From Candidatus Raymondbacteria bacterium RIFOXYA2_FULL_49_16 (GTDB lineage Bacteria; Fibrobacterota; OXYB2-FULL-49-7; XYB2-FULL-49-35), in the NCBI GenBank assembly GCA_001789205.1, contig MFYT01000012.1, positions 1 through 64,000 of the forward strand: a stretch of DNA of 64,000 bases, given 5' to 3'. Each line of letters opens with the position of its first letter. The stretch's first letter is position 1. The notes below the pieces were generated by a model. It was not told where the DNA came from. It saw only the letters and a list, made by a program, of their open reading frames with translations, and searched no databases. The position numbers were made by a program, and so were the translations under genes. Shown one piece after another: positions 1 to 64,000 of the stretch.

Positions 1-8
1 AAAGCAAG

Positions 9-33
9 AAAAAAAAGCAGCCAAGTGGTTGCT
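9..33 (-). terminator. Rho-independent terminator of hisS
   Basis: Read on the minus strand, an imperfect hairpin (AGCA and CC arms pairing with GG and TGCT around a short loop) is followed by a run of eight T. It lies just downstream of the hisS stop codon, so it is the likely hisS terminator. The stem is short, which keeps confidence moderate. Confidence 0.5.
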
Positions 34-75
34 TTGTCATAGATTACCTGAAATTTAGGTATATTAACCTAACAC

Positions 76-1377
76 CTATGGGGCCGGGGGGTGAGTTCCC
101 ATTGCCAGGATTGAATACGCTTCGTCTTTTTCCACGACTTTCTCTTCGCCTGACCCCATGTCCTTTATCTTCACCTTACCCTCTTTCCACTCGTCGCCGC
201 CAACAAAGGCCACCATGCGCGCGTGCTGGGCGTGCTCCATCTGTTTCTTGAAATTTTGGCCTTTAAGGGAGAATTCGCACGAAACGCCTTTTTCGCGCAA
301 GAGCGAGGCAAAAGAGATGGCAGGCAGAGAATCGTCTTTATTAAAATTGATAATATAGACGTCAACAGGCTTACGGTACTGGGGTATCAGATTCTTTTCT
401 TTAAGCAGCTCGTAGAGCACAACATCGCCCATGCCAAAGCCAACTGCGGGCGTGGGCTCACCGCCAAACTGTTCGATGAGCGCGTCGTACCTGCCGCCGC
501 CTGCAATGGCGCGCAGGCTCTTCTGTTCGTCAAAGACCTCGAAGACAATGCCGGTATAATATGCCAGCCCGCGTATGACCGCAATATCGAACAGAACAAA
601 TTCTGAAAGGCCATATGCTGATATTTTTGAAAAGAATTCGTCGATTTCGGCAAGCGCGGGAACCTGGTCTGCCTTTGCCGCAACAAGCGCGCGTACATGG
701 TCGAGCGACGCGCATGCGAGCAGGTTCTCAATGATCTGGACATCGCTGCCTGCAATGCCGTCTTTGGCATACATTTCCTGGAGCGCTTCGGGTTCTATTT
801 TACCTTTTTTGTCCAGAATGGAATAGGCAGCCGGTATTTTTTCCGCTGGAAAACCGAGCGCAGACAGGCATTCGGACATGAGTTTTCGCGAATTGACCCT
901 GATTTTAAAATCTGTGCTGGCAAGGCAGAACGACTTCATCATGAATACAACAGCTGCGATAAGTTCGGCATCGGCGCTAATACCAGCCTCGCCGATAATA
1001 TCAAGATTCAGCTGGTGGAATTCGCGCAACCGGCCCTTTTGCATGCGTTCGTATCTGAAAAGCCTGGGGATGGAAAACCACTTTACGGGTTTTTTCAGCG
1101 AACTGCCCCTTGCCACGATCATGCGCGCGAGCGTGGGTGTTATCTCAGGCCGAAGGGCAATGTCACGGTCGCCCTTGTCCTTGAAATTATAGAGCTGCTT
1201 TACAATCTCCTCCCCGCTCTTTTTTGTGAACAGGTCGAGGTGCTCGAACATGGGCCCCTCGTATTCCTCGAACCCGAAGAGCCACGCGGTGCGTTTCCAG
1301 GTGTTGAAAATAAAGGAGATTACCTGCATATCCTCGGGATAGAAGTCGCGGGTGCCTTTTGGGCCCTGAAATGCCAT
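76..1377 (-). CDS. hisS: Histidyl-tRNA synthetase
   Basis: This cytoplasmic class II aminoacyl-tRNA synthetase charges tRNA-His with histidine using ATP. The 433-residue protein has the family N-terminus (KGTRDFYPEDM), the motif 2 region (FRYERMQKGRLREFHQ), the histidine-specific GLAYYTGIVFEVF segment and motif 3 (GGGRYDALI, then AVGFGMG), followed by an anticodon-binding domain. Length is normal for the family. The ATG is preceded by an AAAGG element. It is divergent from the small Zn-finger gene across a roughly 100-base AT-rich spacer that must hold both promoters, and a T-run hairpin follows its stop codon. Confidence 0.97.
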   Translation of the reverse strand: MAFQGPKGTRDFYPEDMQVISFIFNTWKRTAWLFGFEEYEGPMFEHLDLFTKKSGEEIVKQLYNFKDKGDRDIALRPEITPTLARMIVARGSSLKKPVKWFSIPRLFRYERMQKGRLREFHQLNLDIIGEAGISADAELIAAVVFMMKSFCLASTDFKIRVNSRKLMSECLSALGFPAEKIPAAYSILDKKGKIEPEALQEMYAKDGIAGSDVQIIENLLACASLDHVRALVAAKADQVPALAEIDEFFSKISAYGLSEFVLFDIAVIRGLAYYTGIVFEVFDEQKSLRAIAGGGRYDALIEQFGGEPTPAVGFGMGDVVLYELLKEKNLIPQYRKPVDVYIINFNKDDSLPAISFASLLREKGVSCEFSLKGQNFKKQMEHAQHARMVAFVGGDEWKEGKVKIKDMGSGEEKVVEKDEAYSILAMGTHPPAP

Positions 1378-1477
1378 ATGCGATAGCCTTTGTTAGTGTA
1401 GGGTTAAAATAATTTATTTTAAAGTCCCTGCACATAGTGTGCAGAGAAATACACAGTACATTTTCCGGAGAGACACC

Positions 1478-1858
1478 ATGAAGAAAGAAGTCAAACGCCT
1501 TCCTGACGCACATCTGCAGGCAGCAAAGGACATGCTGCCCAAGCACAGAAAGAAGAAAAATTGCAAGAAATGTTATGATCGGGGCTATATCGGCACCACG
1601 GACGATAATATGCTGGTGCCCTGCACCCAGTGCGTTGACGGCGACGCGCTTCTCAAGGAATGGAAAGAGTACGTCAAGAAATTCCCGGAACTGGTCGAAC
1701 TCTATGGCGACAGTCTTGAGGACAAGCCCGAAGCAGCCGAAGGCGCCGACGCAAAGAAGGCCAAGAGCGCGGTGCTGCCCGGGTCGCGGGGTTTTGTCGC
1801 CAAGGCCGCAACACAGCATCCGTCGTCATCAACCCATATCCGTCGAGGCGCTATATAA
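1478..1858 (+). CDS. Small zinc-finger-like protein of unknown function
   Basis: I do not recognise a named family. The 126-residue product is strongly basic at the N-terminus and has paired cysteines, CKKC and CTQC, separated by about 17 residues with a DRGYIG stretch, like half of a DnaJ-type zinc-binding module. A helical, charged C-terminal half follows. I chose the ATG preceded by CCGGAGAG at good spacing; an upstream in-frame start would add 13 residues with no ribosome site. Its last ~140 bases overlap, in another frame, the open upstream extension of the lytic transglycosylase gene, and the final ~25 residues look unconstrained. A frameshift at the gene junction is therefore possible. 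Confidence 0.6.
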   Translation: MKKEVKRLPDAHLQAAKDMLPKHRKKKNCKKCYDRGYIGTTDDNMLVPCTQCVDGDALLKEWKEYVKKFPELVELYGDSLEDKPEAAEGADAKKAKSAVLPGSRGFVAKAATQHPSSSTHIRRGAI

Positions 1859-1872
1859 TCTTTTTTGTCCTG

Positions 1873-3906
1873 TTGCTTCTGTGCGCATGCGCCGCTTCTG
1901 GCCAGACCAGCAACCAGATCATGTATGTTCCAGAGAACCTGCGGAACAACGTGGCTTTCTGGGAGATCATCTACCAGAAAATCCCCTCTGACCAGGGCCT
2001 TTTCCACGACGCTGATTCTGTACGCGTGATCTACGATACCATGGTCGTGGGTACGGCGTACAACAAGGCGCGCAGAAAAGCCATTAACGCGCGCGAACAG
2101 GATGTTGCGTCGGTTTTGCGGAGCTTGGCTGATACGCCTCCGGAATCGCGGGATCAGCGCATGCAGGATTTTGCGGCGCTCTGGGCACGGGAACTCACCC
2201 CTGACGCATGGCGCGAGGCCGCCGGACGCGTGCGTTTCCAATTGGGACAGCGCGATAATTTTATCGCAGGCATTAAACGGTCGGGCAGCTATCTGGAGCG
2301 GATAAAGGCCACCTTCAGCGAATACGGACTGCCCGAGGAGCTTGCCTACCTGCCTCACGTTGAGTCATCGTTCAACTACCGGGCCTATTCCAAGGTTGGT
2401 GCTGCTGGTATATGGCAATTTATGCGGTCTACGGGCAAACTCTACCTCAAAGTGGGCTATGTGATAGACGAGCGGCTCGATCCAGTCAAATCCACGCGCG
2501 CGGCCGCCAAGCTGCTCAGTTACAATTACCGGGAATTGGGGGCCTGGCCCCTGGCAGTCACGGCCTACAACCATGGTACTCAGAGCATGAGACGTGCTAT
2601 CCAGGTTGTGGGCTCAACGGACATAGGCGAAATTATCACTGCGTACAAAGACCGGCGTTTTGGTTTTGCCTCAAAGAATTTTTATGCTGAGTTCATTGCC
2701 GCCTACCGCACAGCAATCAACTATAAAGCCCATTTCGGTGAACTAACGATAAACCCGCCTTTTGAATTTATCGAGCATACGCTTGAGAAATATTACAAGC
2801 CATCGGCCCTGGCCGCAACATTCAACATAACGTTCGAAACCATGCGCGAATATAACCTTGCCATACGGCCAGTGGTCTTTGAACGCGACCAGTATCTGCC
2901 CGAGGATTTTGTCATTCATCTTCCGGTCAGCCTTGCGGCAAAGGACATGGATTCACTGCTTTCAATTTCCGTTGCAGGGAGCACAGCCCTCGAAAAACTG
3001 CCTCTTTCAGAATACCACCAGGTTGCATCGGGTGAAAACCTGTCGGCTATTGCTCAGCGCTATGGCATTGCCCTGCAGTCTCTCATGGAAATCAACAGTC
3101 TTGATCGACGGGGCCGCATCTTTCCCGGACAGATGATCGCCCTTCCGGGCGGTAAGCACGCGGTTGTTGCAGCGGCCGAACCTGTTGTCGCACGTGTGCA
3201 GCCTGTTGAACAGGAGGCTGTTCCTCCCACGACACCACCGGCGGCTCCGGTTGTCGCGACGGCGCCCGAAGCGCCCAGAGTCCAGGAGACCCGCGTTGTT
3301 CCTCCGCTGGCGCCCGATTTTCTGCGCGTGCCGCGCGTTCTGTCTGTTTCCTACGAGGTAATCAACGATTCACTGGCGCGGGTCTATGAGTTCATGTATG
3401 CCGCAGGACTCTCATTAGCAGCCGCTTATGCGGTAGAAGAATGCCCCTTCTGCGAGTTTTCAGCCGATTACTATGCGCTTGATTACATCGACCAGACCGC
3501 TGCGGACGCGAGTATTCGAATCCAGATCGACGAAACCATCGGCCACCTAGCAGACTGGTCGGGCGTGTCATCCGCAAGAATACGAGAGTACAACGCCATT
3601 TCCTCCAACATCGGCCTGGGCCAGCTCATCAAGATCCCCATTGTTGGCGACAATGCTGTTAAATTCCGGAACAAGCGCATCGAGTATCACATGAGCATCG
3701 AAGAGGACTTTTTTAACAACTACGCGGTTACCTCAATGGATACACTTACGGTACGGCGCGGCATGAATATCTGGACAATTTGCGCTAACAACGAAATACC
3801 GATCTGGCTTTTCATGAAGGCGAATGACATGGTCAACGGTCTCAGCCTGGCCGGACGCGATAAGGTTTTATTACCGGTGGTTGAATCGAAACAGCCGCCC
3901 CAATAG
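1873..3906 (+). CDS. Membrane-bound lytic murein transglycosylase (MltD-like) with LysM repeats
   Basis: It cleaves the glycan strands of peptidoglycan, probably from the periplasmic face of an envelope membrane. An SLT domain spans residues ~140-260 (HVESSFN with putative catalytic Glu164, then GAAGIWQFM and AYNHG). Three LysM-type wall-binding repeats follow: ~380-425 (clear), ~560-605 and ~635-675. A Pro/Ala-rich linker lies near residues 430-470. The nearest usable start is TTG, which leaves an odd short N-terminus. The frame stays open back to base 1720 and upstream would encode RRYIIFFVLLLLCACAAS, a better lipoprotein-type signal. The true start is unresolved, or there is a frameshift with the previous gene. 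The stop codon lies inside a perfect palindrome. Confidence 0.88.
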   Translation: MLLCACAASGQTSNQIMYVPENLRNNVAFWEIIYQKIPSDQGLFHDADSVRVIYDTMVVGTAYNKARRKAINAREQDVASVLRSLADTPPESRDQRMQDFAALWARELTPDAWREAAGRVRFQLGQRDNFIAGIKRSGSYLERIKATFSEYGLPEELAYLPHVESSFNYRAYSKVGAAGIWQFMRSTGKLYLKVGYVIDERLDPVKSTRAAAKLLSYNYRELGAWPLAVTAYNHGTQSMRRAIQVVGSTDIGEIITAYKDRRFGFASKNFYAEFIAAYRTAINYKAHFGELTINPPFEFIEHTLEKYYKPSALAATFNITFETMREYNLAIRPVVFERDQYLPEDFVIHLPVSLAAKDMDSLLSISVAGSTALEKLPLSEYHQVASGENLSAIAQRYGIALQSLMEINSLDRRGRIFPGQMIALPGGKHAVVAAAEPVVARVQPVEQEAVPPTTPPAAPVVATAPEAPRVQETRVVPPLAPDFLRVPRVLSVSYEVINDSLARVYEFMYAAGLSLAAAYAVEECPFCEFSADYYALDYIDQTAADASIRIQIDETIGHLADWSGVSSARIREYNAISSNIGLGQLIKIPIVGDNAVKFRNKRIEYHMSIEEDFFNNYAVTSMDTLTVRRGMNIWTICANNEIPIWLFMKANDMVNGLSLAGRDKVLLPVVESKQPPQ

Positions 3907-3939
3907 GGGCGTAGTGCAATACGCCCCTATTGGGGCGGC
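3894..3939. repeat. Perfect 20-bp-arm palindrome at the 3' end of the transglycosylase gene
   Basis: Two perfectly complementary 20-base arms (3894-3913 and 3920-3939) flank the 6-base loop GTGCAA. The left arm contains the last codons and the TAG stop of the transglycosylase gene. No T-run follows on either strand, so it is not a standard intrinsic terminator. The core, AGGGGCGTA facing TACGCCCCT, resembles dispersed intergenic palindromes I recall from many environmental genomes. It may still act as a convergent 3'-end stabiliser between the two genes. Confidence 0.75.
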
Positions 3940-3956
3940 TTACCGGCACGCAACAA

Positions 3957-6227
3957 TTAAGGGGCTAATAGAGAATCAGCTTCCACTGCGCCTGGATGTA
4001 TTTTTCCAACCAACAGCGGATCACAATAAAATGGATTGCCCGAATAGGCGGTTTTTCTGAAATAGCCGTTGCCAGTTTCCAGGAGACCTTCAGGACAGGC
4101 AAAAACCGCGAGCGCAACAGTGAAGAGCTGCTTCGAAATCCCATTGGTAAAAGCCCCGGAAACAATACCCTGTTCGTCAACAATGACGGATGAGAGCCGG
4201 CCTGCGGCATAGCCGTCCTGGTTTGCCGCTGAGAGCGAGGTGGGCGACTGGAACTGGGTAATACCCCCGTGGCTGCCGGGCGAACCCCAGTCAAACGTTA
4301 TTGCAAGGGTATCGGTTCCATCCTTGAGGCCAAGAGAGACTTTATTTACACTGTCGTTGGTGAAGGTGAATGACGCGGGCGAGCCATCGAGTCCAAAAGT
4401 TATACGCCCCGAGCTACCGGAAAATATTGATGCCTCGCTGCTACATGTAACATTCCAGTTCCACGTGCCGGGATTTTTAATGCCCGTATGCGTAAAGGTC
4501 ATTGTCATGGAGTGTGTTTTACCCTGGCAGTCGTAAACTTCGATCGAGGCGGAGTATATTCCCGTGTTACGTGAGGCCTGCAGTTGCGTGGTCACCATGT
4601 TCGCGTTAAAGCGTGTGGGAGCGTCGGAATTTGGGTTGGCATTGTCAGCCAGCATTGTGAAATTGTTCAGGGAGAAATCCTGTTCGGGCTGGCCCCGTAT
4701 CACCATGGCACCTTCTGGTATACCGTCATCATCAGTATTCACCTGGTTTATGCTCACGGACAGATTGTTGTTTATTGTTCCGTCGTATTCAGGCAGATGC
4801 AGCGTGTTTCTGATTTGGTAAAATATCTCCTGCAGCGTTGTGGATGTATGAATGAAGAGTGTACCAGTACTGAAAGTAAACCCAGAGGAATTTTTTGGTG
4901 TGCTGCCGACAAATGCGGTGATGATCAAATCATCGCCATTCTCTACATCCACAAGGTCACCTGTTGAAGTGTAAATCATTGCCTGAGGGTTGCCAATGCC
5001 TGTGCCACCTGCTGAAAAAAACATGTAATCAAATATATTGTCCGTTGCGAGCGCAGGGCGTAGTATCATATCTGGCGAATCTGAATAATTATTACCGTTT
5101 TGCAGATTAGCATATATGGTCGAATCAAATGAGAAGGCGTTGGAAATATACGTCCTTGAAATTGGCCGGTCACTGGTTACGGTCAGGTTTCTGATGTCCT
5201 GGGTGCTTGTGCCGCCGTCAGCAACACCGAGGTTTTCAACACGAATGCTCCCATCGGGCATAATCGCGACTCGCGCTCCTGAGGCGTTTGAGCCAGCGCC
5301 CTGGTTCCAGGCATTGCCAGTTAAAAAATCCTGCATGCACGCGAGGAACTGGGAGAGCGTTGCGACATTGTATAGACAGTCGGATATTTTTGTAGCCTGC
5401 GCCGGATTGTCTATCACAGTAAAGGTGGCAGTCAATGTCTCATCCATACCCAGTGTGCCCTGGATTGTGGCAGTAACCTTGAGGTGGTTGCCTATTTTTA
5501 TGCCAAGGTTTTGGCCGCCAGCATTGCGTACCCCAGTCAGGTGTGTTGCGGTATAAAACGCCGGGTCAGTGGCAAGAGCGCTGACGCTTGCGGGTGCCGA
5601 AGCATGATGAAGGCCATTTGCGCCAAAATCATTGTCTCCACCCCCTGTGGAAATCGAAACCGTATTGAATTCACCCATCGCATGATAAAACGGCTGTGTA
5701 AATAAGACGCAGCCGAAGCCTTCGCTGTCTGCATTCAAGTTTCCCGCAAGGGAGACCATTGTTGTGGCCTGCGCTGCTGAGGCAAAAGTATACAACGGAG
5801 TTTGAATGGGAGCAAGCAGTGATTCCTGAAGATAGAGGCCAGTATCGCTTGCCAAAGAAGAGAGGTCGGGAGCACCGACAAACCCCATGAGCCGCGGGCC
5901 ATCAAGTTCTTTAACCAAATATCCGTCTTTATCAAGAAAAAATGATCCTGGCCTGCGTAAAAAGACAAGCGAAGTGTCTTGTTTCAGTACAAACATGCCG
6001 TTCCCCTCAATGGCCATGTTGTATGGCTTGCCCGTAGTGCAGACAGGCTGCTGGTAGAAGTTAAATTTGTTGAGCGCAACAGTACCCACGAGTGAATCAG
6101 CGGATATCTGGCGGTTTCTACTGTCTTGGAGATCGGTATCTTCATCTGTGCCAGACGAAACCGGGTTTTCCTTTGAACAGCTCAGAAGTAAAATAAGGAC
6201 TGAAATTGAAAGTAGAGATTTAAACAT
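3957..6227 (-). CDS. Lipoprotein with flagellar-hook (FlgE-like) domains
   Basis: The 756-residue product begins with a lipoprotein signal (LLSISVLILLLSC, lipidated Cys17), so it should be anchored in an envelope membrane. Just after it comes a hook/rod-type segment: NMAIEGNGMFVL, then RPGSFFLDKDGYLV and GPRLMGF. Around residues 560-690 a FlgE D2-like region appears (IYSASIEVYDCQGKTHSMTM, GTWNWNV). The end (GNGYFRKTAYSG, then GKIHPGAVEADSLLAP) matches the hook C-terminal D1 region but stops before the final D0 helix. The N-terminal D0 helix is replaced by the lipoprotein signal. The start was chosen from AAAGGAT at good spacing. No flagellar genes occur in the window. The function is unknown; a non-polymerising, hook-derived surface protein is my inference. 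Confidence 0.72.
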   Translation of the reverse strand: MFKSLLSISVLILLLSCSKENPVSSGTDEDTDLQDSRNRQISADSLVGTVALNKFNFYQQPVCTTGKPYNMAIEGNGMFVLKQDTSLVFLRRPGSFFLDKDGYLVKELDGPRLMGFVGAPDLSSLASDTGLYLQESLLAPIQTPLYTFASAAQATTMVSLAGNLNADSEGFGCVLFTQPFYHAMGEFNTVSISTGGGDNDFGANGLHHASAPASVSALATDPAFYTATHLTGVRNAGGQNLGIKIGNHLKVTATIQGTLGMDETLTATFTVIDNPAQATKISDCLYNVATLSQFLACMQDFLTGNAWNQGAGSNASGARVAIMPDGSIRVENLGVADGGTSTQDIRNLTVTSDRPISRTYISNAFSFDSTIYANLQNGNNYSDSPDMILRPALATDNIFDYMFFSAGGTGIGNPQAMIYTSTGDLVDVENGDDLIITAFVGSTPKNSSGFTFSTGTLFIHTSTTLQEIFYQIRNTLHLPEYDGTINNNLSVSINQVNTDDDGIPEGAMVIRGQPEQDFSLNNFTMLADNANPNSDAPTRFNANMVTTQLQASRNTGIYSASIEVYDCQGKTHSMTMTFTHTGIKNPGTWNWNVTCSSEASIFSGSSGRITFGLDGSPASFTFTNDSVNKVSLGLKDGTDTLAITFDWGSPGSHGGITQFQSPTSLSAANQDGYAAGRLSSVIVDEQGIVSGAFTNGISKQLFTVALAVFACPEGLLETGNGYFRKTAYSGNPFYCDPLLVGKIHPGAVEADSLLAP

Positions 6228-6321
6228 CCAGCGATCCTTTGTTAACCGGTTTAACTCTTTGATATACAATAAATATGCAAAATAAGTACCAGAGCTAAAT
6301 AAATAACAGGATCAACGGGTT

Positions 6322-6400
6322 AAAAAGGTGTCAGGAACCTTTCTAAACGGCAAAAAAGATACCTGATACCTTTTTTTACCTATTTTAAGAATAGTATTTT
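6322..6400. repeat. Copies of a dispersed AGGTxxCTGxxACCTTTTT repeat
   Basis: Two related palindromic units lie side by side: AAAAAGGTGTCAGGAACCTTT, and GATACCTGATACCTTTTTTT followed by ACCTATTTTAAGAA. The second unit and its tail reappear near 36420-36460. They fill the space between the hook-like gene and the GrpB-like gene. Similar elements elsewhere are spread by REP-associated (Y1/RAYT) transposases; that link is recollection, and no such transposase is in the window. Confidence 0.6.
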
Positions 6401-6415
6401 GGAACCTGGAACCTA

Positions 6416-6988
6416 ATGGAAACCATTGAAGAAAAAATAGCCCGTGTTACAAAAGAAGAGGTCGCGCTTGCGGTTTACAATCCCAATTGGCCGCAGCTCT
6501 TCGAGAAGGAGCGCTGCCATCTTATTTCCTGCCTGCCCGCGGATATTGTCAAACGCATAGAGCATTTCGGCAGCACCGCTGTTCCGGGCTGTTTGGCAAA
6601 ACCTATTATCGACATGCTGGTTGAAGTGACCAGTCTCGAAGAAACAAAGAAGCGCATTGTGCCAATATTGGAGCAGCAGGGTTACGACTATTTCTGGCGT
6701 CCTTCACGGGGCAATGACATTCCCCCGTTCTATGCCTGGTTCATCAAGCGCGATGCAAACGGAAAACGGACGCACCATATCCATATGGTTGAGAAAGATT
6801 TTAAAACGTGGGACGCGCTTTTTTTCCGCGACTATCTGATAGACAATTCTGATGTTGCGCGCGAATATGTTGATTTAAAGCGCCAGCTAGCTAAGACCCA
6901 TACGCAGGACCGGGTCGCCTATACCATGGCAAAGGGCGAATTTATCACCAGGATTACAAAAAAGGCGATTGCCGATCAGCCGGCCTGA
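6416..6988 (+). CDS. GrpB/UPF0157 family nucleotidyltransferase-like protein
   Basis: The 190-residue protein matches the GrpB (UPF0157) family. It has the entry motif VYNPNWPQLFEKE, then IEHFGSTAVPGCLAKPIIDMLV, the family's nucleotidyltransferase-like signature, and a histidine-rich THHIHMV stretch. Family members occur alone or fused to dephospho-CoA kinase; their substrate is generally unknown. The gene is convergent with aroA and overlaps its end by 13 bases. It directly follows the dispersed repeat, and no strong ribosome site is visible before the ATG. Confidence 0.85.
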   Translation: METIEEKIARVTKEEVALAVYNPNWPQLFEKERCHLISCLPADIVKRIEHFGSTAVPGCLAKPIIDMLVEVTSLEETKKRIVPILEQQGYDYFWRPSRGNDIPPFYAWFIKRDANGKRTHHIHMVEKDFKTWDALFFRDYLIDNSDVAREYVDLKRQLAKTHTQDRVAYTMAKGEFITRITKKAIADQPA

Positions 6989-8253
6989 ATGTCGGCGCCA
7001 AGCGCCTGCATTTTCTGCTGGAAATCGGGAAAGGTAACTGCGGCTGATTCGGCCGTGGAGATAACGGTCTCTCCTTCGGCAATCATGCCTGCCAGTGCAA
7101 GCGCCATGACCACACGGTGGTCCCCATGGCCGTCAACGTGCGCACCGTGCAAGGAGCTTTGTTTAATCACCAGGCCATCTTCGAGTTCCTTGATGTTAGC
7201 GCCCATTTTAGTCAGTTCTTCGCACATAACCTTTATACGGTCGGTTTCTTTGATGCGCGCCTGGGGCACGTTGGTTATTTCCGTTTCGCCTGTTGCGCAG
7301 CAGCCAAGCACCGCAAGCGCGGGCAGCGCGTCGGGCATGGCATTGAGGTCTATTTCCATGCCTTCGAGCTCAGAGGATTTTACGCGAATACCTTCTTTCG
7401 TGACCTCAATGGCGCCGCTCATTTCCTGGACAAGCGCAATGACCGCTTTGTCGCCCTGGGGATCGTTCATGTCAAGGCCTTTGAGCAGCACATCGGAACC
7501 CGGTGCAATGAGCGCGGCGACAATGGGGAAGGTGGCGGATGAAAAGTCAGCGGGAATGGATTTCTCAAATCCGAAATAGGTCTGCCTTCCGGGAACCAGG
7601 AACTGCCTGCCGCCTTTTTGTTTGTATTCGATCCCCATCATCTTGAGCCACCAAAGCGTCATTTCGACATAGGGTTTTTCATTCAGCTTTGAGACGCGGA
7701 TGTCACAGTTCTTGCGCATGAGAGGCGCTGCAAGCAGCAGGGATGTGACAAATTGCGATGATGTGCCGTCGACCGACGTGTTTCCGCCCATGACCGGACC
7801 CTGAACCACAATGGGCGCGCTGCCGTTTTCGAGCTTTGATTCGGCGCGTTGGGCGCCCAGGCCTTTGAGAGCGGTCAGCAGAGGCTGCAGGGGACGCGAA
7901 CGGATGGATTCGTCGCCGTCGAGTTCGATCGGAGTACTGCTAAGGGCGGCAATGGAGGTAAGAATGGAGAGCGTGGTGCCCGAGTTCTTGACGTCAATAG
8001 GCGTGCCCGGCGCGCGCAGCGCAGGATGGCCATCGAGTCCTTTGATGGTCCACGTATCGGTCCCGGAGACATCGGCGCCCAAGGCCTTGATGGCCTCATA
8101 ACAGGCCATGGTGTCGGCGGAAATGAGCGGGTTGTGGATAACCGAAGCGCCTTTTGCCATGGATGCGATGGCCGCTGCGCGGATGGTGTGAGACTTTGAC
8201 GCGGGAATGCGCATGACGCCATTGACTGGTGATTGTTTTACTTTAAAGTCCAT
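6976..8253 (-). CDS. aroA: 3-phosphoshikimate 1-carboxyvinyltransferase (EPSP synthase)
   Basis: It joins shikimate 3-phosphate and phosphoenolpyruvate in the sixth step of aromatic amino acid and chorismate synthesis. The 425-residue protein has the N-terminal PASKSHTIRAAA lysine motif, NSGTTLSIL, DGDESIRSRPL, GTSSQFVTSLL, the KETDRIKVM motif and a C-terminal HGDHRVVMAL. A strong AAGGAGT precedes the ATG. The OstA-like gene lies 45 bases upstream on the same strand, so the two are probably co-transcribed. The second shikimate gene of the window, aroB, is 15 kb away. Confidence 0.97.
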   Translation of the reverse strand: MDFKVKQSPVNGVMRIPASKSHTIRAAAIASMAKGASVIHNPLISADTMACYEAIKALGADVSGTDTWTIKGLDGHPALRAPGTPIDVKNSGTTLSILTSIAALSSTPIELDGDESIRSRPLQPLLTALKGLGAQRAESKLENGSAPIVVQGPVMGGNTSVDGTSSQFVTSLLLAAPLMRKNCDIRVSKLNEKPYVEMTLWWLKMMGIEYKQKGGRQFLVPGRQTYFGFEKSIPADFSSATFPIVAALIAPGSDVLLKGLDMNDPQGDKAVIALVQEMSGAIEVTKEGIRVKSSELEGMEIDLNAMPDALPALAVLGCCATGETEITNVPQARIKETDRIKVMCEELTKMGANIKELEDGLVIKQSSLHGAHVDGHGDHRVVMALALAGMIAEGETVISTAESAAVTFPDFQQKMQALGADIQAG

Positions 8254-8298
8254 AGATACTCCTTAAAATGAATATACTAAATTTCCATGACGAGGGAA

Positions 8299-9402
8299 TC
8301 ATTCTTCTCTGAGATAGGCCCCGCGCACACCTCCCGCGGCCAAAATGCGCGCGACACGGTTTTCCGCGAAATATATGTTGAGCGAATCGCCGCTGGTCTC
8401 GTTTTTTCCCCGGTCACTCACGGCCTCTTCGTAGAAATAGAGGCTGGTCGCGTTGCCCGACACATGGACGCTGTCCACGGCATTACCGGAAAAGAAGAAT
8501 TCCATATATTTCCCCGTAAGCCGGTTTATCCTGACGCTGTCGTGCAGGGCGTAGCTGATGCCGATGGCACGGGAGCGTATCTCCATACGGTTGATGGCGC
8601 CTGAGTCGAGGAATGCGAACAGCGTATCACCGTTCAAAATCGAGATTTTGGTGGAATCCGGATTGCGGGGCTTTTCCTCGACCATGCGGGCCACCGCCTT
8701 GCCGACAACCATGATGTGGTCAAGTTTGTTGTTCTTGAAAAAGAGCGTGAGCGTGTCGCCCTCGAGGGTGTTTTTGTCGTGCCGCACGCGAGGCGCGTCC
8801 AAGAGCACGGCGCGGTCCTGTTGCTTGAAGTATTCGGCCAGGCCGCAGGTTGCGCGCGTTTTTCCCTGGGTCATGACTACGCTATCAATTGCCACGGCCT
8901 TTTTTCCCCTGCCGTAGTGCTTCATGACCTTGGAGACAATGGTCATGGTATCTTTTCCCGAGGAGTCGAGCCGCGTGAACACGGGGTTGATGCGGACCGT
9001 GCTTTCCTCATTTGTATTGACATAGCGTCCTTCACCGCCGGTGATGCGCGCTCGCTGTTCGGTATCGACGATGACCACATTGCCCTTGGCAAAGGTGGTG
9101 GTGTCCCGCTTGAAATAGGTCACTTTGTCCGCGTCAATGCTCTGGGTCTTGAAAAGCATGTGCACGCGGCCCGAGAAATCAATGCGCTCCTCGCGCTGGA
9201 AATGGATGGCCGAGTCCGAGGTGACCAGCGCGCCCTTGTGCTCCATTTCCACGCGGCCCATCAGCTTTTGCACCTGCACGCCGCCGCGGTTCACGTAGTC
9301 GAACCGGTCCGCGTGTTTGATAATAAGCGGTTCGTCCTTTTCCGCGGAACGCACGAAAAAAGCGCAAGCCCCGATAATAAGTACCGCGATAATTGCGTTC
9401 AT
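8299..9402 (-). CDS. OstA/LptA-like lipopolysaccharide transport protein
   Basis: It probably forms part of the periplasmic bridge that carries lipopolysaccharide to the outer membrane. A signal peptide (MNAIIAVLIIGACAFFVRSA) is followed by repeated beta-strand units of the OstA type, such as GRVEMEHKGALVTSDSA, IDFSGRVHML, DADKVTYF and FAKGNVVIVD. At 367 residues it is longer than proteobacterial LptA and closer to the multi-repeat OstA proteins of FCB bacteria. The chosen ATG gives the cleanest signal peptide; a start 16 codons upstream is possible, and neither has an obvious ribosome site. Its presence implies an LPS-bearing outer membrane. Confidence 0.82.
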   Translation of the reverse strand: MNAIIAVLIIGACAFFVRSAEKDEPLIIKHADRFDYVNRGGVQVQKLMGRVEMEHKGALVTSDSAIHFQREERIDFSGRVHMLFKTQSIDADKVTYFKRDTTTFAKGNVVIVDTEQRARITGGEGRYVNTNEESTVRINPVFTRLDSSGKDTMTIVSKVMKHYGRGKKAVAIDSVVMTQGKTRATCGLAEYFKQQDRAVLLDAPRVRHDKNTLEGDTLTLFFKNNKLDHIMVVGKAVARMVEEKPRNPDSTKISILNGDTLFAFLDSGAINRMEIRSRAIGISYALHDSVRINRLTGKYMEFFFSGNAVDSVHVSGNATSLYFYEEAVSDRGKNETSGDSLNIYFAENRVARILAAGGVRGAYLREE

Positions 9403-9554
9403 TTGAATATGGTTATGAAATAAAGCGAAATCAATGAACCTGGCTATCAAAAATATATGATATACGCGCGAAAAAAGCCACTGTTCCGTGGAGACGGCTT
9501 CTCCTATTCATCCAGCGCGTCAAATGCATATTTTTTCCCTACTGGTATGAATGC
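9403..9554. other. Intergenic spacer with no recognisable gene
   Basis: This short stretch between the OstA-like gene and the AraC-type remnant carries the presumed promoter of the OstA-aroA unit on the minus strand. I see no convincing coding sequence, hairpin or repeat in it. Confidence 0.4.
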
Positions 9555-10060
9555 TCTATGGATATGTATTTCCCTGTGACTGGTTTTCCGTCCCCGTATT
9601 GCCCAGGAGGACCATCCCGGCCCATACGGCTGGTTCCTGCAGCCCAGGGCGGGCAGCGCAATTTCCGAAAACATTGTCAAAGTCGCCATCCCTCAGGTGA
9701 TCGGCAGCGACACCCTCAACAAGGCTTTTTTTACGTGCAGTATTCCCAGCATTTCAGTAATAAAATGTCCCATGCGCGCGTGGACACGCTTATAGATGTT
9801 GATTCAATACCGCCATTCGAGATCCTGTGGGACTGTTCGACCTTTCCGGACCAGGACCAGACAAACATTATACCTGAACCGGATACGGACTAAAAAGGCG
9901 ATGGAACTGCTGCAAAATACAAATAAGCGGGTTATGGAGATCGCTTTTGAAGTGGGTTACAGCAGCCTGGAGTATTTTAATAAGGTGTTCAAGGACAGTA
10001 TAGGAATGCGCCCCACGGATTTCCGGGAAAAAATTACAAGGCTCAGCAGTCATGATCCCC
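9555..10060 (+). pseudogene. Decayed AraC-type transcriptional regulator
   Basis: The 3' part (about 9885-10050) encodes an intact-looking AraC C-terminal helix-turn-helix (AMELLQNTNKRVMEIAFEVG, followed by a SLEYFNKVFK stretch). Upstream, protein-like pieces sit in different frames: AISENIVKVAIPQVIGSDTL in one, and YVQYSQHFSNKMSHARVDTL followed by PPFEILWDC in another. No single frame has a usable start linking them. I read this as a larger sensor-regulator broken by at least two frameshifts. A short expressed DNA-binding fragment beginning near 9796 cannot be excluded. Confidence 0.6.
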
Positions 10061-10097
10061 CGCGCCGAACGGCGCGACCCCCTTTTCGAAGGGGGTC
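10061..10097. repeat. Tandem GC-rich hairpins
   Basis: Two perfect hairpins abut. The first is CGCGCCG-AA-CGGCGCG; the second has 9-bp arms GACCCCCTT and AAGGGGGTC closing a TTCG tetraloop. They directly follow the AraC remnant. No long T-run follows, so they may be a dispersed palindromic repeat, a weak terminator, or both. Confidence 0.65.
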
Positions 10098-10292
10098 GAA
10101 AACCGCAAATACCCGCTAAAGTCAAGTTGCTGGGTCGTGGCATATTCTGCCCGGTATTTCCATGCACGATGACACGCGGCAGGATATCCCCGGTTCGACG
10201 ATTGAGTAATACGTTTTTTCATTGTTCTGCCTCACTGATTGGGTTATTTTCTTAGCCAACAAATATATTTTTATCCCAAAGGAAGACCCTGC

Positions 10293-11522
10293 TTGAGCAT
10301 CATGCGGCTGCTGGTTTGCGCTTCAGCGTACGGCCTTGTTATATTTGTCACCCTGACGCTTTCCACCTGGTGCTGGACCCGCGCGGGCTGGAGCGTTTTA
10401 AACCAGGGTTTGGCCATCTCCTTGTGTTCCCTGGTATATCCTGCTTTGGTCGGATTTGCCGGACGCATTGCTGACAAAGTTGGAAGGGCCCGACAGGCGT
10501 CGCTCGCGGTTTTTTGCGCAGCCCTCTTTGTCCTCCTTCTCCTGCTGCAGACTCCGGAAAGTACCGTGGCCTGTTTTCTGCTCATCACCGCATGCGGGGC
10601 TTGGTATTTTCCAGCCATTGCGGGATTGATATCAGAAACCGCTGACACAAATACAGACTTGCCTCTGTATAAACGGGTTGGCCGGTACAATCTAGGCTGG
10701 GCATCGGGAAATTTTGTTGGTTTTTTTGTTTCAGTCTGCCTGGCGCTTCTTACTCACCAAGCACTGGGAATTGGTCTTGGGGTGGGGATCATGTCTCTGT
10801 CATGTCTTGGCGCAGGTCTTTTTCTTTGGCGCCATCGTACCATGCCCTCGTACAGCACCCGCAGCCAGCAGCAGGCCAGCGATCCTGCCCCGGCCTTTCT
10901 GGGACGTTATGTGCTTGCGGCGCGCATGGGTGTTTTTTTCGGCTGCATGGCCACCAGCATTTTAACTGCTTCCCTGCTTGCCATTCTTTCGCGTCCAGGA
11001 GTTGAATTTAGCACTAGGTCACACCAGCAGCTCATGCAGACAGTTACCTTTCTCTCGTATTCATCGGGCTATATAGGTTCGTTCTTGGCGCTTTCGCACT
11101 GGAGCGGGTGGATTTTCAAGCCCATCTGCCTCTGGATGCTTCAACTGTGCGTTGTTATCGGCGCGCTGCTGCTTGCCCTGCTGCCTCTGTTTGGCATGGT
11201 CTCTCTTTTGGGAATGGTCCCTATCGCGGTTTTCATGGGCATTGGTTTTGGGGCTTTTTATACGGCAAGTATTTTTTACAGCCTGCGTCTGCCGCATGGC
11301 GCCTCAAAAGCCGCGGGCGTGCATGAAACATTCGTGGGTGCGGGAAATATCGCAGGCCCTGTTTCAGGAGGCTTGTGCATAACCCTGCTGGCTGGATTTA
11401 TTCCTCCTGTTCCCGGTGGCGGATTGTTTGCACTGGGGCTGATTATAATGGCGGTTGCTCTGACAGGCATCCTGATCCAGCTGCCTGTTGTTCTTCTAAA
11501 AAACAAATCGTCCGTTCACTAA
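10293..11522 (+). CDS. Major facilitator superfamily transporter
   Basis: An integral membrane protein of about 409 residues with roughly 12 hydrophobic segments and the MFS loop 2-3 signature (GFAGRIADKVGRARQ). The substrate is not predictable from sequence; the layout resembles sugar-phosphate or drug-type permeases. I chose the TTG start because AAAGGAAG lies 7 bases upstream; an ATG three codons later is the alternative. The gene stands alone between the AraC remnant and the PilZ gene. The lost AraC regulator may once have controlled it. Confidence 0.85.
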   Translation: MSIMRLLVCASAYGLVIFVTLTLSTWCWTRAGWSVLNQGLAISLCSLVYPALVGFAGRIADKVGRARQASLAVFCAALFVLLLLLQTPESTVACFLLITACGAWYFPAIAGLISETADTNTDLPLYKRVGRYNLGWASGNFVGFFVSVCLALLTHQALGIGLGVGIMSLSCLGAGLFLWRHRTMPSYSTRSQQQASDPAPAFLGRYVLAARMGVFFGCMATSILTASLLAILSRPGVEFSTRSHQQLMQTVTFLSYSSGYIGSFLALSHWSGWIFKPICLWMLQLCVVIGALLLALLPLFGMVSLLGMVPIAVFMGIGFGAFYTASIFYSLRLPHGASKAAGVHETFVGAGNIAGPVSGGLCITLLAGFIPPVPGGGLFALGLIIMAVALTGILIQLPVVLLKNKSSVH

Positions 11523-11535
11523 TTATTTGGCCTGA

Positions 11536-11551
11536 CGTGATCCACATCACA
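11536..11551. promoter_or_regulatory. CRP/FNR-like operator upstream of the PilZ gene
   Basis: CGTGATCCACATCACA is a symmetric GTGA-N6-TCAC site, close to the CRP consensus TGTGA-N6-TCACA. It lies about 66 bases before the PilZ start, and a TAAAAT -10-like element is at 11564-11569, so it would overlap the -35 region. That geometry suits a class II activator. No CRP-family gene is in the window. Confidence 0.5.
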
Positions 11552-11616
11552 TACAACATACGGTAAAATGTTTTATTTTTCATCGTTGGACAAACACTCA
11601 TTAAATGGAGGTAAGA

Positions 11617-11925
11617 ATGGTATTAAGCAATGACAAAAACCATAAAGAAGCAGACCGTCGCTGCGAGACCCGTTTTGAGATGGACGTGCCTGTGCGTACG
11701 GATGAAGGTGATGGAACCGAGGAGAAGCTGCTCGACATGAGCGCTCGCGGCTGCCGGCTTATTACTCCCTTGGTGTATAACGAGGGTGACATGCTTCTTG
11801 TCGACCTTACCCGTAACAGGACAACTATCCTTATGCATTCACCTGAATTCAGAAGGGGAAAAGTCGTCTGGGTCCGTAGAGGCACCGGCAACCTGGGCGA
11901 GTATGGGATTGAGTTTTTTCAGTAG
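11617..11925 (+). CDS. PilZ-domain protein
   Basis: A small cytoplasmic protein of 102 residues resembling a stand-alone PilZ domain, the usual receptor for cyclic di-GMP. An N-terminal basic RR motif (ADRRCETRF) precedes strands carrying the DMSARGCRL segment (D/NxSxxG-type motif) and a C-terminal GEYGIEFF strand. The ATG was chosen because GGAGG lies just upstream; an in-frame ATG four codons earlier overlaps that site. A CRP-like palindrome upstream suggests regulation by a CRP/FNR-family factor. Partner and output are unknown. Confidence 0.78.
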   Translation: MVLSNDKNHKEADRRCETRFEMDVPVRTDEGDGTEEKLLDMSARGCRLITPLVYNEGDMLLVDLTRNRTTILMHSPEFRRGKVVWVRRGTGNLGEYGIEFFQ

Positions 11926-11953
11926 GGTATCGCCATTGCCAAGACCGCATCTA

Positions 11954-11970
11954 CACGCCCTGAGGGCGTG
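11954..11970. other. Short GC-rich hairpin after the PilZ gene
   Basis: CACGCCC-TGA-GGGCGTG forms a perfect 7-bp stem in the spacer between the PilZ and glycosyltransferase genes. No T-run follows, so a terminator role is weakly supported. Confidence 0.35.
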
Positions 11971-12062
11971 GCGGTGCGCAAGCCTTTGTCAGATATTTCG
12001 TCTTCCTTTGCCACGCTTGGCGCCTCTGTTCAGCGGCTGCTCCTGAATAGTATCTTTTCCCC

Positions 12063-13109
12063 ATGGAACGTATTGTTATTACCCCCATGTTCGGCTTTGG
12101 CGACATGCTTATGGCCACGCCCGCAGTGCGGTTGCTCAAGGAGGGCCGCCCCGGTGTCCACATCACCTGGTATGCCATGCAGAAAACAGCGGCGCAGCTT
12201 CTGGAGGGTAATCCCTTTGTCGACGAGGTCCGTTATTTCCCCTTTCTGACCAGCGGCGCCGCGGCAACGGCAGCGCACATGATACGCCATGCGTTCAGAA
12301 GATTTGACACTGCAATAACATTTTACCCGCTCAATCGCCGCGACTACAACCTCTTTGCGTTTATGACTGGTGCGCGCACGAGAATCGGATTTTCATACGC
12401 GCATTCCACTCCCGGATATCTGGGTTGGATCCACAACCGGAGATTGGCCGAGGACCAGGGCCTGCACTGCGTGCGGGAAAACGTGAGGCTTCTTTCTTTT
12501 TTTAACCTGACAGTGAATGATCAATCCATACCGGGTTTACAGCTGTTTCTCACAGACGATGAAAAGGCGCGGGCAGACGCGTATTTCACAAGCCAGCCAC
12601 GCAGGCCTGTCATTGGCGTACACGCGGGCACCAGTATTTTTAAAGGACACGCGAACCGGCGCTGGCCCAAGGAGCATTTTGCCACACTCATGAAAAGCAT
12701 GAAAGAGTGCTCTTTTTTTCTTTTTGGGTCGCAGGAAGAGGACGATGTCAACCAATACATCATTGATGCAGTCCATGAACCGGAGCGTGTTGTCCGTATC
12801 TCAGGCAAAGGTATCCGCGATGTTGCCGCGCTTATCCAGAAAACAGACCTTTTTGTATCAAACGATTCAGGCCTTATGCACCTTGCCTGTGCAGTGGGAA
12901 CACCTGTGGTCGAAATTTTGGGACCCACAAACCCCGCCTTTATATCTCCCTGGGGCGTAAAACATCGGGTAATGCGCACGGGTATACCCTGTTCCCCTTG
13001 TTTTTATTATTCCGCAAAACCCCTTACCTGTTCCAATCCCCGGCAATGGGAGTGCATGACAGCCTTGAAACCGGATTTTGTTGAAAAAGCTGTCAGAGAA
13101 TTGTTATAA
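12063..13109 (+). CDS. Glycosyltransferase family 9 (heptosyltransferase-like)
   Basis: The 348-residue protein has the GT9 N-terminus (ITPMFGFGDMLMATPAVRLL) and the C-terminal nucleotide-sugar-binding region (FVSNDSGLMHLACAVGTPVV followed by LGPTNP). GT9 enzymes such as WaaC/WaaF add heptose to the inner core of lipopolysaccharide at the cytoplasmic face of the inner membrane. A Cys-containing tail (GIPCSPCFYY, later LTCSNPRQWECM) is common in the WaaF-type branch. The OstA-like gene supports an LPS-making cell. The start fits the family N-terminus although no strong ribosome site is visible. The exact sugar donor cannot be assigned. Confidence 0.9.
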   Translation: MERIVITPMFGFGDMLMATPAVRLLKEGRPGVHITWYAMQKTAAQLLEGNPFVDEVRYFPFLTSGAAATAAHMIRHAFRRFDTAITFYPLNRRDYNLFAFMTGARTRIGFSYAHSTPGYLGWIHNRRLAEDQGLHCVRENVRLLSFFNLTVNDQSIPGLQLFLTDDEKARADAYFTSQPRRPVIGVHAGTSIFKGHANRRWPKEHFATLMKSMKECSFFLFGSQEEDDVNQYIIDAVHEPERVVRISGKGIRDVAALIQKTDLFVSNDSGLMHLACAVGTPVVEILGPTNPAFISPWGVKHRVMRTGIPCSPCFYYSAKPLTCSNPRQWECMTALKPDFVEKAVRELL

Positions 13110-13116
13110 GCCTAAA

Positions 13117-13139
13117 GCCTTTTTTTTAAAAAAAAAGGC
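13117..13139 (+). terminator. Possible terminator hairpin after the GT9 gene
   Basis: GCC plus eight T faces nine A plus GGC, forming a near-perfect palindrome seven bases after the stop codon. The T-rich arm could end transcription, but the stem is mostly A-T and no further T-run follows, so support is modest. Confidence 0.4.
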
Positions 13140-13203
13140 GACTTTTCGTTATCTATATATTGTTTAGTTGCGACCATTCAACATAATAATATATATTAAC
13201 CGT

Positions 13204-14325
13204 ATGGAACGCTATCAAAAAAAGCAAATATTAAAAGACCTTTCTGCAAAAATGGTCTTCCTGGTGGGGCCTCGCCAAGTGGGGAAAACCTGGCTGGCAA
13301 AGCAGATCGCGGAAACATACAGCCACCCGCTCTATTTAAATTACGATGATCTTGATAACCGTAAAATCATAGAACAGCGGTCATGGCGCTCTACTGTTAA
13401 TCTCATTGTGTTTGACGAACTCCATAAAATGAAGGAATGGAAAAGTTACCTGAAAGGCGTCTGGGACACTCGGAATGAAAATATGAAAATCATCATCACC
13501 GGCAGCGCACGGCTCGATTTTATGAAAACAGCAGGCGACGCTTTGTCCGGCCGCTTTTTTACACACCGGCTACTGCCATTTTCCGTAAAGGAAATCGGCG
13601 CGCATCCATATCCTTCGGCGGTCGACCGTCTCATGATCAGGGGCGGGTTTCCAGAACCCTTTCTCGCGGACGATGAGGTCTTTCACGCACGATGGCGGCA
13701 GAACTATGTGGATGGATTGATCCGTCAGGACATACTTGATTTTGAACGGGTACACGCATTCCGTTCCATGCAAACGCTGGTGCAACTTCTTCGCAAACGG
13801 GTGGGGACACCGGTTTCCTATGCTTCACTGGCGCGCGATCTGGCTCTTTCACCCGTCACAGTGGCCCGATATATTGAGATCCTAGAGGCCCTTTACATTG
13901 TTTTCCGCGTAACGCCGCACCACCGGAACGTCGGCCGTTCTCTTCTGAAAGAGCCAAAGATCTATTTTTTTGACACCGGCCTTGTGACCGCCGGTGAAGG
14001 GGAGCAGTTTGAAAACATGGTGGCAGTATCTTTGCTGAAGGCGGTGTACGGCCGGAACGACTGTCTGGGCGAGCAATGCTCCCTGCGTTACCTGCGTACC
14101 AAAGACGGCAAAGAGGTGGATTTCGCAGTTGTCCGGGATGATGAGCCGGAACTCTATGTGGAGGCGAAAGTGACGGATGCCTCTACGCACAGAGGGCTGA
14201 GTTCTTTCTGTGAATTGCATCGTGTTCCTGGCGTCCAGGCAGTAGCAGATCTCCGTAATGAACGGACGGAAGGGCGTGTAGAAATCAGAAAGGCGGAATC
14301 CTGGCTTGGTGAATTATTTATGTGA
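13204..14325 (+). CDS. AAA-type ATPase with DUF4143 domain
   Basis: The 373-residue protein carries a Walker A (LVGPRQVGKTWLA), a Walker B (LIVFDELHKM), a sensor region (IIITGSARLDF) and a C-terminal DUF4143-type region with a nuclease-like strand set (LRTKDGKEVDFAVV, then VEAKVTD). Such ATPases are widespread, often strain-variable, and of unclear role; they are sometimes listed with defence or mobile genes. The ATG sits after an AT-rich leader without a clear ribosome site. Its last 12 bases overlap the convergent flippase-like gene. Confidence 0.85.
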   Translation: MERYQKKQILKDLSAKMVFLVGPRQVGKTWLAKQIAETYSHPLYLNYDDLDNRKIIEQRSWRSTVNLIVFDELHKMKEWKSYLKGVWDTRNENMKIIITGSARLDFMKTAGDALSGRFFTHRLLPFSVKEIGAHPYPSAVDRLMIRGGFPEPFLADDEVFHARWRQNYVDGLIRQDILDFERVHAFRSMQTLVQLLRKRVGTPVSYASLARDLALSPVTVARYIEILEALYIVFRVTPHHRNVGRSLLKEPKIYFFDTGLVTAGEGEQFENMVAVSLLKAVYGRNDCLGEQCSLRYLRTKDGKEVDFAVVRDDEPELYVEAKVTDASTHRGLSSFCELHRVPGVQAVADLRNERTEGRVEIRKAESWLGELFM

Positions 14326-15414
14326 CCCTATCTTGCCGCCAAGCGAAGATGCGGTAAACATGCCTGTGTCCCGCGCTTTTTTAATCCCTTTTTGCAGAAG
14401 AAACAGGCAGCCGCCCATAAGGCTTTCAAAATACATAATGCAGAAGAGCACCAGCTGCAAGGCCATGGTACGTTCGGCCGGAACTCCCGAAAGCAGCAAA
14501 ATCTGGACATAGAGGTATTCGCGCACGCCCAGTCCGTTCATGGAAATAGGTATGACGCAGATGAGCGTGGTTATCTGGATCACGAAAAAGACCGGAAAAA
14601 AGGGCGCTGGCGCGTGAACACCGTGCGCGGCAAGCATGGTGTATAGGGCCAGGACAAACTGATACACAAACGACAGCGCCAGCACAACGACCAGCGCGCG
14701 CGCGTTTCCCTGGAAGAGCTGGATAGACTGAAAGAGCTTTGCCAGGGTATTGTTGAGGTGTATAAAACCAACGCGCGCTATAAGCGTTTTGACCGCGGTC
14801 CTGATGGTTTTATTGAAGAGCACCAGCAGGGTGGCGCCAATGGCAAAGGCAAAGAGCACAAGGGCGTAGAGTGCGGGCAGGTTGCCTATCCACTGGCGGT
14901 TGAGGAGCATGGAGACCAGCGCCAGGACAAACACGGCCAAAAAACCGATGAAGCGTTCCATAAAGACCACTGCGACGCTCTCAACGGTCTTTCCCTTGTG
15001 TTTTGCCGTATTGATGACCCGCGAGATATCGCCGCCGATGTTGGTGGGAAGGAAGTTGTTGAAGAAGAAACCAATAAGATAATAGGCAAAGAGCCGGAAA
15101 AAACCAATGCGCATGCCTTGCAGCGAAAGCAGCATCTGCCAGCGCACGGTAAGCAGGCCAATGCAGGCAAGGTGCACGCCGAGGGCGGCGGTTATATATT
15201 GCCATGCACCATCGCTGATAAGCCGCACGATTTTAAGTAGGTTGGTCTCCACCACATGAAACAGCACATGCGGATGGGCAATGCGGTGCAGCGTGGTTAT
15301 TGAGACAATGTCTTTTGGATTGTCAAAATCAATGGCAAAGAGGGAGAGAAGGAAGAGCAGGGTAACGCCAAGACGAAAAACCAGAAAGGCCGTTGATGAG
15401 ATTTTTTTGGTCAT
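14314..15414 (-). CDS. Flippase-like membrane protein (LPG synthase TM / UPF0104 family)
   Basis: An integral membrane protein of about 366 residues with around eight hydrophobic segments. It carries the family signature near the middle (LLSLQGMRIGFFRLFAYYLI, then GFFFNNFLPTNIGGDISRV). Members of this family (AglD, YbhN, the transmembrane half of MprF) are linked to lipid-linked sugar or lipid flipping. The start codon overlaps the stop of the YfhO-like gene as ATGA, showing translational coupling. The pair probably acts in envelope glycan or glycolipid assembly, which is inference. Confidence 0.85.
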   Translation of the reverse strand: MTKKISSTAFLVFRLGVTLLFLLSLFAIDFDNPKDIVSITTLHRIAHPHVLFHVVETNLLKIVRLISDGAWQYITAALGVHLACIGLLTVRWQMLLSLQGMRIGFFRLFAYYLIGFFFNNFLPTNIGGDISRVINTAKHKGKTVESVAVVFMERFIGFLAVFVLALVSMLLNRQWIGNLPALYALVLFAFAIGATLLVLFNKTIRTAVKTLIARVGFIHLNNTLAKLFQSIQLFQGNARALVVVLALSFVYQFVLALYTMLAAHGVHAPAPFFPVFFVIQITTLICVIPISMNGLGVREYLYVQILLLSGVPAERTMALQLVLFCIMYFESLMGGCLFLLQKGIKKARDTGMFTASSLGGKIGSHK

Positions 15415-17735
15415 GCAGGGTCCGGAGAACCGGTTTTTTTCCGGCGCAGCAAAAAAAGTACAAAGATGCATGCCACAGCAGTGATGCCCGATATCAGGGC
15501 GCCAGTCTTAAAGGTCGCGGATTCGTACCGCAGTTCAATTGTGTGGCTGCCAGCCTCAAGGGCAATGGCCCGGAAACTGCTGTTGGCGCGCATAAGCTCG
15601 GTTGGCTTCCCATCCACGTACGCTTTCCATGCGGGATACCACAATTCGCTCATCCAGAAGATGCCGTTTTTTTCAGTCTCAATAGAATAGGCGAACGAAT
15701 CTTCCTGGTAATTGGTGCAGACCACCTGGTTTTTTTCAGGCAGGGAATCGTCCGTGGAAAGCGCAAGCCCCGGGTCTTTCTCGAGCACCAGGGTTTTTCT
15801 GAAATCCACGGTTCCAGACCGCATAGTCTGCGCCACACGCGCTGAATCGACCACCGCAGTATGGTAAAACATGCGCGCGCGGGGAAAATGGCCAGGACGT
15901 TCGGTAAAATACGCGCGCCGGTTTTTCTCGTCGACCATGATTTCGTAGCGTACATTCAGCAGGTCGAGGCTGGTGCGGGTGTCGGGCGCGGGAACGGTTT
16001 TAACCACCAGGTTGAGCTGGGAATAACCCTCGATAAGCATGATGGGGTCCACAAACCCCTGGTTGCGGCGCATTGTCATGAATCCGCCCTCGCGCATTTT
16101 TACCCTGAAAAGGTCATTGGGCGGCGAAGGCGTGAGTTTTTTTTCCAGGTCGCCGGTCACCACGAACATGTCGGCCGGGTTTACAGAGCCGTTGTTGAAG
16201 GCCGCGCCGTTTACATAGAGTTCAATAAAGGTGAAAAGGACAAGGGCCATGCCGGCAATGGACGCGGGAACGGTTTTCCGTTTTGCCATGAGCACCATGA
16301 CAACGGCCAGGCTGAAAAAAACAGCCGCATAAAGGCCGTATTGCTGCAGGGCCGCGGCGTACTGTTGCGGAGCGTCGAAAAGCGAAGGAAAGACTCCTGT
16401 CAGCGTGCCAACGGCGATACAGCCGGGCGCCAGAACGCCAAAAACAAGTATTGGCCGCGAAAAGATATATTTTCCCCTGGTAAAGATTGCATCAAAGCCC
16501 ATGCCCGCGAACAGGGTAAGGCCGAATGACGCGTAGAAGATGATGCGTGACGGGTTGCGGAATTTGTCGAACAGGGGCAATTCGTGGAAAAGGCGGAAAA
16601 GAAAGCCATTGCCGCCAAGGGCAAAGAGAAAACCAAAGGCCGCGGCAGCCGCGAGAAAGCCCCCCAGCCGTGTTTTCATCTGTTCCGCGAGGCCAGCAAT
16701 TGACAGCATAAAGGCGGCAATGCCGAAATAAAAGGCGGTTTCCCAATAATAATAGTATTGGCCTATATACATGGCCGGCTCGCCCGAACTTGCGCCGCCG
16801 GTAAAACCGAAAAACCGTGGCACAATCATGGTCAACAACTGTTTCACCTGGAACGATACCACGGTGGCGTCCTGGTAGGTCATTTCGTTTCGCGGGGAAA
16901 GGGCCGAGAACTCGAGCGTGGGCGCCAGTTGGATTGCGTAGAGACCAATGCCCACACAGAAGGGGAGAAGGGCGGCGCCGGTTTTTTTTACCAAACCAAG
17001 ACGGGACGACTCCTTTTTCCGCAGGTCAGCCCCAATGAGCCATGCGGCCATGAGGGCCATGTAGAAATTTACGAACAATACGATCTGCGGATGGCCCGCG
17101 GTCATTGATACGAAAAGAATGGCCCCGGCGATAATCGCTGACCTCACGCAGGTTTTTGAGACAGCTGCGTGAAAAAAGTAAAAAAGCAAAGGGAACCAGG
17201 CATATTGATAGAGAATGACCGGATGGATCATGCGGCAGACCAGGGCGCCGGAAAAGGCGTAGGAAATTGCCGTAAAAATAGCCGCGAGGGAACTCATTTT
17301 AAAGAGACGGCGCGCCAGGAAAAACATGGTCATCTGCGCGATAAAAATATGCAGGATAATTACCAACTCGAGCGCCAGCACGGGTAAACGGCCGTGGGAC
17401 ACAAAGAGCGCGAGCAGCATATTAAAGGGATAGAAAAGGCCCGCGTTGCTGTCCGCAAGATAGGGCATGCCGCAGAAGGTATAGGGGTTCCAGAAGGGGA
17501 GGTCAAAATTGGCCAAATGGCGCGCGGCAAAAGAAATTTTAGGAAAAATTTCCTCGGTAAAGTCTTCCCAGAAAAAGGATGTGCCCAAAAGTTGCGAGTG
17601 GAAGAAGATAAGCGTGGACAAAAAGAAAATAATAGGCGCTGACCAATCTGGCAGGCGCAGCGGTTCGCTCGGAGAAGCCGCAAGGGGGGGCGCTTGTTTG
17701 GGTACGGAATTGCGGGATGTTTTTCTCGCGGTCAT
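15411..17735 (-). CDS. YfhO-like large polytopic membrane protein
   Basis: A 774-residue protein with an N-terminal hydrophilic tail, about 12-13 transmembrane segments, then a soluble C-terminal domain. The first periplasmic loop (FFWEDFTEEIFPK, FWNPYTFCGMPYLADSNAGL) is the signature of the YfhO-type GT-C-fold family. The C-terminal portion (YPAWKAYVDGKPTEL, IELRYESATFKTG) is also family-typical. Some members act in lipoteichoic-acid or O-antigen-like glycosylation using polyprenyl-linked sugars. The ATG lies four bases after the nucleotidyltransferase stop. Substrate unknown. Confidence 0.88.
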   Translation of the reverse strand: MTARKTSRNSVPKQAPPLAASPSEPLRLPDWSAPIIFFLSTLIFFHSQLLGTSFFWEDFTEEIFPKISFAARHLANFDLPFWNPYTFCGMPYLADSNAGLFYPFNMLLALFVSHGRLPVLALELVIILHIFIAQMTMFFLARRLFKMSSLAAIFTAISYAFSGALVCRMIHPVILYQYAWFPLLFYFFHAAVSKTCVRSAIIAGAILFVSMTAGHPQIVLFVNFYMALMAAWLIGADLRKKESSRLGLVKKTGAALLPFCVGIGLYAIQLAPTLEFSALSPRNEMTYQDATVVSFQVKQLLTMIVPRFFGFTGGASSGEPAMYIGQYYYYWETAFYFGIAAFMLSIAGLAEQMKTRLGGFLAAAAAFGFLFALGGNGFLFRLFHELPLFDKFRNPSRIIFYASFGLTLFAGMGFDAIFTRGKYIFSRPILVFGVLAPGCIAVGTLTGVFPSLFDAPQQYAAALQQYGLYAAVFFSLAVVMVLMAKRKTVPASIAGMALVLFTFIELYVNGAAFNNGSVNPADMFVVTGDLEKKLTPSPPNDLFRVKMREGGFMTMRRNQGFVDPIMLIEGYSQLNLVVKTVPAPDTRTSLDLLNVRYEIMVDEKNRRAYFTERPGHFPRARMFYHTAVVDSARVAQTMRSGTVDFRKTLVLEKDPGLALSTDDSLPEKNQVVCTNYQEDSFAYSIETEKNGIFWMSELWYPAWKAYVDGKPTELMRANSSFRAIALEAGSHTIELRYESATFKTGALISGITAVACIFVLFLLRRKKTGSPDPA

Positions 17736-17739
17736 GGGG

Positions 17740-18189
17740 TTAGTTTTTCCCCTCAATGGCGTCTACATCGGCTAAATCTTTGTTTCTGCCAACGGCTTTT
17801 TTATTCACGATAAACTCATTCTTACCGATGAAAAGGACCGGCACCGAGTCATATGTACCGGGAACGGCATGAGCCGCGACTTCTTCCCAGGAGACGCCAG
17901 AAATGGAAGTAATGATATCAATCCTCACTGGTTGCCTCCCCAACTGTACTATCTGGTCGGGTTTTGAGATGTCGGCAGGTGAAATATCCAGGTCGGCAAA
18001 GCCAAAATCAGCCAGTGCCGCGAGAACCTTTTGCGCATTTGATTCGTCTGGCTTAATAAGCAGGTCAATATCACCCGTATAGCGGGGAGCTCCATGAAAT
18101 GCCAGGGCCTGTGATCCTACGATCACATATTCAACGCGCCGGGCGTTGAACGAGACGAGCATATCTTTGAAGTCTTGCTGAATCACCAT
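17740..18189 (-). CDS. Nucleotidyltransferase (AbiEii/DUF6036-like)
   Basis: A cytoplasmic protein of about 149 residues with an intact nucleotidyltransferase core: VEYVIVGSQALAFHG followed by GDIDLLI, holding the two catalytic acids. A conserved QLGRQPVRIDIIT strand and a C-terminal KDLADVDAIE end follow. Proteins of this kind are often paired with a small partner and are discussed as toxin-antitoxin-like or housekeeping modifiers. The start was chosen as the ATG giving the normal family N-terminus. It overlaps the small upstream gene by 59 bases. Confidence 0.8.
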   Translation of the reverse strand: MVIQQDFKDMLVSFNARRVEYVIVGSQALAFHGAPRYTGDIDLLIKPDESNAQKVLAALADFGFADLDISPADISKPDQIVQLGRQPVRIDIITSISGVSWEEVAAHAVPGTYDSVPVLFIGKNEFIVNKKAVGRNKDLADVDAIEGKN

Positions 18190-18316
18190 GCAAACGCCTT
18201 CGTAAAATTTCCACCGCCTCAATACGTTCCTCGGGCGGCCGCGTGAGCCAGTATTCGAGGTTTTGCTTAGCTTCGCAGTCCGAGAGCTTTCTTCGTGTAA
18301 CGACTTTTTCTATCAT
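18131..18316 (-). CDS. Small partner protein of the nucleotidyltransferase
   Basis: A 61-residue ORF with a conserved-looking pattern (EYWLTRPPEERIEAVEILRR, ending RLQRYARLVQRP) that I recall as the standard short gene immediately before nucleotidyltransferases of this type. The overlap of 59 bases with the next gene is long but matches how these pairs are usually arranged. It could be an antitoxin-like or adaptor protein. The function is not established. Confidence 0.7.
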   Translation of the reverse strand: MIEKVVTRRKLSDCEAKQNLEYWLTRPPEERIEAVEILRRRLHGDSARLQRYARLVQRPAR

Positions 18317-18400
18317 TTGCTTTACAGTAAAAATACATGTCTGCGTGCATGAATATCAAACGAACAGAACAGGGTGAGGGGTGAAAAAAAGAGTTGCCAT

Positions 18401-18449
18401 ATATTCTTAATTAATATATTTTAACTATAAATATATTATAAAAGAATAT
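18401..18449. promoter_or_regulatory. AT-rich promoter/operator region of the XRE-cupin gene
   Basis: An inverted repeat, ATATTCTT (18401-18408) and AAGAATAT (18442-18449), brackets an extremely AT-rich stretch ending at the start codon. The right half directly abuts the ATG, a position expected for autoregulation by the XRE protein. This is inference from symmetry and location only. Confidence 0.35.
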
Positions 18450-18450
18450 A

Positions 18451-18975
18451 ATGAATACCTACAACTTCGAAATTCTCCGTTTTCTCCGAAAGCAGAAAAA
18501 GCTGACCATAGAGGGTCTGGCCAAAAAATCAAAGGTCTCCTTTGCGGTCATCTCCAAACTCGAGCGCAACCAGACAAATCCCGGTCTTGCCACGCTGCAG
18601 CAGATGGCCAGGGCCCTGGACATGTCAGCTACCGAGCTTGTGTCAATGGCCGAGGTCACGGCCAACGAGCTCAAGAAGGAAACCTCGTACAAAGCCAACG
18701 GGTTTTTTTTCAGGCGCGTCCAGTATAACAATCTTACCCTGCAGGCGGGTTCTGCCCCTGCAAAGACAAAAATATCGCGCCCCGAGATACACGAAAACGA
18801 CAATGAGATCGTCTATGTTTCACGGGGCAGCGTCAGGCTGACCCTGCCCATGGGCGCCTATGTCATAAACAAGGGCGAATCCATGCAATTCGACGCCATT
18901 TTTTCGCACACCTACGAGGTGCTTCAGGACTGCGATTTAATTATTGTGCACATTAAAAAGGACAAGCGTTTTTAA
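18451..18975 (+). CDS. XRE-family transcriptional regulator with cupin domain
   Basis: The 174-residue protein has an N-terminal XRE helix-turn-helix (residues ~8-65: LTIEGLAKKSKVSFAVISKL, then ERNQTNPGLATL) and a C-terminal cupin barrel (~100-172: PEIHENDNEIVYVSRGSVRL, then INKGESMQFDA). Members sense small molecules in the cupin and control adjacent metabolic genes. The gene lies 12 bases before the large flavoprotein and is almost certainly co-transcribed with it, so that enzyme is its likely target. No ribosome site is visible in the AT-rich leader. Confidence 0.9.
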   Translation: MNTYNFEILRFLRKQKKLTIEGLAKKSKVSFAVISKLERNQTNPGLATLQQMARALDMSATELVSMAEVTANELKKETSYKANGFFFRRVQYNNLTLQAGSAPAKTKISRPEIHENDNEIVYVSRGSVRLTLPMGAYVINKGESMQFDAIFSHTYEVLQDCDLIIVHIKKDKRF

Positions 18976-18987
18976 GGGAGAATTGTC

Positions 18988-21615
18988 ATGGCAGCACACG
19001 AACGTTTCCGGCTTACCACGCTCCAAAGTCTCAAAGAAAAGATGAAGGAACTTAACCTCTCGTTCCCCATAAGCGAAGATATCTCGGTCATGTTTGACCG
19101 CGTGGCCATTGGCAACTGCACTGCGCCTAACCGGTTTATCGTGCATCCCATGGAAGGGTTTGACGCGGCAATAGACGGCACGCCCGGGCCACTTGCCTTT
19201 CGCCGGTACCGGCGGTATGCTGAAGGCGGGTCAGGGCTTATCTGGTTCGAGGCAACGGCAGTGCGGCCCGAGGCGCGCACCAATCCGGGCCAATTCATGC
19301 TCACCCGCGACAATGTGGCAACATTCAAACACCTGGTTGCGCAGGTGCGTGAGCTTGCGGCAAAGAATTTCGGCCCAAACCACCGGCCGGTCTGCATTCT
19401 CCAGATAACCCATTCGGGCAGATACAGTAAAATGCTTAAACCCCTCGTTGCCCACCACAGCCCAATACTCGATCCGCCGCTCAATCTTGCTCCCGACTAT
19501 CCGTTGCTTACGGACGAAGATATAGAGGGATACAAGCAGGATTTTCTGCTTACTGCACAGCTTGCAAAAGAGGCGGGATTCGACGGCGTTGATGTGAAGA
19601 GCTGCCACCGGTATCTTATTTCCGAGCTGCTAGCCTCTTTCACGCGCGAAAACAGCCGGTTCGGCGGATCGTTCGAGAACCGAACGCGGTTTTTGCGCGA
19701 AACCGCGGCCCTCATTTCTGAAAACGTGAAAGGCCTGTTTGCCACCTGCAGACTCAATCTTTTTGACGCCATTGAATATCCCTATGGCTGGGGAGTCAGC
19801 ACAGAGGACAAAAACATTTCTGATCTTACCGAGCCGCTCAAGCTTATCGGTATGCTTGCCCAGGCAGGCTTTCCAACACTCAATACGACAATTGGCAACC
19901 CCTATTTCAATCCGCAGTTCAACAGGCCCTTTGATTTTCCCATTGCCGGAGCCAAGGAGCCCGAGAACCATCCACTCGAAGGCGTTGCACGCTTTCTTAA
20001 AATCACGGCAGAGGTCCAGAAGGCATATCCCAAACTGCCGGTCATTGGGTCAGGCTATTCATGGCTTCGCCACCTTTTGCCTTATGTTGCTGCAGGCGTT
20101 GTGCGCGAAGGATGGGCCACACTTATCGGCCAGGGCCGCGGCGCGTTCGCTTATCCCGATTCTGTCAAAGACCTTATGAAAAACGGCACAATGGAACCGC
20201 GCAAGGCGTGCGTGGCCTGTTCCGGATGCACGCAGCTCATGCGCGATGTAAGCCAGACCGGCTGCGTTATCCGTGACAGCGAGGTGTATGGGAAAAAATA
20301 CCGCGAGGCGCGCAAACGCGCCCTTGACTATCTCAAAAAAGAGGCTGAACGGTGCCGTGACTGCGCCTATCCTAACTGTCAGACCGGTTGTCCGGCCGGG
20401 GTCGATGTTCCCGGATTTATCAAAGCTTTTGCGAACAACGATATAAAGACCGCATATGAAATTCTGAAGAAAAACAATGTGCTTCCTGAATTGTGCGCCT
20501 ATGTATGTCCCTCTAACGTGCAATGCGAGCACGCATGCATGGAAACCATCATGGCAGGCCGTGCAGTGCCCATACGCGATATTCAGCTACTGGTCTCAAA
20601 ACAGGCGCGCGCAATGGGTCTGGTCAGCGCAGTGCTTCCGGAAAAGGACAACGGAAAGAAGATGGCAATTATTGGCGCAGGACCCGCGGGCATTGCCTGC
20701 GCGGTAAAACTTCTGGAGGCCGGATACCAGGTAGATCTCTATGACAAAGATACGCAGCCCGGCGGCACGCCGCTGAACGCCATTCCCGCCTATCGGCTTA
20801 CTGTTGAAGATACGCTCAGCGAAGCGTTCGCTGTTCTGAAGCCCGCAATCGACACCTGCAGGCTGGCTATTGTTCCGGGTTTTGTACTCTCAGCAGCCAA
20901 GACCATTGATGCTCTAAAAGAAAAAGGCTATAAGGCGATTTTCCTTAGTATTGGTCTTTCAGCATCACAGACCTTGCCCGGAGCGCAGAAGGTGACAGGC
21001 GGTGTTGTTGACGCAATTGAATTTCTCAAGGACGCAAAACAGGGGGTAACAACGAAGGTCCCGGACCGCGTGGCAATCATTGGCGGAGGCAACACGGCAA
21101 TGGACGCGGCGCTCACGGCAAAACGCCTGGGCGCGCACGACGTGTATCTTGTCTACCGCAGGTCGTTCGCAGAAATGCCCGCGTGGCCCACTGAGCGCGA
21201 TGAAGTGCTTGCGGCGGGGGTCCATTTTCTCACTCTGACTGCGCCTGTCGATTATGTGACAGAAAAAGGAGCGCTCACGGCGCTGAAAGTGGCGCGGACA
21301 GTGCTTGGCGAACCCGATGCTTCAAACAGACGCAGGCCAGTGGTTGTTCCCAACAGCGAATCCTTGCTTCCCGTGGATTTGGTTATTGAAGCCATTGGCC
21401 AGGTTGTGTCAGCGGATGTGCATGCAGCCCTGCCAGGAGTGGAGTTTGACAAAAGCGGGCTTATCAAAGTCAACGAGCGGCTCATGACAACGCGGCCGGG
21501 CGTTTTTGCCGGAGGCGATATTGTCAATGGCGGCACCACTGCGGTCCAGGCTGTTGCAGAAGGAATGAAGGCGGCCCTTGAGATGGAGAAATATTGCCTG
21601 GCCTTCACTGTGTAG
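18988..21615 (+). CDS. Fused OYE-type oxidoreductase / glutamate-synthase-type NAD(P)H flavoprotein
   Basis: An 875-residue multidomain redox enzyme. Residues ~30-400 form an Old Yellow Enzyme TIM barrel (PNRFIVHPMEGFDA, LQITHSGRYSK) followed by an iron-sulfur cluster motif (CVACSGCTQL, then GCVIRD), as in 2,4-dienoyl-CoA reductase-type enzymes. Residues ~450-545 form a dihydropyrimidine-dehydrogenase-like cysteine domain (CRDCAYPNCQTGCPAG, CAYVCPSNVQCEHAC). Residues ~555-870 hold FAD (AIIGAGPAGIACA) and NAD(P) (AIIGGGNTAMDAA) Rossmann folds. The barrel sits at the N-terminus, unlike dihydropyrimidine dehydrogenase. AAGGGAGA precedes the ATG. Substrate unknown; the upstream XRE-cupin gene is its likely regulator. 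Confidence 0.85.
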   Translation: MAAHERFRLTTLQSLKEKMKELNLSFPISEDISVMFDRVAIGNCTAPNRFIVHPMEGFDAAIDGTPGPLAFRRYRRYAEGGSGLIWFEATAVRPEARTNPGQFMLTRDNVATFKHLVAQVRELAAKNFGPNHRPVCILQITHSGRYSKMLKPLVAHHSPILDPPLNLAPDYPLLTDEDIEGYKQDFLLTAQLAKEAGFDGVDVKSCHRYLISELLASFTRENSRFGGSFENRTRFLRETAALISENVKGLFATCRLNLFDAIEYPYGWGVSTEDKNISDLTEPLKLIGMLAQAGFPTLNTTIGNPYFNPQFNRPFDFPIAGAKEPENHPLEGVARFLKITAEVQKAYPKLPVIGSGYSWLRHLLPYVAAGVVREGWATLIGQGRGAFAYPDSVKDLMKNGTMEPRKACVACSGCTQLMRDVSQTGCVIRDSEVYGKKYREARKRALDYLKKEAERCRDCAYPNCQTGCPAGVDVPGFIKAFANNDIKTAYEILKKNNVLPELCAYVCPSNVQCEHACMETIMAGRAVPIRDIQLLVSKQARAMGLVSAVLPEKDNGKKMAIIGAGPAGIACAVKLLEAGYQVDLYDKDTQPGGTPLNAIPAYRLTVEDTLSEAFAVLKPAIDTCRLAIVPGFVLSAAKTIDALKEKGYKAIFLSIGLSASQTLPGAQKVTGGVVDAIEFLKDAKQGVTTKVPDRVAIIGGGNTAMDAALTAKRLGAHDVYLVYRRSFAEMPAWPTERDEVLAAGVHFLTLTAPVDYVTEKGALTALKVARTVLGEPDASNRRRPVVVPNSESLLPVDLVIEAIGQVVSADVHAALPGVEFDKSGLIKVNERLMTTRPGVFAGGDIVNGGTTAVQAVAEGMKAALEMEKYCLAFTV

Positions 21616-21689
21616 AATCCTGTATTTAATTTAAAAGCGGGGGAAGGAAAATGGGCTATCATTAAGATACGGAACTCGGTATTCTCAAG

Positions 21690-22120
21690 TGAAAAGATGA
21701 GGGAATATTTTCCCCATGGGATTTTTAACGCTGATCTTGACGGGTTCCGGGAAAAAGAGAGGCTTGGAAGAAAACTGGGGTTTAGCGTAGGGAGATATGG
21801 TTGGGGCGAGTATATCCAGGGTGAGGATTTTTTTAAGGACGGGTTGTCCTGCCAGGACAAGCGTTGCTGCAGCAGTTCTGGATTGAGCGTCGTGGAGGAA
21901 TGAGCATAGATTGAAGAAGGATTGTTTTTCCATGTCGTGGGCATCATCGACGATGATGACGGGGAAAGGTTTTTCGGATTGTGGGTGGAAGTTTTTCTGG
22001 AGTTTGGAGAGGAGGTTTTTTCTTCCTGTCTGTGGTCGGGACATGCTTTTCCAGGAGCCGTTCCAGCCCCAGGCGCTTGAGGAATATGGTTGATGATGGG
22101 CAGCGGCCCGAGCCGTTCTT
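21690..22120 (-). pseudogene. Remnants of transposase and AAA transposition-helper genes
   Basis: On the minus strand, bases ~22109-22040 encode a start-of-transposase-like segment split by a frameshift near 22083: GPLPIINHI then FLKRLGLERLLEKHVPTTD, resembling the N-terminus of IS1634-type (DUF4277) transposases. Bases ~22020-21805, in a third frame, encode an AAA-ATPase piece (PVIIVDDAHDME with a Walker B, later TLVLAGQPVLKKIL) like ExeA/TniB-type helpers. The two pieces belong to different gene families, so the join marks deletion or nested insertion. Nothing here is intact. Confidence 0.6.
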
Positions 22121-22129
22121 CGCGCAGGC

Positions 22130-22443
22130 GGAATGGACGACCGCGCCGGACAGAAGATTTTCGCCAGATCGCCGCCTTTGACCTGGTATGTCCGGGCAAT
22201 CTCCAGAAACGGATGAAAACATGCGGCAAGCCGGGATGCCCCTGCCTTACTGATAAAACCAAGCGGCATGGGCCGTATTATGAATGGACGCGGAGAGAGA
22301 ACGGTGTCTTTAAAAATACCGTCGTTTCAAAGGATGAAGCGGATACATTTGCGAAGGCAATATCAAAGTATCACAAAGTCATGGGCCTTTTAACGCAATG
22401 GGGTTCCAAGTCAGCACGAATAATTCTGACCAAGTCGTCATAA
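22130..22443 (+). pseudogene. DUF6788-like fragment of a mobile-element accessory gene
   Basis: The frame encodes RMKTCGKPGCPCLTDKTKRH, then GPYYEWTRRENGVFKN and a helical tail (KDEADTFAKAISKYHKVM). This matches a short Cys-containing family (DUF6788, from memory) often next to transposase genes. The N-terminus is low-complexity and has no convincing start or ribosome site, so the gene is probably truncated. It lies head-to-head with the transposase remnants and belongs to the same scar. Confidence 0.6.
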
Positions 22444-22606
22444 CTGCCGATTTTTCAATGGGTTCTGGCTCACCCTATATGTAAACATATCTGCGGAATG
22501 TAGGGCAGGAAATAACCATAACAGGCATTTATCTACACTATTCTTTTTGTTCTCATCGCAACCCATGGTCCCACAGCATATATCATCCAGGGTCGTTTCC
22601 AAGAAA
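22444..22606. other. Spacer between the mobile-element scar and aroB
   Basis: No coding sequence, hairpin or repeat was recognised here. The aroB stop codon lies at its right edge on the minus strand, and no terminator with a T-run is evident. Confidence 0.4.
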
Positions 22607-23683
22607 TTACCCGTCGGTTATTGCGCGGATACCCGCAAGAACAGCTGCTTTTTCAGGCGAGTTAATTTGCGTCCCAGACCCAATAGCCGTGGGTAGTACC
22701 AGCAGTAGCTTGTTGCCACGCACTTTTTTATCCAGAAACATCGCGTTATATACAGCAGCAGGGGCCAGCTGTGCCTTTTCCGGCATACCCGATTGGATCA
22801 GCAGGGCAAGGATGCGCGAGGCGTGGGTAAGAGGAACCAGATTCAGCGACGCAGCGCACAGGGTCGCAGCTTTCATTCCCAGCATAACAGCTTCGCCGTG
22901 GGAATAGGTCCGGTAACGGGTCAAGGTTTCAATAGCGTGGCCAAAGGTGTGACCGAAGTTCAAAATAGCGCGAAGGCCCTGCTCCTTTTCATCGCAAGAA
23001 ACAACAGCGGCTTTTATAGCGCAGTTTTCAGCAACTATTAAACTCAGGAGCGCCGGATCGCGTTTAAAAATACGGCACAGGTTTTTTTCCAGCACCAGGA
23101 ACAGCTTTTTGTCCCGTATAATCCCGTGTTTGATTACTTCCGCAAAGCCGTTCTGGAATTCTTTGTTGCTCAGGGTCTTCAGGAATTCAGGATCAATAAA
23201 CACGGCCTTGGGCTGGTAAAACGAACCGATCAGGTTTTTTCCCAGTGCATGGTTTACACCTGTTTTTCCTCCAACGCTTGAATCGACCTGTGACAACAAA
23301 TTTGTGGGTACCTGTATATAGGGAATGCCCCGCATAAAAAGAGAGGCTGCGAAGCCGCCCATGTCTCCCACCACGCCACCGCCCACGGCAACCAGAAGCG
23401 ACGATCGGTCAAACCTGTTTTTGAGCATGAACGAGAGGATCTGCTCAATGGTCTTTAATGTTTTGCTGGTTTCACCGGGTTTTATAAAAAAGAAATGAGT
23501 ATCTGCGTTTTTTAGTTTTGCAAATACCGGCGCGTGCAGACGATGCACTGTGGTGTCGGACAGCACAAGCGTTTTTCCCTGACGCCTGAAGGGCCGTATC
23601 AGTTCAGGCAGTTTCCGCGAAAGACCCGATGCGACAAGGATGTCGTACGAATGGTCTTTTAAGTGTACCTGTATCTTACGCAT
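22607..23683 (-). CDS. aroB: 3-dehydroquinate synthase
   Basis: It converts DAHP to 3-dehydroquinate, the second step of the shikimate pathway, using NAD and a divalent metal. The protein carries the family signatures VAVGGGVVGDMGGFAASLF, RGIPYIQVPTNLLSQVDSS, VGGKTGVNHALGKNLIGSF and the metal-binding NFGHTFGHAIE, with a typical length near 358 residues. I placed the start at MRKIQVHL, which matches the family N-terminus. Starts 5 and 16 codons upstream exist, and none has a clear ribosome site. It is divergent from the TPM gene. Confidence 0.96.
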   Translation of the reverse strand: MRKIQVHLKDHSYDILVASGLSRKLPELIRPFRRQGKTLVLSDTTVHRLHAPVFAKLKNADTHFFFIKPGETSKTLKTIEQILSFMLKNRFDRSSLLVAVGGGVVGDMGGFAASLFMRGIPYIQVPTNLLSQVDSSVGGKTGVNHALGKNLIGSFYQPKAVFIDPEFLKTLSNKEFQNGFAEVIKHGIIRDKKLFLVLEKNLCRIFKRDPALLSLIVAENCAIKAAVVSCDEKEQGLRAILNFGHTFGHAIETLTRYRTYSHGEAVMLGMKAATLCAASLNLVPLTHASRILALLIQSGMPEKAQLAPAAVYNAMFLDKKVRGNKLLLVLPTAIGSGTQINSPEKAAVLAGIRAITDG

Positions 23684-23775
23684 AGGGATAAAATACATGG
23701 TCGCCAGTAGGACTTCGCAAGAGGAAGACATATGCTGCTTGAAAAAGACCTCTCCAGCAAACGATCTTTATACCA

Positions 23776-24543
23776 ATGCGTTTGTGTGCGAGATTCCTCT
23801 GTTTGGTTGTTTGTGCCTGCACCGTCTCCTTTGCCGCAACACTTCCGGAAAAGCCTGCTGGCCCTGTGGCAGACTATGCCTCGCTTATAGACCCGGCCAC
23901 GGAACAGTCAATAACGGTTTTGGCTCACGCTTTGTGGGAGCAGGCAGGATTTGCGCTTGTTGTGGCAACAGTCCCATCCATTGGCGAAGAGACCATTGAC
24001 GAATACACCACCCGTCTGTACGAAGCGTGGGGCATTGGAAAAAAAGGCAAGGACGAGGGTGTGCTTGTTCTGCTTACGCTCAATCCAAAGCGCCGCGTGC
24101 GCATTGAAGTGGGGTATGGGTCAGAAGGATATCTCAACGATGCAAAGGCCGGCCGCCTTCTCGACCAGTATGGTATTCCCTTTTTTGCGAAGAACGATTA
24201 TAGCTCCGGCTTTGGTTCAGTGTGCGCTGCCATTGCCGACCTTGTTGCGCAGGAAAAAAACATTTCCCTGACACTGCCCGCCTCCTACCGGCAAACGCGC
24301 AGGTCGTCGGGCGATCAGCAGCCCATGTCGCCGTTGACAATGATAGTGCTTATCGGCATCCTGGCTTTGTTGCTTTCAACGCGGTTTGGCAGGGCCCTGC
24401 TTTTCTGGATTGTATTATCGAATCTTCTGGGCGGCGGACGGAGATCATCGGGCGGTTTTGGCGGAGGCTTTGGCGGTGGCGGTTTTGGTGGAGGTTTTGG
24501 CGGAGGCATGAGCGGCGGCGGCGGTGCAAGCCGCGGATTTTAG
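23776..24543 (+). CDS. TPM-domain (YgcG-like) secreted/membrane protein
   Basis: The 255-residue protein has a signal peptide (LCARFLCLVVCACTVSFAA), a TPM domain at ~28-165 (VADYASLIDPATEQSITVLA, WGIGKKGKDEGVLVLLTL, RVRIEVGYGSEGYL), one transmembrane segment (~190-215) and a Gly/Phe-rich tail (repeated GGGFGGG) ending in SRGF. TPM proteins occur next to LemA and are linked to membrane or photosystem repair; in bacteria the activity is unproven. LemA lies two genes downstream here, consistent with that association. The glycine-rich tail is usual for this family. Confidence 0.9.
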   Translation: MRLCARFLCLVVCACTVSFAATLPEKPAGPVADYASLIDPATEQSITVLAHALWEQAGFALVVATVPSIGEETIDEYTTRLYEAWGIGKKGKDEGVLVLLTLNPKRRVRIEVGYGSEGYLNDAKAGRLLDQYGIPFFAKNDYSSGFGSVCAAIADLVAQEKNISLTLPASYRQTRRSSGDQQPMSPLTMIVLIGILALLLSTRFGRALLFWIVLSNLLGGGRRSSGGFGGGFGGGGFGGGFGGGMSGGGGASRGF

Positions 24544-24562
24544 GAAAAGAGGAGGCATACAC

Positions 24563-25294
24563 GTGAACATACAAAATCCTGGTGAATTGGCTGCGGCAGC
24601 GGGACGCGATTTTCAGGAGTGCTATGGAGACGACCTAGTCTCCGTGGCATTGTACGGCAGCGCTGCTGGCGGTGACTTCAATGCCCGGCAGTCTGACATC
24701 AATCTGCTCATTGTGCTCAAGGCGCTTTCAGTGCCGCTATTGGAGAAATCAGCGGCAATCCAGAAAAAATGGATGGCAAAACGCTTTGCCAGGCCGCTTT
24801 TCATGGGAGAGGAATTCATCGCGCAGTCGCTCGATGTTTTTCCCATTGAATTCTGGAATATAAAGGCGTGTCACAAGTCAATTACAGGAAAGGACATCTT
24901 TTCTGCCATGCCCATTGCTTTGCGGCATCTGAGACTCCAGGCCGAGCGCGAGATAAAGGGCAAGCAGCTCCATCTGTACCAGCATTGGCTCCAGGCGCGG
25001 CAGTCAAAGAAAGAGGCTGCCCAGTTGGTTGCCGTGTCGTTGAAGGATTTTTCCCCGGTGTTCAGGGCCCTGCTCGCTCTTCGCAAAAAAGAGGTTCCTG
25101 GCGACCGTACCCTTCTGTTCAGCGCTGTTGAGCAGGAGTTTGGACTTGGTGACCAGCCCTTTTCGTCAATATCTACCGCAGTGAACGACAAGGATCCGGG
25201 AATGGTCGTGTCACTTTTTCCTGCGTATTTTGAAGGCGTGCGCCAGCTGGCGCGCATTATAGACAAGGAAGAACTTTCACAGGAGGTCATATGA
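24563..25294 (+). CDS. Nucleotidyltransferase-like protein with an altered catalytic motif
   Basis: A cytoplasmic protein of about 243 residues. The N-terminus has a nucleotidyltransferase pattern (VSVALYGSAAGGDF, then SDINLLIVL), but the expected second acid of the DxD/E motif is Asn (SDIN rather than SDID), so catalysis may be lost or changed. The rest is helical with no domain I recognise. I chose GTG because AGGAGG sits at proper distance; an earlier in-frame start would lie inside the TPM gene. It overlaps the lemA start as ATGA, so it is tied to the TPM-LemA unit. Confidence 0.72.
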   Translation: MNIQNPGELAAAAGRDFQECYGDDLVSVALYGSAAGGDFNARQSDINLLIVLKALSVPLLEKSAAIQKKWMAKRFARPLFMGEEFIAQSLDVFPIEFWNIKACHKSITGKDIFSAMPIALRHLRLQAEREIKGKQLHLYQHWLQARQSKKEAAQLVAVSLKDFSPVFRALLALRKKEVPGDRTLLFSAVEQEFGLGDQPFSSISTAVNDKDPGMVVSLFPAYFEGVRQLARIIDKEELSQEVI

Positions 25295-25869
25295 ACAATA
25301 GAGGCTCAACAAAAATCACTCTGCTTATCGTGCTTGGCGTTCTCGTGGTGCTCGGAATCGCCCTGGTCAGCTGGTATGTGGGTATCCGCAACAAGCTTGT
25401 GGAACTGAACGAGGGCACGAAAACCGCCTGGTCAAACGTCGAAAACCAGTTGCAGCGCCGTTTTGACCTGATACCGAACCTTGTCGAAACAGTAAAAGGA
25501 TACGCCGGGCACGAGGAAAAAGTGCTTGTCGAGGTAACGCAGGCTCGCGCCAGCGTGGGCGGTGCCACAACACAGTCCGACAAAATCGCGGCGAACAACA
25601 ACCTGACGTCAGCCCTGGGCAGGCTCATGGTGGTTGTCGAGAAGTATCCTGACCTCAAGGCAAACACCAATTTCCTTGCGCTGCAGGACGAACTGGCAGG
25701 TACCGAAAACCGGATCAGCGTGGAACGCAGGCGCTACAACGATGCTGCGCGCCAGTTCAACACCATTATCCAGAAGATACCGTACAGCTTTTTTGCCGCC
25801 GGATACGAGAAGGCGCCCTATTTCGAGGCAGCCGAAGGCAGCAAGGAAGCACCCAAAGTGAAGTTCTGA
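25291..25869 (+). CDS. lemA: LemA family membrane protein
   Basis: The 192-residue protein has an N-terminal transmembrane helix (LLIVLGVLVVLGIALVSWYV) and the LemA signature: YNKLVxL-type helix (GIRNKLVELNEGTKTAWSNV), ENQLQRRFDLIPNLVETVKG, and a C-terminal RRRYNDAARQFNTIIQKIPY followed by FFAAGYEKAPYF. Length is normal. LemA is an envelope protein of unknown biochemical function and commonly pairs with TPM proteins, as here. It is translationally coupled to the preceding nucleotidyltransferase-like gene through an ATGA overlap. Confidence 0.95.
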   Translation: MNNRGSTKITLLIVLGVLVVLGIALVSWYVGIRNKLVELNEGTKTAWSNVENQLQRRFDLIPNLVETVKGYAGHEEKVLVEVTQARASVGGATTQSDKIAANNNLTSALGRLMVVVEKYPDLKANTNFLALQDELAGTENRISVERRRYNDAARQFNTIIQKIPYSFFAAGYEKAPYFEAAEGSKEAPKVKF

Positions 25870-25946
25870 TATCGTTTTGACTCGTTGCTGGCCATTAAAG
25901 TATTTTCTCATATTATCCGGTCCATACATCATCTAAGGAGACGTGC

Positions 25947-27443
25947 GTGAGCGAATTAGAGAACCAGATGCAGGTGCGCATCGACAAACTTAAAAAAATT
26001 CGTGAATTGGGGATAAACCCATATCCTTATTCATTCAAGCGCACGCATACCATCGACCAGCTACATGCGAATTTTCAGCCTTTGTCTGAAAAAGAGGAGA
26101 CCATCAGCATCTGCGGCAGGCTCGTCGCTTTCAGACGTCAGGGAAAGACCGCCTTTGCCAACATCAAGGACACGGGCGGAAAAATACAGATCTACTGCCG
26201 CCAAGATGGCATTGGTGAAAAGGCCTACGAGGTCTTCAAGCTCCTCGACTACGGCGACTTTATCGGCGTCACTGGCAAGGCCTTTTCCACGCACACGGGC
26301 GAACCCTCGGTCTTGGTGCAGCAGTTCGAGCTTTTGTCAAAGGCCATTCGGCCCCTGCCCATTCCCAAGGAAAAGATGGGTGAGAACGGCCAGAAGGTGG
26401 TGTATGACGAATTCAAGGACCTCGAACTTCGCTCGCGCATGCGTGCGGTGGACCTGGCGCTCAACGACCCCACCATGGAGCTGTTCAAGAAACGGACGAA
26501 GATTATCCAGACCGTGAGGGGCTACCTTATCGACCATGGCTATATGGAGGTAGAGACTCCCACGCTCCAGTCTGTTTACGGCGGCGCTTCTGCCCGGCCC
26601 TTCATCACCCATCACAACGCGCTCAACCTCGACCTGTACCTGCGCATTTCCAATGAATTGTACCTGAAACGGCTGGTGGTGGGCGGCATGGAAAGGGTTT
26701 TCGAGTTCGTGAAGGATTTCCGCAACGAAGGCATAGACAGCACACACAATCCCGAGTTTACGCAGGTCGAATTCTACGAAGCGTACGCCGATTATAACGG
26801 CATGATGGAACATTTTGAGAACATCTATTCATCGGCGTGCCAGGCAATAAACGGGACAATGAAAATCTCCTTTGGCGGCAAAGAAATCGACCTTACCCCT
26901 CCGTGGGAGCGGCTCACCATGTACGAGGCCTTGCAAAAATACGCGAATATCGACATTACGGCGCTCTGCGACGACGAGATCAAGGCACTCCTGAAAAAAC
27001 ACGCCATCGAACCAAAAGGCGCCTATGTGCGCGGGCTGGCCGTGGCAGCGCTTTTCGAGGCCCTGTGCGAAGACAAGCTGGTGCAGCCTGTGTTTATCAT
27101 TGACCACCCGCGCGAGACAACGCCCCTGTGCAAGCCGTGCCGCAACGATCCCACACTGGTCGAACGGTTCGAGCCGTACATCAACTGCTGGGAAGTTGGC
27201 AATGCCTACAGCGAGTTGAACGATCCCGTGCTCCAAAAGCAGCTGCTGCAAGAACAGGTGGAACGGGGCAGGGGCGGCGAAGAGGAAACGCACCCCATGG
27301 ACGATGACTTTGTACGCTCCCTCGAGTTCGGCATGCCGCCCACGGGCGGCGTGGGCATTGGCGTGGACCGCATGGTCATGCTGCTAACCAATACCCAAAA
27401 CATCCGCGACATCATCCTTTTTCCCCTCATGAAACCGGAATAG
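25947..27443 (+). CDS. lysS: Lysyl-tRNA synthetase, class II
   Basis: It attaches lysine to tRNA-Lys in the cytoplasm. The 498-residue protein has an N-terminal OB-fold (SICGRLVAFRRQGKTAFANI), motif 1 (VETPTLQSVYGGASARPF), motif 2 (FEFVKDFRNEGIDSTHNPEF) and motif 3 (GGVGIGVDRMVMLL). The GTG start is preceded by TAAGGAG. It heads a very tight run of genes: lolC begins four bases after its stop. Confidence 0.97.
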   Translation: MSELENQMQVRIDKLKKIRELGINPYPYSFKRTHTIDQLHANFQPLSEKEETISICGRLVAFRRQGKTAFANIKDTGGKIQIYCRQDGIGEKAYEVFKLLDYGDFIGVTGKAFSTHTGEPSVLVQQFELLSKAIRPLPIPKEKMGENGQKVVYDEFKDLELRSRMRAVDLALNDPTMELFKKRTKIIQTVRGYLIDHGYMEVETPTLQSVYGGASARPFITHHNALNLDLYLRISNELYLKRLVVGGMERVFEFVKDFRNEGIDSTHNPEFTQVEFYEAYADYNGMMEHFENIYSSACQAINGTMKISFGGKEIDLTPPWERLTMYEALQKYANIDITALCDDEIKALLKKHAIEPKGAYVRGLAVAALFEALCEDKLVQPVFIIDHPRETTPLCKPCRNDPTLVERFEPYINCWEVGNAYSELNDPVLQKQLLQEQVERGRGGEEETHPMDDDFVRSLEFGMPPTGGVGIGVDRMVMLLTNTQNIRDIILFPLMKPE

Positions 27444-27447
27444 GGCA

Positions 27448-28686
27448 ATGGCGTTCGAATATTTCATCGCCCGCAGGTATCTCTGGGGAAAAAAGAAGCA
27501 GAGCTTCATTTCCACCATCCTGGCCATTTCAATTGTGGGCGTCTTTTTAGGCACCACGGTGCTTATTGTCACGCTTTCCATTATGAATGGGTTTGAGCGT
27601 GAGGTAAAGGAACGCATCGTGGGGTCCTTTGCCCATATCAAGGTCATGATGTATCACCACGACCCCATTCTCAACCCCGATTCACTCGCGGCTGCGGTAC
27701 TGCTCGATAAGGAAGTTATTGCAGTTGCGCCGCTCATTGAGGACAAAATAGGCATTTCGTCGAAGGAAGTGACCGATGGCATCATCCTGCACGGCATTGA
27801 CCCGGTCCGCGAGGCAACGGTAACTGATTTCGAGAAAAACATCAAGTTTGGGAACCTCGCATTTGATAGCGCCCAATCAATAAAGGGGCGGTCAAACCCG
27901 GGTATTGTGCTGGGATCGTATGTGGCCGACAAGCTGCGCGTGGGGCCCGGTGACGAAGTCATTGTCATGTCCCTGCGCGGCGAAGAGGATGCGCTGGCAG
28001 GCATTATGCCGAAAATGAAACGGCTCACGGTCTGCGCTATTTATGAATCGGGCATGTATGAGTACGACGCCAATTTTTCCTTTGCGTCGCTTGCCGTTGC
28101 CCAGGACCTGTTCGGCGTACAGGGCGTCTCCTCGCTTCAGCTCAAAGTGGCTGACGCGGGAACAGCGGACCGTATTGCCGCCCAGGTGCAGGACCGGCTG
28201 GGATATCCCTATTACTGCATCGACTGGATGAAACAGTACCGCACGCTCATCAAATGGATGAACACGGAGAAATTCATCGCCTTCATTGTCATCAGCATGA
28301 TCATCATGGTGGCCATTTTCAATATCATCAGCTCCCTGCTTATGGTCATTATGGAAAAGACCGGTGAAATAGGCATTCTGCTCTCCATGGGCGCAACACC
28401 CGGGAGTATTCGCCGTATCTTTCTTTTAAACGGCCTCTTTGTGGGCTTTGTAGGAACCATTACAGGAACCGCCGCGGGCCTTTGCATCTGTTTTATCCAG
28501 ATGAAATTCAATCTCATCAAACTTCCCGGCGATGTTTACTTCATCGATTCCCTGCCCATGATTGTCCAGTGGATCGACGCTGCCGCGGTCGTGATTGCGG
28601 CAAACCTTCTCTGCGTTGCCTTTTCCTTTTACCCGGCATACAAGGCGTCTCGTCTGCGGCCGGTTGACGCACTGATCTACAAATGA
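27448..28686 (+). CDS. lolC: Lipoprotein-releasing ABC transporter permease
   Basis: The inner-membrane permease of the LolCDE-type system, which extracts mature lipoproteins for transfer to the outer membrane. The 412-residue protein has the N-terminal signature (FEYFIARRYL, then ISTILAISIVGVFLGTTVLI), one N-terminal helix, a large periplasmic domain (residues ~50-270) and three C-terminal helices, with the FtsX-type GEIGILLSMGATPGSIRRIF loop. Only one permease gene is present, so a homodimer (LolF-like arrangement) is likely. It overlaps lolD by ATGA. Confidence 0.92.
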   Translation: MAFEYFIARRYLWGKKKQSFISTILAISIVGVFLGTTVLIVTLSIMNGFEREVKERIVGSFAHIKVMMYHHDPILNPDSLAAAVLLDKEVIAVAPLIEDKIGISSKEVTDGIILHGIDPVREATVTDFEKNIKFGNLAFDSAQSIKGRSNPGIVLGSYVADKLRVGPGDEVIVMSLRGEEDALAGIMPKMKRLTVCAIYESGMYEYDANFSFASLAVAQDLFGVQGVSSLQLKVADAGTADRIAAQVQDRLGYPYYCIDWMKQYRTLIKWMNTEKFIAFIVISMIIMVAIFNIISSLLMVIMEKTGEIGILLSMGATPGSIRRIFLLNGLFVGFVGTITGTAAGLCICFIQMKFNLIKLPGDVYFIDSLPMIVQWIDAAAVVIAANLLCVAFSFYPAYKASRLRPVDALIYK

Positions 28687-29381
28687 GTACGCCCATGGAA
28701 AACGGCCCTGTTCTGCGCGCGGAAGAACTCCGCAAGTCGTACCGCGAAGGCGCCTCGCGTCTCGAGGTGCTCAAAGGAGCGTCGCTTTCCCTGCGGCAAG
28801 GCGAGATGGTGGCGCTGGTGGGAGAATCGGGATCGGGCAAGACGACCCTGCTCAATCTGCTCGGATCGCTTGACAAACCAGATAGTGGATTGGTACATTT
28901 TATCAATACCGAGATCACCGGCCTTGCGGTGAACGAATTGGCGTCATTCCGGAGCAGGCACATCGGTTTTCTCTTCCAGTTCCACTACCTGCTGGCCGAT
29001 TTCACCGCGCTTGAAAATGTGATTATTCCCGGCCTTATTGCCGGGAAGGACCGCGACGGGCTCTTGCGGAAGGGCAGCGGCCTGCTCAAGCAGGTGGGGC
29101 TGGCCGACCGCCTGCACCACTGCCCGGCCGAACTCTCGGGCGGGGAACAGCAGCGCGTTGCCGCTGTGCGGGCCATTATCAACGACCCGCTGGCGGTGCT
29201 TGCCGACGAGCCCGCGGGCAATCTAGACGAAAGAAACAGCGCGCTGCTCATCGACATGCTCTTCGACCTGCGCAGCGAACGGGACCAGACTTTCCTCATT
29301 GCGACGCACAGCAGGTCGCTGGCCGAGCGGTGCGACCGGATACTATATCTGAAAAACGGAACAATAGGAGACACGCCATGA
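28683..29381 (+). CDS. lolD: Lipoprotein-releasing ABC transporter ATP-binding protein
   Basis: The cytoplasmic ATPase that powers the adjacent permease. The 232-residue protein has Walker A (GESGSGKTTLLNLLG, ~44-58), a Q-loop region (GFLFQFHYLL), the ABC signature (LSGGEQQRVAAVRAI) and Walker B (VLADEPAGNLD), then the switch histidine (IATHSRSLA). It overlaps lolC upstream and mcsA downstream, so all are translated from one message. Confidence 0.94.
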   Translation: MSTPMENGPVLRAEELRKSYREGASRLEVLKGASLSLRQGEMVALVGESGSGKTTLLNLLGSLDKPDSGLVHFINTEITGLAVNELASFRSRHIGFLFQFHYLLADFTALENVIIPGLIAGKDRDGLLRKGSGLLKQVGLADRLHHCPAELSGGEQQRVAAVRAIINDPLAVLADEPAGNLDERNSALLIDMLFDLRSERDQTFLIATHSRSLAERCDRILYLKNGTIGDTP

Positions 29382-29875
29382 TGTGCGAAGACTGCAAGAG
29401 CAACACCGCGATCGTCCATTTTACCCAGATCATCAACAACAACAAGACCGTGCTCAATCTCTGCAAGGCCTGCGCTGAAAAACGGGGATTCACTGAGGTC
29501 ACCGGCGCCACGCCTCACTCCTTCGGCGTGCAGAGTTTGGTTTCAAAAATCGCCAACGAGTATGAGGAGGAGACCAACGCTCTTTCCTGCGCGCGCTGCG
29601 GTCAGACGTATGTTGACTTCAAGCAGACCGGCAAATTAGGGTGCGGCGACTGCTACACCACCTTTGGGCCGCGGTTCGAAGACCTGCTGCGAAAAATACA
29701 CGGGTCAACCACCCATATTGGGAAAATGCCCCTCAATATTTCGCCCGCGGTCAGCCAAGGCCGCCAGGTGGACGGACTCCGCAACGAGATGCGGCTTGCC
29801 ATAGAACTCGAGGACTTCGAGAAGGCCGCGCGTCTGCGCGACCAGATCAAACAGATGGAGCAGACGCATGGTTGA
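29378..29875 (+). CDS. mcsA: McsA, activator of the protein-arginine kinase
   Basis: A cytoplasmic protein of about 165 residues with two pairs of zinc-binding cysteines (CEDC with CKAC; CARC with CGDC) and a C-terminal UvrB/UvrC-type helical hairpin (LRNEMRLAIELEDFEKAARL). In Bacillus, McsA activates the arginine kinase McsB within the protein quality-control system with ClpC. The ATG follows TAGGAGA and overlaps the lolD stop. The next gene, mcsB, overlaps its end by 8 bases, so the functional pair is intact. Neither ctsR nor clpC is nearby. Confidence 0.93.
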   Translation: MMCEDCKSNTAIVHFTQIINNNKTVLNLCKACAEKRGFTEVTGATPHSFGVQSLVSKIANEYEEETNALSCARCGQTYVDFKQTGKLGCGDCYTTFGPRFEDLLRKIHGSTTHIGKMPLNISPAVSQGRQVDGLRNEMRLAIELEDFEKAARLRDQIKQMEQTHG

Positions 29876-30938
29876 CTTTGAAAGCCTTATCGCCCATCAC
29901 GCGGCATGGCTCGATGGCTCGGGACCCGAGTCCGGAGTGGTCCTTTCCAGCCGCATCCGCCTTGCCCGTAACGTGCACGAATTCCCTTTTGTCCACCGCG
30001 CCTCCAAAAAGTCGGGCGAGGCGGTCTATGCCATGGTGCGCGACGAGGCGCTCAAGAGCCAGCAGTGCGCGCCGGCCTTTTCCGCTGACATGGACGAACT
30101 CTCGCCCCTCGACCGCCGCATCCTGGTCGAACGCCACCTTATCAGCCCCGATTTCGAAAGGGCCGCGTGGAAACGCGGGGTCATAGCTAGTACGGACGAG
30201 CACCTGTCGGTCATGATCAATGAGGAGGACCACCTCAGGCTCCAAGCCATGGTTTCCGGGTTCGACACGGGCCGCGCATGGGAAATACTCAACAAACTCG
30301 ACACAGACCTTTCGGGCAGGCTGGCGTACGCCTTTTCCGAGAAATACGGCTTTCTCACGGCCTGTCCCACCAACGTGGGCACGGGCATCCGCGTCTCAGC
30401 GCTCATCCATCTGCCCGCCCTGGTAATCACCAAGGACATTGACGAAACACTCAAGGGCATCACCCAGATCGGGCTTTCGGTACGGGGATTTTATGGTGAG
30501 GGCACCGAGGTCCTGGGCAACCTCTTCCAGATTTCAAACCACACCACACTTGGCAAGACCGAGGAGGAGATCATTCAGACCATCAACAGCGCCATTGCCC
30601 AGCTCATCCGGTTCGAAAAACGCGCGTGCGAAACCCTGCTCAAGGACGCCAAGGCGCACATTGAGGACAAAATCTGGCGCGCCTATGGCATCCTCAACAA
30701 CGCGCGGCTGCTTACCAGCAACGAATTCATGAGTCTCAGCTCCGCGCTGCGCATGGGCATCATGCTGGGCATTATCACCAATATCTCTTTTACGTCGCTC
30801 AATCAGCTCATGATCCTCGTGCAGCCAGCGCATCTGCAGAAGTTTCTCAAACACGAGATGGAGGCGGGCGAGCGCGACTTTTTCAGGGCCAACATTGTCA
30901 GGGAACATTTGTCAATGAGCAAGAAGGGAAATGCGTAA
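29868..30938 (+). CDS. mcsB: Protein-arginine kinase
   Basis: A guanidino-kinase-fold enzyme that phosphorylates arginine residues of proteins, marking them for ClpC-type proteases in Firmicutes. The 356-residue protein has the nucleotide-binding VVLSSRIRLARNVHEFPF, the INEEDHLRLQAM segment, and TACPTNVGTGIRVSALIHLP followed by the GFYGEGTEV loop, all typical of McsB. Length is normal. It overlaps mcsA and shares one base (TAATG) with the next gene. Its operon with lysS and lolCD is unusual and may tie it to envelope or translation stress, which is inference. Confidence 0.95.
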   Translation: MVDFESLIAHHAAWLDGSGPESGVVLSSRIRLARNVHEFPFVHRASKKSGEAVYAMVRDEALKSQQCAPAFSADMDELSPLDRRILVERHLISPDFERAAWKRGVIASTDEHLSVMINEEDHLRLQAMVSGFDTGRAWEILNKLDTDLSGRLAYAFSEKYGFLTACPTNVGTGIRVSALIHLPALVITKDIDETLKGITQIGLSVRGFYGEGTEVLGNLFQISNHTTLGKTEEEIIQTINSAIAQLIRFEKRACETLLKDAKAHIEDKIWRAYGILNNARLLTSNEFMSLSSALRMGIMLGIITNISFTSLNQLMILVQPAHLQKFLKHEMEAGERDFFRANIVREHLSMSKKGNA

Positions 30939-31642
30939 TGCGGAGAAGAAACGAGGATCAAGGATCGAGGATCGAGACTGCTCTGATATTTTCCTGGCGT
31001 ATGCTTACTACCGTCTGTCACCCGCCTCACGTCTCGTTCCTCGTGCCTCGTTTCTCGATCCTCGCCCCTTTCATTTTGCTATTCTTGTCTCTCCCCCTTT
31101 TCTCCGCCGACATCCCCGACAACTACAACGGGCTTGCCTTTGGGTCAACAGTGAAACAGCTGCAAGCCGCCTATCCTCCCTCAGAGGCCTACAAATGCTC
31201 GCTCAATTTCAACAGCGCCGAATCATCGGGCGATATCGACGTCTATACGCTTTTTTTCCGCAAAGGGTATGTTGAAAAGGCGAAGTTTTATTTCCTGAAG
31301 AACCAGCTGGCCATGGTGATCGAGCAGTCGTATCCGGGCGCGGAAATCAGCGTGCAGATATACAAGCGGATGACTGCGCGGTATGGCCAGTTTGCGGGCA
31401 GGGGCAGCGCCTCTTGGAAACGGAGGGCCGATTACCTTGTCATGATCAACCACCACGCGGAGAACGAGGTCACTGCGGTCTCCTATCTCTATACGCCCCT
31501 GGCCGATTCCTTGCGCGAGCGGACCAATTACATCAGATCAGATGAAGAACGTGCCATAGACCGGCAGATTCGTGAGGTCAGGTCAGAAATCGACTCTCTC
31601 TCCATCCGTCCCGATTCCCTGCCACCGGGAAAGAAGCAATGA
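30938..31642 (+). CDS. Secreted protein of unknown function
   Basis: I recognise no family. After a signal-peptide-like hydrophobic stretch (FILLFLSLPLFSA) the mature part begins DIPDNYNGLAFGSTVKQLQA and contains alternating strands with a C-terminal charged helix (IDRQIREVRSEIDSL). The first ATG overlaps the mcsB stop (TAATG) and would encode a long, odd, basic leader drawn largely from a palindromic repeat. A GTG near 31043 gives a normal signal peptide and a 199-residue product. I list the coupled start but consider the GTG plausible. It ends the lysS-lolCD-mcsAB operon. Confidence 0.6.
   Translation: MRRRNEDQGSRIETALIFSWRMLTTVCHPPHVSFLVPRFSILAPFILLFLSLPLFSADIPDNYNGLAFGSTVKQLQAAYPPSEAYKCSLNFNSAESSGDIDVYTLFFRKGYVEKAKFYFLKNQLAMVIEQSYPGAEISVQIYKRMTARYGQFAGRGSASWKRRADYLVMINHHAENEVTAVSYLYTPLADSLRERTNYIRSDEERAIDRQIREVRSEIDSLSIRPDSLPPGKKQ
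30951..31064. repeat. Imperfect inverted repeat of GAGGATC/GATCCTC units inside a coding region
   Basis: The left arm (30951-30978) is made of GAGGATCAAGGATCGAGGAT units; the right arm (31031-31064) holds CTCGTTCCTCGTGCCTCGTT followed by TCTCGATCCTCG. The ends pair as GAGAC with GTCTC. The element covers the presumed N-terminal codons of the secreted protein after mcsB. It looks like a palindromic repeat inserted between, or into, two coupled genes. Confidence 0.6.
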
Positions 31643-31739
31643 ACCTGTGTCTGCCGCCGCTTTTTTGTTTTTAGCGTTTCTTTTTCTGGGGTGGGGGTAT
31701 ACTAGAAGAACAAGGAGATGCGCTGATAAAATAACGGTT

Positions 31740-32132
31740 TCAAAGGGCGAATTTCAGGGGAAAATGCGCTGCGCAATGGATGAAATCCCTGTCGTTGTGA
31801 AGCAGGCGGACATCGTGCTCCAGGCAAACAGCCGCGATGACGCAATCAACAGCATTCCTGATTGTCAGCCCCTTTTTTCTTAGCGTGCGGTAGATCACGG
31901 CGCCTTTTTCGAATGTTTCCTTGTGCAGGGGAAAAAAGATGAGCCCGTTCAGCAGCGCCCGTGTTCGCGCGTATTCCCTGTCATCCCTGATTCCCTGAAG
32001 CACCTCGGCATATACGATGCCGCAGATGCAGATATCCGCCTCTTCGCGTATCAGCTTCTCAAACAGGGCCGTCTGTTTGGTCGGTCTGTTTTTAAACCAG
32101 TCTATCCAAACTGTTGAGTCGACAAGGGTCAT
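31740..32132 (-). CDS. vapC: VapC-type PIN-domain toxin ribonuclease
   Basis: The toxin of a type II toxin-antitoxin pair; PIN ribonucleases of this class cleave specific cellular RNAs, often tRNA. The 130-residue protein has the ordered acidic residues of the PIN site: VDSTVWIDWF near the start, YAEVLQG in the middle, and RNAVDCVIAAVC with LHNDRDF near the end. It overlaps the vapB stop by ATGA. Confidence 0.92.
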   Translation of the reverse strand: MTLVDSTVWIDWFKNRPTKQTALFEKLIREEADICICGIVYAEVLQGIRDDREYARTRALLNGLIFFPLHKETFEKGAVIYRTLRKKGLTIRNAVDCVIAAVCLEHDVRLLHNDRDFIHCAAHFPLKFAL

Positions 32133-32335
32133 TGGGCGATCCGCGACCTACGCATACGCGACAGGTCTCCGTCCCAATGGATGGCGCCTCGCAATGCGAT
32201 GAGGTCTTTTACCCTTTCTCGTTTTACCACTTCCTGGAGCGCGAAATCCACGAGTGCCCGCCGTGTCTTCAGACCGGTCGCCCGAAGCCCGCGTTTCACC
32301 AGGTTTTCGTCAATGACGATGTTGGTCCGTTTCAT
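32129..32335 (-). CDS. vapB: VapB-type antitoxin
   Basis: A 68-residue ribbon-helix-helix-like antitoxin (MKRTNIVIDENLVKRGLRAT, then LVDFALQEVVKRE) with a C-terminal tail expected to block the VapC active site. It is encoded directly before vapC with a 4-base overlap. A symmetric site upstream probably binds the VapBC complex for autoregulation. Confidence 0.9.
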   Translation of the reverse strand: MKRTNIVIDENLVKRGLRATGLKTRRALVDFALQEVVKRERVKDLIALRGAIHWDGDLSRMRRSRIAQ

Positions 32336-32352
32336 TGTGTTCTCCTAGTGTT

Positions 32353-32382
32353 ATACACATAAAATATATAAATAATGTGTAT
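32353..32382. promoter_or_regulatory. Probable vapBC operator
   Basis: A perfect inverted repeat, ATACACAT (32353-32360) and ATGTGTAT (32375-32382), separated by 14 AT-rich bases, lies about 18 bases upstream of the vapB start. Symmetric sites in this position are typical for autoregulation by antitoxin-toxin complexes. Binding by VapB is inferred, not shown. Confidence 0.6.
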
Positions 32383-32505
32383 GATTTCAAGAATGCGGCT
32401 GCCAGTAGACTGCAGGAAGAGACTGTTTCCAGCCTTGATTATCCCAACCCCACAAACGTATTTTACTCATTCTTTGTGAAATAGAAGGAGGTGATTTTTC
32501 ACACC

Positions 32506-32739
32506 ATGACAACTGGCGTCATCATCAAACCCAACGAGACCTTCGAAAAGGCCATGCGCAAGTTTACCAAGTCGTGCGAGAAGGCCGGCATTGTTTCGGA
32601 GATCAAGAAAAACCAGTACTACGAGAAACCCAGCGAACGTAAAAAGCGCAAGCAGAACCAGGCGAAGCGCAAACTCATCAAAGAGCGTCTCATCGAACTG
32701 GGCATCATTAAACCCCGGAAGCGGCCCACCAGGTACTAG
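32506..32739 (+). CDS. rpsU: 30S ribosomal protein S21
   Basis: A small basic ribosomal protein of about 77 residues (GVIIKPNETFEKAMRKFTKS, then RKKRKQNQAKRKLIKERL). S21 binds the 30S platform and helps initiation. The ATG is preceded by a near-perfect AAGGAGGTGA; an in-frame GTG lies within that site and is unlikely to be used. Divergent from vapBC. Confidence 0.95.
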   Translation: MTTGVIIKPNETFEKAMRKFTKSCEKAGIVSEIKKNQYYEKPSERKKRKQNQAKRKLIKERLIELGIIKPRKRPTRY

Positions 32740-32758
32740 CTGTTATCCGGCATATGCC

Positions 32759-33223
32759 ATGACCATGTTTCGCATATTCAAACAGCCCGCCCTTGCGGCG
32801 GGTTGTTTTTTTCTTTTTTGCGCGCTCTCCTGCTCACGTTCGGCCGATGTCGGCGCTCTCCTGCCTCCCGAATTCACCGTTGTCAGCACCTGCTGCTGCG
32901 TGCGGTTCCACGACCTCTTTGCCACCCAAGGCTGTATTGGCATGGTCTGCGGCACTGCAAACGAAACGGCCGTTCAGGCAATCTGTTTTGCCTATGCGCG
33001 GGCCGAGGAGCCGCCAGTGCTGCTCAGGGCTTTTATCAACCTTTGCGAGGAAACGGGACTTGCTTATTCACTGCCAGGGGGAAATAAAAAACCGGTGGTC
33101 CTGACACAGGACAGCACCGGCTGTTTTTTTTGCGTGAGTTATGTCAAAAAACGCCTGTTTTTCGCCTCATCGTCCAGCGACTCAAAGGCAATTGCCGCCA
33201 TGGGCCGCTGCCTTTCTCAGTAA
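32759..33223 (+). CDS. Small Cys-rich lipoprotein of unknown function
   Basis: A product of about 154 residues with a lipoprotein signal (LAAGCFFLFCALSC; lipidated Cys about residue 25). The mature part is cysteine-rich (STCCCVRFHDL, QGCIGMVCG, later GCFFCVSYV) and has mixed strands and helices; no family was recognised. The same frame is open further upstream across rpsU, but that part is a shadow of rpsU and is excluded. An ATG two codons downstream is equally possible. The last 7 bases overlap the convergent glycoside-hydrolase-like gene. Confidence 0.6.
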   Translation: MTMFRIFKQPALAAGCFFLFCALSCSRSADVGALLPPEFTVVSTCCCVRFHDLFATQGCIGMVCGTANETAVQAICFAYARAEEPPVLLRAFINLCEETGLAYSLPGGNKKPVVLTQDSTGCFFCVSYVKKRLFFASSSSDSKAIAAMGRCLSQ

Positions 33224-36200
33224 ACATCGAGAAACACTTCACCTAACAGGCCCGCGGGCGTGTTCACCATCTTCAGCAGGTTGTTGTGAAGGTTGGTGAT
33301 TTCGATCTCGAGCTTGTTTTTATCGTCGTTCATAAAGCTGGTGATGTCGGCCGTGGCAGGCTGCCACGAAAGTATGGGCGCTTCCTTGCCGTTTAATCGG
33401 ACAACCACATGCGCGTCAAAGTTGCTGAGGCGCAGGATGGCCCGCTTGCACGTTCCCGGTTTCTCAAATACCTGGCGGTAGATCGCCCTGCCGCAATAGA
33501 AGGGATATCCCTGGCTTGTCCACGACCCGTACTTGAAGAGTTCGGCTTTTTTTGCCACAAACCAACCCTGGTTGCCGCGGTTGAGGGCAAAATTGCCCGC
33601 GAGGTAGACGGGATATTTGATGAGCAGCGGGTGATAGGTTGAACCGAATGTCTTTACCGTGACACGGTTGATGCCGTGCTTGATGTGCTGGGACACGTCA
33701 GCCGCGAACAGGGATGCGCCACCCAGCGCCAGTTTCTTGACTATTTCCGTTTCCTGGAACTCGTTCTCGCCCCTGCCGAAGAATTGCATGGGCTTGAGCC
33801 GCACGCCGTTAAACGACACTTCAACTGGATAGACGCCCGAGTCGGGGCCGTTGGTGTACTGGTTGATGAGCCGGTGAAGCGCGATATAGCAGGTTGAGGG
33901 AACGTGTTCCACGGAGATGTAGCTTTCGTAGGCCATATTGAGGCCTGCGTTGATGTCGCGGTTGCTGTTGATTTTCATGGTCCAGCTGGACAGGGGAAGC
34001 GCATTGAGGTCAAGCGGCTCGAGCTCCCATTCGTCCTTGAAGATGATGCGATAGACGCGGGAAGGATTGTCGAGAGCATACTCCAGCTTGAGCGGCGCCT
34101 TGATTTTTGCCCCGGTCCGTACGAACCAGGCCGCTTCGCCGGGTGAAAAGGTGTAGATGAACGACTGGACGGTCTGGTGCTGGTTTTCCGCTGACACGGG
34201 TGAGATAGCGCCCGAATTCATGTCGAGGTAATAGAGGAAGCCGTCGCGGTTCACCTTGATCTCGGCGCGGATGGATTCGGTGCGCGATTTGTTCAGCATA
34301 AAGACGTAGTCGAATGAGCCTTCGGAAAAGACGCGCGCGAGGATCCGTTTTTCCACCAGGCCTTCGACAGCGACATCGACCACGCGCTTGAGCGCCGCGC
34401 CGCACACGGTACGGAGCGACTCGAGCTCGTCGGTTTTGTTTATTGTGGTGACTGGCGAGCCTGGAGCGGACTGGAGCGCTTCCATGCGGCGGGCAAGCAA
34501 CGGGTCCTTGCCTTTTTCAAAGGTTTCGTGCGGCGTTATGCCAAAAAAGACGATTTTACCTCCGCGCTTGGCAAAGAGCTCAAAGAGCGCCGCCAGTCTC
34601 TTGGAGACAATGAGGGTCTCGGGAACAATGAGTATTTTAAAGATGCCCCTGTTTTTGCCATTGTGTTTGAAGATCGCTTCACCCTTGGGCGTGACCGTGA
34701 GGTTGGCGGCCATTGCCTCGGTCAGAAAATTAAAGGGGATGCTGTCGGCCACCAGCTGGTTGATGACAGCAGTGAAATTTTGGAGTCTGAGCTTGTATCC
34801 GGCAAGGTGCGAGGGGTTGTAGTAAGTATAGAAGGTTTGTCCGGGAAAGAGCACCGCCACAGACTCGGCATGGGGCGTTTTCTCGAGGCAGAACTGCTTG
34901 CGCATGAGGTAGGAGAGAAAGTTCTGGTACGATCCGTAGAAGCTTGAATGGACAAAGGTATTTGCCGGAGTGCGCATGCCGCTGTGGTAACCGAGCGTGG
35001 AGTACGATCCGTCGATGTGCGCAGAGTGGATACCGTGTATCGAAAGCTCATCAGATTCGAACTTGATGTCCTTGGGTGAAAGGCCCACGCCGATCCGGTT
35101 GCGGCCCAGCACGACCGTGCCGCGCGATTGGCGCGCATTGAGCGATTTCAGGTCGGCAAAGAGACGCGCGGAAATGCAATTGTCGCCCGAGAAGGGCGCT
35201 GCCGCGGTAATGCCTTCGACCGCGGGTAGCGCGGCGCATGAGGACCAGTCGAACTGGAGCATGTGCTCGGTTGAATAGTGATCGCCGCCGTTGAGATAGA
35301 TGTGCATGCCGCAGCGGCTTTTTTTTCCGAACTCGGCCAGAGGTTTAATGAAATTAGCATTGAGAAGGTCGAGCAATGACGAATAGAAAGTGCGCCGGAT
35401 AAGACCGTTTTTCGCAGAGTAGCCGTCGACAAAAAGACTGAGGACCGAGGTCATGGTGTCGGCCCCGCACGCGGCATTGAGCTTTTTCTGTATCTCAAGT
35501 GTCCAAGGGATGCCGCGGATTGAAGTGTCGGGCGCGACAGAGGGCAACTCGACCACAAAACCGGCAAGCGCGGGCGCCGCGTCCTTAGGCATTGTTTTCT
35601 TGAAATTATCAAAGGCGGCGTTGATGTAGGCGCGCGCGGCGTTTTTGTCGAGCACATTGAGCGCATAGCCGCCGACGGGTTTAATGTTGGCGCATTCGCG
35701 GAAAATGAAGAGGCGCCAGTCGCCTGTGGGAAGCTCGCATTTCAACTGGTTATTCTTGAGCATAGGGGTCAGGTTTTTTGCCGAGGAGAATTCGAGTACG
35801 CGGTCTTTGGATTTCAGGGCAAAGACATATTGGATCCCGCTTTCCTCAAAGTCGTGAGAAAACTTATGGGGTCCCTTGACCTTCAATACCCTGGCAAGGG
35901 AGAGATATTTCATCCTGAGGGCGGGTGATGCGAGCGTAAGGGCGGCGGAGGCGCCCGGGTCTGCGTTGATGAGGTCGTCGGAAAAGAAGATCTGCATGGA
36001 AAGTTTGCGCGCTTCACGGAAGACCTGCCACAAGCAGGCGAAAAAGTCGGCTGAAGGATAGGTGGGAACAGCGCTATTGTCGATTTTCAAGATTATTTTT
36101 TGGATGCCCTGTTGTTGCATGGCGAGGAGTTGGGATGCAATGGCAGCTTTTTCCAGTTTTCCGGAAAGGATATAGACCGGCATCGGGGTGTTGAATTTGG

Positions 36201-36246
36201 TGGATTTCGATGTCAATGATTTTAACAAACTTGATAAATTTGACAT
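33217..36246 (-). CDS. Large glycoside-hydrolase-like protein (GH106/GH2-type architecture)
   Basis: A 1009-residue protein. The N-terminal two-thirds resembles a TIM-barrel glycosidase: a long region with DGYSAKNGLIRRTFYSSLL and SIHGIHSAHIDGSYSTLGYH motifs, then an amidotransferase-like fold (IFKILIVPETLIVSKRLAAL). The C-terminus is a GH2-type galactose-binding jelly roll (SQGYPFYCGRAIYRQVFEKP, later AHVVVRLNGKEA, DITSF). This order recalls GH106 alpha-L-rhamnosidases and relatives. No signal peptide is seen at the chosen ATG (ribosome site GAGGA), so it may act in the cytoplasm on imported oligosaccharide. The substrate cannot be assigned. Confidence 0.65.
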   Translation of the reverse strand: MSNLSSLLKSLTSKSTKFNTPMPVYILSGKLEKAAIASQLLAMQQQGIQKIILKIDNSAVPTYPSADFFACLWQVFREARKLSMQIFFSDDLINADPGASAALTLASPALRMKYLSLARVLKVKGPHKFSHDFEESGIQYVFALKSKDRVLEFSSAKNLTPMLKNNQLKCELPTGDWRLFIFRECANIKPVGGYALNVLDKNAARAYINAAFDNFKKTMPKDAAPALAGFVVELPSVAPDTSIRGIPWTLEIQKKLNAACGADTMTSVLSLFVDGYSAKNGLIRRTFYSSLLDLLNANFIKPLAEFGKKSRCGMHIYLNGGDHYSTEHMLQFDWSSCAALPAVEGITAAAPFSGDNCISARLFADLKSLNARQSRGTVVLGRNRIGVGLSPKDIKFESDELSIHGIHSAHIDGSYSTLGYHSGMRTPANTFVHSSFYGSYQNFLSYLMRKQFCLEKTPHAESVAVLFPGQTFYTYYNPSHLAGYKLRLQNFTAVINQLVADSIPFNFLTEAMAANLTVTPKGEAIFKHNGKNRGIFKILIVPETLIVSKRLAALFELFAKRGGKIVFFGITPHETFEKGKDPLLARRMEALQSAPGSPVTTINKTDELESLRTVCGAALKRVVDVAVEGLVEKRILARVFSEGSFDYVFMLNKSRTESIRAEIKVNRDGFLYYLDMNSGAISPVSAENQHQTVQSFIYTFSPGEAAWFVRTGAKIKAPLKLEYALDNPSRVYRIIFKDEWELEPLDLNALPLSSWTMKINSNRDINAGLNMAYESYISVEHVPSTCYIALHRLINQYTNGPDSGVYPVEVSFNGVRLKPMQFFGRGENEFQETEIVKKLALGGASLFAADVSQHIKHGINRVTVKTFGSTYHPLLIKYPVYLAGNFALNRGNQGWFVAKKAELFKYGSWTSQGYPFYCGRAIYRQVFEKPGTCKRAILRLSNFDAHVVVRLNGKEAPILSWQPATADITSFMNDDKNKLEIEITNLHNNLLKMVNTPAGLLGEVFLDVY

Positions 36247-36419
36247 TACGTCCTCTTTTTTAAGTATTTTATGAAAAAATGAGACTACAAATATAACTAA
36301 TTCCTGTTAACAAGTCAATTAAATAGATGAGTTACAGTAAATTAGGTTTAATAATAACGATTAAACGAGTTAAATTTATTATTAACTATGTTAAATATGG
36401 AAATAACGGTATGAAATGG

Positions 36420-36465
36420 AAAAAGGTCCTGGCACCTTTTTGTGCCTATTTTAGAAACAGCGCTT
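36420..36465. repeat. Second copy of the dispersed ACCTTTTT palindromic repeat
   Basis: The palindrome AAAAAGGTCCTGGCACCTTTT and the tail GCCTATTTTAGAA match the unit near 6360-6395 (GATACCTGATACCTTT with ACCTATTTTAAGAA). It sits at the 3' end of the LamG/Ig gene and covers its stop codon region. The shared tail as well as the palindrome argues for common descent rather than a chance terminator. Confidence 0.6.
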
Positions 36466-38854
36466 TTCTACTCTTTTCCCACGTTCCTGCCTGAAGCGTG
36501 TACACATACAAACCATTCGGGCATTGCGCGCCAGTCTCGTCCAGGCCATCCCACAATATGATGTAATACCCAGGTGCAAGATTGTTCCTCACAAAACTCC
36601 TGACCTTTCTGCCTCTAATGTCCCTGATAACAAGCTGTGCATTGCATTTTTTTGGCATAGCAATCCTGATGGATGTGGTTGGATTAAAAGGATTGGGTGA
36701 ATTCTGGTATAACTCAAAAACCTTGGGCAGCAATGTTACGTTCTTCTCAACAGCAATGTCGTCCAGCGCAATAAAGAAGAACCTGTTTAACCCAACGCTG
36801 AAGCCGGTCGTATATCCTGTGGTATCATACGCGGAAACACGCCAATAAATGTATGTGCTCTCAGGATAGTCCCAGATATCCAGCAGATCACGAAGTATTA
36901 CAACTGAATCAGGAAGAGAATCAACAGCCTTTACCATTTCCTGAAACACACTGTCACGATAGAGCTCTATGGTGTATTTTGCCCCGGTTTTGATAATGTC
37001 CGGATCTCCCATGGTCCAAGCAAGTGTTGAATCCCCAAACAAAGAATCAGTCTCAACTGGCCGCACAATGGCAGGAGGCATGCCGCGGTTTTTTATCTGA
37101 ACATGCCAGATTTGTTCTATGGTAAATTCTCCGTCTGTGACTGCCACTGAAACAGTACACCTGCCAACAGAGGTATAGGTCGTAAACAGGGTGCAATAGA
37201 AGGTCGTGCATACCGGAACCCCGTTCATGGACCATGCATAGGAAAAGACTGCCTCTGAATGGTGGAAGCTGCGCGGTAATGCCCAGAATACGGCAGTATC
37301 AGTCTCATAAATCGATGTATCGTCAAAGGGGCGCCAGGTCTGGAATTCAATGGAATCAGATGAGGCAATGACATGCAGGCTGAATGACTGGGTGTCTGCA
37401 AGGCCCCGGTCGTCAGAAACAATGATGCTGATGGGGTTGTCGCTCTCTTCCCTGCTGTTCTGTGTCCATCTGAGTGTGTCTTTGGACAGGGTCATGCCAG
37501 CAGGAGAGATCGCCAGAGAACAGGTAATGGGGTCGCTGTCCGAGTCTGTTGCGCGGACAATGTAGTTCCATGGATAGTAGGCAAGAACATTGGTTGTTGG
37601 CAGGGAATTTATTGTTGGCGCATTGTTGGATCGCAGAACGTGCAGGGTAAACGAGAGGGTATCAAAACGGTTTTTTCGGTCAGACGCCTGGATCGAGACT
37701 TCGTTGTCGCTGGTGTCTCCGGCAGTCCACTGGATCACGCCAGTAACAGAATCAATGGTCATGGAATCTGGTGCAATGAGCAGGGCGTATCTGACTGTGT
37801 CTGCATCAGGGTCTATGGCTAAGACGGGGATAGAAAAGGATGTGCCTGATGCGATTATTGTGTCTGCGCTGGCTGTTGTAGAAAACACAGGGGTCTGGTT
37901 GGTTGGTGTGCCAGTAACGATAATGTTGAAACAGAGGGTATCGTATCCGCCGTTGTTGTCAGAAGCCTGGATGCAGACTGGGAATGTGCCGGTGTCATAG
38001 GGGACACCGCGAATACTAAAGTGATTAAAAAGACTGTAATAACCACTAACAGCAACGAAAGAAGGACTATGGATAGGGGTGCAGTAAATTGTATCTCCGT
38101 CAATGTCTTGTACTCTAAAATAAATCTCGTCATAAAAGTCCATTCTTTCATCAACGAATCGCTCGTAGTTGGGTAACGTATCAACAAAGAAAGGAATGTG
38201 ATTAGTAAGAACATATCTTGCCGTATCAGATATTCTGATTTCATCAATGAAGACATTAGAGAGCGTTGGCCCTCCAATAAATAGGCTGTCACTGTGGGTG
38301 TCTGTTTGGCCAGAATAGCCCACCCCGACCAATGAGTCATTAAAAAAGAGTGTTACAATGTTTCTGAGGGAATTGCGCTGTGCTCCTAGAACAAACCAGG
38401 TGTTTGTATCGAGATCTAATTGATTTGATTCGGCATTTCCAGAATTAAAGCTGGAAGAAAAGCTACTTTCGTTTAAAAATAATACATAATCTGGTGAATA
38501 ATTGATGAGTTTATAACTAAATCCTGACTGTTTATTGTTAATTTTAAATCGTACTTCTAGTGTAACCCATTCGTCAAATAAATTTAAAATGGAAGAGTTT
38601 TCCACAGCCGCAGTATTTGAAGTGTCTGAGAAGACCAAACCATTAACGCCAAGATCTGAACCCCAAGAAACCGGTTGGCCAATTTTTAAATGATTTCCAT
38701 AGAAGGAAGAATCGAAGGCAGTATCGCCTTGTCCTTCGTTAAATCGCCATAAAGCCCTGGTATGCGCATCAGACTGAAAGAAGGATTCTTGAGAAAATAG
38801 GACAGATGAAAAAACGAGAACCCATGCAACTATTATATGAGGCTTAATAAACAT
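36446..38854 (-). CDS. Secreted LamG/Ig-repeat protein with C-terminal sorting domain
   Basis: A secreted protein of about 802 residues. A signal peptide (AWVLVFSSVLFS) leads to a LamG/concanavalin-like domain at ~25-225 (TRALWRFNEGQGDTAFDSSF, later FIGGPTLSNVFIDEIRISDT), then cadherin/Ig-type repeats (TPVFSTTASADTIIASGTSF, PTINSLPTTNVLAYY). The C-terminal ~85 residues form the FlgD-Ig-like sorting domain (LYQNSPNPFNPTTSIRIAM, then NGLYVYTLQAG). Such domains send proteins to the cell surface in FCB bacteria through a type IX-like route. The ATG follows AAAGGAGA. A carbohydrate-binding surface role is inferred. Confidence 0.85.
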   Translation of the reverse strand: MFIKPHIIVAWVLVFSSVLFSQESFFQSDAHTRALWRFNEGQGDTAFDSSFYGNHLKIGQPVSWGSDLGVNGLVFSDTSNTAAVENSSILNLFDEWVTLEVRFKINNKQSGFSYKLINYSPDYVLFLNESSFSSSFNSGNAESNQLDLDTNTWFVLGAQRNSLRNIVTLFFNDSLVGVGYSGQTDTHSDSLFIGGPTLSNVFIDEIRISDTARYVLTNHIPFFVDTLPNYERFVDERMDFYDEIYFRVQDIDGDTIYCTPIHSPSFVAVSGYYSLFNHFSIRGVPYDTGTFPVCIQASDNNGGYDTLCFNIIVTGTPTNQTPVFSTTASADTIIASGTSFSIPVLAIDPDADTVRYALLIAPDSMTIDSVTGVIQWTAGDTSDNEVSIQASDRKNRFDTLSFTLHVLRSNNAPTINSLPTTNVLAYYPWNYIVRATDSDSDPITCSLAISPAGMTLSKDTLRWTQNSREESDNPISIIVSDDRGLADTQSFSLHVIASSDSIEFQTWRPFDDTSIYETDTAVFWALPRSFHHSEAVFSYAWSMNGVPVCTTFYCTLFTTYTSVGRCTVSVAVTDGEFTIEQIWHVQIKNRGMPPAIVRPVETDSLFGDSTLAWTMGDPDIIKTGAKYTIELYRDSVFQEMVKAVDSLPDSVVILRDLLDIWDYPESTYIYWRVSAYDTTGYTTGFSVGLNRFFFIALDDIAVEKNVTLLPKVFELYQNSPNPFNPTTSIRIAMPKKCNAQLVIRDIRGRKVRSFVRNNLAPGYYIILWDGLDETGAQCPNGLYVYTLQAGTWEKSRKALFLK

Positions 38855-38929
38855 AAACAAGGTCTCCTTTACAAACAAGACCGGTTAAAATAATTATATA
38901 CAGGGTGCGAGCAAAATATTTGTTTTTAC

Positions 38930-39020
38930 TGCTGTTGTCACGGTCAAGAAACGTAGGGTATGACGGAGATCTTTTGTCAAGAACCCTCATACGGGCTTGG
39001 CTCGAAATGACAGGCGTCAG
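38930..39020. repeat. Probable dispersed intergenic repeat (GTCATTTCGAGC type)
   Basis: On the minus strand the sequence runs CTGTCATTTCGAGCCAAGCC, then GAGGGTTCTTGACAAAAGATC and GTCATACCCTACG. The GTCATTTCGA lead with an AGATCTC-like middle is one I recall as a widespread intergenic repeat in environmental bacterial genomes. It lies between the two large secreted-protein genes, next to the terminator. No coding potential was found. Confidence 0.4.
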
Positions 39021-39030
39021 ACTCGAAAAG

Positions 39031-39061
39031 AAAAACTCCCCCACCCAAGTGGGCGAGGGAG
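39031..39061 (-). terminator. Terminator of the transglutaminase-like gene
   Basis: Arms CTCCCCCACCC and GGGCGAGGGAG pair with two mismatches around the loop AAGT. Read on the minus strand, the hairpin is followed by TTTTTCTTTTC. It lies about 40 bases after the gene's stop codon. Confidence 0.7.
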
Positions 39062-39098
39062 TCAAGAATTGTCCAGTCTTGCAGATCTGAGAGGATTT

Positions 39099-41417
39099 TT
39101 ACCTGGTCAGAATCATCTTTCTGCTCAGGATTTCTTTCCCTGTCGAAAGCGTGTACACATAGATGCCGCTTGCTACCTGGGCACCATTGCTGTTTGTGCC
39201 ATCCCAGGTAACGCTATAGCTTCCGCCCACCAGAGCACCATACTGCAGGGTTTTAACCAGCTCGCCCTTTATTGTCCGCACATCAATCTGTACGTGTCTC
39301 TTTTCAGCACCTTTCAAGGCAAAAGAAATCGTTGTTGTGGGGTTGAAAGGATTGGGATTGTTCTGTTCAAGCATCAAGTCAGCCGATGCCACAGATGCGG
39401 CCTTATCGATGCCTACAGTAGGGTTTTGCTGGAGATCCGTAAGTAACACGCCACCGGGAACTTCTATAGTTACAGAATGGTTTGGATCTCTTGGGACAAC
39501 ACTAGAAGGATTGATGTTATACGACAGTGTCCCATTTGAAGCTGCAAGTTGTTCTGCTGAGAAGGAGAAGTTAAATGTGTCTTGGGCCACATAGGTCCTG
39601 TTTGTTATGTGTTGAATTATAATATCATTGAAATAATCAGCAGGAAAATGGTTAACATAATAGTGCATGTAGAGTTCATTTTCACGGATACTGGCATTTT
39701 GACCGCGATTATAACACTGAATATATGCCAAGCGCCCGGGATTAGTGATTGAATCACGTTCAAAATTTAAAGCATGACCCCAATGGCCAAATCCATATTC
39801 TCCATTTGCAACACATGCGTTCATGGTAGCAACCGTTGTGTTAATATGGGCTGGAATGGTCGTGGTTGTCACTAGCGCCCCTTGGCTGTTTCCAACCTTA
39901 ATATCAAACGTATTGGATGCAACCGCGCTAAACGAAGTGCTGTTGGTCCGTTGAGCCAGGAAGTTGCCGCTTATTGATCGTATTTGACCTGTGGTTGGGC
40001 CGGTCAACTCCAAAGTCATGTAGGCCCCGATTCCGCCACCATTAGTTTTGCCTCCATTACGCCAAGTGTCTGTTCCCTGATATGTGAATCCATTAGCGTC
40101 AATAACAAATCGATTAAAACCTGTCGAATTACGCCAATCAGGCAGTAATGTCAAAGTTTCATCATTGTCGTATAGTTTCAGTCTGACAGTATTAGAACCA
40201 GCGTGGATTTTGGGAAGAGCGCCTGGGCTCAACGAACTGATTGTGACGATATTGAAACCAGTTATTTTTCCTGTTCCTGAAATTTTGACCAAATAATCAT
40301 ACCGCTGCTGGGCCTGGGTTGCTCCAGAATAAATTGTCCACGTCTTCCCCAAGTCGAAAGAGAGCTGCGTGGTCAAGCCGCCGTTTTGAGTTACAGTGAT
40401 TATTGAATTATAGATGGGATATGGGATACGAACCGCCCATGTTACAGAACCATTTGCCAGGTCAACGCCGTCTGCCACAAGCGTTGCATTGGACTGTTCA
40501 TAGATGCCGTCAAGATAATCAGCATATCCTGCCTGAAGTGTGGGGTGGTAGGTCATGCGCGCATTACCCCATATTTGCATGTTCTGATATGTTGCAGGAT
40601 TTGCATTAGGATGAATATATGTATTGTTTATTGGCTGAAAGAAACGTTCGATTTTTTCCCCAATACGCAGCGAAAAGCTCATATCGGCACCGCCCCCGTG
40701 GTCTGCTCCAAGAAATAGGTATGAAGGGTGCGCAAGATAATTTTTAATGTTTGACATGTTGGCAAGAGTCCAGAAATAATAAGAATGAACAGGGACTTGG
40801 TCCCATGTTGAGGCGTGTGTAGTAGCCCAATCCAAACCATATGTGACACCGTTTGTATTTGCCCCCCAACCGCCTTCATTCCAATCGAAATAATGCCAAC
40901 CACCGTTATAATACACATCACTTACTCGGTGTGCTCCATTGGATAGGCTCCATTGCCGGGCCTCAAGCCCAAGCATTTGGTAGAGATTGCATGATGATGT
41001 TCCATAATACATGCAATATCCATAATTGAAGACGTTAAAATACTTTATTGGGTCATAGACTTGTGTCCAGTTTAGACCAATATTGAGGGGATCTTCTTTG
41101 TAATTTTGACCATCGTGGCTATGGTATTCATTTTTCCGAGCATACTGATCACTTAGACCCCATTCTCCAAACATCGCAGCATCACGCATCTCCCCCACAC
41201 ACACAGTATCGTGCAGCGCTTTAAAGAAGGGGTCGAGATCCGCCGGATTGTAGGCGGGAAATTCCGCGCAATTTTCGTTTGTTGTGGTAAGCTTTGAGCA
41301 GCTCCACAAGTTTAGATCCCGATCACCCAAAATCCATGGGTTGCGCAAACGTGCGTACGCACCAATGGCAACAAGGATAATGACCGCGCAGGTCAATATG
41401 GCGTTACATCGTTTCAT
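39099..41417 (-). CDS. Secreted transglutaminase-like protein with C-terminal sorting domain
   Basis: The 772-residue protein starts with a signal peptide (ILTCAVIILVAIGAYA). The region ~130-182 resembles a transglutaminase/papain-like core: GYCMYYGTSSCNLYQMLGLE (Cys135), GAHRVSDVYYNGGWHYFD (His163, Asp178), in the order and spacing expected for a Cys-His-Asp triad. The middle (~190-650) is beta-rich with no domain I can name. The end is a sorting domain (LEQNNPNPFNPTTTISFAL ... ASGIYVYTLSTG). AAAGGAG precedes the ATG. It may crosslink or cleave peptide bonds at the surface; that activity is inference from the triad only. Confidence 0.78.
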   Translation of the reverse strand: MKRCNAILTCAVIILVAIGAYARLRNPWILGDRDLNLWSCSKLTTTNENCAEFPAYNPADLDPFFKALHDTVCVGEMRDAAMFGEWGLSDQYARKNEYHSHDGQNYKEDPLNIGLNWTQVYDPIKYFNVFNYGYCMYYGTSSCNLYQMLGLEARQWSLSNGAHRVSDVYYNGGWHYFDWNEGGWGANTNGVTYGLDWATTHASTWDQVPVHSYYFWTLANMSNIKNYLAHPSYLFLGADHGGGADMSFSLRIGEKIERFFQPINNTYIHPNANPATYQNMQIWGNARMTYHPTLQAGYADYLDGIYEQSNATLVADGVDLANGSVTWAVRIPYPIYNSIITVTQNGGLTTQLSFDLGKTWTIYSGATQAQQRYDYLVKISGTGKITGFNIVTISSLSPGALPKIHAGSNTVRLKLYDNDETLTLLPDWRNSTGFNRFVIDANGFTYQGTDTWRNGGKTNGGGIGAYMTLELTGPTTGQIRSISGNFLAQRTNSTSFSAVASNTFDIKVGNSQGALVTTTTIPAHINTTVATMNACVANGEYGFGHWGHALNFERDSITNPGRLAYIQCYNRGQNASIRENELYMHYYVNHFPADYFNDIIIQHITNRTYVAQDTFNFSFSAEQLAASNGTLSYNINPSSVVPRDPNHSVTIEVPGGVLLTDLQQNPTVGIDKAASVASADLMLEQNNPNPFNPTTTISFALKGAEKRHVQIDVRTIKGELVKTLQYGALVGGSYSVTWDGTNSNGAQVASGIYVYTLSTGKEILSRKMILTR

Positions 41418-41543
41418 GAGTGCTCCTTTAGTAGAAAATTACATTTAGACTCTTGGAAAACGGGAAGACCAGCAACCCCAACAGGTCGAATGACCTATAT
41501 AAAAGATAGAATTTTTACCCGGAAAATGCCACTGATTTTGGTA

Positions 41544-41580
41544 TGCATTCAATGCCCTATTCACAGCGGATTTGAATGCA
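41544..41580. other. Inverted repeat downstream of mntP
   Basis: TGCATTCAA (41544-41552) and TTGAATGCA (41572-41580) form perfect 9-bp arms 19 bases apart. They lie just past the mntP stop codon and about 125 bases before the transglutaminase-like gene start on the same strand. It could be a factor-independent terminator without a T-run or an operator for the next gene. Confidence 0.4.
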
Positions 41581-41591
41581 TAGTACGTGCA

Positions 41592-42152
41592 CTATGAAAT
41601 AGTATGTTCAAACAATATTTTCAGGCCAATGGCAATAAGCACAAGGCCCCCGGCCCTCTCGACCCAGTGTCCAAAAAGCGTACCGACCCTTTTGCCAATG
41701 GAGAGGCCTATGATTGAAAAGAACGCGCATACAATACCGATTATGATACTTGGGGTCACAATAGGGACCCGCATCATGCCGAAGCTGAGGCCCACAGCCA
41801 TTGCATCGATGCTGGTTGCCACGGAAAGGAAGATGAGGGTAAGACCGCGCGAGGGGTCCTGGGAAAAGCCCGCTTCTTTTTTCTCAAACGATTCTTTGAT
41901 CATTTTTATGCCAACAAACGCAAGCAGCACAAGCGCCAGCCAGTGGTCATAGGCCTTGATATACTGTTCAACAAAAACACCGCCGAAATAGCCCAGAATG
42001 GGCATGAAAAATTGGAAAAGCCCGAAATGAAAGGCCAGCCTGAAGTAGTGGCGGGGCGTGGGGTTTCCCAGGGAAATGCCCGCGGCAATGGACACGGAAA
42101 AGGCGTCCATGGCAAGACTTACGGCAATGCCGGTAATTGTGAGCAAATCCAT
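41592..42152 (-). CDS. mntP: Manganese efflux pump MntP
   Basis: An inner-membrane protein of 186 residues with six hydrophobic helices and the paired acidic motifs of the family: SLAMDAFSVSIAAG near the N-terminus and VATSIDAMAVGLSFG in the second half. MntP exports excess manganese. It lies 52 bases after the YetA-like gene on the same strand and may share its transcript. The short spacer leaves no room for the yybP-ykoY manganese riboswitch often found before mntP. Confidence 0.93.
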   Translation of the reverse strand: MDLLTITGIAVSLAMDAFSVSIAAGISLGNPTPRHYFRLAFHFGLFQFFMPILGYFGGVFVEQYIKAYDHWLALVLLAFVGIKMIKESFEKKEAGFSQDPSRGLTLIFLSVATSIDAMAVGLSFGMMRVPIVTPSIIIGIVCAFFSIIGLSIGKRVGTLFGHWVERAGGLVLIAIGLKILFEHTIS

Positions 42153-42204
42153 GAGCTATTACTATGCAATGTTCTCGGTATAAACGCGGTTTTGTACGAT
42201 TGTT

Positions 42205-44835
42205 TTACCTCATCACGATCACCCGGCCAGCGGCAACCTGGCTTCCCGCAGTCGCTTTTATTACATATACACCGCTTCTTATTTCTCCAGGCCTCCAGAT
42301 AACGGTTGTCCGCCCCATGCCGGGTTGCAAGGTCTGTACCAGTCTGCCATTGATGTCATATACTTGGACAAACGGTGGTTCTGTTTCCCGAATATGTTTA
42401 TTAAACGCGAACGAAATGGCGACTGTCCGGGTAAAAGGATTCGGCGAAACAGAGACAAAGGCCCGGGCTGCCGTACGGCCGCTGTTTTTTTCGATCTGGT
42501 CCGGCGGGAAGCTTTGTGCCAGGTAATCCGGATATTGGGTCAGATAATCAGGGTTTATCAGCAAATATTTCAGGTAATCGGGCGCTTCACGGAACCGCTC
42601 CACGTGCTCCTTTGCGCGCGCGGACGGGGACAGGTTTGCGCTCACGAAAAAAGCCTCCCAACAGCGCTGCGCGCCATGGGCGATGAGCGTGTCTTCAGGC
42701 GCAAGTTCAAGGGCCTTGGAAAGCCCCCCAAGGAACCACTGCGGAAAAGCGTCCGCCACCGTTTGATTGTCCGCGGCCACGTTCCGCGCCCAGGTGAGCA
42801 GCATGGTTTGCGCATGCGCATCGCCCGAATCGGCAAAGACGTGGTCCGCAATGCCCGCGCCTACAATGGCGTTCTGGAAATAATTGGAGGTGAGTACTGT
42901 GGCGCAATGGTCGCCGGTGTTTGGTCCGTTCGTATAGTAAAGATGCGCGCGGTCGCGGTATTGCGCGTCGCCCGTGGCCTCGTAAGCGGAGGCAAGACCC
43001 ATGAGCACATGGCCGAGTGAACGGTATTCGCCGTTGTTGGCGAAACGGTTCATGGGAAAGCGCACGATACGCAGGGCAAGTTCCTTGAGCATGGGTTCGT
43101 TGTACACGGCCCACCAGTCAAGGAGACCGGTGATTTTCCAATGGTTGGCGTTGCCGTCATTTCCCGCAATGCAATCCTGGTATCCGAAAAACTGCTCCAC
43201 ACCCGGGCAAATTTTGCAATCGCCGTTTACATTGTCGTGGTCGAGGTCCGCTGTTTGCAGGGCGCGGCCCATGCCCCAGAGCGCCGTGGTCTGGTCAGCG
43301 TGCATGGCATATGCGAGCGCGCCCAGGTATGCCATGTCGTAATAATTGTTTGCCGTGTGCTGGCGGTTGGCGCAGCAGCAGTTGACCGGATCAACATTAT
43401 CTCCGTACCAGAGAAAGTTGTACCCATTGTTCCACGTCATTGCGCCTGTTGCATAGGGATACTGTAATGCGGCGGCATACCCTGCATGGCCAAAGACCAG
43501 GCAGGTGTTTTTGTACACATTGAAGAAGCGGACCCACGAGGTCCGTTCCGTGCTGTTGTGCGCGAACAGGTCCGGGTCAGCGTGCACCAGCGTGTTGCCA
43601 AAGACCTGTGTTTTGCCGCAGAGCCACACTGCCGGCGGAATGGCGTAGAGGGGTTGGGCGATTGCATAATAGGCCTCCTCGGTTAGGCCAATGCTGTCGC
43701 TGAAATTGACAAAAGCAATGTGCGTGCGGCCAAACCCGCCATACCAGTCGGTGGCGGGGCCCAGGCTGCTGTACAACCCAAGGGAAAGGGCGCCTGTGCT
43801 GTTTGCCAGAAGGTGTTTGGGCGCCATTTCCCAGAAATAGCGCATACCGCATCCCAGGCCTTTTGTTCCGTCAGACACATGGAGCCAGCCCATCTTTTTT
43901 GTGCCGCCGGTCACTTCGTTCTGGCCTTTTCCCGAGGCAAGGAGAGTTGCGTTCTTTTTGATCTCATAGACATCGGACGAACTGTAGTGTTCTGTCAGTT
44001 GCTCGCCTGTGGAGAGAGCGGTTTCAAAACGGCCGTCCGCATCAAGGTGGCTCACGGTCGCGGTAAGCGCTCCCGCAAGCCTGGTCTTGAAATTCATGGA
44101 CAGGGCCGAAAGAACCATGGATGAAGACGCGAAGTCGTTCATGTACCAGTTGTGTATTATCCGGACATAGGGTTTATTGCGATATGCGGTTACATAGAGC
44201 ACCATAGGATACTGTGCGCCCGCGGAAACAGCGGCGCGTATGCATACCTGCCCTGGTGTATGCCACACTACCGAAAGCTGGGCTGTTGCGCCCGTGGTGA
44301 CGTTTGTCCCAACTGTCAGGGCGCTGGCATTGCCCGATTCAATGATCTTGTGCGCACTATCATAATTTCCGCTGCCGCTCAGGTCCGCCCAGGCCTCATC
44401 AAAGATATTGAAACCTGTTGAGTGCATGGTAAAGCGGGCGACACCCGTGGTCACGGTCACAACACCGGCTGTTTCGGAGACCGTGAGCGTCCCTGAAGCG
44501 GGGTTCGATCCCTTGTCGCTCAGGATATAGGTTGTTGCGCCCGAGGCGGCGACCGTGGCGTCAAACGCCACGCCAAGCCAGCGGATGGAGCCGTCCTCCC
44601 AGGTTTCAACAACCGTGAAACCCGCGGGCACAGACTTATTGGTCGCCGAATCCTGTATGGCGAAAAGCACGGTGTCAGCAGGCTGATATGCTCCCTTGGG
44701 CATGGGCACGCTGTTCGACACAGGTGCGCTGGTTCGCGCGACGCCCGCGTGTTCAGTGACGCGCAGGGGCAATGCAAGACCGCAGACGCTTATACATGCG
44801 CCAGAGACGCAGAGGAACATGAGGGAGAGGTTCAT
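42205..44835 (-). CDS. Secreted YetA / exo-rhamnogalacturonan-lyase-like protein with sorting domain
   Basis: The 876-residue protein has a signal peptide (LMFLCVSGACISVCGLA) and an N-terminal RIFT-barrel-like region of the PcRGLX/YetA family (LPLRVTEHAGVARTSAPVSN, then FTVVETWEDGSIRWLGVAFD). A central beta domain and a helical (alpha/alpha)-type region follow (TGLLDWWAVYNEPMLKELAL, GHVLMGLASAYEATGDAQYR), ending in a sorting domain (VSVSPNPFTRTVAISFAFN ... SGVYVIKATAG). Relatives include an exo-acting rhamnogalacturonan lyase, so pectin side-chain breakdown is a reasonable guess. Its start overlaps the NHL gene stop by ATGA. Confidence 0.75.
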   Translation of the reverse strand: MNLSLMFLCVSGACISVCGLALPLRVTEHAGVARTSAPVSNSVPMPKGAYQPADTVLFAIQDSATNKSVPAGFTVVETWEDGSIRWLGVAFDATVAASGATTYILSDKGSNPASGTLTVSETAGVVTVTTGVARFTMHSTGFNIFDEAWADLSGSGNYDSAHKIIESGNASALTVGTNVTTGATAQLSVVWHTPGQVCIRAAVSAGAQYPMVLYVTAYRNKPYVRIIHNWYMNDFASSSMVLSALSMNFKTRLAGALTATVSHLDADGRFETALSTGEQLTEHYSSSDVYEIKKNATLLASGKGQNEVTGGTKKMGWLHVSDGTKGLGCGMRYFWEMAPKHLLANSTGALSLGLYSSLGPATDWYGGFGRTHIAFVNFSDSIGLTEEAYYAIAQPLYAIPPAVWLCGKTQVFGNTLVHADPDLFAHNSTERTSWVRFFNVYKNTCLVFGHAGYAAALQYPYATGAMTWNNGYNFLWYGDNVDPVNCCCANRQHTANNYYDMAYLGALAYAMHADQTTALWGMGRALQTADLDHDNVNGDCKICPGVEQFFGYQDCIAGNDGNANHWKITGLLDWWAVYNEPMLKELALRIVRFPMNRFANNGEYRSLGHVLMGLASAYEATGDAQYRDRAHLYYTNGPNTGDHCATVLTSNYFQNAIVGAGIADHVFADSGDAHAQTMLLTWARNVAADNQTVADAFPQWFLGGLSKALELAPEDTLIAHGAQRCWEAFFVSANLSPSARAKEHVERFREAPDYLKYLLINPDYLTQYPDYLAQSFPPDQIEKNSGRTAARAFVSVSPNPFTRTVAISFAFNKHIRETEPPFVQVYDINGRLVQTLQPGMGRTTVIWRPGEIRSGVYVIKATAGSQVAAGRVIVMR

Positions 44836-46163
44836 TTTTGGCTCCAGGTATTCTGTTTTCCGTAGGGCAGGGTTACTGGTTTTTGAAAATAGGTGTATGA
44901 CGAATACGTTGGTTCAAAAATAGCCAGCCAGCGGTCTGCGCCAACAACGGGCTTGTTGCAAGCAAAGACCCGGGTGAATGTTTTGGGAAAGCTTCTTCTT
45001 TTTGAAAAGAGCGTTTCCAGTGTGTCGCCTTGTGCGCCAAGCAGGTATAGCGAGACATAACTTGGCTCAGTCAGGTCTCCAGCCAGTACCCAGGACATAC
45101 GATTACCCCTGGTTTTTTCCGGTGCAAGCGAAACAGCGCGGACATCCGTGCCCACCCAGTAGTATTGCGCGCCCGCGCGTTCGGCCATAAAGGTCTGGCC
45201 ATATCGTTTCCATATGCAGATGCCGCGCGGTTCATCAAACTCGCGGTCACCGGTACCGCTCTTGCCAAACGAAGTAAGATAGACCAGATTCATGGTGAAT
45301 TTATCGACGCATCCCCGTTTTTTATCCGTCAGATAGATATTGCCATAGTAATCGGCTGCCATATATTCGTGCGTTGTTTTTTTACCAATAAGGGCATCGG
45401 GCGAGACCTGGAGCGCCTCGTTGTTTTCGAGATCCACGCGTACCAGCGTTTTACCGCTGTCGTTCAGAAAAAAAAGAAAGTCGTGACGGTAATAGACCCA
45501 CCGTTCACTTCTGGTGTTTACGGCAATGCCCAGAGGCTGCCGGACCACGCAGCCGGGCAGGGAATGGAACTCGCGGAGCACCACCCCCGAGTATGTCATA
45601 ATGAGTATGCGATCATTTCCCGTGTCGGCGATATAGAGGTTGCCATTGCCGTCAAGTGCAATATGCGTGGGCTTCTTTAAAAGGCCAATCCCCAGGTGGC
45701 TTTTAAAAAGAACCTCGCGCTTGGGATTGAACAGCCACACCACTCGGTTGTTTCCCGTATCGCAGATATAGACATTGCCTTTTTCATCGCAGGCCACGCC
45801 TGTCGGGTCCCTCATCTCGTCCGCGCCACTACCCCGGGCGCCCCAGAGCCCCAGCGTGTACATGGAATGGTTGTAGATAATCTGGTTTTTGCCGCTGTTT
45901 ACCCCGTACACAGTCACCTCGTCATCATCATCCTCGGTCGTGGTATCGTCGCGCGTGATCATTTTTGTCACCGCAATGCCGCGCGGATCGTGGAACCGGG
46001 TCTTGAAGGGCAGAAGCAGAGCGAGTTTCGTCTGGGTGGCGCGCTGGATGCCGTAGGAATGAAAATAGGGAGGAAAGACCAAGGTGGTGGGCACGTCCTT
46101 CGCGTGCGCCCGCAGGAGCGCGCAGAGGGAAAACAGGAACAGGAGTTGCGCGCGGTTAATCAT
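44832..46163 (-). CDS. Secreted NHL-repeat protein
   Basis: The 443-residue protein has a signal peptide (AQLLFLFSLCALLRAHA) and NHL-type beta-propeller blades: DPTGVACDEKGNVYICDTGN followed by NRVVWLF, KPTHIALDGNGNLYIADTGN followed by DRILIM, and a third GDREFDEPRGICIW. An acidic stretch (DDTTTEDDDDE) lies near residues 73-85. It is likely periplasmic or extracellular and a binding scaffold rather than an enzyme. It overlaps the Slt gene by 8 bases and the YetA-like gene by 4, so the three form one operon. Confidence 0.85.
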   Translation of the reverse strand: MINRAQLLFLFSLCALLRAHAKDVPTTLVFPPYFHSYGIQRATQTKLALLLPFKTRFHDPRGIAVTKMITRDDTTTEDDDDEVTVYGVNSGKNQIIYNHSMYTLGLWGARGSGADEMRDPTGVACDEKGNVYICDTGNNRVVWLFNPKREVLFKSHLGIGLLKKPTHIALDGNGNLYIADTGNDRILIMTYSGVVLREFHSLPGCVVRQPLGIAVNTRSERWVYYRHDFLFFLNDSGKTLVRVDLENNEALQVSPDALIGKKTTHEYMAADYYGNIYLTDKKRGCVDKFTMNLVYLTSFGKSGTGDREFDEPRGICIWKRYGQTFMAERAGAQYYWVGTDVRAVSLAPEKTRGNRMSWVLAGDLTEPSYVSLYLLGAQGDTLETLFSKRRSFPKTFTRVFACNKPVVGADRWLAIFEPTYSSYTYFQKPVTLPYGKQNTWSQK

Positions 46164-48339
46164 TCCAGATATCCCGGTATACCCAATAGTTTTTCATGCA
46201 TTTTTTCGCGTAATAACGTGTTTCGGTATAGCCGATCTCCTCGACAAAAGCGTCGAACGGCCGGTTTTTGTTCACAGTGCGCCACCGTTCAGCCGCCTGC
46301 GGGCCCGCATTGTAGGCGCAAAAGGCAAGGACCGGATCGTTACCGAACCGGTTCAGCATGGCGTTGAAGTACCACGCGCCAAAGGCGATATTGCATGCGG
46401 GATTGAACAGGGAGTCGGGCGTAAAAGGGGTATTCAGTTTGGCCGCGATTTCGGTCCCCGTATAGGGCATTATCTGCATGAGTCCTAGTGCGCCCGCCGG
46501 AGAGACGACGCGGTATTGATACATGGATTCCTGAAGAATGAGCGAATGCACAAGCAGCGGATCGAGCCCGTATTTTTTACATTCGGCAGTGATGAATTCG
46601 CCATAGTAGCGCGGAAAAAAACAGCGGGCGATTTCCAACGGCATGACACCGTAGAGACCTTCAGGGATTTTCCAGAGCAGGGGCCGCAGTGTCCGGTAGG
46701 CCTCGCTGACAAATCCGTTCGCCTCGTAGAGGCGAACCAGATGATAGTGCAGGAAAGGGTTTTTCCGCGACTCCTTTTCAAAAGGACGCAGCGCCTCAAA
46801 AGCAAGGTTATAACAGCCGGCCTGCAGCAGTACCGTGCCGGCCCGGTAAGCCTTTTCGGTCTCCGGGCCAAGGAGCGCGGTCTGGGACTGCGGAACAATC
46901 GCGCTTCCCGGGGACAGGAAACGCTCCACGGTCACGGCTGCGCGTGAGCTGTCGTTAGCGCGCAGGAGTGCGGCGAGCGAGTCGGGGCTGAGAGAATCGA
47001 GCCGTTCCCGTGCCCGGTAAGCGTAGTATGAAAAAAAATTATACCTGATTGCGCTGAGATACCATTGTACCGCCTCGTTTGTTTTTTTTTGTTCTTCGCA
47101 TACCTTCCCGGTCCAATAGCAGCAGTCCTCTGTCTCAAAGCCCAGGGGATACCGTTTCGCGTGGCCTTTCCAGACAGTGGTTGCGGCAGCGCGATCGCCC
47201 TTTTTGTAGTGGCAATATCCCATGCGCCATCGGGCCTTTTCCCCGTACGAACCGTTCTTGTATCTTGCATCGATCAAGCCGAAATAGTGGATTGCGCGGT
47301 CGAGATTTTTGTCGTCTTCATAGGTACGCGCGATTTCCCACAGCACATTGTCGCAGTGCGCGTGCTGGGGAAAGCGGCGGACATAATCCAAATAGTATTT
47401 GTTCGCGGTCTGGTTCATCTTAAGTTTTTTGCAGCAGCGACCCATGTAATAGGCGAAGAGGGGTTCACTCGGATAATTTTTTCGCGCCGTTATGGCCATA
47501 TCGAGCGCTTTCTTGAATTTTCCCTGGCCAAAGGCCGCCTGCAGGGCGAGAATGAAAGACTCCCTGGCAAGCCTGCTTTTCTTGCGCGAGAGCGGATAGG
47601 CAATATCCCACACCTTGTCCCACGCGAAGCGCAAAGCGAGGTATTTTGCAGTCTGATATTCCTGATCCGCTGAAACAGACGTGCCGGTCTTGCGGATTTG
47701 GGCGTAGCGCTGGTAGACACTGTCGGCAAAGGGTGAATTCGCACTGTTTTGTATTACGGACATGTATTCGGCAAGGGCCTTGTCAAATTGTTCTGCGTCA
47801 AAATACTCGTTGCCCAGCAGATAGCGGAGCTCCTCGGCGTTGGCCGGGGCGCGGCCGGCAATGCGCGCGCAAAAGGCCGTTGCCTGGCCCCCCTTTTTCA
47901 ACAGGCCGCTTTTAAGCAGCGCAACAGCGGCATTGACCTGGACCTGCGCGGGCGACTCTTTCGACTCAAGGGCCGTGAGCAGCGCGGCCGCCTCTTCCGG
48001 GGTGTTGTCTCCCAGGCAGGCGATGAATTCATTGCATTGGGCATAGGGCGCCAACAGGGGGCTTTTTTCTCCCGCCTCCTGGAATTCCTTTTTTGCCTTG
48101 CTGAAATGGCGTTTCGCAAGGGCGGTCATGCCCTTTTTAAACGCGTCCGCCCCGGCGTCATCAACGGGAAAAAGCGGTGTGAATGTGTGTTTTGTATAGG
48201 GAGCGGTCAGCGCAATGGGATAGAGGTCGGAGAGAGGGAATTCCTGCGTGTCGGCTGCGGGCGCGTTTTGATCAGGGGCTTCGTCGGCGGGGCACGGAAC
48301 CGTTGCCGCAGCGCAGAGAAACAGGGCAGCCAGTTTCAT
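46156..48339 (-). CDS. Soluble lytic murein transglycosylase with TPR region (Slt-like)
   Basis: A protein of about 727 residues with a signal peptide (MKLAALFLCAAATVPC), a long TPR-like helical region (~70-560), and a C-terminal SLT catalytic domain. The domain has LVHSLILQESMYQYRVVSPA with putative catalytic Glu at ~604, GALGLMQIMP and FCAYNAGPQAAERW. It cleaves peptidoglycan glycan strands in the periplasm. I chose the ATG giving a normal signal peptide over one 14 codons upstream. It is the first gene of the slt-NHL-YetA operon. Confidence 0.93.
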   Translation of the reverse strand: MKLAALFLCAAATVPCPADEAPDQNAPAADTQEFPLSDLYPIALTAPYTKHTFTPLFPVDDAGADAFKKGMTALAKRHFSKAKKEFQEAGEKSPLLAPYAQCNEFIACLGDNTPEEAAALLTALESKESPAQVQVNAAVALLKSGLLKKGGQATAFCARIAGRAPANAEELRYLLGNEYFDAEQFDKALAEYMSVIQNSANSPFADSVYQRYAQIRKTGTSVSADQEYQTAKYLALRFAWDKVWDIAYPLSRKKSRLARESFILALQAAFGQGKFKKALDMAITARKNYPSEPLFAYYMGRCCKKLKMNQTANKYYLDYVRRFPQHAHCDNVLWEIARTYEDDKNLDRAIHYFGLIDARYKNGSYGEKARWRMGYCHYKKGDRAAATTVWKGHAKRYPLGFETEDCCYWTGKVCEEQKKTNEAVQWYLSAIRYNFFSYYAYRARERLDSLSPDSLAALLRANDSSRAAVTVERFLSPGSAIVPQSQTALLGPETEKAYRAGTVLLQAGCYNLAFEALRPFEKESRKNPFLHYHLVRLYEANGFVSEAYRTLRPLLWKIPEGLYGVMPLEIARCFFPRYYGEFITAECKKYGLDPLLVHSLILQESMYQYRVVSPAGALGLMQIMPYTGTEIAAKLNTPFTPDSLFNPACNIAFGAWYFNAMLNRFGNDPVLAFCAYNAGPQAAERWRTVNKNRPFDAFVEEIGYTETRYYAKKCMKNYWVYRDIWND

Positions 48340-48437
48340 ATATTCAAAAATATACTCTGCACCCGGCCAGTACAACAGCAATGTGGCATATGTGTATTTA
48401 GTATATTATTTTTCAAAGAATACCAAAGGCGGTGATC

Positions 48438-48875
48438 ATGGAAAAAGATGGCGCTCCCCTCAACGAGGAGCAGAAGAAAACTCTGCGGCAGCGGTTTGCG
48501 GAAATGACGCAAAACGTGAACAAAGAAGACGTGGTCCGCCTGCTGCGCATTTTTGAGGGCAAATTCAAAAAAGTGCGGGACAAGCTCTACCACTATCCTC
48601 CCTTCCGCGTCTACGTGCGGCAGTGCGAGCTTGCCTACGAGGCAATACGGTCCTGGAGCCACGGCGAATACGAGCTTCCCTGGCAGATCGTGGGCGCCAT
48701 GACCGCGGCGCTTCTCTATGTCCTCAACCCACTTGACCTCATTCCCGATTTCATACCAATCATCGGTTTTGTCGATGATATTTTTATCATCACACTCTGC
48801 ATCCGTCTGGTCCGCGGCGAACTGCGCGACTATTGCGCGGCAAAGGGGCTCAACCCCAAAGACTATGGCCTATGA
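48438..48875 (+). CDS. YkvA-family (DUF1232) membrane protein
   Basis: A product of about 145 residues with an N-terminal charged helical part and a DUF1232 core (AALLYVLNPLDLIPDFIPII, then GFVDDIFIITLCIRLV), which contains one or two membrane-associated helices. Function unknown. The ATG follows AAAGGCGGTG; a GTG inside that site is less likely. Its stop overlaps the M32 peptidase start by ATGA, so the two are coupled. Confidence 0.85.
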   Translation: MEKDGAPLNEEQKKTLRQRFAEMTQNVNKEDVVRLLRIFEGKFKKVRDKLYHYPPFRVYVRQCELAYEAIRSWSHGEYELPWQIVGAMTAALLYVLNPLDLIPDFIPIIGFVDDIFIITLCIRLVRGELRDYCAAKGLNPKDYGL

Positions 48876-50368
48876 ATCCCCAGTATGCTGAGTTCCTTGC
48901 CGCATACCGCGTCATCGCACGCCTCGCCGAAGTAGGGGCCCTGCTCTCCTGGGACCAGGAGACCTGCATGCCACCAAACGCGGTCAGCGACCGGGCTGAA
49001 CAGGGGTCGACCATTGCCACGGAGATCCACGCGAAGATCACGGATCCGGCGTTTGCCGGCCTGGTGAATGGTCTTTTGCAGGACGCGTCACTTTCAGACG
49101 AGGAACGTGTCAATGTCAGGGAGGCCAAGCGTGATATTGACAAGGCGATCAATGTCCCCGTTTCCCTTGTCGAACGGCTCTCGCAGGCCGCCACCTTTGC
49201 TCACGAGGCATGGAAAAAGGCGCGCGCTGCCGGCGATTTCTCCCTGTTCAAGGACCATCTGCAGCTGCTCATCGACTTGAAAAAGGAGGAGGCCGTGTGC
49301 ATGGGCCATGGTAACAGGCCCTATGCGTGCTTCCTCGACGATCACGAACCCGGCTGTACCGAGGCTGAGTTGGACAGGCTTTTTACGCCGTTGAGAGAGA
49401 GGCTGCCGCCGCTTATACGGGAGATCACGCGCGTCAAAAGACGGCTCAGGAAGGGGTTTTACAGCCACGACTTTTCCGAGGCCGCGCAAAAGGGCCTTTG
49501 TGAATATATCTCGGACGAGATGGGCGTTCCGCGCGACCGTTCACGTCTCGATACCGCGGTGCACCCCTTCTCCACATCGTTTGGCCAAAACGATGTGCGC
49601 CGCACCGTGCGCTATAAGACAAACAACCCCTTCGAGAGCCTCTATTCGGCCATGCATGAAAACGGCCATGCGCTCTACGACCTCAATATCGCGCCCGCGC
49701 TCGCCCAAACGCCAGCGGGAAGCGCCATATCCCTGGGTATCCACGAGTCGCAGTCGCGTTTCTGGGAGAATATCGTGGGTCGCAGCCGTGCGTTTTTCGA
49801 GGCGTATCTGCCCGATATGCGGCGTTTTTTTAAAAAGCAGCTGAACGGATTGGGGCCTGCCGACCTGTATGCCCTGGCCAATGAAGTAAAGGTCTCCTAC
49901 ATCCGCACCGAGGCTGACGAGGTCACTTACAATATGCATGTTATCCTCAGGTACGATATTGAACGGGCGCTTTTCGACGGGTCGCTCGCGCTCAAAGACG
50001 CACCTGCTGAATGGAACCGGCTCTTTGAGCAGTACCTATCGCTTAAGGTCGACCGGATCAGCAACGGGATACTCCAGGACGTGCACTGGTCAGGCGCGTC
50101 ATTCGGGTATTTTCCCACGTATGCACTCGGTACAATGGCCGCGGCACAGCTTGCCGCGGCCTGCGACAAGGCCTGCGGCGGGCTGGACACGGTCATCCGG
50201 GAAAAGAGGCTTGCCGCAATACGGGAGTGGCTCACCGGTAATGTGCATCGCTTTGGCAGGCTCAAGACCGCGGCGCAGGTACTGCGCGACGCTACGGGAG
50301 ATTCATTGAATCCGGAAGCCTTTTTTTCATATATTGAAAAGAAATACGCCGGGCTTTACGGCCTGTAG
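48872..50368 (+). CDS. Thermostable carboxypeptidase 1, M32 family
   Basis: A cytoplasmic zinc metallocarboxypeptidase of about 498 residues that removes C-terminal residues from peptides. It has the HExxH zinc motif (His262-Glu-Asn-Gly-His266 in SAMHENGHALYDLN), the N-terminal LLSWDQETCMPPNA signature, DHEPGCT, and HPFSTSFGQNDVRRT upstream of the zinc site, plus GIHESQSRFWEN with the third metal ligand region. Length is normal. Start by ATGA overlap with the YkvA-like gene. Confidence 0.94.
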   Translation: MNPQYAEFLAAYRVIARLAEVGALLSWDQETCMPPNAVSDRAEQGSTIATEIHAKITDPAFAGLVNGLLQDASLSDEERVNVREAKRDIDKAINVPVSLVERLSQAATFAHEAWKKARAAGDFSLFKDHLQLLIDLKKEEAVCMGHGNRPYACFLDDHEPGCTEAELDRLFTPLRERLPPLIREITRVKRRLRKGFYSHDFSEAAQKGLCEYISDEMGVPRDRSRLDTAVHPFSTSFGQNDVRRTVRYKTNNPFESLYSAMHENGHALYDLNIAPALAQTPAGSAISLGIHESQSRFWENIVGRSRAFFEAYLPDMRRFFKKQLNGLGPADLYALANEVKVSYIRTEADEVTYNMHVILRYDIERALFDGSLALKDAPAEWNRLFEQYLSLKVDRISNGILQDVHWSGASFGYFPTYALGTMAAAQLAAACDKACGGLDTVIREKRLAAIREWLTGNVHRFGRLKTAAQVLRDATGDSLNPEAFFSYIEKKYAGLYGL

Positions 50369-50383
50369 CTGCGGGACGAACGT

Positions 50384-50554
50384 ATGGTACGGTATAAAAT
50401 GAACGTATACGACATCATCGAGGAGATGCGGGAATCCTTCAACTACTATTCCCTCGACGATGTGAACGCGTTGTACGATTTTATCAAGTCAAACGAGACC
50501 AATGTGAAAAAGCTGGTATATGACAAGACCGCCAATGTCCTTATGTTCCAATAA
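50384..50554 (+). CDS. Small hypothetical protein (56 aa)
   Basis: The frame reads MVRYKMNVYDIIEEMRESFN, then YYSLDDVNALYDFIKSNETN and VKKLVYDKTANVLMFQ. It has regular amphipathic helices and a plausible protein composition, with a second in-frame ATG five codons in. It starts 15 bases after the M32 peptidase stop on the same strand and ends 4 bases before the convergent outer-membrane-like gene. No family recognised; translation unproven. Confidence 0.5.
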   Translation: MVRYKMNVYDIIEEMRESFNYYSLDDVNALYDFIKSNETNVKKLVYDKTANVLMFQ

Positions 50555-50558
50555 TCTT

Positions 50559-51410
50559 CTAGAAACTGCGCGCCAGAAAAAACCTGAACCAGAGCGATTT
50601 TACGGTGCATGAAAAGGGGCGGGAGTCTCCGCCCGCGTAGAGATCCGCGTTGGTGACGCGCCTGTTGTTCCCGGAAAAACCCTCAAACACGTCCATGGAC
50701 CAGCCTGCTTCTCCGGCAAACGATGAGGCCTTGCCTACTTGCCGTTCAATGCCCAGAAAAACAGCGCCGCCCCATCCCTGTCCGCGGGAGTCGATTTTTT
50801 TTCCAAGGTCAGTGCGCTCGGTTCGCAGCCCCGCGTAGGGATAGTACCGGCCGGCAAACCCCACATAGAGCCGGTCGAAATTCTGGACCGTGACCAGTGC
50901 TCTGTTCACGGTAAAAAGAGCCTCAACGTTCATCTGCACGGTCCGTAGCGCATAGGTGTTGACATAGGCGCCAGAATGCAGGGAATCATCATCGCGCGGC
51001 GTCCAGCTATTTGCGTTGCTGGTCCAGGCCACAGCGGCACCGGCTCCGGCTGTTACAACAGCTGAAAGCGCGCGGCGGTATTGAATGCCCAAGGGCCAGC
51101 AGATATCGTTGTTGTCGAATTTCGTTTCAGCGTCCTGGATAAATGACGCCATACTTTTGTTCTGCGCAGGCGACCTGAGCTCCCTGAACTCCCGGATGGA
51201 GGGGATCATGAAGGTAAAAGAAAGGGCCATGCTGTTGCGGGCCATCGCGACCGCGGACGCCGAGTCGGCCGCGGTTGTGTCGAATGCGTTTGCGCCGGCA
51301 ATGGCGCTATCGGCGGCAGTGGTTTCGGCAATGACCGTATCCACAGATACGGTCCCGGACACAAGACCTGTGCAGTAGAGAGAGGTGACTATTGCCAGAA
51401 TGGCGCGCAT
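50559..51410 (-). CDS. Probable outer-membrane beta-barrel or secreted protein
   Basis: The 283-residue protein has a signal peptide (MRAILAIVTSLYCTGLVSG), an Ala/Thr-rich stretch, a helical middle, and a C-terminal half of alternating strands rich in Tyr and Phe (RLYVGFAGRYYPYAGLRTER, GWGGAVFLGIERQVGKASSF) ending in Phe (WFRFFLARSF), as in outer-membrane barrels. No family recognised. It stands alone between convergent and divergent genes. Confidence 0.65.
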   Translation of the reverse strand: MRAILAIVTSLYCTGLVSGTVSVDTVIAETTAADSAIAGANAFDTTAADSASAVAMARNSMALSFTFMIPSIREFRELRSPAQNKSMASFIQDAETKFDNNDICWPLGIQYRRALSAVVTAGAGAAVAWTSNANSWTPRDDDSLHSGAYVNTYALRTVQMNVEALFTVNRALVTVQNFDRLYVGFAGRYYPYAGLRTERTDLGKKIDSRGQGWGGAVFLGIERQVGKASSFAGEAGWSMDVFEGFSGNNRRVTNADLYAGGDSRPFSCTVKSLWFRFFLARSF

Positions 51411-51492
51411 GGCAGAAAAATAAATTATTTATTTGACAGAAAGCAGTACCAAAGATTAATTTTTCCCATTCGTTTATTGGAAAGGAAGAGCC

Positions 51493-52767
51493 ATGAAGAG
51501 AATCAGCGTTGTTTTCGTATGTTGCGCGTGGCTGCTCGCCTCATGCGGCCGTGACCCCGCCACCCGGCCGGGAACCGTGCGCCAGCCCTCCCTGGCCTAC
51601 TCGGGCCTGCTCGCGGTCTCGGTCATAAAGCCGGACGACCCCGCGGCCCTGTCAAAAACCGCGATCATGGATCATGCGCGGCTCCAGATCATCGTCAACC
51701 ACCAGGACTCCACTATCGATACCAGTTTTACTCTCAGCACGTCGACCATTGGCAGCAAATATGTGCGCTACGTGCCTGTGGGCAGGGACGTGGAGGTCAT
51801 TGCCAATATCTACAGCGAAGATGACTCACTCACGCATACGGGCAGTACACTGGTCAATGTGCTTGCGGCCGACACTACCTATTGCACCGTGGTCACGAAG
51901 GCGCGCTTCGGCTACATTAGAGTTCTTATTTATGAGGTGCCCAGCAATGTTGATTCAGGATATGTCAAAGTATCGGGCGCCAATATGGCAACGGTCTATG
52001 CGCCGCTTTTCATAGATTCCATTGCACGGGACACGGTCAAGGAATATGACGGTCACGCTTCAGGCGTTATCGAATACATTGGCATAGGGTCAAACCGGCG
52101 CGTGGACATCTACTTGCTCAAAGAAAATGGACAGACAGCCTACTCAGGCACCATGTACACAGCCATCAAGGCCGACAGCAACAGTCTGGGGACCATTGCG
52201 CTCGATCCTGGGTCAGCGAAAATCCGGGTAAGCGTTGTGGAACCCGATTTTGACACCACAGGCGTTATCGGCTCTATTCTCGAAGATGGAAAACCCGAAA
52301 CAGGGGAGATTGTTTTTTCAGAGATCATGTACAATTCAGACGGAACAGACCATAACGAATGGATCGAACTTTACAACACGACTGCATTGGCCGTGGATCT
52401 TTCAGCGTATACACTCACTGTGGATGGCGATACGCTTGCCGCGACCGGGATTGTGCCGGGCCATGGCTATTACGTGATTGGTTACACCGATTCTTCGTAC
52501 ATTGATATAAAAATACCGGTTTTTTCCCTTCCTGCCAGCGGTGAGACCGTATATGCGCTCTTCCCCGCGGGCAGCGACACAGCGTCCGACAAGGTCCGTG
52601 TCAGATACGCTGTTTCAGAGGGATGGCCAACTTCATCGGACGGCGTGGCCATTGCCCTGGACAAAGAGTACCTCACCGCAATGTACAACAACTACGGCAG
52701 TTTTTGGCACAAGGCCACTGACACCATTCCCGGTATCGCGGTTGAATTGGGTACACCCGGCCGTTGA
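51493..52767 (+). CDS. Lipoprotein with lamin-tail domain
   Basis: A lipoprotein of 424 residues (signal ISVVFVCCAWLLASC, Cys18). The C-terminal half from ~275 is a lamin-tail (LTD) domain: IVFSEIMYNSDGTDHNEWIE, then LYNTTALAVDLSAYTLTVDG and GHGYYVIGYTD. LTD domains are found in bacterial surface proteins with a likely binding role. The N-terminal part is beta-rich with no recognised domain. GGAAAGGAAG precedes the ATG. It may share the region upstream of aspS but is probably independent. Confidence 0.8.
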   Translation: MKRISVVFVCCAWLLASCGRDPATRPGTVRQPSLAYSGLLAVSVIKPDDPAALSKTAIMDHARLQIIVNHQDSTIDTSFTLSTSTIGSKYVRYVPVGRDVEVIANIYSEDDSLTHTGSTLVNVLAADTTYCTVVTKARFGYIRVLIYEVPSNVDSGYVKVSGANMATVYAPLFIDSIARDTVKEYDGHASGVIEYIGIGSNRRVDIYLLKENGQTAYSGTMYTAIKADSNSLGTIALDPGSAKIRVSVVEPDFDTTGVIGSILEDGKPETGEIVFSEIMYNSDGTDHNEWIELYNTTALAVDLSAYTLTVDGDTLAATGIVPGHGYYVIGYTDSSYIDIKIPVFSLPASGETVYALFPAGSDTASDKVRVRYAVSEGWPTSSDGVAIALDKEYLTAMYNNYGSFWHKATDTIPGIAVELGTPGR

Positions 52768-52803
52768 ATAATTATATTCTCTGGTGTTGCCAAGGAGGCG
52801 TGT

Positions 52804-54570
52804 GTGGAAACTGATTCTGACCTGAAACGGACCCAGTATTGCGGAGACCTGAGACTCGAGCACGAGGGAAAAGACGTGGTGCTCAAAGGATGGGTGGACC
52901 GCAGACGAGACCTGGGAAAGCTTATATTCATAGATTTGCGCGACCGCACAGGCAAATGCCAGGTTGTCTTCAATCCTGAAAAAGACGCTGAACTGCACAA
53001 AAAGGCCGAGAAGCTCCGCGGCGAATTTGTGATCGCGGTCGTGGGCAAGATTGTCAAGCGCGTGCAGGCAAACGCGACCATTTCCACGGGTGAAATAGAA
53101 GTCGTGGTTTCGGATCTCCGTATTCTCAACGAGGCAGAGACCCCGCCAATCGCCATCAACGAGGATGGAGGCGAGAGCGAGGAGATACGTCTCAAATACC
53201 GCTTCCTCGATTTGCGGCGGCCTGCCATGCAGAAAAATATTATGTTCAGGGCGGCGGTCATGCAGGAGACGCGGCAGCTGCTTTCAAAAATGGGGTTCAT
53301 TGAAATCGAAACACCCATTCTCATGAAGAGCACGCCCGAAGGCGCACGCGACTTCCTGGTGCCATCGCGCGTCAATAAGGGGAAATTCTACGCCCTGCCG
53401 CAGTCGCCGCAAACCTACAAGCAGCTGCTCATGGTCTCGGGGTTCGATAAATATTTCCAGATAGCCAAATGCTTCCGCGACGAAGACCTCCGTGCCGACC
53501 GGCAGCCAGAATTCACCCAAATCGACATTGAAATGAGCTTTCCGACACCGCAGGTCATCTACGACACTTTTGGCAAGTTTGTAGCCGATCTTTTCAAACA
53601 CACCATAGGCGTAGATGTTGGCAAAATCCCCAGCATGAGCTATTACGATGCCATGAATATCTATGGATCTGACAAGCCCGATACCAGGTTTGGCATGGAA
53701 ATGCACACGGTTTCGTTGCTCTTTGCCAAGACCGAGTTCAAGGTTTTCAGGTCTGTGGTCGAATCCGGCGGCGCAATCAAGGCCATCAACGCACCTGCGT
53801 GCGGCGATCTTACCCGCAAGGTGGTGGACCAGCTCACCGAGGTCGTTGTCGCTTCGGGCGCCAAGGGGCTGGTATGGGGCAAGGTCAACGACCAGGGGCT
53901 CGAAGGCCCCTCGGCAAAGTTTTTTGCCCCAGAGACCATATCCGCGCTGGTGCAAAACCTGAATGCCAAGCCCGGCGACATGGTTTTTATGGTTGCAGCC
54001 GATACCACGGTGGCCAACAAGGCGCTTGGTGCCCTGCGGCTTGAGATAGCAAAGAGAAAAGAAATGGCCAAGAAAGACCAGTTCAGTCTTCTCTGGGTCA
54101 CCGAATTTCCTCTCTTCGAATACAGCGAGACCGATAAGCGCTGGTCGCCCATGCACCATCCTTTTACCGCGCCGCTCGAAGAGGACATCAGCTTGCTCTA
54201 CAGTCCCGAATACTACCTTGCCCGCGCGCGCGCCTACGATCTGGTGCTCAACGGCAACGAGATCGGCGGCGGCAGCATCAGGATACACAGCGCAGGCCTG
54301 CAGTCAAAGGTCTTCGAGCTTCTGGGCATTTCAGAGGCTGAGGCGCAGCGCAAGTTCGGGTTTTTACTCAATGCCTTCAAATACGGCGCTCCGCCCCATG
54401 GCGGTCTCGCCTTTGGCCTCGATAGACTGGTCATGATCATGCTTGGACTCGATTCAATCCGCGATGTTATTCCCTTTCCCAAGACCACCACGGCCCAGTC
54501 GCTCATGGACGATTGCCCATCAACCGTGGATGCCGGACAGCTCAAGGAACTGGGGATCAGGCTGGAATAA
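52804..54570 (+). CDS. aspS: Aspartyl-tRNA synthetase
   Basis: A cytoplasmic class II synthetase of 588 residues charging tRNA-Asp. It has an N-terminal OB-fold (VVLKGWVDRRRDLGKLIFID), the QSPQTYKQLLMVSG region, motif 2 (CFRDEDLRADRQPEFTQIDI), a bacterial GAD insertion (~290-420) and motif 3 (GGLAFGLDRLVMIML). The GTG start follows AAGGAGG. The length and GAD domain mark the bacterial type; whether it is discriminating or not cannot be told from sequence. Confidence 0.97.
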   Translation: METDSDLKRTQYCGDLRLEHEGKDVVLKGWVDRRRDLGKLIFIDLRDRTGKCQVVFNPEKDAELHKKAEKLRGEFVIAVVGKIVKRVQANATISTGEIEVVVSDLRILNEAETPPIAINEDGGESEEIRLKYRFLDLRRPAMQKNIMFRAAVMQETRQLLSKMGFIEIETPILMKSTPEGARDFLVPSRVNKGKFYALPQSPQTYKQLLMVSGFDKYFQIAKCFRDEDLRADRQPEFTQIDIEMSFPTPQVIYDTFGKFVADLFKHTIGVDVGKIPSMSYYDAMNIYGSDKPDTRFGMEMHTVSLLFAKTEFKVFRSVVESGGAIKAINAPACGDLTRKVVDQLTEVVVASGAKGLVWGKVNDQGLEGPSAKFFAPETISALVQNLNAKPGDMVFMVAADTTVANKALGALRLEIAKRKEMAKKDQFSLLWVTEFPLFEYSETDKRWSPMHHPFTAPLEEDISLLYSPEYYLARARAYDLVLNGNEIGGGSIRIHSAGLQSKVFELLGISEAEAQRKFGFLLNAFKYGAPPHGGLAFGLDRLVMIMLGLDSIRDVIPFPKTTTAQSLMDDCPSTVDAGQLKELGIRLE

Positions 54571-54646
54571 GGCGGAGATAGTTTTTTTAAGAATTTTTCC
54601 TTTGGCAGATATAATGTTTTAACCCCGTAGTTTTGTCAAAAAAGCA

Positions 54647-54676
54647 TTGAGATCAAATAAAATAGACTAGTATTAT
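54647..54676 (+). promoter_or_regulatory. Sigma-70-type promoter of the STAS-REC gene
   Basis: TTGAGA (54647-54652) and TATTAT (54671-54676) are separated by 18 bases, in an AT-rich leader. The start codon is about 72 bases downstream. Confidence 0.5.
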
Positions 54677-54747
54677 GCATTCTATTTATATTTAAGCTAA
54701 GCGATTAATCATTAATTTTTTAAACATTGATTAAGGGAATTTTCAGA

Positions 54748-55440
54748 ATGCGACCAGAAAACGATTATTTCATTCTTGCCTTGTCCGGGAAGATAACCAC
54801 GGTTAAAGAATGTCAGGAAACGTTTGAGACCGTTCACCGGATGATCATGCAGGACGTGAAATTTATTGAGCTTGACCTTTCAAAAGTAACGGATCTTTCA
54901 GGCAGTTTTGCCGGTTTTTTAACCTCTCTCATGAATGAGATCCACAGCATGGGAGGGAATATTATCGTCTCACATGCTGATAAGAACGTGCGCTCCGTCC
55001 TGATGGGAACCGGTTTATCAGGGATCATCAGGGAGCCCGGGGAAGGCCGGAAAAAGAACAAGGCGCTTCTTATCGATGACGATGAAGATGTACGCAGAAT
55101 TACCAGTGAAAGTCTGAAGGAGTTGGATTACCTGTGCATAGAGGCTGAAAACGGACTGATAGGTTTGGAGCTTTACCAGCGGAACAAGCAGGCCATTGCC
55201 TTTATTGTCCTGGACATGCAAATGCCGGTCATGGATGGGGAAATGTTCTTCAATAAAATTTTGGAATCAGACGCTGACGCCAGAATAATTATTGCTACAG
55301 GATACGCTGATCAGGAAAAGCTGGTCAGAATGCGCGAGAAAAGGCACTTTGAGATATTAAAGAAGCCTTATTTCCTGCGAGATCTGGAGGCTGCCATCAA
55401 GCGTACGCTACCGCAACCGATGACCAAGCCAAGCGCATGA
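54748..55440 (+). CDS. STAS-domain / response-regulator receiver fusion protein
   Basis: The 230-residue protein joins an N-terminal STAS domain (~1-95: LALSGKITTVKECQETFETV, FIELDLSKVTDLSGSF with candidate phospho-Ser51) to a C-terminal receiver (~105-225: ALLIDDDEDVRRI acidic pocket, VLDMQMPVMDG with Asp156, IIATG, and Lys206 in LKKPY). There is no output domain, so it likely signals by protein-protein contact. STAS-REC pairings resemble anti-anti-sigma switches. No kinase, anti-sigma or sigma gene is adjacent. ATG chosen from TAAGGGA; a TTG upstream is weaker. Confidence 0.85.
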   Translation: MRPENDYFILALSGKITTVKECQETFETVHRMIMQDVKFIELDLSKVTDLSGSFAGFLTSLMNEIHSMGGNIIVSHADKNVRSVLMGTGLSGIIREPGEGRKKNKALLIDDDEDVRRITSESLKELDYLCIEAENGLIGLELYQRNKQAIAFIVLDMQMPVMDGEMFFNKILESDADARIIIATGYADQEKLVRMREKRHFEILKKPYFLRDLEAAIKRTLPQPMTKPSA

Positions 55441-55604
55441 CAGACCAATGCGTCCTGACCAGATTCGTGTAAAAACATACAGTTCTGGAAAATAGTAGCA
55501 CCGGCCCTATTTCATTATCACAGTAGTATTGTCCAGAATTATAATTATGGTCGCAAAACGAGCGTTTTTTGCTTTAACTTTCACTTTAAAATTTTAAAAA
55601 TCGC

Positions 55605-55633
55605 TTGACATATCCTATTATATTTGATATACT
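55605..55633 (+). promoter_or_regulatory. Near-consensus sigma-70 promoter
   Basis: TTGACA (perfect -35) and TATACT (-10) are separated by 17 bases. The lipoprotein ATG is 50 bases downstream. This is the best promoter match I see in the window and implies strong, constitutive-type expression of the lipoprotein-LysM pair. Confidence 0.8.
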
Positions 55634-55682
55634 TAAGTGGGGATGTTTTTTAGTATCCCTCGTTTTTTTCAGGGAGGTTGTC

Positions 55683-55940
55683 ATGCGGCGTCTTTTTCTA
55701 ACCACCATGCTTTCTATTGGTCTGGTCCTTTTTTGCGCATCAGGGTGTACCAAAAAACCCAGCCCCGAGGAAATGAACAAGCTTACCGAGGCGCGCGCTT
55801 CAGCCGAATCAGCCGAGAAAAAACTGGCTGAACTCAGGGCCGAACGCGCACAGCTCGAAGCCACCCTCGATGCTAAAAAGGAAGAACTCCGCAAGACCGA
55901 GGAAGAGCGCGATGCCATCAAAGCCAAGCTGGGGGAATAA
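55683..55940 (+). CDS. Small coiled-coil lipoprotein
   Basis: An 85-residue protein with a lipoprotein signal (LSIGLVLFCASGC, Cys22) followed by a continuous heptad-type helix (LTEARASAESAEKKLAELRA, then ERAQLEATLDAKKEELRKTE). This Lpp-like layout suggests a structural link between outer membrane and peptidoglycan, though the C-terminus (KAKLGE) lacks an Lpp-like terminal Lys. GGGAGG precedes the ATG; an upstream in-frame start would run into the promoter. It is three bases from the LysM protein gene. Confidence 0.8.
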   Translation: MRRLFLTTMLSIGLVLFCASGCTKKPSPEEMNKLTEARASAESAEKKLAELRAERAQLEATLDAKKEELRKTEEERDAIKAKLGE

Positions 55941-55942
55941 CT

Positions 55943-56656
55943 ATGAAAAAAACCCTACCATTTATTCTCGCCGCGGCGCTTTTTTTTCCCATGGTCCTGT
56001 CCGCACAGGAAGAGATGACCTACGAACAGTGGGAACTTGGCATTGCCGACGCCCAAAAACGTGAGCAGGAAGCAAAGGCCAAGATCGCGGGCGAACAGTC
56101 GCAGATCACGGCGCTCAAGGAACAGATAGCGCAAGCGGTGAAGCAGACCGAGGCGACCCGGCAGGAGGCTCTAAGCCAGATCGGCAAAACCCCTGAAGAA
56201 ATTTCCGCGTGGAACGAAAAAATCGACGAACTGGTGCGCAAGCTGCAGGATCTCAACATGCTTTCACCCGACGAACTGGTAAAACGGATCAGCGAACTCA
56301 AGGGGATCGAGAGTACCCTCACCACTCTAAAGCAGGCAAAAGAGGCGCTTCTATTTGCGTCCATTGCGCGCATTGCCGAGGTCGAGGGCCTCATCCAGCA
56401 GGTACGGTCGAATCTGCCTGACAAGCCCATGTCGTACCAGGTACGGCTTATACCTCAAAATCGCGACTGTCTGTGGCGCATTGCCGGCTACCAGGAAATT
56501 TATAACGACCCATTGCAGTGGCCAAGGCTCTACGAAGCCAACAAGGACCAGATCGACAAAACCTATGCCCGGTATTCCCGGAACACAGCCGATGCCAAAT
56601 ACGAAAAGGCGGCTGATCTCATTTTTCCCGGGCAGGTGTTCGACATACCTCGATAA
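55943..56656 (+). CDS. Secreted coiled-coil protein with C-terminal LysM-like domain
   Basis: The 237-residue protein has a signal peptide (LPFILAAALFFPMVLSA), a long coiled coil (~25-155) and a C-terminal LysM-like domain (YQVRLIPQNRDCLWRIAGYQ, then DPLQWPRLYEANKDQI and DLIFPGQVFDIP), which would bind peptidoglycan. It is co-transcribed with the coiled-coil lipoprotein, and a partnership bridging membrane and wall is inferred. A strong hairpin terminator follows. Confidence 0.85.
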   Translation: MKKTLPFILAAALFFPMVLSAQEEMTYEQWELGIADAQKREQEAKAKIAGEQSQITALKEQIAQAVKQTEATRQEALSQIGKTPEEISAWNEKIDELVRKLQDLNMLSPDELVKRISELKGIESTLTTLKQAKEALLFASIARIAEVEGLIQQVRSNLPDKPMSYQVRLIPQNRDCLWRIAGYQEIYNDPLQWPRLYEANKDQIDKTYARYSRNTADAKYEKAADLIFPGQVFDIPR

Positions 56657-56693
56657 GCGTGAACACGATCGCACACACATGCAGCGCATTCCG

Positions 56694-56725
56694 GAGCTTT
56701 TGCCCTTAAGCAAAGGCTCTTTTTT
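56694..56725 (+). terminator. Rho-independent terminator of the lipoprotein-LysM operon
   Basis: GAGCTTTTGC and GCAAAGGCTC form a 10-base stem around CCTTAA, followed by a T-run. It ends the preceding operon. The T-run abuts the TTG start used for phoH, so this hairpin sits in the phoH leader. Confidence 0.8.
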
Positions 56726-56727
56726 AT

Positions 56728-57663
56728 TTGAGGAAGCCACCTATTAAGAAGCAGATTGCATCTGACCAGGACACGGTCCTCAAGCTCCTGGGCAGCCAGT
56801 TTAAGGACAAGCGGCGTCTCGAGGAATACCTTGGCGCGGCCGTCCATGTGCGGAACAGCACAATAACCATCGAGGAACGCTCGCGGAGCAAGCTTGAACG
56901 GGCCGAGAAGCTCCTCACTGACCTGCTCTCCCGCGCCATGTTCGGCGATCCTCCTTTTTTCCAGGGACCGTTCGACCGGGGCGGAAGCGGCCGCCAGTAT
57001 ATCACCGCGGGAAACAGGCGGAACATTTTTCTCAAGACCAAAGGGCAGGAGCGGTTCTACGACGCGGTCCAGAAACACGACCTGGTCTTTGTCATTGGCC
57101 CTGCGGGGACCGGGAAAACCTACTGCGCCGTGGCCATGGCCGTCCAATGCCTCCGGCAGCGGCTGGTGGACCGCATCATCCTGGTACGTCCCGCGGTCGA
57201 GGCGGGCGAAAGTCTCGGGTTTCTGCCGGGCAACCTCCGCGACAAGGTGGAACCCTATCTTGCCCCGCTCTACGATGCGCTCTATGACATCCTTCCCCGC
57301 GATACTATCGCGCAGCACTTTGAGGAAAAGACCATTGAGGTGTCACCCCTTGCGTATATGCGCGGCCGTACACTCAATAATGCCTTTATTATACTTGACG
57401 AAGCACAAAATACCACCTTGGCCCAGATGAAGATGTTCCTGACCCGCATGGGTGTGGGATCAAAGGCCGTTGTGGCGGGCGACGTCACCCAGATCGACCT
57501 GGCGTCGAAGAAGCAGTCGGGCCTGCAGGCCATGGAAGGGGTCCTTGCGGGCATTGAAGGCATCTCCTTTGTCGCGCTCGACGCGGGCGACGTGGTCAGG
57601 CACCGGCTGGTGAAGGACATTATCGCTGCATACGGCAAGTTCGAGGGAGCCAATGGCCAGTAA
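56728..57663 (+). CDS. phoH: PhoH-family ATPase
   Basis: A cytoplasmic ATPase of 311 residues with an N-terminal KH-like region (TVLKLLGSQFKDKRRLEEYL), Walker A (VIGPAGTGKTYCAVAMA, ~122-138) and Walker B (FIILDEAQNTTLAQMKMFL, ~220-238), then GDVTQIDL. The PhoL type is linked to ribosome or RNA handling. The start is TTG with a weak ribosome site, directly behind a terminator T-run; no better in-frame start keeps the N-terminal domain. It overlaps the pgpH-like gene by 11 bases. Confidence 0.92.
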   Translation: MRKPPIKKQIASDQDTVLKLLGSQFKDKRRLEEYLGAAVHVRNSTITIEERSRSKLERAEKLLTDLLSRAMFGDPPFFQGPFDRGGSGRQYITAGNRRNIFLKTKGQERFYDAVQKHDLVFVIGPAGTGKTYCAVAMAVQCLRQRLVDRIILVRPAVEAGESLGFLPGNLRDKVEPYLAPLYDALYDILPRDTIAQHFEEKTIEVSPLAYMRGRTLNNAFIILDEAQNTTLAQMKMFLTRMGVGSKAVVAGDVTQIDLASKKQSGLQAMEGVLAGIEGISFVALDAGDVVRHRLVKDIIAAYGKFEGANGQ

Positions 57664-60010
57664 TTTCAAGACCGTCAGGCTGAAGAAGAAGGATGAGACC
57701 CAGTTCGGCCGTTCCACCGCCCTCTCCTTCCCGCTCTCAACCGCCGGCCGCCTCCGTGTCCTGTTGTTTGTCCTGGTTTGTATATTTATCAATCTTATTT
57801 TCCCGCCGGAAAAAATATACGAGTCCTTCGACATCCCCAAAGAAGGCGACATCACGAAGAAACCCATCATCGCGCCTTTTACCTTCGACATTCTCAAAAC
57901 GGACGAGGAATTGCAGCGCGAACGCGCTGAAGCAATGGCCAAGGTGCTGCCGGTCCTGGAATACGACTACGATGTCACCGAAAAAATATTCAACCGTTTC
58001 ACCTGGTTTTTCGACAATATGACGCTCCTCAACGCGCACGAGACTCCCGATTCGGTGAAGCAGCGGCTGTGGGCCGACCTCAAGAAAGACGTGTCGGTGA
58101 GCACCATCAAGGCCTTTACCCGCGGCAAGGTGAATGCCGATAATCTCCTCTTTATCATCGATAATATGCTCGACGAAGGCATTTCAGCCGTGCTGGTGGT
58201 GCGCGACATCAAGGAGCGCGACGACTTTAAGGCGCGGTATAATATTGACTTTGTTAACTATCTCCAGTACAAGGGTGATTTTGTCACTTTGCTGCGCGAC
58301 GAGGGAGAACGGACCGTTCCCGCGAAGAGCCTCCTGGTAAAGGAGGGGGTCATCGAGCGCGAGAAGGCTCAGCTCAAGAAGATGTTCCCGCCGGGTGTAC
58401 TCGAGGCGGTCTACGAACTCATCTACGCCTATGTGTCGCCCAATATTTTCTATAGTGAGGAACTGACCAGTCAGCGCAGGGTGCTTGCCGCGAACAGCGT
58501 GCTTAAAACCAGCGGCAAGGTAATCAAGGACCTTGAGATTGTAGGAAAGAACAAGCTGGTGACCCCCGACATCTACCGGAAGATATATTCTCTCCAAATA
58601 GCCCAGGAGAGCATGCGCAAGGACACCAGTTTCGATAAAATTATGCCCATCATGGGAAGGGTCTTCCTGAACACGCTTATCGTTGGCCTGTTTTTTCTTT
58701 TCGCGTCCCAGCGCCGCAAAGACTGTTTTACCAAACCCGCGCACATCGCTTCCATTGTCCTGGTGCTCGCCCTCCAGTACACGCTTTTGGTGGCCACCCT
58801 GAAGATCGTGGACGTTTTCCTGGTGCCGCTTGACTGGAACGAGAAGGTGGAATTCGCCTACCTTTTGCCCATGGTCCTTGGTCCCATGCTCATCACCGTG
58901 CTCTTTGACTTTGAAATGGGCGGTGTCTTCTGCCTTACCATGGCCTTTCTTGCCGGTGTGGTGCTCCACTTTGAATTCAGGATGACCCTGGTCCATTTTT
59001 TCGCGGGCCTTGTGGCCGCGGCAGGCGTGCGTAATATCCGGTACCGCTCCCAATTTTTTCTCACGTTGCTTCTCTATTCATTTGCCTACTTTGTTCTCAT
59101 CACAGCCATGAGCCTGATCAAGTTCGGACAGTACGACCAGATGACCTTGTTCAAGAACTTTGGCCTGGCAGGTCTTTCGGGCGCCATCAGCATCATGCTC
59201 GCCATCACCCTCATCTGGATCTTTGAAAAGACCTTCGGCATTACCACGAACCTTTCGCTCATCGAACTGTCGGACATGAATTCACCGGTGCTCAAGCGTC
59301 TTTCCATAGAAGCGCCGGGCACGTACCATCATAGCGTGCTCATCGGGAACCTTGCCGAATCCGCGGCTGAGGCCATTAGCGCCAATCCGCTCAAAACGCG
59401 CGTACTCGCTTATTACCACGATATTGGAAAAATCCACAAGCCGGAATATTTCATCGAGAACCAAGGGAACAACAACCTACACGACAAAATATCGCCCCGC
59501 ATGAGCGCCCTGATCATATCGTCTCATGTAAAGCAGGGGATCGACCTTGCCAAACGGTACAAACTGCCGGCGGCCATCCGTGACGTGATCAAGGAGCACC
59601 ATGGCACCACGCTCATCTCGTTTTTCTACGAAAAGGCCAAGGAGCTCGATGAAACAAGCAGGATCATGCGCGAGGAATTCTGCTATCCGGGACCAAAGCC
59701 CCAGACAAAAGAGAGCGCGCTCATTATGCTGGCTGATTCAGTGGAGGCGGCCTCGCGCGCGCTGTCCGAACCCACCACCAGCCGGCTGCGCAGTCTCACG
59801 GACAGCATCATCGAGTCGAAGATCGCCGATGGCCAGCTCGATAACTGCGACCTTACCTTCAGCGACCTGGCCAAGATCAAGGAGAGTTTTATGCCCGTGC
59901 TTGCCGGCATGTTTCATACGCGCATCGAATATCCTGAAACAGACATGAAGAAGACCGAGCGGAGGGTCGTGCGGCCGCCCGAGGAGAGGCCATTGCAGGG
60001 AAACCTTTGA
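57653..60010 (+). CDS. 7TM-HD membrane phosphodiesterase (PgpH-like)
   Basis: A 785-residue inner-membrane protein: one N-terminal helix (LLFVLVCIFINLIF), a large extracytoplasmic domain (~55-330) of the 7TM-HDED type, about seven helices (~335-520), and a cytoplasmic HD domain (YHHSVLIGNLAE near 558; YYHDIGKIHKPEYF near 588; HHGTT near 644). PgpH homologues hydrolyse cyclic di-AMP. The phoH-pgpH order is common, usually followed by ybeY, which is absent here. A basic, Pro-rich tail ends the protein. Confidence 0.9.
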   Translation: MASNFKTVRLKKKDETQFGRSTALSFPLSTAGRLRVLLFVLVCIFINLIFPPEKIYESFDIPKEGDITKKPIIAPFTFDILKTDEELQRERAEAMAKVLPVLEYDYDVTEKIFNRFTWFFDNMTLLNAHETPDSVKQRLWADLKKDVSVSTIKAFTRGKVNADNLLFIIDNMLDEGISAVLVVRDIKERDDFKARYNIDFVNYLQYKGDFVTLLRDEGERTVPAKSLLVKEGVIEREKAQLKKMFPPGVLEAVYELIYAYVSPNIFYSEELTSQRRVLAANSVLKTSGKVIKDLEIVGKNKLVTPDIYRKIYSLQIAQESMRKDTSFDKIMPIMGRVFLNTLIVGLFFLFASQRRKDCFTKPAHIASIVLVLALQYTLLVATLKIVDVFLVPLDWNEKVEFAYLLPMVLGPMLITVLFDFEMGGVFCLTMAFLAGVVLHFEFRMTLVHFFAGLVAAAGVRNIRYRSQFFLTLLLYSFAYFVLITAMSLIKFGQYDQMTLFKNFGLAGLSGAISIMLAITLIWIFEKTFGITTNLSLIELSDMNSPVLKRLSIEAPGTYHHSVLIGNLAESAAEAISANPLKTRVLAYYHDIGKIHKPEYFIENQGNNNLHDKISPRMSALIISSHVKQGIDLAKRYKLPAAIRDVIKEHHGTTLISFFYEKAKELDETSRIMREEFCYPGPKPQTKESALIMLADSVEAASRALSEPTTSRLRSLTDSIIESKIADGQLDNCDLTFSDLAKIKESFMPVLAGMFHTRIEYPETDMKKTERRVVRPPEERPLQGNL

Positions 60011-60017
60011 ATTGGCA

Positions 60018-60026
60018 TGGTATAAT
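60018..60026 (+). promoter_or_regulatory. Extended -10 promoter before the HAMP gene
   Basis: TGGTATAAT is a perfect extended -10 element (TGn-TATAAT) 33 bases upstream of the ATG. No good -35 lies at the right distance, as is normal for extended -10 promoters. It would let the HAMP gene be transcribed apart from phoH-pgpH. Confidence 0.6.
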
Positions 60027-60058
60027 AACGTATCTTTACCGCATACGGAGGGAATGGT

Positions 60059-60715
60059 ATGGGACAATATAAACGGACCCATTTTTTCATTAACAAGCGG
60101 CTCCAGATCCGCTACATGGTCTCGCTGCTTATTCCCATGCTCATTCTCATCGTGTTTATCGGCTTGGTCATGTTCTATTCCCAAAGCAAGTTCAGCACAG
60201 CGGCCACTCGCGAGATTGGGAAGGAACTTCAGCAGATTATTCGTACCAATAAAATGTACATTGAAGATGAGGTCCAGCGCAACGCCAAGTCCTTGTCTGA
60301 CATAGAAAACCAGCTCAACCAGTACATCACTGGCGCCAAGAACTTTTCAAAGTCCCTGCTTGAAACCGCGTACAAAATCCTCTTTCTTGGGCTCTTTGTA
60401 GTTGTCATCGAAATCGCCTTTCTCACCATATTCATTTCGCACAAAATCGCAGGTCCCATCTACCGGCTTGAACGTTTCGCTGAAGACATGCGCAACGGCA
60501 ATTTTGGCTCGCGCATTTTCCTGCGCAAGGGCGACGAGCTCGCTGATATAGCCTCGAATTTCAACAAAACCGGCGATTTTGTGCGCGATACGGTAAAAAA
60601 GCTGCTCGATATCAACGCGCAACTGCTCCAGGCGGCGCAGGGCAGCGGGAGCAAGGAGCGGCTCAGCATCCTTGAAAAAGAATCAGCCGAATTGCGGCAG
60701 AAACTGAAGCTTTAA
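60059..60715 (+). CDS. HAMP-domain membrane protein
   Basis: A 218-residue protein with two transmembrane helices (YMVSLLIPMLILIVFIGLVM and FLGLFVVVIEIAFLTIFI), a short periplasmic helix between them, and a HAMP domain (HKIAGPIYRLERFAEDMRNG followed by FGSRIFLRKGDELADIA) ending in a coiled coil. No kinase, cyclase or chemotaxis signalling domain follows, so it may regulate a partner. GGAGGG precedes the ATG. It follows the pgpH-like gene, but an extended -10 promoter suggests separate expression. Confidence 0.85.
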   Translation: MGQYKRTHFFINKRLQIRYMVSLLIPMLILIVFIGLVMFYSQSKFSTAATREIGKELQQIIRTNKMYIEDEVQRNAKSLSDIENQLNQYITGAKNFSKSLLETAYKILFLGLFVVVIEIAFLTIFISHKIAGPIYRLERFAEDMRNGNFGSRIFLRKGDELADIASNFNKTGDFVRDTVKKLLDINAQLLQAAQGSGSKERLSILEKESAELRQKLKL

Positions 60716-60742
60716 AAAAAAAGCCGCTGCGCTTGCAGCGGC
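60711..60742 (-). terminator. Terminator of the TPR lipoprotein gene
   Basis: A perfect 8-bp hairpin, GCCGCTGC-GCTT-GCAGCGGC (60723-60742), is followed on the minus strand by nine T. It serves the minus-strand lipoprotein gene and may also block read-through from the HAMP gene, whose stop codon abuts it. Confidence 0.85.
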
Positions 60743-60768
60743 CAGAAGGATTTTCCGCCAAGAACCGT

Positions 60769-61719
60769 TTATTCCACTTCGTCGAGCCTGAGTTCGCTGT
60801 CCTCTTCACGATACAATTTCAGCGAACCGCCCGTTTTGATCATCTCTATTTTCATGACCTTGGGCGTGTTTTTATACATAAAATGGACGAACGCGTGTTC
60901 GCCGGAAAGGGGTTCAATACACACGATTTTCACGGCTTCGCCGCCGCAGTTTTTCTCGTGGTCAATGCAGAGTTCCTTGAAGAAGCTGCCGATGTCCTTG
61001 ATTTCCGGGTCCTCGTTCTGGACGAACCGTTTGATATCGGCGTTGACATCGGTCAGGTATTGCGGATGGAGCAACCCTTTCCACGCACCGATGTTCTTTG
61101 AGTCGAGGGCCTTGAGGTAGGCGAAAAAGGCGTTTTTAAAAGCGGGTGACCGCGTCGAAATCTCTTGCATGCGCGCCTGCAGAAAGGCGTCGCCGGGCAG
61201 CAGGCCGGCCGCTTTCTGGATGGCGAGGATGTTCCTGCTTGTATAGGTTTCCTTTGCCGCGTGAAAGAGAGCTTCGGCCTTTACCCCGTAGAGGGCGTTG
61301 CGTCCGGGCTGATGTTTGATAATGATGTCAGCTACTGGAACGACCTCTTCCCATTTTTTCGCGGGCATCAAGGTGTTGACAATGGACAGGGCGAGCGACT
61401 CAATCGCCTTTTGCATAAGCGTTTTCGCGTCCGTATTTTTGGGATCGAGCGCCTGGGCCTCGTCGAGCAAGCGCACGGCTTCTTCCATGCGGCCAGCGTT
61501 GATGGCGCGCGCAGCCTCGTCCGTAAGCATCCCGGACTTTGCCAGGGGAAGGTAGGTTTGGGCCGTGGGGTTTGAGAGATCCGTGGCTATAACTTGCTCG
61601 AACAGCTCAATCGCTCTTTGATAGTTTCCCCGTTTGAAGGCCCATTTTCCCCGCTGCGACTTGGTGCAGGCCGTGCAGACAAGCGAAAGCGAGATGGCGA
61701 GAATAAGATATTTTTTCAT
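60769..61719 (-). CDS. TPR-type lipoprotein
   Basis: A lipoprotein of 316 residues (signal LILAISLSLVCTAC, Cys18) with TPR-like repeats at ~25-190 (FKRGNYQRAIELFEQVIATD, AINAGRMEEAVRLLDEAQAL). The C-terminal domain (~200-316) resembles an NTF2/SnoaL-like or DUF-type alpha-beta fold (AFFAYLKALDSKNIGAWKGL, later EHAFVHFMYKNT). Function unknown; an envelope assembly scaffold is plausible. It is divergent from the coiled-coil membrane protein gene. Confidence 0.8.
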   Translation of the reverse strand: MKKYLILAISLSLVCTACTKSQRGKWAFKRGNYQRAIELFEQVIATDLSNPTAQTYLPLAKSGMLTDEAARAINAGRMEEAVRLLDEAQALDPKNTDAKTLMQKAIESLALSIVNTLMPAKKWEEVVPVADIIIKHQPGRNALYGVKAEALFHAAKETYTSRNILAIQKAAGLLPGDAFLQARMQEISTRSPAFKNAFFAYLKALDSKNIGAWKGLLHPQYLTDVNADIKRFVQNEDPEIKDIGSFFKELCIDHEKNCGGEAVKIVCIEPLSGEHAFVHFMYKNTPKVMKIEMIKTGGSLKLYREEDSELRLDEVE

Positions 61720-61803
61720 GCCTTTTGTCCCCTTGGTTTAAGGTAAAGTACTTTCCGTGGATAAATATAATTTTTCTCTCTGTACTTGTCCAGAACATGA
61801 CAA

Positions 61804-61860
61804 TTGAAATCGCATGGTTAAAGTTTTATATTTGAATAGTCCATAATGGATGGATACAAT
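61804..61860 (+). promoter_or_regulatory. Promoter region of the coiled-coil membrane protein gene
   Basis: Two sigma-70-like pairs overlap: TTGAAA/TTATAT (61804-61831, 16-bp spacing) and TTGAAT/TACAAT (61832-61860, 17-bp spacing). The second would start transcription inside the ribosome site, so the first is more likely to be used. Confidence 0.4.
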
Positions 61861-61879
61861 AACCAAAAGGAGTTTTAGT

Positions 61880-62551
61880 ATGTCAGTAGAACTCTACCTT
61901 CTCGTTCTGGTATTCGCGGTGGCACTTACCGCCTTTGCCGTGGCCATAAACGCCAATGGCGTGGTGCGGAATGTCCTGTGCTATATCTTCGCCTCGGCAA
62001 TACTCATCGGCGGCGTGGTACTTACCGTCAATTACATTTCCGACATGGCCGTGCGGAAAGCGCAGGAGATAGCGGCAAAGGAAGCGGAGAAACTGCGCTA
62101 TGAAGAGCAGCTGCGCAAGGCCGAGGAAGAGGCGCGTCTGGCGGCAGAGCAGCAATCCTCCACGGGCGATGAAAAACAGTACAAAGCCAGCCTCATGGAC
62201 ATCGTAACCAAGGGCAGCGACATTGCCCGGTCTATCCTCAGCGTTAATGTCGACGATGAAAACGCCGATTACGACGCCCTGGTCAGCCGTTCAGCGGGTC
62301 TAAAAAACCAATCCTATGCCCTCCAAAAACAGCTCGATAACATCAAGGAGGAGGATGGAGCAACGGACCTCAACGAAACCCGGAAAATCCTGGAAAAAGC
62401 GGTTAAAACGCTCGCAGTGGGCGCCAATTATTTCAATCTCTATTTCAAGGCCGAGGACGAAGACCAGGAAGACGAACGTTTCGACATATACCAGCGCAAT
62501 TGTAAAGCGGCGCGCAGCGATTTCTCGCGAGCGTCCGAGAAACTCAAGTAA
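61880..62551 (+). CDS. Membrane protein with coiled-coil domain, unknown function
   Basis: A product of about 223 residues with two N-terminal transmembrane helices (LYLLVLVFAVALTAFAVAI and VLCYIFASAILIGGVVLTV), then a charged coiled coil (KAQEIAAKEAEKLRYEEQLR ...) and a helical C-terminus. No family recognised. The ATG was chosen because AAAAGGAG lies just upstream. Next downstream, 37 bases on, is gcvH, which has its own ribosome site; a functional link is not indicated. Confidence 0.72.
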   Translation: MSVELYLLVLVFAVALTAFAVAINANGVVRNVLCYIFASAILIGGVVLTVNYISDMAVRKAQEIAAKEAEKLRYEEQLRKAEEEARLAAEQQSSTGDEKQYKASLMDIVTKGSDIARSILSVNVDDENADYDALVSRSAGLKNQSYALQKQLDNIKEEDGATDLNETRKILEKAVKTLAVGANYFNLYFKAEDEDQEDERFDIYQRNCKAARSDFSRASEKLK

Positions 62552-62588
62552 CTATTCCAAATCGCTAACCACGAAAGGACACTCTATC

Positions 62589-62966
62589 ATGGCCTCTGTT
62601 CCCGGCGATCTTTTATATACCAAGGACCACGAATGGGCGCAGGTCAAGGGCGCCATGGTTACCTCCGGCATCACCGACCACGCTCAGCACGAATTGGGAG
62701 ACATCGTCTTTGTCCAACTACCCAGTGTTGGTGTGCGTGTTGTCCAGGGACAGCCCTATGGCGAAATCGAAGCGGTAAAGACCGTTGCCCCGCTCAACGC
62801 GCCTGTAGGCGGAACAGTGAAGGAAGTGAACACGGCCCTTGCAGAAAATGCGGGAACAATAAACACCGATCCTTACGGACAAGGGTGGATCATCAGGATC
62901 GAGATGGACAAGGTCTCTGAAACAGCGGCGCTCCTCAACGCCGCCGCCTATGCCAAGCTCATCTAG
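62589..62966 (+). CDS. gcvH: Glycine cleavage system H protein
   Basis: The lipoyl carrier of the glycine cleavage system, shuttling the aminomethyl group between the P, T and L proteins. The 125-residue protein has the family N-terminus (LLYTKDHEWAQV), the lipoylation motif IEAVKT (Lys64) and the C-terminal NTDPYGQGWIIRIEM segment. The same frame is open far upstream, but that part shadows the previous gene and is excluded. It is followed 7 bases later by gcvPA. Confidence 0.96.
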   Translation: MASVPGDLLYTKDHEWAQVKGAMVTSGITDHAQHELGDIVFVQLPSVGVRVVQGQPYGEIEAVKTVAPLNAPVGGTVKEVNTALAENAGTINTDPYGQGWIIRIEMDKVSETAALLNAAAYAKLI

Positions 62967-62973
62967 GAATCCT

Positions 62974-64000
62974 ATGGAAACCCCAGAAAACAGACGGCTC
63001 CTCGCGGCAATGGGAGCCGTCTCGGTCAACGATCTTCTCATTGGCATACCCGCGTCCCTTCGCGCCGCTGGCGGCATAGAGCTTCCCCCGGGCATCAGCG
63101 AGTATGAGGCCTTTTCCGCCCTGCAGCAACTGGCCGCCAAAAACATGCAGCCCCACGAATGGAATTCATTCCTGGGCGGCGGCATCTACGACCACTATAT
63201 TCCTGCGGCTGTCGCGCATATCACCGACCGCTCCGAATTCAAGACCGCCTACACTCCCTATCAGGCCGAGGTGAGCCAGGGAACGCTTCAATGCATATAC
63301 GAATATCAGAGCCTCATCTGCGCGCTCACAGGCATGGAAGTGTCCAATGCCTCGCTCTACGACGGCGCCACCGCGATCGCCGAAGCCGTGATCATGGCCC
63401 GCAGCCTTCACAAAAAAGGCACGGTGTGCCTTGTTCCGGCGTCACTGAACCCGGCGTATCGTGACGTACTCGCCACCTATGCCAGGGGGCTTGGCATCAC
63501 GGTTACCGATGTTTCTTGGGACGCAACGGGCGCGCTCGATCAAAAGGACCTGGAATCAAAACTTTCAGATGACGTTTTTTGCTGCGTGGTGCAGTCCCCG
63601 AACTTTTTCGGGGTATGCGAAGACATTGCCGCAATCGGCAAGATCAGAGAGCGCCATTCCTTTCACTACGTGGTAGTCCCTAATCTTGTCAGTCTCGGGC
63701 TGCTCGAGGCCCCGGGCAATGCGGGCGCCGATATCTGCGCTGGCGAAGCACAGTGCGTGTGCGCCGCTCCTTCATACGGCGGTCCATTGCTTGGTTTTCT
63801 TGCCACGCGCCGCGAATGCGTCCGCCAGATGCCGGGCCGGATCGTGGGCCGCACCGTGGACAAGGAGGGAAAACAGGGGTTTGTACTTACCGCCCAAACC
63901 CGCGAGCAGCACATCCGCAGGGAAAAGGCCACGTCCAATATCTGCTCAAACCAGGCTCTGGTCGCCCTTGCCGCAACCATTTCCCTGTCGCTGCTGGGAA
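62974..64000 (+). CDS. gcvPA: Glycine dehydrogenase (decarboxylating) subunit 1, partial
   Basis: The alpha subunit of the pyridoxal-phosphate P protein, which decarboxylates glycine and passes the aminomethyl group to GcvH. The visible ~342 residues match: SFLGGGIYDHYIPAAVAHIT, YTPYQAEVSQGTLQ, YQSLICALTGMEVSNASLYD and SYGGPLLGFLATR, then GRIVGRTVDKEGKQGFVLTA with TREQHIRREKATSNICSNQAL. The frame is open at the window edge, so the C-terminus (about 100 residues by family length) lies outside. The split P protein (GcvPA plus GcvPB) is implied. Confidence 0.95.
   Translation, partial: METPENRRLLAAMGAVSVNDLLIGIPASLRAAGGIELPPGISEYEAFSALQQLAAKNMQPHEWNSFLGGGIYDHYIPAAVAHITDRSEFKTAYTPYQAEVSQGTLQCIYEYQSLICALTGMEVSNASLYDGATAIAEAVIMARSLHKKGTVCLVPASLNPAYRDVLATYARGLGITVTDVSWDATGALDQKDLESKLSDDVFCCVVQSPNFFGVCEDIAAIGKIRERHSFHYVVVPNLVSLGLLEAPGNAGADICAGEAQCVCAAPSYGGPLLGFLATRRECVRQMPGRIVGRTVDKEGKQGFVLTAQTREQHIRREKATSNICSNQALVALAATISLSLLG

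Follow-up and report, generated by a model that had tools for sequence, protein, structure and literature searches.

The gene at positions 3957 to 6227 on the minus strand of the window (the whole 64,000-nucleotide stretch of DNA that was analyzed) encodes a 756-aa lipoprotein, hereafter HL, which judging by profile matches and a predicted structure is nearly certainly derived from the flagellar hook protein FlgE and devoid of its D0 domain. By sequence comparison with a second genome, the evolution of HL and hook is concerted, and this is limited to the outer face of the hook: the flanks of HL are orthologous between the two genomes, while its outer domain follows the hook of the genome in which it resides. 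We propose, with a probability of about 0.5, that HL and a secreted outer-domain protein, OD, represent a class of membrane-anchored, non-assembling hook mimics, which would have arisen more than once in one phylum, the Fibrobacterota. Gene conversion would keep these mimics in step with the hook, since they would need either to bind it or to compete for its binders.

The HL reading frame starts with an ATG at 6227 and ends with a stop codon at 3957-3959, and an AAAGGA resembling a ribosome-binding site is read from the sequence at 6235 to 6240 (all HL features given here are on the minus strand). The N terminus, MFKSLLSISVLILLLSC17SK, combines a signal peptide with a lipobox (LLSC, Cys17; 6177 to 6227), an arrangement also seen in HL of the second genome (C-S-K); the lipoboxes of HL and its relatives were judged from the sequence. 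Given the Ser at position +2, sorting to the outer membrane would be expected. Pfam detects the FlgE D2 domain (FlgE_D2, PF07559, 7.8e-15, residues 552-673, positions 4209 to 4574) and the FlgE/F/G D1 family (2.8e-4, residues 72-115), while PF22692 scores 21.4 bits, under its cutoff of 27. The NCBIfam family FlgEFG_subfam (TIGR03506) is found over its cutoff at 7.7e-37, FlgE chains of the PDB are matched in sequence down to 2.5e-17, and the cutoff of FlgE equivalogs is not reached, the best of these being NF004242, which scores 132 bits where 365 are required. The D0 families Flg_bb_rod (PF00460) and Flg_bbr_C (PF06429) were not found in HL at E values up to 10, whereas FlgE of the same genome has both (1e-11 and 8e-18, respectively), and the HL protein ends at the point where D0 would start. 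Since D0 is reported to be essential for hook polymerization (PMC5069557), HL should not assemble.

An AlphaFold2 model of HL, built from 35 sequences and with a mean pLDDT of 80, displays a hook fold: its best fold match in the PDB is C. jejuni FlgE (5jxl, E 7.8e-21), and it matches the T. denticola D2 domain with a TM of 0.58 of the target. Between the first half of D1, contained in an N-terminal flank (residues 57-168, positions 5724 to 6059), and D2 lies an outer domain (residues 172-548, positions 4584 to 5714) that occupies the position of D3/D4 of large hooks, a label that is positional, and that alone has no significant or clear match among solved structures. The second half of D1 follows D2 (residues 690-745, positions 3993 to 4160). 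These results bear out what an earlier note on this DNA had read from the letters, namely a lipoprotein with hook-type domains, now with FlgE homology far beyond chance in Pfam, NCBIfam and the PDB, and the loss of the terminal D0 helices. The note left the strand unstated. Its description of a D2-like middle is right for residues 552-690, the rest being filled by the separate outer domain (about residues 172-548).

The source genome (G000, 5.43 Mb in 112 contigs) carries a true flgE (L002:1381-3807, 808 aa), with flgD adjacent to it and fliM close by, and HL, which is encoded outside this hook operon, is 62% identical to this FlgE over residues 62-752. The genomes with HL are flagellated, and from the true flgE, FlgH and eight flagellin-like genes of the source genome external flagella are expected; periplasmic flagella were considered and set aside on account of FlgH. 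In addition, a third gene, OD (L003:1345-2628), encodes a signal peptide followed by the hook outer domain only, and the gene upstream of it encodes an exported protein with a FlgD-Ig/secretion-tail C terminus. This two-gene unit is conserved in the second genome (L003:819-2628 and L036:4536-6344). A short sequence on contig C26 of the source genome (L004:1501-1614) resembles the C terminus of HL (61% over 38 aa) and is perhaps the remains of another copy. Within the window, the neighbors of HL encode an SLT/LysM transglycosylase and GrpB. Farther along, a 1009-aa ORF (33217-36246) with no Pfam match at 1e-5 adjoins a set of genes (36446-44835) whose products are large exported proteins ending in a FlgD-Ig or secretion-tail C terminus.

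The second genome, G001, is a Fibrobacteres MAG of about 850 contigs from another family of the same order, and contains flgE (split over two contigs), HL (L034:6626-8878) and OD. We compared the HL and FlgE proteins of these two genomes, which carry the result, one segment at a time. Over the flanks (residues 57-168 and 691-740), we counted 24 site patterns uniting the two HLs and a single one uniting HL with its own hook, whereas in the outer domain (172-548) only 1 pattern joins the HLs and 73 join HL with its own hook (Fisher p 1e-20). The best breakpoints fall at residues 170/174 and 588/596, delimiting a hook-matched segment of about residues 172-590 (positions 4464 to 5708). Trees of the flanks, although long-branched, group the two HLs with supports of 100 and 98 and reject the pairing of HL with its own hook (p 0.003 and 0.007), while the outer-domain tree rejects the grouping of the HLs by 194 lnL units (AU p 4e-52). 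Most indels of the outer domain likewise follow the genome, several of them also being present in OD. Of the 24 residues that the HL flanks share, many are absent from all of 28 FlgE proteins, including Cys63 (6039 to 6041) and Cys711 (4095 to 4097), which are found in both HLs and may be partners. OD is itself a mosaic, the first half of which follows the hook of its own genome and the second half of which joins the two OD proteins with moderate support. The flank orthology, long branches notwithstanding, rules out independent duplications in the two genomes as the whole story. A chimeric assembly was also rejected, as the outer domains of HL and FlgE differ at approximately 25% of residues and approximately 55% of third positions.

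Substitution rates display the same partition. Between HL and its own hook, dN is 0.13-0.21 in the outer domain, with dS of at least 1.8, and 0.7-1.1 in the flanks, whereas between the hooks of the two genomes dN is 0.09-0.17 in the flanks and 0.36-0.41 in the outer domain; dS is near saturation, such that its values are lower bounds only. HL has thus best preserved the very part that varies most in the hook. A dN/dS close to 0.1 for the outer domain, together with saturated dS, shows that HL is no decaying duplicate; an intact frame and an orthologue in another family further led us to discard a pseudogene or a recent duplicate.

Upstream of HL, 48 bp before its ATG, we found a sigma-54-type site, TGGTACTTATTTTGCA (6276 to 6291), that fits the consensus (GG-N10-GC) at 10 of 11 positions, a score reached by 5 of 3134 background slices. 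HL of G001 has TGGCATAAATATTGCT at the corresponding place, 59 bp before its start (10/11), and adjoins a gene that reads, by eye, as sigma-54-activator-like. Across the source genome, we counted 50 occurrences of the pattern and 17 of a reversed control; sites lie upstream of flgB and flgF (both 11/11), of a flagellin gene on contig C61 (10/11) and of the hook operon (9/11). Searches with the sigma-28 consensus gave weak matches only. These sites suggest that HL is co-expressed with the flagella. A sigma-54-type site also lies just upstream of each of two genes for related small exported proteins with a SAKKSYVFKTYLK motif (L161 and L169, on contigs C103 and C100 of the source genome). The earlier note had seen no flagellar gene near HL, and indeed none is present among the 20 other ORFs of the window that were scanned; its remark that the immediate context gives no simple partner can now be made more specific, as the best candidate is the hook, encoded on another contig. 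Its idea of reuse at the envelope is supported insofar as HL is a hook-derived lipoprotein lacking the polymerizing ends; however, HL has not been cut loose from the hook, since its outer domain tracks its own FlgE and its gene carries a flagellar-type sigma-54 site.

Of the 168 Fibrobacterota genomes analyzed, about 60 have FlgE-type genes, and HL-type genes were found in 4 of these, a count that may omit diverged single-copy relatives; outside the phylum, one scan of GTDB contigs was made. With such a limited occurrence, HL is not a core part of the flagellum. In addition to the two HLs above, family f8 contributes a gene in G162 (L076:538-2634) and family f3 a gene in G076 (L110:127-1095), which encodes a 322-aa lipoprotein that has D1 and D2 but lacks the outer domain. 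The latter lies directly upstream of a BamA-like gene. All four proteins have the lipobox Cys and none has D0; the G001 and G162 proteins, which lie outside flagellar operons, thereby answer the check on homologues suggested in the earlier note. In the G162 protein the Cys is followed by Asp, a signal for inner-membrane retention in enteric bacteria, and the search for a sigma-54 site of this gene gave no good match. Trees built by segment place the G076 form beside the FlgE of its own genome; for the outer domain and D2 they place the G162 form among the hooks of its genus. Both thus look to be of separate origin, less surely so for G162 because its flanks are long-branched. The C-terminal half of the G162 outer domain is 76% identical to its own hook, compared with 71% between this hook and that of its congener G160; the N-terminal half (53% vs 67%) is without this pattern, and the flanks are 33-41% identical to the own hook. 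Several other candidates were discarded: a match in an Akkermansia MAG (L051) is an ordinary FlgE beside flgD, the G167 protein keeps the N-terminal D0 and sits in a hook operon, and the two copies in G079 are FlgE proteins that retain D0. G079, a small incomplete genome, thus holds two full-length FlgE genes (L108 and L109). No description of FlgE as a lipoprotein came up in our literature searches.

Taken together, these data suggest that HL acts by resembling or touching the hook. Our favored version, which we advance tentatively and put somewhat short of even odds, is that HL is an outer-membrane accessory contacting the hook via its outer domains. HL is a FlgE paralogue that has shed the two D0 helices along with the start used for flagellar export and has acquired a lipoprotein signal peptide, changes from which Sec export, lipidation at Cys17 and a non-polymerizing subunit at the outer membrane would be expected. 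A disulfide between Cys63 and Cys711 may close the D1 halves in place of the D0 clamp, and HL would probably be made together with the flagellum under sigma-54. The outer domain would be the conserved working part, kept the same as the fast-changing hook of its own genome by gene conversion and purifying selection, and HL could dock on the hook where it exits the outer membrane, forming a collar, a tether or an anchor there. In the C. jejuni hook, extra outer domains contribute many contacts, both inside single protofilaments and from one to the next, and vary on their exposed side (PMC5097172). The docking surfaces would be the faces of D2 and the outer domain by which hook subunits touch each other, and each of the known forms, that is, HL (D1 to outer domain), OD (outer domain only) and the G076 form (D1 and D2), appears to keep surfaces of the types that touch neighboring hook subunits. 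Secreted OD may coat the same hook surface. As the outer domain lacks a significant match among solved structures, these contact surfaces are placed by position only. Against docking, a membrane-held protein on a rotating hook could hinder its rotation, and the rarity of HL-type genes, the Asp after the lipobox Cys of the G162 protein and the lack of a good sigma-54 site for its gene count against it as well.

A serious rival to docking, which we hold to be unlikely, is that HL at the surface and shed OD act as decoys: by showing the outer face of the hook they would absorb hook-binding phages, predators or host factors, and an arms race would drive hook variation, with copying updating the decoy. 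The outer face is indeed the most variable part of the hook and yet is matched in HL, a soluble protein consisting of the outer domain alone suits this role, and patchy occurrence with repeated origin suits a defense trait. On the other hand, a decoy fixed to the envelope draws the attacker to the cell, we know of no hook-binding phage for this group, and no viral relatives of HL were found in viral contigs or phage records. The same searches, together with the lack of a significant viral fold, led us to reject a phage origin of HL. For C. jejuni, variation of hook D3/D4 has been attributed to selection acting on determinants exposed at the surface (PMC5097172), and the flagellin paralogue FlaB protects against a phage (PMC5126078), both of which are in favor of a decoy. 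The short G076 lipoprotein argues the other way: since it keeps D2, with its hook contacts, and has no outer domain, it fits docking better than an outer-domain decoy.

Alternatively, HL may serve an unrelated envelope role, such as adhesion or wall contact, and undergo occasional ectopic conversion with flgE with no selection for matching, a view that we find somewhat improbable. Only within the hook-following tract do HL and flgE remain similar enough to recombine, and saturation of dS everywhere means that no recent event is visible; a precedent exists in the duplicate flagellin genes of Campylobacter, for which PMC5126078, at the point where it cites Meinersmann and Hiett (2000), gives concerted evolution. 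Nevertheless, low dN with saturated dS in the outer domain indicates that the amino acid sequence has been maintained since the last conversion. The G162 protein, of apparently separate origin, also has an outer domain whose C-terminal half is nearest to its own hook, and HL is linked to flagellar genes by its sigma-54 site. Even less credit is due, in our opinion, to HL and OD as a sequence reservoir that donates by recombination and diversifies the outer face of the hook, as proposed for duplicate flagellin genes. The mosaic structure of OD, whose first half resembles the own hook and whose second half is orthologous between genomes, and the strong differences between hook outer domains across genomes would fit such a role, but a donor needs no lipobox, intact frame or promoter, all of which HL has. 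Moreover, the HL flanks are conserved between families, and the dS comparison reveals no recent tract.

To our knowledge, hook proteins have been regarded as parts of the filament only. That the surface of HL is matched to the hook while the rest diverges points to selection on the outer face of the hook acting outside the hook itself. HL would thus offer a direct way into the question of why outer hook domains differ so strongly from one bacterium to another, be it motor mechanics, phage pressure or both, and it singles out a few genes with which the cause of this variation can be tested. Compared with known systems, HL shares D1, D2, the outer domain and the predicted hook fold with FlgE (PF07559, TIGR03506), including that of its own genome, but lacks both D0 helices, carries a lipoprotein signal and the conserved Cys63 and Cys711, and is encoded outside the hook operon. 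FlgE of C. jejuni with D3/D4 (5jxl, 5az4), the best structural match, has a similarly large and variable outer insert in D2; it polymerizes, however, and the outer domain of the Fibrobacterota proteins is itself without a significant structural match. HL also matches, in sequence and fold, the hook paralogue FlgE2 of H. pylori (5npy), a second FlgE-type protein that, unlike HL, presumably retains its axial ends. The nearest evolutionary parallel is provided by FlaA and FlaB of Campylobacter, surface filament paralogues that, like HL and the hook, undergo concerted evolution, and of which the minor flagellin is controlled by sigma-54 and implicated in phage defense (PMC5126078). Both of these are filament subunits, whereas HL is a lipoprotein that, lacking D0, would be unable to assemble.
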